From Schlesneria paludicola DSM 18645 (lineage in GTDB: Bacteria; Planctomycetota; Planctomycetia; Planctomycetales; Planctomycetaceae), in the NCBI GenBank assembly GCA_945869955.1, contig CAMBQP010000041.1, positions 1 through 33,794 of the forward strand: DNA of 33,794 nt. Direction: 5' to 3'. The notes beneath the pieces were generated by a model. That model did no database searches. It saw nothing but the letters and a program-made list of their open reading frames with translations, and was not told where the DNA came from. Every line of letters starts with the position of its first letter. Within the stretch, counting starts at the first letter, position 1. Of this stretch, positions 1-33,794 are shown piece after piece. Made by a program: the position numbers and the translations under genes.

Positions 1-246
1 CCCTACGGGTTTAGCGTCTGGATGGCGGGGGGTGGGATTCGGGGTGGCAAAGTGATCGGTGCCACGGACGAACTCGGCTTCCATGTGGTCGAGGACAAGG
101 TTCACGTGAACGATCTCCACGCCACGATGTTGTCGCTGCTGGGACTGGATCATGAGCGATTAACGTACTTGTTTGAAGGTCGTAACCGTCGCCTGACGGA
201 TGTCGGCGGCATGAACGACTTAGCTGAGCGATTGTGCAAGAGCTGA
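1..246 (+). CDS. DUF1501 family protein, C-terminal fragment
   Basis: The reading frame is open from the first base and ends at a TGA at 244-246, so only the last 81 residues of a longer protein are present. The fragment carries the family's C-terminal block: an AGGG motif, then GATDELGF, then the [15 protein letters not shown] stretch. The full-length DUF1501 protein at 2199-688 has the same order ([26 protein letters not shown]). DUF1501 proteins belong to the alkaline phosphatase/sulfatase-like superfamily and are usually Tat-exported in planctomycetes; substrates are unknown. Its own PSCyt partner gene, if any, lies outside the window to the left. The two DUF1501 genes are convergent across a roughly 440-base gap. 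The family call is secure; activity is not known. Confidence 0.85.
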
Positions 247-687
247 AAGACAGAGGTGAGAGGGAAAGGAAAAAGCGAAACCAAAATCCCCTTGACTGTA
301 TTGGTATTCCTGGCGTCCCTGTGTCCTAGCGCCCTCGCGTTAAAACCGCGATACCAGCATTTCCGCCGAGGCGATATCGTGAAGACAGCAGGATGAAGAC
401 AGGGACAGTGTTTGAAGTATTTTCGGTTTCCATCCTGTTCGGCCCGATTTGAAGCGGTGGTGTCCCGTTTTTTTCGCTGCTCTCCGCTGGCGTTAACTGG
501 CGGACCCTCGGTTTGGTCTTCGTTTTGGCAGCGAATTCGTCAACGTAGCCATCATCGCCCCGCGTGATGAGTCTCGATCACGAGACTGTGATCATTTCGA
601 ACTCGCTTCGAATCAATTCGGATCATCATTCTAGCGATAATTCGGACAGATCCGTTTCCAATTCGCTTGAAAAACAGTTTTCACACA
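247..687. other. Non-coding gap between convergent DUF1501 genes
   Basis: No convincing gene was found between the two convergent DUF1501 genes; the plus-strand frame starting at 667 is the antisense shadow of the next gene. The only structure seen is a short perfect hairpin at 570-587, with a 7-bp stem (AGTCTCG/CGAGACT) around an ATCA loop and no T-tract. It could help separate the converging transcripts, but this is weak. There is no RNA gene that I recognise. Confidence 0.5.
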
Positions 688-2199
688 TCAGCCATGCGGA
701 TTCTGAATCAGTTCCTGGATGACGCGGGCTGGCTGCACTCCTGTCAGTTTTTCACGCAGGCCATGCTGATCGACGTAAAGCTCGTCATGATTGAGTCCGA
801 GCAGATGCAGGATTGTGGCGTGCCAGTCGGGGACACCGACTCGATTCTCGACTGCGGCAAACCCGAGTTCATCCGTCGCACCATAGGTGATACCCGGTTT
901 TACGCCGCCACCCGCCAGCCAGCAGCAGCCGGCGTTCTTGTTGTGGTCGCGGCCGGATTTGCGTTCGTCCCGGTCTGCGGACAATTGTGCGATCGGCAGA
1001 CGCCCGAATTCGCCTCCCCAAATCACCAGCGTTTCATCGAGCAGTCCTCGCTGCTTCAAGTCTTGCAGCAGTCCCGCAATCGGCAAATCGGTCCGATCAC
1101 AGGCCACCTTCATGTCGGTCGCCAGTCCGGTATGATTGTCCCAGATCTGGGCATTGATGAAGAGCTGCACAAAGCGGACACCTCGTTCCACCAGTCGGCG
1201 GGCAATCAAACATCGTCTGCCGTACGAATCGGTGACACCCTGTCCAATCCCGTACAACTGTTGGGTGGCTTGTGTTTCTTGTGATACGTCGAGTGCTTCA
1301 TGTGCCGATAATTGCATCCGCGCGGCCAGTTCGTAGGTGGCGATGCGGGCCTGGAGATTGGGTTGAGCCCGATGGCGATGCTGATGCAGCGTATCGAGGC
1401 GATTGAGCAAGCGGCGCTGCATCGCAGCGAGTTCGGGGCGATCACTGGTTTCCGGCTGCAAATTCAGCACAGGAACCCCGGTCGATCGAAAGCGCGTCCC
1501 CTGATAGATCGGTGGTAAAAATCCGGAATGCCAGTTCTCGACCCCATTAATCGGTAGCCCGAGCGGGTCATCCAGCACAACATAGGCAGGAAGATTTTGT
1601 GATTCGCTCCCCAATCCATAGGTGATCCATGAGCCGAGTGTCGGATAGCCGGAAACCATCCGATTTGTTTGAATCAGGTACAGCGCCGGTTCGTGCGTGA
1701 TATTGGTGGTGTAGAGCGAACGAATCAGGGAAATGTCATCGACGTACCTGGCGAGATGGGGGAGTGCGTCCGAGACCCACATCCCCGATTGACCGTGCTG
1801 GGCAAACTTGAACGGGCTCCGCATCAGTGCGCCGGCGTCCTTGATCGACTCGACTTCACCGGCAATCTTATCGAAATAGGACTCGCCATGATGTTTGTCG
1901 AGTTCGGGTTTGGGATCAAACAGATCCATCTGACTGGGGCCACCATTCATAAACAAATGAATCACCGACTTGGCCTGTGCGGGGCGGAGCGGCCGGCGCG
2001 GAATCAGGCTGGGGACATCCCGCGTTGGGTCCGCTGGTAACTCGTTCCCTCGTACTTCGTTCCCCCGCAGTTCATTACCCAGTAACTGCAAGAGTGCTGC
2101 TCCACAGATTCCGGTACTCATCTGCGAAAAGAAATCGCGCCGCGACCCCTGGCCCATTGGTTGGTCAGCGGTTTCCATCTTGGGAAGTGGATGTGTCAT
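688..2199 (-). CDS. Tat-exported DUF1501 family protein
   Basis: 503 residues from the ATG at 2199, chosen because AAGGAA lies about five bases upstream; an in-frame GTG at 2220 is the alternative. The N-terminus has a twin-arginine motif (SRRDFF, arginines 20-21) followed by a hydrophobic stretch, so export in a folded state by Tat is expected. The body has the DUF1501 signatures: HLFMNGGPSQMDLFDPKP, WGGEFGRLP, GRDHNKN and the terminal [22 protein letters not shown] block. DUF1501 proteins are alkaline phosphatase/sulfatase-like and have no established substrate. The gene lies about 114 bases downstream of a PSCyt1/DUF1549/DUF1553 gene on the same strand, the usual planctomycete pairing, so the two products probably work together in the periplasm. 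Between the signal peptide and the domain is a small repeat (NELRGNEVRGNELP) matching a short DNA duplication near 2040-2080. Confidence 0.9.
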   Translation of the reverse strand: MTHPLPKMETADQPMGQGSRRDFFSQMSTGICGAALLQLLGNELRGNEVRGNELPADPTRDVPSLIPRRPLRPAQAKSVIHLFMNGGPSQMDLFDPKPELDKHHGESYFDKIAGEVESIKDAGALMRSPFKFAQHGQSGMWVSDALPHLARYVDDISLIRSLYTTNITHEPALYLIQTNRMVSGYPTLGSWITYGLGSESQNLPAYVVLDDPLGLPINGVENWHSGFLPPIYQGTRFRSTGVPVLNLQPETSDRPELAAMQRRLLNRLDTLHQHRHRAQPNLQARIATYELAARMQLSAHEALDVSQETQATQQLYGIGQGVTDSYGRRCLIARRLVERGVRFVQLFINAQIWDNHTGLATDMKVACDRTDLPIAGLLQDLKQRGLLDETLVIWGGEFGRLPIAQLSADRDERKSGRDHNKNAGCCWLAGGGVKPGITYGATDELGFAAVENRVGVPDWHATILHLLGLNHDELYVDQHGLREKLTGVQPARVIQELIQNPHG

Positions 2200-2220
2200 C
2201 GAATTCCTTACTTTCTTCAC

Positions 2221-2313
2221 CGATTCTTTACCACCAGCCAGCGAAAATTCTTAACCACGAGCCAGCGAAAACCATCAGCCAGCATAAAAACGGATACCAA
2301 ATGGGAATCTCTT
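2221..2313. repeat. Imperfect short direct repeats between paired genes
   Basis: The spacer between the two minus-strand genes contains AGCCAGCGAAAA at 2236-2247 and again at 2260-2271, a 24-base period, and a decayed third copy (AGCCAGCATAAAA) from 2277. The larger imperfect unit includes TTACCACC or TTAACCACG before each core. No hairpin or promoter was recognised. It looks like slippage-type duplication in a short intercistronic spacer. Confidence 0.55.
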
Positions 2314-5127
2314 TCAGTCAAGATACAGAAAATTTGCCGAATTCAGCAGCGTATGACAGAAGATTCCCATCGCTCGTTGTCTCGCCTGCTGCTTGACAGA
2401 TTCATCCGCCGCCCCAGGTTGTTCGATGAGACCTGCCGTTAACTGTTGGATCGACTCGATGCAGGCCGCAGACTCATCCGGTGCGGGGGCTCGACCAAAG
2501 GCGATCCACCACGCGGCTTCGACCTGCTCACGTTCACCCGCGATGTTCAGCACGCGTTCGGCAAAACGCCCGGCCAATTGTCGAATCGCAGTATCGTTCC
2601 AGAGGTGAAGCGCCTGTGTCGCCACCAGCGAATCCGAGCGCTGCAGGCAATTGGGATTCATGGCAGGCAGATCAAAGATTTCCAGCAATGAAGGGGGGTG
2701 TTTACGCAACTGCTGCAGGTAGATACTTCGCCGTCGGCCGGTGAGGACCAGTCCGTCTGCGCGAACTTGGACTGGCTCGGAAGTCCCTCCCATCCGGTTG
2801 TCCAAATCACCTGCCACTGCGAGGATCGCGTCTCGCAGTTCTTCGGCATCGAGTCGGCGGAGGGGCATGCGAGAGAGCCATTGATTACGCGGATCCCGTT
2901 TTTCCGCCACTTCGCTGATCCGAGATTCCTGCTGATACGTGGTCGAAAGGACGAGTTGTCGATGCATCACCTTCTGACTCCAACCTCGCGTGACAAATTC
3001 CCGTGCGAGATAGTCCAAGAGTTCCGGGTGCGTGGGACGCTCACCTGCTTTGCCAAAGTTTCCCAGGCTGCGAACAATCCCTTGTCCGAAATGATGCTTC
3101 CAGACCCGATTGATCATGACGCGGGCGGTGAGCGGTTGTTCGGCATCCGTCAGCCAGCGTGCAAACGCCAGACGCCTTCCTGTCGATTTGGCGCCGGGCC
3201 ATGGAGGAGTAATTTCAAAGGGTCGTGCGGGATCTTTCAAGATCGCGGGAACGCCGGGGGTGACGTAGGAACCGGGGGTCGCATGGTTTCCACGACGATA
3301 GACGTAGGTCGGAGAAGGCTCACCCCGATCCCACAAGGCCATGATCCGTGGTTCTGGCTGACGCTTCGCCGACAAGTCTGCGATTTGTTTTTCGGTCTCA
3401 GGAGTTTTCGGCAGCTTCCCCAGCGTATCGAGTTGCCGCTGAATCGCCCCCTGTGACTCTTCCCATCGCCGCCGTTCTTCCGTTGTTACTTTGGACAGAA
3501 ACCGTTCGCCGATGCCGGAACTGAGTGCCCCACCGTAGCCGATAATTTGTGGTTTGAGCCAGTCATGTTCGTCATAGGCCCCTTTGAACAGGGCCACCAG
3601 TCGGTAGTAGTCACGCTGGGGAATCGGATCAAACTTGTGCGTATGACAGCGGGCGCACTTGAACGTCAGTCCCATCACTCCTGAACCGAGCACGTCGATC
3701 GAATCGGCGGTCACTTCCAGGCGGTCGGGAACAAATCCGGTCAAATTGGCCCAGGTCGGGTCCGGTGCCAAGCGGAGAAATGCCGTCGCCACCAGATTGT
3801 CTTCGATCTCTTGCGTGATCGTCGGGGCCCGTTCGTAGTCGGCCAGTTCGTCCCCGGCAATCTGCTCGTGCAAAAATCGATCGTAGGGCTTGTCGGTGTT
3901 CATTGACCGGATCACATAGTCGCGATAACGCCAGGCCGAGGGCCGGGGGAGATGTTGTTCTCGTCGCCCCTCAGTCTCGGAATATCCTGCCACATCGAGC
4001 CAATGATTTCCCCAACGCTCTCCGTAACGGGGCGAGGCGAGCAAGCGGTCGACCACCCGATCCAGTGCATCCGGCCGATCATCGGCGAGAAACTCGCGCG
4101 ACTCGACCGGTTCGGGAGGGAGGCCTGTCAGATCGAAAGAGATTCGTCGGATCAGGGTCAAGCGATCGGCGATGGGGGCAAATCCGAGTCCCTGTTCCTG
4201 CAGTTTCTGCAACACAAAGAGATCGATCGGAGAATCACAAGGGGGTGGATTGGCTGGCTGCGGAATGGCCACCGGCCCCGGTTTCTGGAATGACCAGAAA
4301 TCGCGATCCTCTGGGGTGACCAGGGGATCACTCGTCGTACCCGCCAGTTCCGGCTCAACTTTCGCGAGCGGTGCCCCCTGTTCGATCCAGCGGGTCAGTA
4401 GATTTGTTTCTTCGGGATCCATCGGTTTGACAGAAACTTCCGTCAAACGGGAATGAGGGGGCATTTCTTCGGCATGAATCCGCCGCAGCAGCAAACTGTG
4501 TTCTGGTTTTCCGGGCACGAAAGCCGGCCCGGATTTTCCGCCACGCAACATCGCCTCGCGATTGCGTAAATCGAGTCCCCCTTCCTGCTGATGCCGTCCG
4601 TGACAGGCGGTGCATCGCAATAGCAAGATTGGAATCACGTCATGTTCAGTCAGTCCGCGCGATTGCTGGCCGGTGACGGTGCCAAAATCGGCTCCGGCGT
4701 CGATCCAGCGTCGGACGAGATCAATCTCGGCCTCGGATAAACTCGCTTCCCCCTTGGGGGGCATCTCGCGGTGCTGGATCACTTCAAACAGGCGACTTTC
4801 GCCCGATTTTCCCGGTATTAGCACGATACCGGATTCACTCCCCTTCAAGAGAAGTGCGGACGTGTGCAGGGCGAATTCGGCTTTTTGGGTCTCGGCGCCG
4901 TGGCATTTCTCGCATTTGGCTTTCAGAATCGGCTGAATTTCGGCAGGATAAGCAGGGGGGATCGGTTTGACACTGGCCGGTCCGATATTGGCCGGTCCGA
5001 CACTGGTCGACTCGTCAGTAAATGCGGTAAACACAATCACGCCCAGCATGGATGCCAAAGCACAACCACTGCCCATCACGGATCGCCAAGGATATCGCAA
5101 GAATCTCATGAGTTCGCCATCATTCAT
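2314..5127 (-). CDS. PSCyt1 (x2)/DUF1549/DUF1553 cytochrome protein
   Basis: 937 residues. An N-terminal hydrophobic segment (about residues 18-36) is a signal peptide or anchor. Two planctomycete cytochrome c (PSCyt1) modules follow, with heme-binding motifs CEKCH (72-76) and CTACH (172-176). Next come the DUF1549 (PSCyt2) region, with a further CARCH followed by [13 protein letters not shown], and the C-terminal DUF1553 (PSD1) domain with [18 protein letters not shown] and ending NSANFLYLD. At least two covalent c-type hemes are expected in the periplasm. The family is very abundant in planctomycetes, and a redox or polysaccharide-breakdown role is suspected but unproven. The gene is first of a pair with the DUF1501 gene. 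The start is uncertain: neither the ATG at 5127 nor the one at 5109 has a clear ribosome site. A pentapeptide repeat ([10 protein letters not shown]) follows the anchor. Confidence 0.92.
4971..5010. repeat. 15-bp tandem repeat inside PSCyt1 gene
   Basis: TGGCCGGTCCGA occurs at 4974-4985 and 4989-5000, with a truncated third copy (TGGTCGA) at 5004-5010, a period of 15 bases. It is in frame and encodes a pentapeptide repeat in the linker just after the N-terminal membrane segment, where length change should be tolerated. Confidence 0.75.
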
Positions 5128-5273
5128 TCGAGGATCGGAACGCCGCAGTGAATTCTAATCAAAAATGTCGCCTGGGGCGATTTCAGGAATAAAATAACTT
5201 GGATGCGACTTGCTTACGAAAGGACCAGACCGAACGCGAGCTCTGACCTCCGTCAGAAACCGGGTCTGAGACT

Positions 5274-5297
5274 GAGACCGAACTCGAGACCGAACTC
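5274..5297. repeat. 12-bp tandem duplication
   Basis: GAGACCGAACTC is present twice head to tail (5274-5285 and 5286-5297) in the 240-base space between the divergent PSCyt and helicase genes. A small hairpin (TCTGAC/GTCAGA, 5242-5257) lies just upstream. No clear promoter was identified in this divergent gap. Confidence 0.7.
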
Positions 5298-5367
5298 AAT
5301 TTCGACTTTGCGTGTCTGCCTGCTTCCGCAGCGAGCTTGGGATCCCTAGACTACGCCCCACAAGATT

Positions 5368-8300
5368 ATGACTGACGACAATATTTCCATCGAAGAGATG
5401 CTGACCAAGACCATGCTGGTCGACCGTCATCGCCTGCGCCAACAGTGGCGCGGACTCCGCCACGTCAAACCGGATCGGGGGGGGAATTCCAAGTCCCCTG
5501 AAGCCAGTTCGGCTCAATCGAGTCCCTCGCAATCCAACGCGTCTCAATCGAGTCCCCCTCCGGCAACGGATCAACGGCTCGAACGATTCCATGCGGACCT
5601 GGCTCGATCGTGTCAGCGTTTTGAGCAACGTCAGCGGGGGGTGCCGAAGATCACGTTTGATGATTCGCTCCCGGTGGTGCTGCGCAAAGACGAAATTGCT
5701 GCCGCGATTCGGGACCATCAAGTCATCGTGGTCTGTGGCGAGACCGGTTCGGGGAAGTCGACGCAACTTCCCAAAATCTGCCTCGAATTGGGACGGGGTG
5801 TCGCCGGAACCATCGGACATACACAACCCCGCCGGATCGCCGCTCGTTCCGTCGCCACACGCATTGCCGAAGAACTTTCCGTTCAGGTCGGTCGTGAAGT
5901 CGGCTTTAAAGTCCGTTTTGCCGATGCCACGTCCCAGCAGACCCATATCAAGCTGATGACCGACGGAATTCTGCTGGCGGAAACGCAAAGTCGGCCGTTT
6001 CTCGACGATTACGATACGATTATTGTCGATGAAGCGCACGAGCGATCCTTGAACATCGACTTTCTGCTCGGGAACCTGCATCGTTTGGTTTCGAAGCGAC
6101 GTGATTTGAAGGTGATTATCACCTCGGCCACGATTGATGCCGAACGATTTGCGGCCCACTTTCGTCCGGTGGTGGGAACGGTCCCCGTGCTGGAAGTCTC
6201 GGGACGCATGTATCCCGTTGAGATGCTGTATCGGCCCCCTTCGATTGACGAGAATGGGGACGAACCGGATTGGCTGAAGGGGGTGGCTGACGCCGTGCAT
6301 GAAGTTTGCTCGCGCGGGCCGGGGGACGTGCTCTTGTTCATGCCGACCGAGCGAGAAATTCTCGAAGCGGCTAAGACTTTGCGCGGCCGGACCTTTGGTG
6401 GCAGCAAGCCCGACATCCTGCCGCTGTATGCGCGGTTATCCGCAGCAGAACAGCAACGGGTCTTCCACACCTCGTCCACCCGCCGGATCGTGATCTCGAC
6501 CAACGTCGCCGAATCGTCCCTGACGGTTCCTGGAATTCGTTACGTCGTCGATACGGGAACCGCGCGCATCAGTCGCTATTCGCCGAAATCCAAGCTTCAG
6601 CGGTTGCCGATTGAGCCGGTGTCGCAAGCCTCGGCCGATCAGCGTGCCGGTCGCTGCGGTCGTGTCGGTCCGGGTGTCTGCATCCGTTTGTATTCGGAAG
6701 AAGATTACCAATCGCGTGAACGCTATACGCCACCGGAAATCTTGCGATCGAATCTCGCCAACGTCATTCTGCAGACGAAAACACTCGGACTGGGGGACAT
6801 TGAAGATTTTCCGTTCCTCGAACCCCCCAAACCTGACGCCATCAAGGATGGCTATAAAACACTGTTTGAACTGGGGGCTGTGACGGAACAGCATGCGTTG
6901 ACCGACATGGGGCGCAAACTGGCTCGGCTTCCCGTCGATCCCCGCATCGCCCGCATTATCTGGGCGGCGCACGAGGAAAACTGTTTGGGCGAAGTCTTGA
7001 TTATTGCCTCGGCACTGGAAGTCCAGGACCCGCGTGAACGTCCGCTGGAAAAACAGCAGCAGGCCGACGAAAGCCATAAACGCTTTGCCGACGAAACCTC
7101 GGATTTCCTCAGCGACCTGAAGCTGTGGGATTTTTATCACAAGTTGAAAAGCGAACTCTCGAAGGGCCAGCTTCAAAAAGCCTGCCACCAAAATTTTCTT
7201 TCCTGGACCCGGTTACGAGAATGGGTCGATGTCCACGCCGAGTTGGTTGAAATCGTAAGGGAATTCCTCGGTAGCCCCGCACTCAAAACCGGCGATCGTC
7301 GTCCTGCAAATGCTGCCGCGAGCGCCCCCGCAAGCGCCTCGTCACGTGGTCCCTCCCGCAAGCCAGTTCCCTCACGACGTGGAGCAGTCCAGGGGGCCGC
7401 GAATTCGTCGGTTGATACGACGTTTGGCAGGCGGCATGACGTGACCGCCATCCACCGGGCGCTGCTCACGGGTTATTTGTCGAGTATCGCATTCAAGACC
7501 GAAAGTGGTGAATACCTCGCCCCCGGTGGGATGAAAGCCTATCTTTGGCCTGGATCTGGGTTAGCCGGTCTCAAACCCAAATGGATTGTGGCTGCAGAAC
7601 TGGTCGAAACAACGCGACGTTTTCTGCGTACGGTCGCCAAGATCGATCCCGACTGGATCGAACCACTTGCCGGCCATCTGATTGATCGATCGTACAGCGA
7701 ACCACACTGGGACACTGAATCACTGGCGGTGATGGCGTATGAAAAGGTGACGCTGTTCGGACTGGTGGTGGTTCCTCGTCGCCGGATTCGTTACAGCCGG
7801 ATCGACCCGGTCAAATCGCGGGAAATGTTTGTGCAACACGCACTGGTTTATGGCGAGTGGCAGGAAGACGAAGACACGACCAGCGACCCACAACAGGGGC
7901 GAGGCAACACGGGCAAGGGGGCCCAGGCGAGCGATTTTGCAAACACCCGATCGCAATCAACCAATACCAAGGGGCCGGGACAAAAAGGGGCTGCGGGGCC
8001 GGCGCGAGTCCATAACACCGCCGCCCTGCGCGCACCTGCGGTAACCCGGAATGCCCCCCCCGAATTCCTGACGCACAACCGAGAACTAGTCCGCAAGCTG
8101 GAAGATCTGCAAACACGTGTTCGTCGCGGCAGTCTGCTGAAAGCCGAGCAGGCGCAGTTTGAATTTTACCATTCACGACTTCCTGCGGAGGTCATGGACG
8201 GCCATCACTTGATGCAATGGTGGCGAGCGGCGGCACCAGACGAGCGAAAACGGCTGTTGATGACCGAAGCGGATCTGGTTGAAGAAGATGCGATCGTAGC

Positions 8301-9678
8301 GACCAAGGATTCTTATCCTGACGCGATCAAAATGAAAAATTTGTCACTCCCTTTGTCCTATCGACTTGACCCGAGTGCCCCGGATGACGGAGTCACAATT
8401 ACCGTTCCACAAGAGGGACTCAATCAATTAGACGGTGATCGTCTGGGATGGCTGGTCCCTGGTTTGATTGAAGACAAAATTGTGGCGTTGATTCGGACGC
8501 TCCCCAAAGAGATGCGTCGAGACCTGGTTCCGATCCCCGAAGTCGCTGCCGAGGTTGCAAAAGTGGTCAACTTCGGCACCGGTTCACTCGCCGCCGCCAT
8601 CGTCGAAGGGATTGAATTTGTCACCGGGATTGATGTCCCGGCGTCGGCGTTCGATGAGAGTAAATTGCCGGATCACTTGCGGATGGTGGTCCGGGTGACC
8701 GATGCCGAAGGACGTACGTTGACTTCAGGCAGAGACCTGACGCTGTTGCGAAAAGAATTTGGTGCGATTGCCTCGATCAGTTTTTCGTCGTCGGATGACC
8801 CGCGCTGGACTCGTGACGGTCTGAAAACCTGGGATTGTGGGACACTCCCCTCGGTGATTGATGTGATGCGGCGGGGGGTCGCCCTCAAGGGATACCCGAC
8901 GTTGATCGACGGCGGTGACACCGCTTCGCTACGATTACTGGATACACCCGAGCGGTCTCATTACGAGATGCGTTTCGGCCTCCGCCGACTGATCGTGCTG
9001 ACGGTGGCGCGTGAGATCAAGCAGCAAGTTGACAAGCTTCCGCTGTTGCAAAACTGGTCACTGATCGCCAAAACATTCCCGCAACCATTTCCGTTTCGGG
9101 ATCAATTGTGCGAGTTGCTCGCCGACCGTGCGTTTCTTCCAAGCGAAAAATTTCCGCGTAGCGACAGTGAATTTCGGGAATGTCTGCGCGAAGGCCGAAA
9201 TCGAATTTCCGCAGCGATTACGGAGATCACCGGCTTGTTAACGCCCTTGTTTCAGGCCTACAGCGAAGTCCGCAAGACGTGGGAAAAGACGGCCCATCCG
9301 CATTGGCAGGCAACGCGTCTGGATGTGCATGCACAATTGGCGCAGCTCGTTTCGCCCGGATTTCTCGTTCGCACCCCTTGGGTCTGGCTGATTCAGTTTC
9401 CCCGATACACCCGCGCGATTTCCCTGCGTCTGCAAAAGCTGACCAGTGGCGGAGCGTTACGCGACCAGCAGTTGTTACCCCAAGTCGTTCCCCGTTGGCA
9501 GCGGGGGATTGAGCGTTTACGGCTGCATACAGAGCGGCAGATTTATGACCCCGAGCTGGAAATCTATCGCTGGATGACGGAAGAGTTGCGTGTCGCGCTG
9601 TTCACGCAAGAGCTTGGCACGGCGGTCTCGGTCTCCGAGAAAAAGCTCGACAAACAATGGGAAAAAGTCCGCGCCTAA
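5368..9678 (+). CDS. hrpA: HrpA-type DEAH-box ATP-dependent RNA helicase
   Basis: 1436 residues, longer than the roughly 1300 of E. coli HrpA. Motifs in order: Walker A GETGSGKS (124-131), DEAH (221-224), SAT (253-255), the C-terminal RecA-like motifs AESSLTVPGIRYVVDTG and QASADQRAGRCGRVGPG, then the HA2/winged-helix region (near PPEILRSNLANVILQTKTLG), an OB-fold region and the long C-terminal domain typical of HrpA (DUF3418 type). These helicases unwind RNA or RNA-protein complexes in the cytoplasm; HrpA has been linked to mRNA processing and to rescue of stalled ribosomes. The extra length comes from an N-terminal Ser/Gln/Pro-rich stretch (40-66) and two low-complexity linkers (about 631-691 and 829-898). 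The ATG at 5368 is the first in frame, without a strong ribosome site. A 334-residue antisense frame at 6300-5296 is a shadow. Confidence 0.93.
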   Translation: MTDDNISIEEMLTKTMLVDRHRLRQQWRGLRHVKPDRGGNSKSPEASSAQSSPSQSNASQSSPPPATDQRLERFHADLARSCQRFEQRQRGVPKITFDDSLPVVLRKDEIAAAIRDHQVIVVCGETGSGKSTQLPKICLELGRGVAGTIGHTQPRRIAARSVATRIAEELSVQVGREVGFKVRFADATSQQTHIKLMTDGILLAETQSRPFLDDYDTIIVDEAHERSLNIDFLLGNLHRLVSKRRDLKVIITSATIDAERFAAHFRPVVGTVPVLEVSGRMYPVEMLYRPPSIDENGDEPDWLKGVADAVHEVCSRGPGDVLLFMPTEREILEAAKTLRGRTFGGSKPDILPLYARLSAAEQQRVFHTSSTRRIVISTNVAESSLTVPGIRYVVDTGTARISRYSPKSKLQRLPIEPVSQASADQRAGRCGRVGPGVCIRLYSEEDYQSRERYTPPEILRSNLANVILQTKTLGLGDIEDFPFLEPPKPDAIKDGYKTLFELGAVTEQHALTDMGRKLARLPVDPRIARIIWAAHEENCLGEVLIIASALEVQDPRERPLEKQQQADESHKRFADETSDFLSDLKLWDFYHKLKSELSKGQLQKACHQNFLSWTRLREWVDVHAELVEIVREFLGSPALKTGDRRPANAAASAPASASSRGPSRKPVPSRRGAVQGAANSSVDTTFGRRHDVTAIHRALLTGYLSSIAFKTESGEYLAPGGMKAYLWPGSGLAGLKPKWIVAAELVETTRRFLRTVAKIDPDWIEPLAGHLIDRSYSEPHWDTESLAVMAYEKVTLFGLVVVPRRRIRYSRIDPVKSREMFVQHALVYGEWQEDEDTTSDPQQGRGNTGKGAQASDFANTRSQSTNTKGPGQKGAAGPARVHNTAALRAPAVTRNAPPEFLTHNRELVRKLEDLQTRVRRGSLLKAEQAQFEFYHSRLPAEVMDGHHLMQWWRAAAPDERKRLLMTEADLVEEDAIVATKDSYPDAIKMKNLSLPLSYRLDPSAPDDGVTITVPQEGLNQLDGDRLGWLVPGLIEDKIVALIRTLPKEMRRDLVPIPEVAAEVAKVVNFGTGSLAAAIVEGIEFVTGIDVPASAFDESKLPDHLRMVVRVTDAEGRTLTSGRDLTLLRKEFGAIASISFSSSDDPRWTRDGLKTWDCGTLPSVIDVMRRGVALKGYPTLIDGGDTASLRLLDTPERSHYEMRFGLRRLIVLTVAREIKQQVDKLPLLQNWSLIAKTFPQPFPFRDQLCELLADRAFLPSEKFPRSDSEFRECLREGRNRISAAITEITGLLTPLFQAYSEVRKTWEKTAHPHWQATRLDVHAQLAQLVSPGFLVRTPWVWLIQFPRYTRAISLRLQKLTSGGALRDQQLLPQVVPRWQRGIERLRLHTERQIYDPELEIYRWMTEELRVALFTQELGTAVSVSEKKLDKQWEKVRA

Positions 9679-9832
9679 CCGCCGTGTTTTTTCTGGTTCA
9701 ACCACAAACCCAGTGCGTAAGGGACAAAATCGTTACTCTGCATTAAACGTGACGACCTTGGTCCCTGGTCCGTCACCCCTTGACGGCCATGACAATTGAA
9801 CAGCTCGGTCGCGACCAGCTGCATGGCCCTCT

Positions 9833-9889
9833 GTTCACAGGAGCGATCAGGGTTCACAGGAGCGATCAGGGTTCACAGGAGCGATCAGG
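9833..9889. repeat. 19-bp tandem repeat, three copies
   Basis: The unit GTTCACAGGAGCGATCAGG is repeated exactly three times (9833-9851, 9852-9870, 9871-9889). The copies are identical, which suggests recent expansion by slippage or unequal exchange. No function is apparent. Confidence 0.92.
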
Positions 9890-10008
9890 CAAATCCATGG
9901 AAAAAGGGAATCGATTCGTGAATCACACTTTTTGTAAAAAATGCGAAGATGGTGAACCACGAATCAAACGAATCACGCGAATAGGAGGGGAAGAAATCCC
10001 ACGATTCT

Positions 10009-10057
10009 GACAACTGACAACTGACAACTGACAACTGACAACTGAAAACTGAAAACT
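10009..10057. repeat. Heptamer tandem repeat, seven copies
   Basis: Five perfect copies of GACAACT (10009-10043) are followed by two copies of the variant GAAAACT (10044-10057). The array ends just before the 3' end of the minus-strand lipoprotein gene. Heptamer arrays of this kind resemble the short tandemly repeated repetitive sequences known from cyanobacteria, though the unit differs. Seven is not a multiple of three, so such an array would not be tolerated within a gene. Confidence 0.93.
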
Positions 10058-10064
10058 CGTCTCA

Positions 10065-11645
10065 TTACTTCGTTTTTCCCAGACTTGCGGACCAGCGTTT
10101 CAGCCGCAGTGCGTTGAGATCTTGATATGGATCGTCAGAAGAGGTTTTTTCCAAGGTTTTCATCGCCTCGGGGAGTCGGTCGAGATCGGCATAACATTGT
10201 GCGAGCAAGGTTCGGGCAGGAAAGAACCATTTTCCTTTCCGATCGTATTTTCGGATGTAGTCGAGCAGCAGGTCGATGGCCGTCGCGTGCTCTTTTAATT
10301 CGTATTTGCACAGTGTGGTCCAGTACAGTGCGTCCTCAGCCGCCATCCGGTTAATCCGCTCCAAAATGGGTGGACTCGGTTCGACATCCAGGTGCCTGAT
10401 GCCGAGATACTTGGTGGTGGCATCCTTGAAATGCCCCAGGATCTGATCTGTCCGATACCGGTGCATTTTGCGTTCAGGAATCGGCTGGCCAGGCTGGCCT
10501 TTTGGATCGAGTTTGATTTGAAAGGGAACGTTCAACACGCTGGTCAACTGTCGCCGCTCGATGTCACGCTCAGCATTGGATCGCCCCAGATCTGCGATTT
10601 GCTGGCGAGGATAAAGCCAGAGTTTGAGAGTTTCTGCGGGGCGTCCGACGCTTGTGGCGATCCGATTGAGCAGTCCCATCCGTCCCTCGTGATCGGCGAG
10701 AGGATCATAGAGGACACACAGATCGTTGGTAGGGAGGACCTGTTCCAGGTTGAACATTCGCCGACACCAGGTGTTGGGATTGGAAATGACAAAAATCTCG
10801 AGATCCTGCAGATCTTGAGCGGTGATCGGATACGCGGTTTTCGTCGACAATTGTTCCAGCCATTCAGGATGCGCAGCGATTGTCGCCAGAGTGGCCGCAG
10901 AATGCTTGTTTGGCTCGCCATTCGGGAGTGGAACGCCGAGTCGTACGTCGTAGAGCAGCACCTGGCCGTCGACCAGAACGCCAAGCAACCATTTGTCGCT
11001 GGTCCCCTTCACATCCGATTTGGGCCTGAGAATGACGGAATCAATCCGAAGTTGTTTGAGGACCTCGGCGATCACCCACGCGCGATCCTCGGCGGTCCCC
11101 CGTCCAATCATATTGATCCAATAGAGGGAGAGTGGGATGCCGAGTTCATCATCTTTCCAGAAGGCAATATTTCGGCAAACGTAATCGACAACCTCACCCA
11201 CTTTACTTCGATCATCATTCCCCCGGTCCGCAAGATAAACGGACATGGCTCGGTGTAACAGCACATCGCGAATGTATTCGGCATCGTTCGCGTCGAACTT
11301 TGGTTGAGCCAGTCGTGGCAATTCCTCGGCAGTCCCCCACCCATTCGGTGGCAGAACCGGAACGGCCTCATCGACAAATACCTTCGCTTCGGCCTGCTTA
11401 AATCGCCACGAGTTCAGCAGGCTCACCGGTTTATCGGTGGCGGAGTTCAGGTCAAAGTTTTCCGGACGCAACTGGTGCATCGCGCTGGCAAGCACGTCAT
11501 CGGAAGTGACACCCGCCGCTTCACTTGGGGATGTGGTATGATTTCCCTTTGGGTCGGCAGCACTTTTTGAGGGACTGGAAACGTTGGGGCTACATGCCGG
11601 GATGATGAAAAGAATCGACAACAAGAACGCGCGAAACAGACTCAT
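10065..11645 (-). CDS. Lipoprotein, degenerate transglutaminase-like fold plus TPR-like tail
   Basis: 526 residues. The N-terminus has a lipoprotein signal with lipobox IPAC (Cys 18), so the mature protein should be a membrane-anchored lipoprotein outside the cytoplasm. The middle resembles a transglutaminase-like/cysteine-peptidase fold: a helical lead-in (VGEVVDYVCRNIAF), then IGRGTAEDRAWVIAEVLKQL, then a strand pair (WLLGVLVDGQVLLYDVRLG). In active members the second element is G-x-C followed by a helix, and a His and Asp sit in the strands. Here the Cys position appears to be Thr and the His is not evident, so catalysis is doubtful. The C-terminal 100 residues (YWTTLCKYELKEHATAIDLL and ARTLLAQCYADLDRLPEAMKTLE) look like TPR helices. 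It may be a scaffold or binding protein. The ATG at 11645 follows a GGTGA-like site. Confidence 0.6.
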   Translation of the reverse strand: MSLFRAFLLSILFIIPACSPNVSSPSKSAADPKGNHTTSPSEAAGVTSDDVLASAMHQLRPENFDLNSATDKPVSLLNSWRFKQAEAKVFVDEAVPVLPPNGWGTAEELPRLAQPKFDANDAEYIRDVLLHRAMSVYLADRGNDDRSKVGEVVDYVCRNIAFWKDDELGIPLSLYWINMIGRGTAEDRAWVIAEVLKQLRIDSVILRPKSDVKGTSDKWLLGVLVDGQVLLYDVRLGVPLPNGEPNKHSAATLATIAAHPEWLEQLSTKTAYPITAQDLQDLEIFVISNPNTWCRRMFNLEQVLPTNDLCVLYDPLADHEGRMGLLNRIATSVGRPAETLKLWLYPRQQIADLGRSNAERDIERRQLTSVLNVPFQIKLDPKGQPGQPIPERKMHRYRTDQILGHFKDATTKYLGIRHLDVEPSPPILERINRMAAEDALYWTTLCKYELKEHATAIDLLLDYIRKYDRKGKWFFPARTLLAQCYADLDRLPEAMKTLEKTSSDDPYQDLNALRLKRWSASLGKTK

Positions 11646-11985
11646 GTCACCTGCTCGAAATCTGGAGAATGATGGTTACGTCTCTCTGCCTACGCTGATT
11701 AAAGCAAAAGTGTTGACAGAATGCAGGGGATTGTGCCGGAATTTGTCCTCGCTTGCGGGGGAAAAGCGTTGGATTTTTCGATCGAATGGGGGTGGGGGAG
11801 TTGGTCAGCGGATCAAACGTGTTCCCCAGCATGAAAATCAGCCACGTTCTTGTGGAACGTGGCTGAGGGGAATTTGGCAAACAATGCAGATTACGCGATT
11901 CGAATCTCAGTTCGAGTCTCAAAGTGGATTCTGGTTTCGTTGCGGAGGGAGCGAAATTGGCGGTACGATTTCCGTTCGCTTCGCG
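11646..11985. other. Gap holding a terminator; otherwise empty
   Basis: This 340-base space lies between two minus-strand genes. It contains the strong hairpin at 11839-11865 listed separately and no convincing gene. A plus-strand frame running from 11584 to 12363 crosses it and two real minus-strand genes, and is judged a shadow. Confidence 0.5.
11839..11865 (-). terminator. Hairpin, likely terminator of the Cys-rich protein gene
   Basis: A perfect 11-bp stem (CAGCCACGTTC/GAACGTGGCTG) encloses a 5-base loop. Read on the minus strand it lies 121 bases beyond the stop of the small secreted protein gene and is followed by ATTTTCAT, a short T-rich run. This fits an intrinsic terminator with a weak T-tract. 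Confidence 0.6.
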
Positions 11986-12516
11986 TCAGTCTTCGTAGTG
12001 TACGACGACATGATGGCCAATCGAGCGAACCGTGACGGCATACTTGCCGTAGTCGTGACGGACCTTGTTGCCATCTCGAGTGATTTTGACTTTCTCAGGA
12101 TCACAAGGTGGCACACACACTTTGATATTGACGCAGGTTTTGCAGCATGCATCCTTGTTGCAGGGGTCGGGAACCTGAATAATCGTGGGGACGGCACAAG
12201 GGGCGATGTTGCGAACGCTGCGGTACTTGACGTTTTTGTAAATCTCGACAGGGAATCCAGTGACCGGTCCCTCGGAGTATGCAAACTCTGGCGAATTCAC
12301 CGAGTAGGGGCTGCTCATTGGCTGCTGGGCGGGTGTCGAATAAATCGGATCGGGAGTTGGTGAGAGTTGGGCTGGCATGGGGATGCTACCAACTTGTCCC
12401 GACAAGGCAGGAGCGATCGACAGTGGAAACGCCGATCGAACCGATCGAGATTCACCGGCGACAACCAGAGATGCCATCAATGCAACACTGAAACATCCAA
12501 ACAAAAACTTCTTCAT
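11986..12516 (-). CDS. Small Cys-rich secreted protein, function unknown
   Basis: 176 residues from the ATG at 12516, which has an excellent ribosome site (GAGGAG about eight bases upstream); the frame extends upstream to 12711 but that part has no support. The signal peptide is clear (MKKFLFGCFSVALMASLVVAG). A Pro/Ser-rich linker (about 37-80) follows, then a compact domain with seven cysteines (107, 119, 124, 125, 128, 134, 138), including CNKDACCKTC and CVPPCDP. The end is strand-rich (KYAVTVRSIGHHVVVHYED). The cysteine spacing could bind a metal or form disulfides; CxxC occurs but no CxxCH, so heme c is not expected. I do not recognise a named family. It is a single gene, with its own promoter candidate and a terminator downstream. 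Confidence 0.82.
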   Translation of the reverse strand: MKKFLFGCFSVALMASLVVAGESRSVRSAFPLSIAPALSGQVGSIPMPAQLSPTPDPIYSTPAQQPMSSPYSVNSPEFAYSEGPVTGFPVEIYKNVKYRSVRNIAPCAVPTIIQVPDPCNKDACCKTCVNIKVCVPPCDPEKVKITRDGNKVRHDYGKYAVTVRSIGHHVVVHYED

Positions 12517-12643
12517 TCTAACTCTCCTCAAAGAGACGTGAATCGTCGGATCGACCGACAAATCAAGACCACAATATCCGGACTTCGACACACCTGTTCG
12601 AAGCCTGCGAGCCAGTCCCGCGATTTTGGTTTTTAACGCTGAG

Positions 12644-12659
12644 TTTTCCCAGTATAGCA
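12644..12659 (-). promoter_or_regulatory. Candidate extended -10 promoter for the Cys-rich protein gene
   Basis: On the minus strand TGC-TATACT (12659-12651) forms an extended -10 element; transcription would start near 12644, giving a leader of about 128 bases before the ATG at 12516. No good -35 hexamer was found, which extended -10 promoters can do without. Confidence 0.35.
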
Positions 12660-12703
12660 ATAATAGGTTGACTTTGCTGATGCAAGAGGTGACAGGGAAA
12701 AAT

Positions 12704-12737
12704 GCCTCCATTTCAACAAAGCCTCCATTTCAACCGG
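12704..12737. repeat. 17-bp near-tandem duplication
   Basis: GCCTCCATTTCAAC occurs at 12704-12717 and 12721-12734, a 17-base period. It lies in the divergent gap, upstream of the promoter candidate for the minus-strand gene. Confidence 0.7.
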
Positions 12738-12819
12738 TAAAAGATTTCAACAGGGTCAAGGAACAGGATCCAGGAAAAACGCGACCTTTCGGCCGAGAGG
12801 ACCCCGGCAGCGCCTCGTA

Positions 12820-12854
12820 AGCAGGGCCTCGAAAAATCACAACGAGGCTCTGCT
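12820..12854. other. Stem-loop in divergent gap
   Basis: AGCAGGGCCTCG pairs with CGAGGCTCTGCT (12 bp with one G-U pair) around an 11-base A-rich loop (12832-12842). A smaller stem (CCTTTCGG/CCGAGAGG) precedes it near 12785-12800. There is no good T-tract on either strand, so a structured RNA element or small RNA is as likely as a terminator. I do not recognise a known riboswitch class. Confidence 0.4.
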
Positions 12855-12950
12855 GTTTCCGCCGTGGCATGATGGGCAATTTCGATGCCATCAATGGGTT
12901 TTTCCCCAAAAAAAATATCAAAATTCTGACGCGGTTTTGGCGATCTTCAT

Positions 12951-12978
12951 TTGCAGGCTGGTTCAGAGAGATCATAAT
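12951..12978 (+). promoter_or_regulatory. Candidate promoter of the cytochrome c'-like gene
   Basis: TTGCAG (12951-12956) and CATAAT (12973-12978) are separated by 16 bases, matching the sigma-70 layout with a weak -35. The predicted start, near 12985, falls inside the left arm of the inverted repeat at 12978-13011. Confidence 0.4.
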
Positions 12979-13011
12979 GCGAAGTAGGCAAGCAGCGGGG
13001 ACTACTTCGCA
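12978..13011. promoter_or_regulatory. Perfect 10-bp inverted repeat, operator or leader hairpin
   Basis: TGCGAAGTAG (12978-12987) and CTACTTCGCA (13002-13011) are exact inverted copies, separated by 14 bases. The left arm begins at the last base of the candidate -10 and covers the predicted transcription start. This placement suits a repressor operator; alternatively it folds as a hairpin at the 5' end of the leader. Confidence 0.5.
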
Positions 13012-13064
13012 GATTTCTCTCGATTCCCGCTCAGCAAAGCTTGGTTTTGCATGAGGATTCCGTC

Positions 13065-14129
13065 ATGTCGCATTTTGGCAACATCATCTTGGTTTTTTTG
13101 CCACGGCAGATCATCTCAGGATTCCGGATTTCCTTGGTGCTGGTGCTGGTGTTGATCGCTTGTTCAACCGTTTTCGCGCAGGCCAAAGCCAAGCCTGCGG
13201 TCGCTACAAAACCGGTGATCGCGAAACCGGTGGTGGTGAAAGCGGATGAAAAGGGGCGGAAATTTGTGAATCAGATCCCCTTCGATGTTTTCTTTGACGA
13301 TCCGCTTGGGGTGATCAAAAGTAATAAAACCGCAGTGATTCCTGCAGAGACGCCTGTGGCGCCGAATGGCAATCAGATCATTCCAGCGGGCGGAACAACA
13401 CCCTCGTTGAGTATCACAGCGAAAGCGAGCGGCATTCTCTGGGGCGAATTGATTCCGGTCGAGGAACTGCAGAATGAAACCAAGTTGATTCGAAACAACA
13501 TGACAAAATCGATGGCGAATCAAGGGAGTTACAAATCCAACTTCAAAGAAATTGCCATTGAGGGGGCCGAGATTGCGGCGCTCGCGGGAATTCTTCAATC
13601 GCATCCCGATTCGTTGACATGGAAGGACAAAGCCCACTTCGTCCGCGATTTTGGTGCACAAATGAATCAAAGCGCCATCGGATTGAGTAAAGAGAACTTT
13701 GAAAACACGCGGTCTGCGTTTCAGAAACTTTCCTCGGTGTTGGACGGGTCTGTTCCGGATGATGCGGGAGATGTTCCGCCCAGTCGTCCGTTTCATGAGG
13801 CCGCTTCGCGAAAGGGTCTGATGAAGCGGATCGAACGAGCAAAAAACTTTCTGCAACAGGACGTGAACAGTGAGGCCAAGTTCAAGTCATTAGTCGATCA
13901 GGCGCGCCGAGAAGCGGCGATTGTTTCGGCGTTGGGGACGGTCATCACCACTGCGGGATACGAATACACAGAAGACGATGAATACCAGAAGCATGCACGA
14001 TCATTGATCGATGGTGGCAGAGAGGCTGCTGCGGCACTACAAGATGATACCTACGATCGGTTTAAGCAGGCGGTCGACAAAGTCAACAAGTCTTGTACGG
14101 ACTGCCATGCGTCGTACGGGAATGGATAA
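13065..14129 (+). CDS. Cytochrome c'-like protein, tandem helical domains, one heme site
   Basis: 354 residues from the ATG at 13065, which has GAGGA seven bases upstream; the frame extends to a TTG at 13041 with no support. The N-terminus has a long hydrophobic export segment (about 19-36); LIAC may be a lipobox (Cys 33), or signal peptidase I may cut after VFAQA. A Lys/Ala/Val/Pro linker follows. The remainder is helical and seems to hold two four-helix-type regions (about 120-230 and 250-354). Only the second ends in a heme motif, CTDCH (344-348), preceded by DKVNKS and followed by ASYGNG. A C-terminal CxxCH after a KSC-type lead is typical of the cytochrome c' family. The first region lacks CxxCH. 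It probably acts in periplasmic electron transfer or gas binding; the partner is unknown. Confidence 0.75.
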   Translation: MSHFGNIILVFLPRQIISGFRISLVLVLVLIACSTVFAQAKAKPAVATKPVIAKPVVVKADEKGRKFVNQIPFDVFFDDPLGVIKSNKTAVIPAETPVAPNGNQIIPAGGTTPSLSITAKASGILWGELIPVEELQNETKLIRNNMTKSMANQGSYKSNFKEIAIEGAEIAALAGILQSHPDSLTWKDKAHFVRDFGAQMNQSAIGLSKENFENTRSAFQKLSSVLDGSVPDDAGDVPPSRPFHEAASRKGLMKRIERAKNFLQQDVNSEAKFKSLVDQARREAAIVSALGTVITTAGYEYTEDDEYQKHARSLIDGGREAAAALQDDTYDRFKQAVDKVNKSCTDCHASYGNG

Positions 14130-14280
14130 TTTTGCGGGGCGCGCCCTCAAGACGCTCTGATGATCGACGGAATCGCACAAATCGACTACCTTTTCAGGGG
14201 AGTCCACTTAGGGGCGTCCTTGTATGAATCCGATCCCTCACGTGAATGTTTACTGTGTTCTCGATTCTCGAAAGTTGACA

Positions 14281-15237
14281 ATGAGATCTTCACTCCGATT
14301 TTTGCTGCTGACCGTTTCATTGACTGCTGCAGCGCAGGTGACTCACACTAGTCGAGCCGATGTGATCGAGTTAAAAACAGGGCACAAACTTGAGGGGGAT
14401 GTGCTCAAGCAGCAGGCGGATACCTTGTATGTTGATATTGGAATCGATGTGATCAAAGTTCCGCTGAACCAGATTAAATCGCGAACGGCGGCGAAAGATT
14501 CGGCCGTTGTCACGGATCAGGCTCAGAAACATCAGCTCTACCGGACCGCCCAACTTCCCCGCCGTAGCATCAAGGACTTGACCGAGAAATTCGGTGAAGG
14601 GGTTGTTCTGGTCCAGACACCGGGAGGACTCGGCTCCGGCTTCATTGTGAACGAAAATGGATTTTGCGTCACGAATTACCACGTCGTGGAAAAAGAGACC
14701 CGGATTGCAACCACTATTTTTCATCGTGGGGAAGATGGATCTTTCAACCGCCGCCGGATCGATGATGTGCGGATCGTGGCACTCAATCCCTTTTTTGATC
14801 TGGCACTGCTGCAGATCCCCGTGCAGAAGGATTTGACGTTTAAGCCAACTTTCCTTGCCGCCGACGATGATCTGCAGGAAGGGGAGGAAGTGTTTGCGAT
14901 TGGGAATCCTCTCGGGCTGGAACGATCCGTTTCCCAGGGAATTATTGGGACCAAGAATCGCAATTTTCGCGGACAGGTCTATATTCAAACTACGGCAGAA
15001 ATTAATCCTGGCAACAGTGGTGGTCCGCTGTTCAACGCCAAGGGGGAAGTGATTGGGGTGACGAACATGAAGTTACTGTTTGCTGAGGGACTTGGGTTTG
15101 CCATTCCGACCCCCTATTTGAAGCTGTTCCTCGATAACCACGAGGCGTTTGCATTTGATCGAAACAACCCAAACTCGGGATTCCGCTACCTGGATCCACC
15201 ACGTCGTAAAACGATCGGTGCGATCAAGGACGAGTGA
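14281..15237 (+). CDS. Exported trypsin-like serine protease (HtrA/S1C type, no PDZ)
   Basis: 318 residues from the ATG at 14281, chosen because it begins a good signal peptide ([20 protein letters not shown]); an upstream in-frame ATG at 14224 would bury it. Residues 27-68 form a small strand-rich domain ([15 protein letters not shown], then VIKVPLNQI) common at the N-terminus of planctomycete exported proteins. The protease domain has the full triad: His 134 in TNYHVV, Asp 173 in FFDLALL and Ser 246 in NPGNSGGPL, in the DegP/HtrA style. No PDZ domain follows; the protein ends about 70 residues after the serine. It should cleave unfolded or specific proteins in the periplasm. It lies 151 bases after the cytochrome c' gene. 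Confidence 0.88.
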
Positions 15238-15418
15238 GGGTGAGCAAATTTGCTGGTTTTGACCGTTGTTGGAATGGGAAAAATTTGCGAAGATAGAAAT
15301 CGATGCCGCTCGGCATCAGTGCTCGTGTCATCGTCTGCGGCGGTCACGATTCGAAATCGCTCGTTACCTTTCATTCACAGATCATGTACAGAAATTTCTT
15401 AAGGGATTGGACTCACTC

Positions 15419-17125
15419 ATGAATCGACTTTGGCTCCGTTCATCCGCTCTCGTTTTTTGTCTTGCCCACGTTTTTGTGGTGACGACATCGAGTTTTGCCG
15501 CCGAGAAAACGGCCGGCGAAGCATGGCTTCCCAGAGAGACCCTTGTTTTCTTTTCGATTGGGAACGTTCCAGAATTCAAGCAAAAATATGACAAAAGCTC
15601 GATGGGTGAGCTGTTACGCGAACCCCAGTTGAAACCATTCCTCAGCGACATGGAAAAGAAATTTGACGAAGCGTCGGCGGAAATGGAGAAAGAGGTTGGG
15701 GTTTCCCTGATGGAGTTAGTGGGATTACCGCAGGGAGATTTGACCTTTGCACTCGTGGAAAAACCCGCGCAGAAGCTCGCGATTGTGCTGGCTCTCGAAT
15801 TTGGCGAGAGCAAAGCGACCATGGACAAGCTCTTGAAAAAGATGGATGAAGCGCTCGAAAAAGAGCAGGCCGAGCACACCACGGAAGAGATCAACAAAGT
15901 CAACATTCAGATTTACACGTTGAAAAACCCAGAACCGGATAATCCCTTCAAAACCATTACCTACTTCACCACCAACACGCATTTTGTCATGAGCACCGAA
16001 CTGGAAGCCCTGAAGGATGTGGTTGAACGCTGGGATGGCAACAGTACTGACAATCTCGCGATCAATGATCAGTTCAAGTACATCCAGTCTCAGTGCAAGG
16101 TGGAAAGTGGTGATCCGCTGGTGAAATGGTACGTGAACCCGATTGGACTAATCCAGTCTGGTATCTCGATGGCTCAAACTCAGTTTCCTCAAGCCGGTAT
16201 GGCCGCCGGATTTCTGCCCCTGTTCGGCGTCGATGGCTGGAAGGGTTGGGGAGGTTCGATGGACCTCGATGAAGGGGAATTTGAAGCCGTTTCAAACTCG
16301 TTCGTGTATGCAGACAACCCTCGCGGAGTGCTGGGTCTGTTTCTGTTCCCCGCCGATCAACTCGCCCCACCCAAATGGGTTCCTGCTGAGATCGGAACTT
16401 ACATGGCGGCCAATTGGAGTATCCTGGGTGCTTATACTTCGATCGAAAGCATGGTCGACTCGTTTCAGGGTCGAGGCGCCACCGCCCGCTTTCTGGATTC
16501 AGTCGCGGATCAAGGTCCGATGATCCACCCGAAGAAGGACCTGATCGACCACATGGATGGACGAATCCATCTGCTGCAGTCTGAGTTAAAGGAAACCGGA
16601 GAGGGTGCTCCACCGACGCCTCAGGTAATGGTTGCCTTTGGCCTGAAAGACGCAGAGAAAATGAAGAAGACGCTGGCTCAAGCGGCAAAATCTGGTAATG
16701 CCAATCTAGAGACTCGTGAGTTTAATGGAGAAACGATCTACGAATTTGGCTCGCCCGACAATGATCAGCTGATGGCCATGGTGGTGACGGCTGGTCAGTT
16801 GGTCGTTACCAACGATACCCCCCTGCTGCAAGGGATGATGCGAGGCGAATCGAGTCGAACTTCCCTGGTTGACTCGGACGATTACAAAAAGATTGCGAAA
16901 TTCTTCCCATCGAAAACATCAATGCTCTCGTTCCAGCGGAGCGACACGCAGATGAAGACCTATTACGATCTGCTGAAAAATTCGGACTCGAACTGGGAGG
17001 GAATTGATGTCTCAAAACTTCCCCCTTTCGAAGTGCTCTCGAAGTACTTGCAGCCGAGCGGAGGTTATACTGTTCCCGATAAAAAAGGGGCAAAGTCAGT
17101 TAACTTCTCACTCAAACGCAACTGA
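15419..17125 (+). CDS. Secreted protein, DUF3352-like, function unknown
   Basis: 568 residues from the ATG at 15419, which begins a clear signal peptide (MNRLWLRSSALVFCLAHVFV, cut near SSFAA); AAGGGA lies about 12 bases upstream. The frame opens further upstream at 15266 but that part is not protein-like. The mature protein is acidic, with a helix-rich early part (SDMEKKFDEASAEMEKEVGV) and repeated strand-helix units such as LPRETLVFFSIGNVPEFKQ, LTFALVEKPAQKLAIVLALEF and VMVAFGLKDAEKMKKTL. This is the layout of secreted planctomycete proteins resembling DUF3352, in which similar half-domains repeat. No catalytic motif was recognised. A strong terminator follows the gene, so it ends a transcript. 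The family assignment is tentative. Confidence 0.75.
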   Translation: MNRLWLRSSALVFCLAHVFVVTTSSFAAEKTAGEAWLPRETLVFFSIGNVPEFKQKYDKSSMGELLREPQLKPFLSDMEKKFDEASAEMEKEVGVSLMELVGLPQGDLTFALVEKPAQKLAIVLALEFGESKATMDKLLKKMDEALEKEQAEHTTEEINKVNIQIYTLKNPEPDNPFKTITYFTTNTHFVMSTELEALKDVVERWDGNSTDNLAINDQFKYIQSQCKVESGDPLVKWYVNPIGLIQSGISMAQTQFPQAGMAAGFLPLFGVDGWKGWGGSMDLDEGEFEAVSNSFVYADNPRGVLGLFLFPADQLAPPKWVPAEIGTYMAANWSILGAYTSIESMVDSFQGRGATARFLDSVADQGPMIHPKKDLIDHMDGRIHLLQSELKETGEGAPPTPQVMVAFGLKDAEKMKKTLAQAAKSGNANLETREFNGETIYEFGSPDNDQLMAMVVTAGQLVVTNDTPLLQGMMRGESSRTSLVDSDDYKKIAKFFPSKTSMLSFQRSDTQMKTYYDLLKNSDSNWEGIDVSKLPPFEVLSKYLQPSGGYTVPDKKGAKSVNFSLKRN

Positions 17126-17149
17126 GTAGTCGATGAATTGATGACGATT

Positions 17150-17181
17150 CCGAAAGCCCGAATTTCCGTTCGGGCTTTCGG
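17150..17181 (+). terminator. Strong stem-loop terminator
   Basis: A perfect 13-bp stem (CCGAAAGCCCGAA/TTCGGGCTTTCGG) with a 6-base loop lies 25 bases after the stop of the secreted protein gene. The T-tract is poor (CGTTATC), but the stem is the strongest in the window. The next gene starts 30 bases downstream, so readthrough is possible. Confidence 0.7.
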
Positions 17182-17210
17182 CGTTATCTCACCAATGATC
17201 GGAGGGACGA

Positions 17211-18425
17211 GTGAAGCCGGAATCATCGCGATCAGTACCGTCGCGGTTCGTCTTCATCGATGGACTTCGTGGCTTGGCAGCACTCTCGATCGTTCTGTTT
17301 CATCTCTGGTGGTACGAGCCCAATCCAACGTCGGCCTTTTCCATGGTGGTCCATCTGCCGGTGATCCAACAACTGTTAAGGTGGTATGAGCCCGATCCCG
17401 GAGCGGCAATTTCCCTGACAAATCGCGGCATCGAAGAGGTCATGCTGAAAATCCGGGGAGGAGTGCAGGTTCTACTGGTGATCAGCGGGTTTGTGATCGC
17501 CTACACCTTACGGAACACCTGGATGAATCCGCGAGAAGTCTTACTGTTTCTCGCCAGGCGTCTCGTCCGGCTGGTTCCCGCTTACTGGACGACATTGGGA
17601 GTTGTGATTCTGGTCGACATGGTATCCCAACAGATTGGGGGGCTTCCTTCACCATTTGAAGGGAGCATTTCTCTGGCTCGAATTTCCGCGCATTTGACAT
17701 TCCTCCAGGATATTTTCGGTCATGAATCGTTCAGCGCAGGAATCTGGACCTTGTGCATTGAGATGCAGTTTTATCTGGTGGCGGTGCTCGGCTGGTTGAT
17801 TGCCCAACGAGCGTTTCGTCGTCCGCAGGTGAATGAACCAAGACCATCAGCACGCGCCATTTATTCTGTATTTGCACCGTTCGCCTTCATTTCCTTGTTC
17901 TACTGGCGGGGAATGGACAGCACCGAATCGCTCGTGATTCATTTCCTCTGGATGTTTTTTCTGGGGATGGCAACGTGGTGGACACTGGATGGGACCATTT
18001 CCCTCGTCGCGTTTGGATTGATTGCTGGTATCGCCACGGTGGAATTGGTCCTTTTTGAAAAGAACCAATTTGAGAATCTGGTGGCGCTCAGCACGGCTTT
18101 GGCAATTCTGGTGGCAGGCCGCCAGCAAAAACTGGATCAATGGTTGAATTGGCCTTGGCTGCAATATCTCGGGCGGATTTCCTACAGCCTGTACTTGATT
18201 CATTTTCCCGTGTGTCATCTGCTCGTATCCGCCGGATGGAAGTTTTTTTCCCATTCACCCACCTTAACCCAGGCCATGTTCATCCTCATCGGGTCACTGG
18301 TCGCCAGTCTGTTGGCAGCTCACGCTATGTATCAGCTTGTCGAATTCCCCAGTGCCCGCTGGGCGGCACGCATGAAAAATACAAATGCTGCCCTACCCGT
18401 AGGAAAACCGACTCTGATCGCATAA
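17211..18425 (+). CDS. Membrane acyltransferase, acyltransferase-3 (OafA/YrhL) family
   Basis: 404 residues, starting at a GTG with GGAGGG immediately upstream (17201-17206). The N-terminus has the family signature FIDGLRGLAALSIVLFHLWW, including the FH histidine linked to catalysis. About ten hydrophobic segments follow, with a conserved RRLVRLVPAYW motif after the third. These proteins transfer acyl groups, often acetyl, to extracytoplasmic sugars, lipids or peptidoglycan; the acceptor cannot be told here. The next gene starts 15 to 51 bases downstream, so the two are probably co-transcribed. The terminator just upstream separates it from the preceding gene. Confidence 0.9.
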   Translation: MKPESSRSVPSRFVFIDGLRGLAALSIVLFHLWWYEPNPTSAFSMVVHLPVIQQLLRWYEPDPGAAISLTNRGIEEVMLKIRGGVQVLLVISGFVIAYTLRNTWMNPREVLLFLARRLVRLVPAYWTTLGVVILVDMVSQQIGGLPSPFEGSISLARISAHLTFLQDIFGHESFSAGIWTLCIEMQFYLVAVLGWLIAQRAFRRPQVNEPRPSARAIYSVFAPFAFISLFYWRGMDSTESLVIHFLWMFFLGMATWWTLDGTISLVAFGLIAGIATVELVLFEKNQFENLVALSTALAILVAGRQQKLDQWLNWPWLQYLGRISYSLYLIHFPVCHLLVSAGWKFFSHSPTLTQAMFILIGSLVASLLAAHAMYQLVEFPSARWAARMKNTNAALPVGKPTLIA

Positions 18426-18476
18426 ACTGAGGCGAATGGAATGCCTTTCGTGACACAGGCAAAAGGAGTGAGCTGG

Positions 18477-19628
18477 ATGAGTGGAATGCAGGTGGAATTG
18501 GTTCAAGGGAGACTAGGGATCCAGATCGTTGGCTCCCCCCTTTCCAGGATTGAATCGGCTGGCGACGAATTCTTGAATTGGCTGCGTGAGCTGGGAATCG
18601 ACCAGCACGTCGAAATCGGTGTCGATCGGACTACGGGTCCGCTGATCGCCCAGTTTCAACTTCGCCCTGATTCTGCCGAACAACTGGCACCTGGCTACGA
18701 TACCACCCAGATCTGCCAGAACTTGCATCTCGACACGCAGAATCACTCGAAGGATCTGCTGAAAGAGATTCTGCTGGCGATGCTGATTAGCCCCATCCCG
18801 TTCCAATTTCCTAGCTTTGCTGAACTTTTCGCGTCGGTTCGTATGCGGCAACGAATCGTCGAAGGGGCTCGCAAAACCGCTCTCGCGTTTGCCACATCAG
18901 AAGCAGAACGCCCTGATGATTACTGGAGTTATACCGAGGAGCAAGGCTTTGTTGTTTTGCCTGGAAAATCATTGATTGAAGCGTTGCGGAAAGCGACCCA
19001 GCCCGAACACAGTGGCGCGCTCTATTCATTCTCATGCTATCGAGCGACCGAGTACGTGATCGCGCTCGCGATGGCTCAAGAAGCCGAGGCTTGTCATCCT
19101 GAACTTTTGGAAAAGCTTCAGCGACAGGCCGAGATGCGCGCCATTAAATCGGGAGAGTTTCATCAGGTTTTTTGCTGCGAGTATGGTTCGCGCGCGAACC
19201 CTCTTCCACTGCGTTATTTCGTTCCTGGTGATCGAACCTGGTTTCGTAATCCCGACAGTCATTCATCTGATGCATCCGGTTATGAAGGATCGTGGGTTTT
19301 TTACCTCGGAGATTGCCTATTCACGAATTTCTGGAAGCGTGGTCGAACTTTTAGTCTCACCAGTAAATGCCTCGAGATCTATCATTGGAGGGATGGAACC
19401 TACCGGGATTCTCAAGGTGACTTGAGAATGGATGAATCGATTGTCGAAGCGCAGGTTGAGGCGACTCAGAGGGATCCAGAAAAAGTCAAGCAGATTCTCG
19501 AACGGATGCAACGACTGTATGATCCGGCGGGTGTTTATGCCGAGGGGGGGTGTATCGACATTTCACGCGAATACCCTCGCTGGATTTGTCGTGGGACCAC
19601 AGACATTATCCTTCCAGATGTCCCTTGA
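18477..19628 (+). CDS. Tgl-like protein-glutamine gamma-glutamyltransferase
   Basis: 383 residues from the ATG at 18477, which has GGAG eight bases upstream; an in-frame ATG at 18441 would add 12 residues. No signal peptide. From about residue 104 the protein follows the order of Bacillus subtilis Tgl, the spore-coat transglutaminase, as I recall it: ISPIPFQFPSFAELFASVRM, then QRIVEGARKTALAFAT, a YW-containing segment, KSLIEALRKA, YSFSCYRATEYVIALAMA, then WFRNPD and a WVFYLGDCLF segment. The Cys in YSFSC (Cys 187, codon 19035-19037) aligns with Tgl Cys 116. The acid in WFRNPD would replace catalytic Glu 187 by Asp, and the Glu before the Cys is Ser. Tgl enzymes form glutamine-lysine cross-links. 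The N-terminal 100 residues and the C-terminal 80 are additions; Tgl itself is about 245 residues. No other family explains the pattern. Confidence 0.68.
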   Translation: MSGMQVELVQGRLGIQIVGSPLSRIESAGDEFLNWLRELGIDQHVEIGVDRTTGPLIAQFQLRPDSAEQLAPGYDTTQICQNLHLDTQNHSKDLLKEILLAMLISPIPFQFPSFAELFASVRMRQRIVEGARKTALAFATSEAERPDDYWSYTEEQGFVVLPGKSLIEALRKATQPEHSGALYSFSCYRATEYVIALAMAQEAEACHPELLEKLQRQAEMRAIKSGEFHQVFCCEYGSRANPLPLRYFVPGDRTWFRNPDSHSSDASGYEGSWVFYLGDCLFTNFWKRGRTFSLTSKCLEIYHWRDGTYRDSQGDLRMDESIVEAQVEATQRDPEKVKQILERMQRLYDPAGVYAEGGCIDISREYPRWICRGTTDIILPDVP

Positions 19629-19686
19629 TTTGTGAAAACCGAAATGCTGTTACTCGCCTGAATTCTCCTTGCAAAGAAGACTTTTC

Positions 19687-20322
19687 ATGAACCAACGTTT
19701 TTTTGCTCTGCTGATTGTTTTCTCTCTCTTTGCCGGAAACGCACCTGCAGCGGAACCAGAAAAAGAGAATTTCATTCCACTTTTTGACGGCAAATCGTTA
19801 GAGGGCTGGGAAAAAGTGGGTAATGAAGCGAGTCTCTGGGAAGTCAAAGAGGGAGCGATTTGTGGCTCTGGCCCGGCATCGATGCTGGTTTGTACCCAGG
19901 GGCCTTACAAAAACTTTCGCTACCGTGCGGAAATCAAGATCAATGATGGTGGAAACTCGGGAATGTATTTCCGTACCACGCGAAAACCGGTTTTCAGTGA
20001 TGGCTATGAAGCCCAAATTGACAGCACCCACAAGGACCCAATCCGCACGGGATCGATCTATAACTTCTGCCATGTCTACAAACGACTGGTCGAACCCGAC
20101 ATGTGGTTCAAATACGAACTTCAGGTGCGCGATGATGTTTGGCGCGGCAAGCCTGTCACCAAGATCAAAGTCACTGTGAATGGAGACGAACTTTACGAAT
20201 ACCACGACTTTGCCCTCAGCTGGAAGGATGGTTATTTTGCGTTTCAGCAACATGATCCCGGGAGCAAAGTGGCGATTCGCAAGGTCGAAGTGATGGTCCT
20301 GGAAGAAACGCCGGCCAAATGA
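19687..20322 (+). CDS. Exported DUF1080 (3-keto-disaccharide hydrolase-like) protein
   Basis: 211 residues from the ATG at 19687, which begins a signal peptide (MNQRFFALLIVFSLFAGNAPAA). The DUF1080 signatures are clear: FIPLFDGKSLEGWEKVG, then LWEVKEGAICGSG, then YRAEIKINDGGNSGMYFR and the late GYFAFQQHDPGSKVAIRKVEV. The fold is a concanavalin-like beta sandwich. The family is expanded in planctomycetes and is annotated as 3-keto-disaccharide hydrolase from a few studied members; sugar binding or cleavage outside the cytoplasm is likely. The stop codon overlaps the start of the cupin gene (ATGA), so the two are translationally coupled. The start has only a weak AAGAAGA site. Confidence 0.92.
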   Translation: MNQRFFALLIVFSLFAGNAPAAEPEKENFIPLFDGKSLEGWEKVGNEASLWEVKEGAICGSGPASMLVCTQGPYKNFRYRAEIKINDGGNSGMYFRTTRKPVFSDGYEAQIDSTHKDPIRTGSIYNFCHVYKRLVEPDMWFKYELQVRDDVWRGKPVTKIKVTVNGDELYEYHDFALSWKDGYFAFQQHDPGSKVAIRKVEVMVLEETPAK

Positions 20323-20720
20323 GTATTCCACCAGCGAAAACCGATGTTCTGCGGAAGACGACGTCTGGCACTGTGCTGGTGCGACACGAAGGGGATGCCC
20401 CGCGCGAGCGAAGTGCGTGTGGCTGGCGGGACCGACTCATCAGTCGCGAAGATGCCGAGCAATCCCCGGCTGCCTGGGCGCACGCAGTCGACATCGACGG
20501 CGCGCGGCCTCACTTTCACAAGCGTTCGACCGAACTGTATTATGTTCTGTCCGGAGCGGGAACGGTCACCGTGGGGGGGATTGAGCATCCGGTTCAGACA
20601 GGGACCATGGTTCATATTCCCGCCGGGGTGATTCATTCCGCCTCGGGGCGGATGCGGGTGCTGGTCATTGGGATTCCGGACATTGCGGACGATGATTATT
20701 TTGAAGTCGCAATCGCCTGA
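20319..20720 (+). CDS. Small cupin-domain protein
   Basis: 133 residues and no signal peptide. A single cupin_2 barrel carries the metal-binding motif 1 (PHFHKRSTELYYVLSGAG, with H-x-H and a downstream Glu) and motif 2 (GTMVHIPAGVIHSA, with the late His). The fold binds a metal and serves as isomerase, dioxygenase or binding protein; the substrate is unknown. The start overlaps the stop of the DUF1080 gene, so the two are likely made together, which may point to a sugar substrate. Confidence 0.88.
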   Translation: MSIPPAKTDVLRKTTSGTVLVRHEGDAPRERSACGWRDRLISREDAEQSPAAWAHAVDIDGARPHFHKRSTELYYVLSGAGTVTVGGIEHPVQTGTMVHIPAGVIHSASGRMRVLVIGIPDIADDDYFEVAIA

Positions 20721-20784
20721 CCCTGGCAGCCTTTGCATCGGGATGCCGCTTCAAGCGAACGCGAACAAAGTGAACAATGTCGAT

Positions 20785-21726
20785 TTAATGCTTTTGCAAT
20801 TTTTTCCGGGCAAACTTTTGCAATCGTTTTCCCTCGACTTCGGCAACAAACAGATTTCCGTCCGCGTCAAAAGCGAGCATGTGGGGCATTTGAAATTCAC
20901 CCACGCCATCCCCTTCCTTTCCCCATCGCCTACGAACCTTTCCTTTTTCATCCAGTAGCAGGATCTGTCCCGCCCGTCCATCCGCGACAAAGAGTTGGCC
21001 ATCAGGGTCGAATGCCATTCCATAGGGAGCAAACCCCTTCCAGGTCGCCTCCCATTTTCCCTCACGATCGAAGACCTGAATCCGCTTGTTTTCGCGATCT
21101 CCGACGAGTACTCGCCCCTCGCCGTCGACAACAATCGAATGTGGCAAGCGAAATTGGCTACGCTCGACCCCCGCAGTTCCCCACGTTAACAGGAGTTGAC
21201 CTTCCTGATTGAATTTCATCACACGACTATTTCCATAACCATCAGCAATATAGACTTCGTCGTCGGGCCCAAATGCGATGTCCGTCGGTTCGTCAAACTG
21301 ATCTTTGCCCGCACCTGCCACACCGGTCCCCAGCACCAGCAGTGGTTTTCCGGTCGGATCGAACTTGTAGACACGACTCGAGCCAACATCGGTCACCCAG
21401 ACGTTATCGTCTTTGTCGACCCGAAGTCCATGCGCCGTTTTGATCAGCTCATCACCCCAAGAGCGTAGCAGCTTTCCTTGAGCATTAAAGCAGAGAATTG
21501 GTCTTGGGCCGCGATGAAACAGGTAGAGCTCCCCTTTTTGGTTCACGGCAACCGCCGAGCACTCGGCTAATCCCAATTCGTGGGGGAGTTGCAGGAATTG
21601 GCGTTGCGGAACCAGCGAAAAACCCAAATCACGTGATGGTTTGGTGTCGGCGGTAAAACCGAACTGACAAATTCCCCAACAGCACAGAACCAGACAACTC
21701 ATCAATCGCGGCTGGCAGAGAAACAT
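20785..21726 (-). CDS. NHL propeller resembling peptidyl-hydroxyglycine amidating lyase (PAL)
   Basis: 313 residues with an N-terminal export signal (about 1-25). NHL repeats make a six-bladed propeller. The residues that define the PAL domain of animal PAM, as I recall them, are all present in order: Arg 72 in LFHRGPRP (rat PAM Arg 533), His 99 in AHGLRVD (His 585), Tyr 164 in DGYGNSR (Tyr 654), His 196 in LPHSIVVD (His 690), Arg 211 in GDRENKR (Arg 706) and His 282 in MPHMLAFD (His 786). The three His would bind zinc. PAL cleaves peptidyl-alpha-hydroxyglycine to a peptide amide and glyoxylate. No copper monooxygenase (PHM) partner is seen here, so the substrate may differ. The safer name is NHL repeat protein; the PAL-like label rests on these residues. 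Confidence 0.78.
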   Translation of the reverse strand: MFLCQPRLMSCLVLCCWGICQFGFTADTKPSRDLGFSLVPQRQFLQLPHELGLAECSAVAVNQKGELYLFHRGPRPILCFNAQGKLLRSWGDELIKTAHGLRVDKDDNVWVTDVGSSRVYKFDPTGKPLLVLGTGVAGAGKDQFDEPTDIAFGPDDEVYIADGYGNSRVMKFNQEGQLLLTWGTAGVERSQFRLPHSIVVDGEGRVLVGDRENKRIQVFDREGKWEATWKGFAPYGMAFDPDGQLFVADGRAGQILLLDEKGKVRRRWGKEGDGVGEFQMPHMLAFDADGNLFVAEVEGKRLQKFARKKLQKH

Positions 21727-21916
21727 GTGAATTTCCCGAAGTGAATTTTCCGTTCAGATCATCATGCATCTCCAGTCGCGAAGTGTACAGGGTTCTGTGG
21801 AAAATCGGGGGGAACGCGTCCCCTACCGACGGACGTTCCCCGGTGTCGGCTTTCCAAACCTGAGGAAACGAGATCGTTTTCGTCCAGGGCGGTCAGTAAG
21901 CGTTTCTGACAGAACT

Positions 21917-21925
21917 TGTTATTAT
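21917..21925 (+). promoter_or_regulatory. Candidate extended -10 giving a leaderless mRNA
   Basis: TGT-TATTAT (21917-21925) forms an extended -10 element whose expected start site, six to seven bases downstream, falls on the ATG at 21932. No Shine-Dalgarno sequence is present before that ATG, which agrees with a leaderless transcript. No -35 hexamer at the normal distance was found. Confidence 0.35.
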
Positions 21926-21931
21926 CTTCCC

Positions 21932-24535
21932 ATGAACAATCCGCCCCCCGCAGACATGTCGCGCGACGAACTGGCCTTGAAGTATCTCGATTCGCTCCCG
22001 TACGTCCCCTACCCTGTGCAGGAAGAGGCGCTGCTGGCTTGGTTCGAGTCGACTCAGGGAGTGATGGTTTGTGCCCCCACCGGTACCGGAAAAACCCTGA
22101 TTGCCGAAGCGGCAGCCTTCGAAGCCCTGCATACGGGCAAGACGATTTACTACACCACACCGCTCATTGCTCTCACCGATCAGAAGTTTACCGAACTGCA
22201 GAATTCGGCCGAACGCTGGGGGTTTCGTCGCGATCAAGTCGGATTGGTGACCGGGAATCGTCGAGTTAATCCGCAGGCAAACGTGCTGGTGGTGGTGGCC
22301 GAAATTTTGCTGAACCGGTTACTGACATCGCACTGGTCGGCCCATGAAGAGGCGGCAGCGGAAAAAGTGCGACAGGTTGCCGCCGAGCATCTTAAAACCG
22401 AATCGGCGAAGGATCACGCGGGAAGCTTGCATTCGTATAATGACCTGATCGGTTGGGACGACGAACTGGTGGAAGAGTTGGCCGAAGAGGCGACCAGTTC
22501 CGCAAGTTCCGCCAGTGCTCCCACTCCCCTCGCACTGGATTTCGATCGCGTTTCGGCTGTGGTGATGGATGAATTTCATAATTTTTCCGATTTGGAACGA
22601 GGGATCGTCTGGGAGTTCTCGCTGGCGCTGCTGCCGAAGCATATTCGGTTGTTGCTGTTGTCGGCCACGATCGGTAATTCGGTCAAGTTTGTGTCATGGT
22701 GCCGCAAGACCCACGACCGGTCCCTGGAATTGGTGCAAAGTACGGATCGCCGGATCCCGCTGCAATTTCACTGGATCGGTGACAGTTATTTAACGGATCA
22801 TCTCGAAGACATGGCGGCGGGTGACGAAAGTCAACGCAAGACACCGGCACTCGTCTTCTGCTTCAATCGCGATGAATGCTGGAATGTTGCCGAAGAACTG
22901 AAGGGAAAAGCGATGCTGGCCAGCGGTCAGCAGAAAAAATTGATCGCGGCACTCGAAAAATTCGAGTGGATCAAAGGGGTGGGGCCTAAGTTAAAACAAC
23001 TGTTGATGCGCGGAGTCGGTGTGCATCATGCCGGGTTGCTGCCGAAATACAAACGGATCGTCGAAGACCTGTTTCAGCAAAAGCTGCTGACGATCTGTGT
23101 CTGTACGGAAACTTTGGCGGCAGGGATCAATCTGCCGGCCCGGTCGGTGGTTCTGCCGTCGCTGATGAAGGGGAAGCCTGGGGATTTGAAGCTGATTGAC
23201 CCCAGCTCGGCACATCAGATTTTTGGGCGAGCCGGGCGGCCGCAATATGACACCGAGGGGCATGTTTATGCCCTCGCACACGAAGACGATGTGCGGATTT
23301 TACGTTGGCGCGAACAATACGATTCGATCCCCGAAGATACGAAGGATTTTGGTTTAATTCGTGCCAAGAAGGCCTTGAAGAAAAAGATGCCGACGCGGAA
23401 TCCCAACCGGCAATACTGGAACGATCAGCAATTTGAAAAACTGCGGTTTGCCACCCCCGGAGACCTGGCCAGTCGCGGTCCGCTCCCCTGGCGGTTGCTC
23501 GCGTACATGTTGCAGTTGTCACCGGAGGTCGATCGCCTGCGGCGACTGGTCCAGAAACGACTGATGGAACCCAAGCAACTCGACGCCAGCGAACGGCACC
23601 TGGAACGAATGCTGATTTCGCTGCATGCAGGGGATTTTATTAAACTAACTCCCGAGCCCCCGGCCCCTCCCGGTCTGACAAATCCAGGCTCGGCCGCAGC
23701 GACTACAGCGGCGGTCCCTGCGGAAGTCGAGTCCAAAAAACCAACGTGGTTATCGAAGCACTTGCAAAAGGAGGTCGACAAGAAGCTGGAAGAAAAAACC
23801 GGCAAAAAGGTCGATCATGCTGCTGAAGAACGGGAACGAAACCGTTATCGCCCGATCCTGGCCGAACCGACCGAGCGATTAGAGCAATTGTTCGCCTTTC
23901 GCAGCGTCAATCCGATCTATGGCATGTTTCTGTTAGAGCATCTTGGCTTGGCCGACTGGACCGAGCGGATGTTGATTTTTGAAAGCGTGCTGGAACTTCC
24001 TCGTGCGCTGGTCAGGCATGTTCGCGTTCCCCCCCCGTTCCGTCTGCCACCTGGTCCGCTGGCACTCGAACGACTCGATATGGAAATCGTCCAGCGGGGA
24101 TTGATTCCGGCGAGTGATCTTTATCCGGAATTTGATCCCTCGGTTCCACCGGAAGAGCGGAAATATGCACCGGCACTGGCAGATAAGTTGCGGATGCTAT
24201 TCGACTCGGAATACCCCGATGTGACCGATGTCATGGTTCAACCGGTGATGGTGGCGGCAGAGCTCTTGCTGAACTGGAATGGAAATTTCTTCAATTTTGT
24301 TTCGAGTCGTGACCTGGCACGGCAGGAAGGGCTGATCTTCCGACATTTGCTACGCATGGTGCTGCTATTGGATGAATTCCGTCAGGTGACTCCGGTCGGG
24401 GTTGATCCTGTGGTCTGGCAGGCTGAGCTGCAGGAAACTGCAGATCGACTGACCGCTTGTTGCCGGACGGTCGATCCCGGCTGGACGGATTCGATGCTGA
24501 CACAGCAAAACAATGCGGACTTCATCGAACGATAG
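21932..24535 (+). CDS. Ski2-like DExH-box helicase
   Basis: 867 residues from the ATG at 21932; the frame opens upstream to 21764 but that stretch is unlike protein. Motifs: a Q-like motif (YPVQEEAL), Walker A APTGTGKT (48-55), TTPLIALTDQK, DEFH (213-216) as motif II, LLSATIGN, the HHAGLLPKYKRIVE block, TETLAAGINLPARSVV and QIFGRAGRPQYD. The last three are hallmarks of Ski2-type superfamily 2 helicases, which unwind RNA or DNA. Between motifs Ib and II is an acidic insert of roughly 60 residues (about 140-200). The C-terminal half (about 500-867) contains a Lys/Glu-rich segment (LQKEVDKKLEEKTGKKVDHA) and no domain I can name. Substrate and pathway are unknown. Confidence 0.88.
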   Translation: MNNPPPADMSRDELALKYLDSLPYVPYPVQEEALLAWFESTQGVMVCAPTGTGKTLIAEAAAFEALHTGKTIYYTTPLIALTDQKFTELQNSAERWGFRRDQVGLVTGNRRVNPQANVLVVVAEILLNRLLTSHWSAHEEAAAEKVRQVAAEHLKTESAKDHAGSLHSYNDLIGWDDELVEELAEEATSSASSASAPTPLALDFDRVSAVVMDEFHNFSDLERGIVWEFSLALLPKHIRLLLLSATIGNSVKFVSWCRKTHDRSLELVQSTDRRIPLQFHWIGDSYLTDHLEDMAAGDESQRKTPALVFCFNRDECWNVAEELKGKAMLASGQQKKLIAALEKFEWIKGVGPKLKQLLMRGVGVHHAGLLPKYKRIVEDLFQQKLLTICVCTETLAAGINLPARSVVLPSLMKGKPGDLKLIDPSSAHQIFGRAGRPQYDTEGHVYALAHEDDVRILRWREQYDSIPEDTKDFGLIRAKKALKKKMPTRNPNRQYWNDQQFEKLRFATPGDLASRGPLPWRLLAYMLQLSPEVDRLRRLVQKRLMEPKQLDASERHLERMLISLHAGDFIKLTPEPPAPPGLTNPGSAAATTAAVPAEVESKKPTWLSKHLQKEVDKKLEEKTGKKVDHAAEERERNRYRPILAEPTERLEQLFAFRSVNPIYGMFLLEHLGLADWTERMLIFESVLELPRALVRHVRVPPPFRLPPGPLALERLDMEIVQRGLIPASDLYPEFDPSVPPEERKYAPALADKLRMLFDSEYPDVTDVMVQPVMVAAELLLNWNGNFFNFVSSRDLARQEGLIFRHLLRMVLLLDEFRQVTPVGVDPVVWQAELQETADRLTACCRTVDPGWTDSMLTQQNNADFIER

Positions 24536-24550
24536 GGGGCCGGGACCGGG

Positions 24551-24578
24551 CTTGGAAAAAAAGGGATTCGGTTATAAT
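24551..24578 (+). promoter_or_regulatory. Candidate sigma-70 promoter for nadD
   Basis: A perfect -10 hexamer TATAAT lies at 24573-24578, with TTGGAA (24552-24557) 15 bases upstream as a weak -35. Transcription would start near 24585, giving a leader of about 150 bases before the nadD ATG at 24736. Confidence 0.45.
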
Positions 24579-24735
24579 GGCGTAAAGAGTGCTGGTTATT
24601 CCCTGATGGGGAAGCCGTCTGTGGTCAAGTTTTCAGGCGAATCACCTTGTCCGGTGTATGGCTTGGTTCGAAGACCGGCAAAATGAATTGGTTGGGTGGT
24701 TTGGTCCGTTCCTTTTGTGTGAGTCGGAGTCATTG

Positions 24736-25353
24736 ATGCGGGTCGGTATTTTTGGAGGGACGTTTGATCCGATTCACGTGGGACACTTGGTGTTGGCCGA
24801 GCAGTGTCGCGAGCAAGCTCAGCTGGATGAAATCTGGTTTGTTCCCGCCGCCGAGCCGCCGCATAAATTAACGAAGAGGATCAGTCCCGCAAAATCACGG
24901 TGTGCGATGATCGAATTCGCAATCGCGGGCAACCCGTCTTTCCGTTTGAACACGATTGAACTGGATCGATCAGGCCCCTCGTTCACGGTCACGACATTAG
25001 AGCAGCTGCACGCGGGTGATCCCTCGCATGAGCTGTTTCTGTTGATCGGTGCCGATTCGTTACGGGATCTACCGCAATGGAAACATCCGGCACGAATCCT
25101 GGAACTGGCCACGATTCTGGCCGTCAATCGGGGGGAGCGGCCCCTTCCTGATCGGACCGAACTGAGAAAACTGGTCGGATCGAGTGCCGATGAGCGGATT
25201 GGTGTCGTCAACATGCCGGGGATCGATTTTTCGTCCACAGACATTCGTGGCCGAATTCATGACCTGCACAGTATCCGTTACCTCGTGCCACGCGCCGTCG
25301 AGATGTACATTCATCAGCACAAACTTTACCTTTCCTCCGAGTCAACGCCATGA
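24736..25353 (+). CDS. nadD: Nicotinate-nucleotide adenylyltransferase
   Basis: 205 residues, the usual length for NadD. The ATG at 24736 starts the conserved N-terminus (MRVGIFGGTFDPIHVGHL), with GGAG six bases upstream; the frame extends to 24658 without support. The nucleotidyltransferase signature HxGH is His 14 to His 17, and the C-terminal SSTDIRGRI segment matches the family's ISSTxIR motif. The enzyme joins nicotinate mononucleotide and ATP to give deamido-NAD, an essential step of NAD synthesis in the cytoplasm. It follows the Ski2-like helicase gene by 200 bases and has its own promoter candidate, so it may be expressed separately. Confidence 0.95.
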   Translation: MRVGIFGGTFDPIHVGHLVLAEQCREQAQLDEIWFVPAAEPPHKLTKRISPAKSRCAMIEFAIAGNPSFRLNTIELDRSGPSFTVTTLEQLHAGDPSHELFLLIGADSLRDLPQWKHPARILELATILAVNRGERPLPDRTELRKLVGSSADERIGVVNMPGIDFSSTDIRGRIHDLHSIRYLVPRAVEMYIHQHKLYLSSESTP

Positions 25354-25519
25354 TTGTTGAGAGAAAGCGACCGATCAAAGTCTCGAAATGTTACTCCACC
25401 ACCACGAAATTGGCTGTGCGATTCCGTTTGCGAGATATTGCTTCGAATGATCCCAGCCCCGAGGGGTCGAAAACCCGGTTCGAATTGGCTTGTCATCATC
25501 CTGCGAGAGGAGTTTCTGA

Positions 25520-26434
25520 ATGAGTTACGGTGATTCGCGTTACGACCGACGTTACGCGTCAGGGAATCAAATTGGAATTGGCCTGCTCATTCGCATGATT
25601 CCGATTCTCATTGGGGTTTGCACTGTGGGATTTACCATGGTGCGCGGGTGTCAGCAGGGGCCGTTTGGCAGGTCTCAGATCGTCGGTATGAACCCCGCAG
25701 AAGAAGCCAAGCTGGGCCTGCAGGCCTTTCAGGAAGTTTTGAATGACGCCCGTGTGATTCGGGGGACACCCGCAGTTTCCAAGGTCCGTGAGATTGCCGA
25801 CCGGTTGATTCGGGCTACGGATAATCCGCAGTTTCGCCAATTGGTGGGAACGCCCATTCCCGAATTTCAGTGGGATCTGAAAGTGGTCGACGATAAACAG
25901 GTAAACGCGTTTTGTCTTCCCGGCGGCAAAATCGTCGTCTATACCGCGATTGTTCCCGTGGCAGAAACCGATGCCGGGTTGGCCACCGTGATCGGCCATG
26001 AGATTGCCCATGCCTTGGCACACCATGGGGCCGAGCGGATGGCTCAGCAGCAAATGGTGCAGATTGGCCTCACGTCTGCCAGTGTTTCGATGGGAGACAT
26101 GGATTACTCGCGCCGTCGGCAATTATTATCGGTCTTGAATGCGGGGGCCAAATTTGGAATTCTGGGGTATAGCCGCAAACATGAATCCGAGGCGGATCAC
26201 ATGGGTCTGTTGTTGATGGCCGCAGCAGGATACGACCCGCAGGAATCGGTTCGATTTTGGGAACGAATGTCCCAAGCGACCGGCGGCGGCCAAGCCCCAC
26301 CCGAGTTCATGTCGACGCATCCCAACCATACAACACGAATTCGAGATCTGACGCGCTGGATCCCCGACGCCGAACCGCTCTACGAAAACAGTCCGACAAA
26401 ATCCGTGACCGAAGTTTTACCCCGACTTCGGTAG
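25520..26434 (+). CDS. M48 family zinc metalloprotease
   Basis: 304 residues, with GAGAGGAG upstream of the ATG. A hydrophobic segment at about 18-42 is probably an uncleaved anchor, placing the catalytic domain outside the cytoplasm. The zinc site is complete: HEIAH (His 160, Glu 161, His 164) and the third ligand Glu 222 in HESEADHMGL, as in the M48 Oma1/BepA/LoiP group. The region before it (QVNAFCLPGGKIVVYTAIV) is also typical. There is no TPR tail as in BepA, so it is closer in size to LoiP-like proteases. These proteases handle quality control of envelope proteins. A terminator-like hairpin follows. Confidence 0.92.
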   Translation: MSYGDSRYDRRYASGNQIGIGLLIRMIPILIGVCTVGFTMVRGCQQGPFGRSQIVGMNPAEEAKLGLQAFQEVLNDARVIRGTPAVSKVREIADRLIRATDNPQFRQLVGTPIPEFQWDLKVVDDKQVNAFCLPGGKIVVYTAIVPVAETDAGLATVIGHEIAHALAHHGAERMAQQQMVQIGLTSASVSMGDMDYSRRRQLLSVLNAGAKFGILGYSRKHESEADHMGLLLMAAAGYDPQESVRFWERMSQATGGGQAPPEFMSTHPNHTTRIRDLTRWIPDAEPLYENSPTKSVTEVLPRLR

Positions 26435-26474
26435 GCGCGACGGAAATACGAACGAGGGAACCAACGCGCATTCC

Positions 26475-26508
26475 GAGCAGCGATCAACGTTGTGTTTGAT
26501 CGCTGTTC
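26475..26508 (+). terminator. Terminator hairpin after the M48 protease gene
   Basis: GAGCAGCGATCAA pairs with TTGATCGCTGTTC (13 bp with one G-U pair) around an 8-base loop, 41 bases after the protease stop codon, followed by TTGATTTC. It lies immediately before the ribosome site of the next gene, so the possible upstream TTG start at 26490 would sit within the hairpin and is rejected. A weaker stem at 26408-26432 spans the protease stop codon. Confidence 0.6.
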
Positions 26509-26528
26509 TTGATTTCAAGAGGCCCCCG

Positions 26529-29500
26529 ATGATTGATCTGTTCGAGCACCGAACCGCAGGGTTTCGATTTTTTCTGCTCTGGGCCCTGATCGTGGGATCC
26601 GGATCGCTCCGAGCGGCCGAGGAAACCTCGCCCGCTTACGACAAAGAGGTCCGACCGATCTTGTCGCAATTCTGTTTCAAGTGTCACGGCCCCGATGACG
26701 GGCAGCGACAAGGAGAATTGCGGCTGGACCAGCGTGAAGGGGCAACCTCGCCAGCGGCATCGGGTCGCCGCGCGATCCGTGCTGGTGACGTTGAGTCGAG
26801 TGAGTTGGTGCGGAGAATTTTGTCTCAGGATGCCGATGAGCAAATGCCTCCCCCCTCCACGAAATTTGGGCTGACGGATGCGCAGAAATCGGTACTGAAA
26901 CGCTGGATTGCGTCGGGGGCGAATTACACCCCACACTGGGCATTTGTTCCGCCCGTTCGTCCATCGGTCCCGATGCTCACCACGAACCCGAATCGGATCC
27001 GACTCGATTCACCGATTGATTCGTTCGTGGTCAATTCGCTGCAACAGTCCAAGTTGACACTGTCACCGGAAGCTGATCGCGAAACGCGACTTCGCCGTGC
27101 GTCATTCGATTTGATGGGCCTGCCACCGACAATTGAAGAAGCGGACGCGTTTCTGGCGGACTCCAGGCCCGATGCCTACGAGCGATTGCTTGATCGCCTT
27201 CAGGCGTCGCCCCATTATGGTGAGCGTTGGGGGCGAAAATGGCTCGATCTGGCCCGTTATGCCGATACGAATGGATATGAAAAAGATCGCCCGCGCACGG
27301 TTTGGCCTTATCGAGACTGGGTCATCAACGCGATCAATGCCGATCTCCCCTTCGATCAATTCACCGTGGAACAGTTGGCGGGGGACATGCTGCCGAACGC
27401 CACCATGGATCAGCAGATCGCGACGGGATTTCACCGCAATACGATGCTGAACGAAGAAGGGGGAATTGATCCGCTCGAATTTCGTTTTTATGCCATGACC
27501 GATCGAGTTGCGACCACGGCCACCACCTGGTTGGGGTTAACGCTGGGATGTGCCCAGTGCCATACCCACAAATACGATCCGATCACACATCGCGATTATT
27601 ACGGTTTTTTTGGGCTGCTCAACAACGCGGACGAGCCAGAACGAGAAATCGTCCGGCCGGCACTGGAAGCAAAACGAGTCGAGATTCAACGTCAAATCGC
27701 CCAGCTTGAAGCCGACCTTCCCAATCGCTTTCCCCTGCCTGATCAATACGAATGGGAGGTCGTCAAACCCACGGGCATGAAGTCGGTCCAAGGTGCCAAG
27801 CTGGAATTGCGTGAGGATTTTTCGGTACTGGTGAGTGGCGAAACCTTTGATACCGACCTGTATGAAATTCAAATCGACTCGGACCTGACGAAGATTTCCG
27901 CGATCAAACTCGAAGTCCTCACGGACCCGTCGCTCCCCAGCCAGGGTCCAGGTCGTACGCCGCATGGAAATTTTGTCTTGTCGGAAATCACGGCAGCGGT
28001 GTTGAATGATGAACTTCCTGGTGAAACACGTCCGTTGAAATGGATTCGTGCGGCAGCAGACTTTTCTCAAAAGGATTTCCCGGTCACCAAGGCGATCGAC
28101 GGCGATACCGAATCCAAGTCGGGCTGGGCGATTGCCACCGAGTCGGGAAGTTTGAATGTGAATCGGGTCGCGACGCTGATGCTGGCCGAGCCCGTTTCCG
28201 CCCAACCGCAAACCTCACACTGGACAATCCGGTTAGTGCAACAGTTTGGATCAAAACATACGCTGGGCAAATTTCGACTCAGCTTCGGTCGTTTACCGGC
28301 GAACCAAAGCCAGCCCGAGGCGGAACGTCGCCAATCCCATTTTCTGGCTCGCTATCAACAGTGGCGAGTTTTGGAATCGGAGCAACTTGCTTACTGGTCA
28401 TTACTGCAACCGGTGACAGCGACCAGCGATCTTCCGCTACTCACAATTCAGCCAGATGGTTCGATTCTGGCCAGTGGTGACCAGTCCAAGCAGGATCGTT
28501 ATGAGATCCGGTTGAACAAAACCATCGCGAACATGACGGCCCTGAGAATCGAGGTGATGCCGGATCCGAGTCTGCCTCGCAACGGTCCCGGTCGGACTTA
28601 CTATGAAGGGCCCTTTGGGGATTTCTTTTTGAGTGAGGTTTCGCTGGCAGCGGATGGCCAACCCGTGAAACTGGTTCACGCTTCACACAGTTTTGCGAGT
28701 GGTCAGGGGGCCGCTGCGTGTCTGGACGGGAATCAGCAAACCGGTTGGTCCATCGACGGAGGACAGGGGCGACCGCATGTCGCCGTATTCCGTTTTGAAA
28801 AACCGATCGCCGTGGCAACGTCTCTCGACCTCAGTCTGCTATTTGAAAAGTACTATGCGGCCGGCCTTGGTCGGTTTCGCGTCTGGGTCACGGATGACAT
28901 TCGTCCCATCGAAGCGCGATCTTTACCGACCGAGTTGGAACCGCTGTTTCGTGCGGAAACCGCCGAATCAACACCCGCAACCGAATTGGTTCGTTACTTT
29001 TGTCGGATCGCGCCTGAACTCGCCGGGGAACGGCAGTCCATTGAAATCCTACGTCGGGAAGCAATGGCGGCGACAACGGCCTTAGTGATGCAAGAGCGGC
29101 CACCCGGCAATCCGCGACAAACCCGCAGACACCATCGGGGTGAGTTTCTGCAACCCAAGGAATCGATTGTCCCCGCCGGATTATCGATGTTGCCACCGCT
29201 TCCACCCGATCGATCTGCGAACCGACTGGCCCTGGCAGAATGGCTGGTCAGCCCGGAAAATCCGCTGACGGCACGCGTCACCGTGAATCGGCACTGGGCC
29301 TCTTTATTTGCACGGGGGATCGTGCAAACCACAGAAGACTTTGGGAGCCAGGGGGCCAGTCCGACCCATCCGGAATTACTTGACTGGCTGGCAGTCGAAT
29401 TTTCTGAACGCTCGATGAGGGGTATTGCGAACCCAATCGGACGACCGCAGGCATGGTCCATAAAACGGCTGCATCGTTTGATCATGTCGAGTGCCACCTA

Positions 29501-30176
29501 TCGGCAATCCTCGCACGTTTCTGCCGAGTTGCTGGCTCGCGATGCGAGTAATGAATTGCTGGGCCGGAGCCCTCGACTGCGGCTGGAAGGGGAATTGGTC
29601 CGTGATCTGGCGCTGCAGGTGAGTGGCCTGCTGTCTGAAAAACTGGGTGGTCCGAGTGTCTTCCCCGCACAGCCAACCAGTGTCACCACCGAGGGAACCT
29701 ATGGTTCCCTCTCCTGGACAGTCAGCAGTGGTGAAGACCGTTATCGCCGTTCCTTATACACCTTCGCCAAGCGGACCTCTCCTTATGCGATGCTCATGAC
29801 ATTTGATGGCCCCAGCGGAGAAGCCTGTATTGCACGACGGGAAGTGACCAATACCCCGCTTCAGGCCTTGACGATGCTGAATGACACGATTTTCATCGAA
29901 GCGGCACAAACCTTGGGGCGAGAATTTTCCGGCCGAAACGAACCCGAATCGGTGAGGCTGCAAACACTGTTTCGACGTTGCCTCACGCGCCCGGCTTCCA
30001 CTGAGGAACTGTCGCTACTGACTCGTTATCTCGAGGAACAGTCAGCACGCCTGCAGCGAAAGGATCTGGATGCTGCGGCGATTGCAGGACCTGGTGACCA
30101 TGCCATCTCCCGCGCAGCATGGACGCTGGTTGCGCGGGCCCTGCTGAATCTGGACGAGATCATCACCAGAGATTGA
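26529..30176 (+). CDS. PSCyt1/DUF1549/DUF1553 protein with duplicated middle domain
   Basis: 1215 residues from the ATG at 26529, with AAGAGG seven bases upstream. A signal peptide (about 1-30) is followed by one PSCyt1 heme module, CFKCH (49-53). DUF1549 follows, with ASPHYGERWGRKWLDLARYA and the conserved CAQCH then THKYDPITHRDYY. The C-terminal DUF1553 domain has LTARVTVNRHWASLFARG and TPLQALTMLNDTIF. Between them are two related sandwich-like domains (about 432-587 and 637-790), each with DPSLPxxGPGRT and a downstream FxLSE, which accounts for the extra length over the 937-residue relative at 5127-2314. They may bind carbohydrate, as discoidin-like domains do. The protein is periplasmic with at least one c-type heme. 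No DUF1501 partner is adjacent, unlike the other copy. Confidence 0.92.
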   Translation: MIDLFEHRTAGFRFFLLWALIVGSGSLRAAEETSPAYDKEVRPILSQFCFKCHGPDDGQRQGELRLDQREGATSPAASGRRAIRAGDVESSELVRRILSQDADEQMPPPSTKFGLTDAQKSVLKRWIASGANYTPHWAFVPPVRPSVPMLTTNPNRIRLDSPIDSFVVNSLQQSKLTLSPEADRETRLRRASFDLMGLPPTIEEADAFLADSRPDAYERLLDRLQASPHYGERWGRKWLDLARYADTNGYEKDRPRTVWPYRDWVINAINADLPFDQFTVEQLAGDMLPNATMDQQIATGFHRNTMLNEEGGIDPLEFRFYAMTDRVATTATTWLGLTLGCAQCHTHKYDPITHRDYYGFFGLLNNADEPEREIVRPALEAKRVEIQRQIAQLEADLPNRFPLPDQYEWEVVKPTGMKSVQGAKLELREDFSVLVSGETFDTDLYEIQIDSDLTKISAIKLEVLTDPSLPSQGPGRTPHGNFVLSEITAAVLNDELPGETRPLKWIRAAADFSQKDFPVTKAIDGDTESKSGWAIATESGSLNVNRVATLMLAEPVSAQPQTSHWTIRLVQQFGSKHTLGKFRLSFGRLPANQSQPEAERRQSHFLARYQQWRVLESEQLAYWSLLQPVTATSDLPLLTIQPDGSILASGDQSKQDRYEIRLNKTIANMTALRIEVMPDPSLPRNGPGRTYYEGPFGDFFLSEVSLAADGQPVKLVHASHSFASGQGAAACLDGNQQTGWSIDGGQGRPHVAVFRFEKPIAVATSLDLSLLFEKYYAAGLGRFRVWVTDDIRPIEARSLPTELEPLFRAETAESTPATELVRYFCRIAPELAGERQSIEILRREAMAATTALVMQERPPGNPRQTRRHHRGEFLQPKESIVPAGLSMLPPLPPDRSANRLALAEWLVSPENPLTARVTVNRHWASLFARGIVQTTEDFGSQGASPTHPELLDWLAVEFSERSMRGIANPIGRPQAWSIKRLHRLIMSSATYRQSSHVSAELLARDASNELLGRSPRLRLEGELVRDLALQVSGLLSEKLGGPSVFPAQPTSVTTEGTYGSLSWTVSSGEDRYRRSLYTFAKRTSPYAMLMTFDGPSGEACIARREVTNTPLQALTMLNDTIFIEAAQTLGREFSGRNEPESVRLQTLFRRCLTRPASTEELSLLTRYLEEQSARLQRKDLDAAAIAGPGDHAISRAAWTLVARALLNLDEIITRD

Positions 30177-30196
30177 TCGAACCCCCCTCTGTGGTG

Positions 30197-30228
30197 ATCG
30201 GAATCAGTGTCAATCGGAATCAATGTCA
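30197..30228. repeat. 16-bp tandem duplication
   Basis: ATCGGAATCAGTGTCA (30197-30212) is followed directly by ATCGGAATCAATGTCA (30213-30228), one base different. It lies in the 212-base space after the PSCyt gene. Confidence 0.85.
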
Positions 30229-30388
30229 ACCTGTGGGGGAAAGGATGCTTGATCGAGTCGTACTGCGGATCCAGAGAAATCGAGAGCTGAAACCGGAATT
30301 CCGCAGCGACAGCGAAATTTTCACTGAAAGCAATTGCCTTCGCGGCGGCGGAGTGCCAGAATCGGATGAGTACAGGCAGGAGGACGTT

Positions 30389-33300
30389 ATGGGCGACGTA
30401 TCCATCCGAATCGTGATCATTCGTAGCATCCGGGCAACGATCCCGGTAGCGATTGCGTTACCGTTTTTTGCGGTGATGTCGCTTTCTGCACAGTCCGATC
30501 TCCCCGTGAATCCCGAGCCGGACTTGGGGGCGGCCGTCACTCTCATCGAAAATTCGAATCCTGGCATCGAAAATTCCAATCCCGGTAGCCAAAACTCGAT
30601 CACACTTCCTCGGCAGCATTCGCTTACGCAGGGTGTCGAGCTTGTTCGACGATTGATTGATCAGAAAGATTACTTTTCGGCATGGCCTTTGGCCGTACAA
30701 ATCCTGGCTGAGCCGAATGCGTTTGTTCCGACGCGAACCACGACCGAGGTTGCCACCCACGCCGAAGTCCGGAGGTTACTCGCTACGATTCCCGCGGAAA
30801 TTCGTCAACAGCTCGATGAAACTGAACAGTTTGCTGCCAAACGTGTGTGGGAAAAATCACGCACCGAGGGACCAGATCAGATTGCCCGATTTGCCGACAA
30901 CTTTGTCGATTCGCCAACCGCGACGAACGCCTGGTGGGCCATGGGATGCTCGCTGCGTGATCGCGGGAAACCGCGCCATGCGGCGGCGGCGTTTAAACGA
31001 TCTGCGCAACATCCCAAAGCGACGAGTCTTCAACGTGCAATCGGACTATTCGCCTGCCTGGAATCGTTGCTGGACTCGAAGCAGGAGTCTGAGGCCCGTG
31101 CCATCCGGCAAGAGTTGATGACGCTCGATTTGCAGCTTCCCCTGCAAATGCAAGGACGCTCGCTGACCCTCGGTCAATGGTTGGCTGAGCCGCGTTTGGC
31201 AGCGCCTCCTTCGGCCAACGATCAGATCCAGGCAGACGCTTTGCCAAGAAAACGCGTCCCCGCTGCGGAAGATTGGCGACGGCAGCGGCCTGTTTTGCTG
31301 CCAAACTGGAAGCAGGAATTTTCGTCGGTCTTGAAAGGATCGCTCGAGGTGGTCGAGCAAAAGCAGCGAGACCAGTCGATCAATTCCTTTCCGATCGTTG
31401 AACCGATGATCATCGGTCCGCGTGTCATCGTGCGCACGCTTGATGAAATCCGGGCGTTTGCCATCGATACCGGAAAGCCGCTTTGGAGTATTCCGAATAC
31501 CGAATATGGGATGCTGGGCAAACGGTCGATCGAAAATAGCGGACTGCAACCCCTCGTGATCGATTGGGCTCAACGGCGAACGGTGTGTGATTCGATATTC
31601 GGGGGCATGGCGACAAACGGTTCACAATTGTTTGCCATTCAGGAACCCGATCGCGCGGGGGAATTGCGGATCAATCAACTGACTCCCCGAGGAACCACCC
31701 GCAACGGGCCCCGTTTTAATCAACTTTGTTGTTATTCGGTGGAAACGGGTGCACTTCAGTGGGAAGCGGGTGAAGCTCCAGCGGATAACGGTGGAACCTT
31801 TGCCGGGACGGTATTCCTGGGCCCGCCGCTCATTGTGGATGATCGGCTTTATGTGATCGCCCAGCATCGGACCGAGATGGCACTGGTCTCCCTTTCCGCT
31901 GGCCGTGGTGAACTGCTCGCCTCGCTGTCGCTGGGGACCGCTCGACTGCCGATCGACGAGGATTTGCAGCGTTCTCGTGTGGCATGTCCCCTCCTCTGGT
32001 ACAACGGTCTGCTCTTGTGCTCAACCAGTGCCGGGGCGGTCGTTGCCGTCGACCCTCTGTTGCAGACATGGAAATGGGCCTATCGCTATCCCGCGACAAC
32101 GATTTCCGCAGGGGATCTGGCACCGACCCCCATCAGGAATTCCGGGCAACTGCAGGCCGAACCATGGTGGGAACTGTGGCGAGAGCCGTTTGCACAAATT
32201 GTTTCGCTGGAATCGAATGCTGTTGATCGACGAGATCCTGCCGCCACTCATGCGGGACCGGAATCGGTTTTGGTTTTTGCTTCCCCGGAAACGCCGTCAC
32301 TCCATGCAATTCAGCTTCCCGACGGCCAGCCATTGTGGCAAGTTCCCAGAAGTGGAGGATTGCTGGTCGCCGGAATCGATTCGCAGGAACAGTCGGTCAT
32401 TGTGTTGGAAGGTGATGCGGTTCGGTCTCATGATCTTCGTAGCGGCAAGCAGTTGTGGCGGACCATCACCGGTGAAGCCAGTGGCCCGGCCGTTTTAAGC
32501 GGTGCCGTGATCGTCCTGCCGGTGCGGTCAGGCGGAACAACGCTGCTGGATGCACAGAATGGTCAGATCCTTTCCGAGACAACCTCAGCCGATGCACCAC
32601 TCGGAGTGCTAGCGGGGACAGAGCAAGGCTGGATTGCGTTTCAGCGTCAGAGTATCATGCTCTTACCAAAACTTGCGGACGTTCGCCGACAGATCGAGAT
32701 CGAATTGCAGGGGGATCCGCACAACGAGTCGCTGCGAGTCCGTGCGGCATTGCTTGACCTGCAGGCCGGCGAAGTCGAATTGGCTCGCGAACGTGTGGCA
32801 GGGTTGAATTCTTCCCCCGCCGCGCGGAATCTGAAACGATTGGCGTTGACCACCGCGTTGGGAAAACCTGCGGCAGAGGACTCGTCGCTCACACGAAGCA
32901 ATCTGGCCAGGGAACTGATGGAGCTAGCGGACAACGCGGACTACAAATTTGCCGCCGCTGCCGCCATCGGCACGTCTGCGATGGCGGAAAACGACTTTGT
33001 GTCAGCGGTCGACTCTGCATTGACGGGACTGGCTGCAGACTTTGATCCGGATGATTCGCTGGTCAAACGGGCAGCGGTTTTCGTCCGCAAAGACCGGGTG
33101 CTGCTAGGAATCATCGAAGAGGCCGGTTTGCTTGCAAAACTGGACAACCAGTCCGCAATTCAGGAACTGTTTCGGACTCGGCTCAACCTTGCCAGAAAAA
33201 GTCGCGATCGATTTGCTGTTCAACAGTTGGCCCAACAATGGCGGGGTTTAGACTGGGGGCGGCAATTACTGATTTCCGATGAAGAAAAAGTCCTCCGCAA

Positions 33301-33794
33301 ACGGTCGTTCATCGAACTGGAACTGCGTCTGTTAGATGCCGCCGGCTCCGCAGACAAAACGACGGGGGTGGAATCGCTGGATCGGTTGGCGTTTCGCTTT
33401 GATCGACTCGGACTTGACCGGGACGCGCGCGAGACGCGGCTCCGAATTCTGCACGAATTTTCGCAAGTCCGATTTGCCGATGGTCAGCTCGCAACGGACC
33501 GGATGCACTCGGATCCGACGGTCAGCCAATCACTCAAACAGCCTCGACCGTCGGCCTGGCCTGCTGAGGAACCCAAGGTCGATGATCCCCGAAACGACCG
33601 CAATTTTGGGGTTTATTGCCAATCGATCCCCGTTCATGCTGAGCCCGAGAGTTTGGCGGCTCGATTGGATATCGCGATTGATCGAACCGGAAGTGATGTC
33701 CTGTTTCGAGGAGAGTCGTTTTTTCAATCAGGTCAGGATGAAGATCACGAACAGAAGTTTTCGCTGCCAAGAACGATGTCCCTTTTTCGCGGTC
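30389..33794 (+). CDS. PQQ-like propeller protein with helical repeats, partial at 3' end
   Basis: The frame is open from the ATG at 30389 to the edge of the window: 1135 residues with the end missing. AGGAGG lies five bases before the ATG, the best ribosome site in the window. A hydrophobic N-terminal segment (about 8-34, ending SLSAQ) is an export signal. A helical TPR-like region follows (about 75-230). Residues 330-750 have repeated units of the PQQ-like beta-propeller type: IRAFAIDTGKPLW, LCCYSVETGALQWEAG, LHAIQLPDGQPLWQV and VRSHDLRSGKQLWR. Another helical part (about 755-1040) follows, then a strand-rich end. Large proteins of this layout are common in planctomycetes and lack a proven role; the PQQ-dehydrogenase catalytic residues were not identified, so a binding or scaffolding propeller is likely. 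Confidence 0.85.
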   Translation, partial: MGDVSIRIVIIRSIRATIPVAIALPFFAVMSLSAQSDLPVNPEPDLGAAVTLIENSNPGIENSNPGSQNSITLPRQHSLTQGVELVRRLIDQKDYFSAWPLAVQILAEPNAFVPTRTTTEVATHAEVRRLLATIPAEIRQQLDETEQFAAKRVWEKSRTEGPDQIARFADNFVDSPTATNAWWAMGCSLRDRGKPRHAAAAFKRSAQHPKATSLQRAIGLFACLESLLDSKQESEARAIRQELMTLDLQLPLQMQGRSLTLGQWLAEPRLAAPPSANDQIQADALPRKRVPAAEDWRRQRPVLLPNWKQEFSSVLKGSLEVVEQKQRDQSINSFPIVEPMIIGPRVIVRTLDEIRAFAIDTGKPLWSIPNTEYGMLGKRSIENSGLQPLVIDWAQRRTVCDSIFGGMATNGSQLFAIQEPDRAGELRINQLTPRGTTRNGPRFNQLCCYSVETGALQWEAGEAPADNGGTFAGTVFLGPPLIVDDRLYVIAQHRTEMALVSLSAGRGELLASLSLGTARLPIDEDLQRSRVACPLLWYNGLLLCSTSAGAVVAVDPLLQTWKWAYRYPATTISAGDLAPTPIRNSGQLQAEPWWELWREPFAQIVSLESNAVDRRDPAATHAGPESVLVFASPETPSLHAIQLPDGQPLWQVPRSGGLLVAGIDSQEQSVIVLEGDAVRSHDLRSGKQLWRTITGEASGPAVLSGAVIVLPVRSGGTTLLDAQNGQILSETTSADAPLGVLAGTEQGWIAFQRQSIMLLPKLADVRRQIEIELQGDPHNESLRVRAALLDLQAGEVELARERVAGLNSSPAARNLKRLALTTALGKPAAEDSSLTRSNLARELMELADNADYKFAAAAAIGTSAMAENDFVSAVDSALTGLAADFDPDDSLVKRAAVFVRKDRVLLGIIEEAGLLAKLDNQSAIQELFRTRLNLARKSRDRFAVQQLAQQWRGLDWGRQLLISDEEKVLRKRSFIELELRLLDAAGSADKTTGVESLDRLAFRFDRLGLDRDARETRLRILHEFSQVRFADGQLATDRMHSDPTVSQSLKQPRPSAWPAEEPKVDDPRNDRNFGVYCQSIPVHAEPESLAARLDIAIDRTGSDVLFRGESFFQSGQDEDHEQKFSLPRTMSLFRG
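30548..30588. repeat. 21-bp in-frame duplication
   Basis: Two near-identical 21-base units encode IENSNPG twice, followed by a decayed third (SQNS), in the linker just behind the export signal of the PQQ-like protein. It is in frame and in a spot expected to tolerate length change. Confidence 0.75.

Follow-up and report, generated by a model that had tools for sequence, protein, structure and literature searches.

The window analysed here, a stretch of 33,794 nucleotides from Schlesneria paludicola DSM 18645, encodes a protein with a predicted Tgl fold that belongs to a long subfamily of TGL; in the genomes tested, this subfamily occurs almost only together with cyanophycin synthetase (CphA), the enzyme that makes the nitrogen-storage polymer cyanophycin. 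This distribution suggests that the family is likely to act on the polymer rather than on spores. We give a probability of about one half to the reading that the protein is a cytoplasmic cysteine enzyme catalysing acyl transfer on cyanophycin or its fragments, both substrate and chemistry being predictions. The physiological context, in which a cysteine protein of the TGL fold is linked to cyanophycin, is new within the literature searched, and it gives a large family, most members of which are labelled 'hypothetical protein' in the sources, a testable place in cyanophycin metabolism.

Gene layout and active site

The open reading frame containing the gene runs from 18441 to 19628 on the plus strand and encodes 395 amino acids. 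A second in-frame ATG at 18477, chosen by the initial annotation, has an AGGAG 8 nt upstream and yields a long-form TGL of 383 amino acids (18477 to 19628); the family consensus of the aligned sequences begins at about this Met. Residues are numbered below from ATG 18441, so that the Cys 187 of the initial annotation is Cys199. The Tgl-like identity proposed there is borne out by the Pfam TGL profile (PF20085), which matches residues 96 to 294 (18726 to 19322, plus strand) with an E-value of 5.4e-33 and a score of 114.7 bits (cut-off 23.7), far above chance, and which is matched by all 60 members of alignment A1 at E up to 0.1. It is the only Pfam match of the protein at E up to 1, NlpC/P60 being absent at that threshold; NlpC/P60 peptidases resemble the protein much more weakly than Tgl does. 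The structural match that had been anticipated was also found, as a Tgl fold is predicted for the protein, covering 236 of 242 residues. The Tgl proteins of Bacillus subtilis (PDB 4p8i, 4pa5) and Geobacillus stearothermophilus (7c9j) thus have the Pfam family, the predicted fold and the position of the catalytic Cys in common with it.

Relative to Bacillus Tgl, the long TGL is extended by about 90 residues at the N-terminus and is longer at the C-terminus too, as had been correctly noted. The N-terminal extension is an alpha/beta region (about residues 13 to 102 counted from Met 18477; 18513 to 18782, plus strand) with no counterpart in Bacillus Tgl, while the part following the Pfam match (19323 to 19625, plus strand) carries, in the alignment, the invariant residues K309, H315, W316, R317 and R376. 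A 19-residue hydropathy scan found no membrane or signal-peptide-like stretch (maximum 1.34), in line with the absence of a signal peptide claimed earlier, and the protein is likely cytoplasmic. Downstream on the same strand, genes of the 3-keto-disaccharide hydrolase family and the cupin type are found (19687 to 20720 of the window), neither of which was matched in loci L101-L112 of congeners.

Conservation was counted over 213 aligned sequences, that of the window included. Cys199 (codon 19035 to 19037, plus strand), which aligns with the catalytic Cys116 of B. subtilis Tgl, is invariant (213/213), as expected of the Cys singled out by the initial annotation, and a Cys is likewise conserved in all 12 rows of a wider alignment. 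According to PMC6490927, the B. subtilis dyad is formed by Cys116 and Glu187, Glu115 can substitute for the latter, and His200 is a substrate residue at the back tunnel entrance, catalysis being possible without it. In the HMMER alignment the pairs are C199-C116, S198-E115, D272-E176, E282-R185 and S284-E187. The reading of the helper Glu before the Cys as Ser was correct, this residue being Ser in 210 sequences and Ala in three. The proposal that the Asp of WFRNPD replaces the catalytic Glu has to be revised, since FRNPD aligns with FKNPE, and so D272 with E176, while E187 lies in WRGEN of B. subtilis Tgl and aligns with S284. Hence neither Glu187 nor the substitute Glu115 is present, Ser284 and Ser198 standing in their places, and the position of His200, located by an ungapped count, is occupied by Phe (200 sequences) or Leu (13). 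Glu282 and Ser284, part of an EGS signature (Glu282, Gly283, Ser284; codons 19284 to 19292, plus strand), are each found in 213/213 sequences, and C199, E282 and S284 are retained in six distant paralogues. Two planctomycete TGL proteins outside the long subfamily (L094 and L096) have, like Bacillus, a Glu at the E187 position.

These replacements bear on two other interpretations. In the first, the protein would be a Bacillus-like transglutaminase that cross-links a protein target, its link to CphA reflecting no more than a shared lifestyle. Tgl is indeed its closest solved relative in both sequence and fold, but none of the 213 sequences retains E115 or E187 and the score against the NCBIfam Tgl equivalog (PRK03187) is 40.3, compared to a cut-off of 307, which places the protein outside that group and makes a cross-linker of this type unlikely. 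In the second, and quite improbable, interpretation the protein would be a catalytically dead Tgl-fold scaffold or regulator that binds cyanophycin or CphA. The known catalytic acids are gone; however, the Cys is invariant in both alignments, as are many charged residues. The missing E115 and E187 also count against the preferred reading of an active cysteine enzyme, as the protein might catalyse poorly or not at all. Under that reading, the catalytic acid would have shifted two residues along the strand to Glu282 which, being two residues before the lost E187 position, probably lies on the same strand face. The protein would thus represent a transglutaminase fold whose active site has been rearranged, and the predicted acid can be tested by a single mutation.

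Distribution and co-occurrence with cyanophycin synthetase

Among 7996 sequences scored, 3073 were homologues at E 0.001, and of the best 120 of these 3073, which were used, those with a named organism are proteobacterial save for one planctomycete. Going by their record titles, the 80 TGL loci in species genomes are distributed over Pseudomonadota (66), Planctomycetota (6), Verrucomicrobiota (6) and two other cases. The long TGL family is not planctomycete-specific, and its presence in the window is not the planctomycete peculiarity it had been taken for. Within 59 genomes of planctomycete relatives the gene is present in 13, 12 of which (own genome included) belong to the genus of the window. 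The idea of a planctomycete clade of its own holds in part: a branch with support 91 (not starred) in the 109-row tree separates the 13 own-family proteins from all others, whereas the planctomycetes taken together require two changes and so are not a single group. A further 220 genomes were drawn from the order of the genome carrying locus L021, inferred to be Burkholderiales, and 17 of these have the long TGL.

CphA was identified as a match to the TIGR02068 profile, order genomes being scored at E up to 1e-180. The test covered the genomes behind 49 of the 80 TGL loci, and CphA was found in all 49, in 44 over the cut-off and in five as long but lower-scoring or split matches. Among the planctomycete relatives CphA is present in 13/13 genomes with TGL compared to 6/46 without, one of the six being fragmentary (Fisher p 6.7e-9, uncorrected for kinship). 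The order genomes, 82 of which have CphA, show the same association, with CphA in 16/17 genomes with TGL compared to 66/203 without (Fisher p 6e-7, likewise uncorrected for kinship), or in 15/16 with TGL when the centre genome of the sample (G352), picked for having TGL, is removed. The exception (G547) carries a fragmentary TGL and no CphA match. As a control of specificity, six planctomycetes were examined whose other TGL-family proteins show at best a weak match to the long-family profile, and CphA is present in one of them. The long TGL is accordingly found in cyanophycin-linked genomes whereas Bacillus Tgl belongs to sporulation, and the earlier picture of an unspecified target and 'envelope work' gives way, on the strength of this co-occurrence and the gene clusters described below, to a link with cyanophycin synthesis. 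The reverse relationship is looser, 66 of the 82 order genomes with CphA being without TGL. In the genome of the window, a separate short contig (G000:C312:1-5834) carries two CphA genes in tandem, and in the CphA regions examined in planctomycete relatives no TGL was found nearby.

A distant TGL paralogue was also observed (L172-L178, L180), about 400-440 amino acids long where complete and sharing the EGS signature. Six measured copies have hydrophobic, signal-peptide-like N-termini. It has 1055 homologues, the named ones mostly from Gallionellaceae and Sulfuricella, and six order genomes contain this paralogue only, all of them with CphA.

Proposed chemistry and the cyanophycinase question

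In the proposed reaction Cys199 would attack a side-chain amide, probably the arginine-bearing beta-aspartyl amide of cyanophycin, which resembles the glutamine side-chain amide targeted by transglutaminases, with the invariant Glu282 serving as base. The acyl group may then pass to water or to an amine, whereby the polymer would be trimmed or cross-linked. For a substrate rich in arginine, an acid such as Glu282 would be well placed where Tgl has Arg185, a residue of the tunnel entrance.

The cyanophycinases CphB/CphE (TIGR02069; peptidase family S51) are also found in cyanophycin-making genomes and possibly act on the same polymer, but represent a family unrelated to TGL, and comparison of the protein with NCBIfam at E up to 1 gave no match to TIGR02069. 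According to PMC10206079, most cyanophycin-making beta-proteobacteria are without a recognizable cyanophycinase (2.8% of 903 genomes). TGL offers a concrete candidate for this puzzle as there described, for part of these bacteria only, and one may ask if it is a cysteine-type cyanophycinase that hydrolyses cyanophycin where the serine-type enzyme is missing. Two observations speak against this and render it doubtful: TGL and a cyanophycinase over the cut-off are both missing from 57 of the 82 order genomes with CphA, and all 13 planctomycete relatives with TGL have cyanophycinase-family matches over the cut-off. The absence of cyanophycinase is moreover general in the order group and is therefore not independent evidence for such a function. 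As the 57 genomes have neither gene, TGL cannot explain most of the missing cyanophycinases; together with the cyanophycinase matches in genomes with TGL, which also occur over the cut-off in 10 of 49 genomes with TGL, this makes it at most part of the answer. Six of the 57 genomes carry the distant TGL paralogue.

Gene neighbourhoods

CphA-system genes adjoin TGL in 10 of the 80 loci, in two phyla and in differing gene orders. Six proteobacterial loci (L016, L017, L019, L024, L027, L041) have an ABC transporter gene, a DUF1854 gene and TGL on one strand together with a divergent CphA pair, while in three verrucomicrobial loci (L057, L059, L061) TGL follows a same-strand CphA and faces a run of ABC transporter, DUF1854 and acyltransferase genes. 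The same run is present in L077, where the contig is too short for CphA. The ABC transporter and DUF1854 neighbours, which have no homology to TGL, are named cyanophycin-associated by NCBIfam (NF052233 and NF052234, respectively). Clusters of this kind exceed what a shared lifestyle would give, which further argues against the cross-linking of a protein target. A further genome (G515, locus L182) has CphA', CphA and TGL in one orientation, with a 4 bp overlap between CphA and TGL. In 56 of the 80 loci neither CphA-system genes nor an AT3 gene are present in the DNA covered, some contigs being short. Two copies of cphA clustered with an ABC transporter, cphB being absent, have already been described (PMC10687191), and the term DUF1854 was not found in the literature searched.

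In the window the neighbour is an AT3-type membrane acyltransferase (17211 to 18425, plus strand; PF01757, 81.2 bits against a cut-off of 31), located upstream of TGL on the same strand and ending 15 bp before ATG 18441 and 51 bp before ATG 18477; the two genes are likely co-transcribed. The acyltransferase neighbour pointed out in the initial annotation thus recurs, as its subfamily adjoins TGL in 14 of the 80 loci, and it tracks CphA. A partial, out-of-place match in L033 was excluded from this count, and the AT3 alignment (A4) comprises 10 of the 14 TGL-adjacent genes, with L036, L047, L053 and L080 left out. AT3 may stand on either side of TGL; counting the window, 6 of the 13 planctomycete loci have it as a neighbour, and the neighbour label changes 10 times along the tree of TGL proteins. 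Of the five other planctomycete cases, four share a conserved flanking gene block with the window and together with it count as one event. CphA is present in 24/26 order genomes with AT3 compared to 58/194 without, and among the planctomycete relatives an AT3 match below 1e-25 is found in 15/19 genomes with CphA and in 0/40 without. This gives one AT3 acyltransferase subfamily a testable cyanophycin context too. The fact that AT3 occurs in just 4 of the 17 order genomes with TGL indicates that the two are not obligate partners.

A wider and more tentative proposal is that the AT3-TGL pair is part of an undescribed cyanophycin-remodelling system. CphAs, often paired, would make the polymer, TGL with its relocated Glu would cut or cross-link beta-aspartyl side chains, AT3 or a NagX-like acyltransferase would acylate, and the MsbA-like ABC transporter and DUF1854 protein would export the product. 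In the narrower reading preferred above, AT3 would likewise act at the membrane on a product of this pathway. If true, such a remodelling system would help to explain the absence of cyanophycinase in many cyanophycin-making bacteria.

Some further arrangements were observed. In L057 (9109-10266), L059, L061 and L077 the membrane acyltransferase that accompanies TGL, DUF1854 and the ABC transporter is NagX-like instead of AT3; the resemblance of the verrucomicrobial protein to NagX is weak (NCBIfam NagX, E 1.3e-28, below its cut-off). In the window, AT3 is preceded by genes encoding a trypsin-like protease and a DUF3352 protein (14224-17125), a block that accompanies AT3 and TGL in four loci of congeners too. 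In one genome that has AT3 and lacks a full CphA, a CphA-like match scoring 576 bits has three further partial matches in its vicinity (G529:C3:78309-95841). AT3 of the subfamily seen in the window lies directly beside CphA in two order genomes without the long TGL (G572:C1:291207-297082 and G442:C1:77090-80719).
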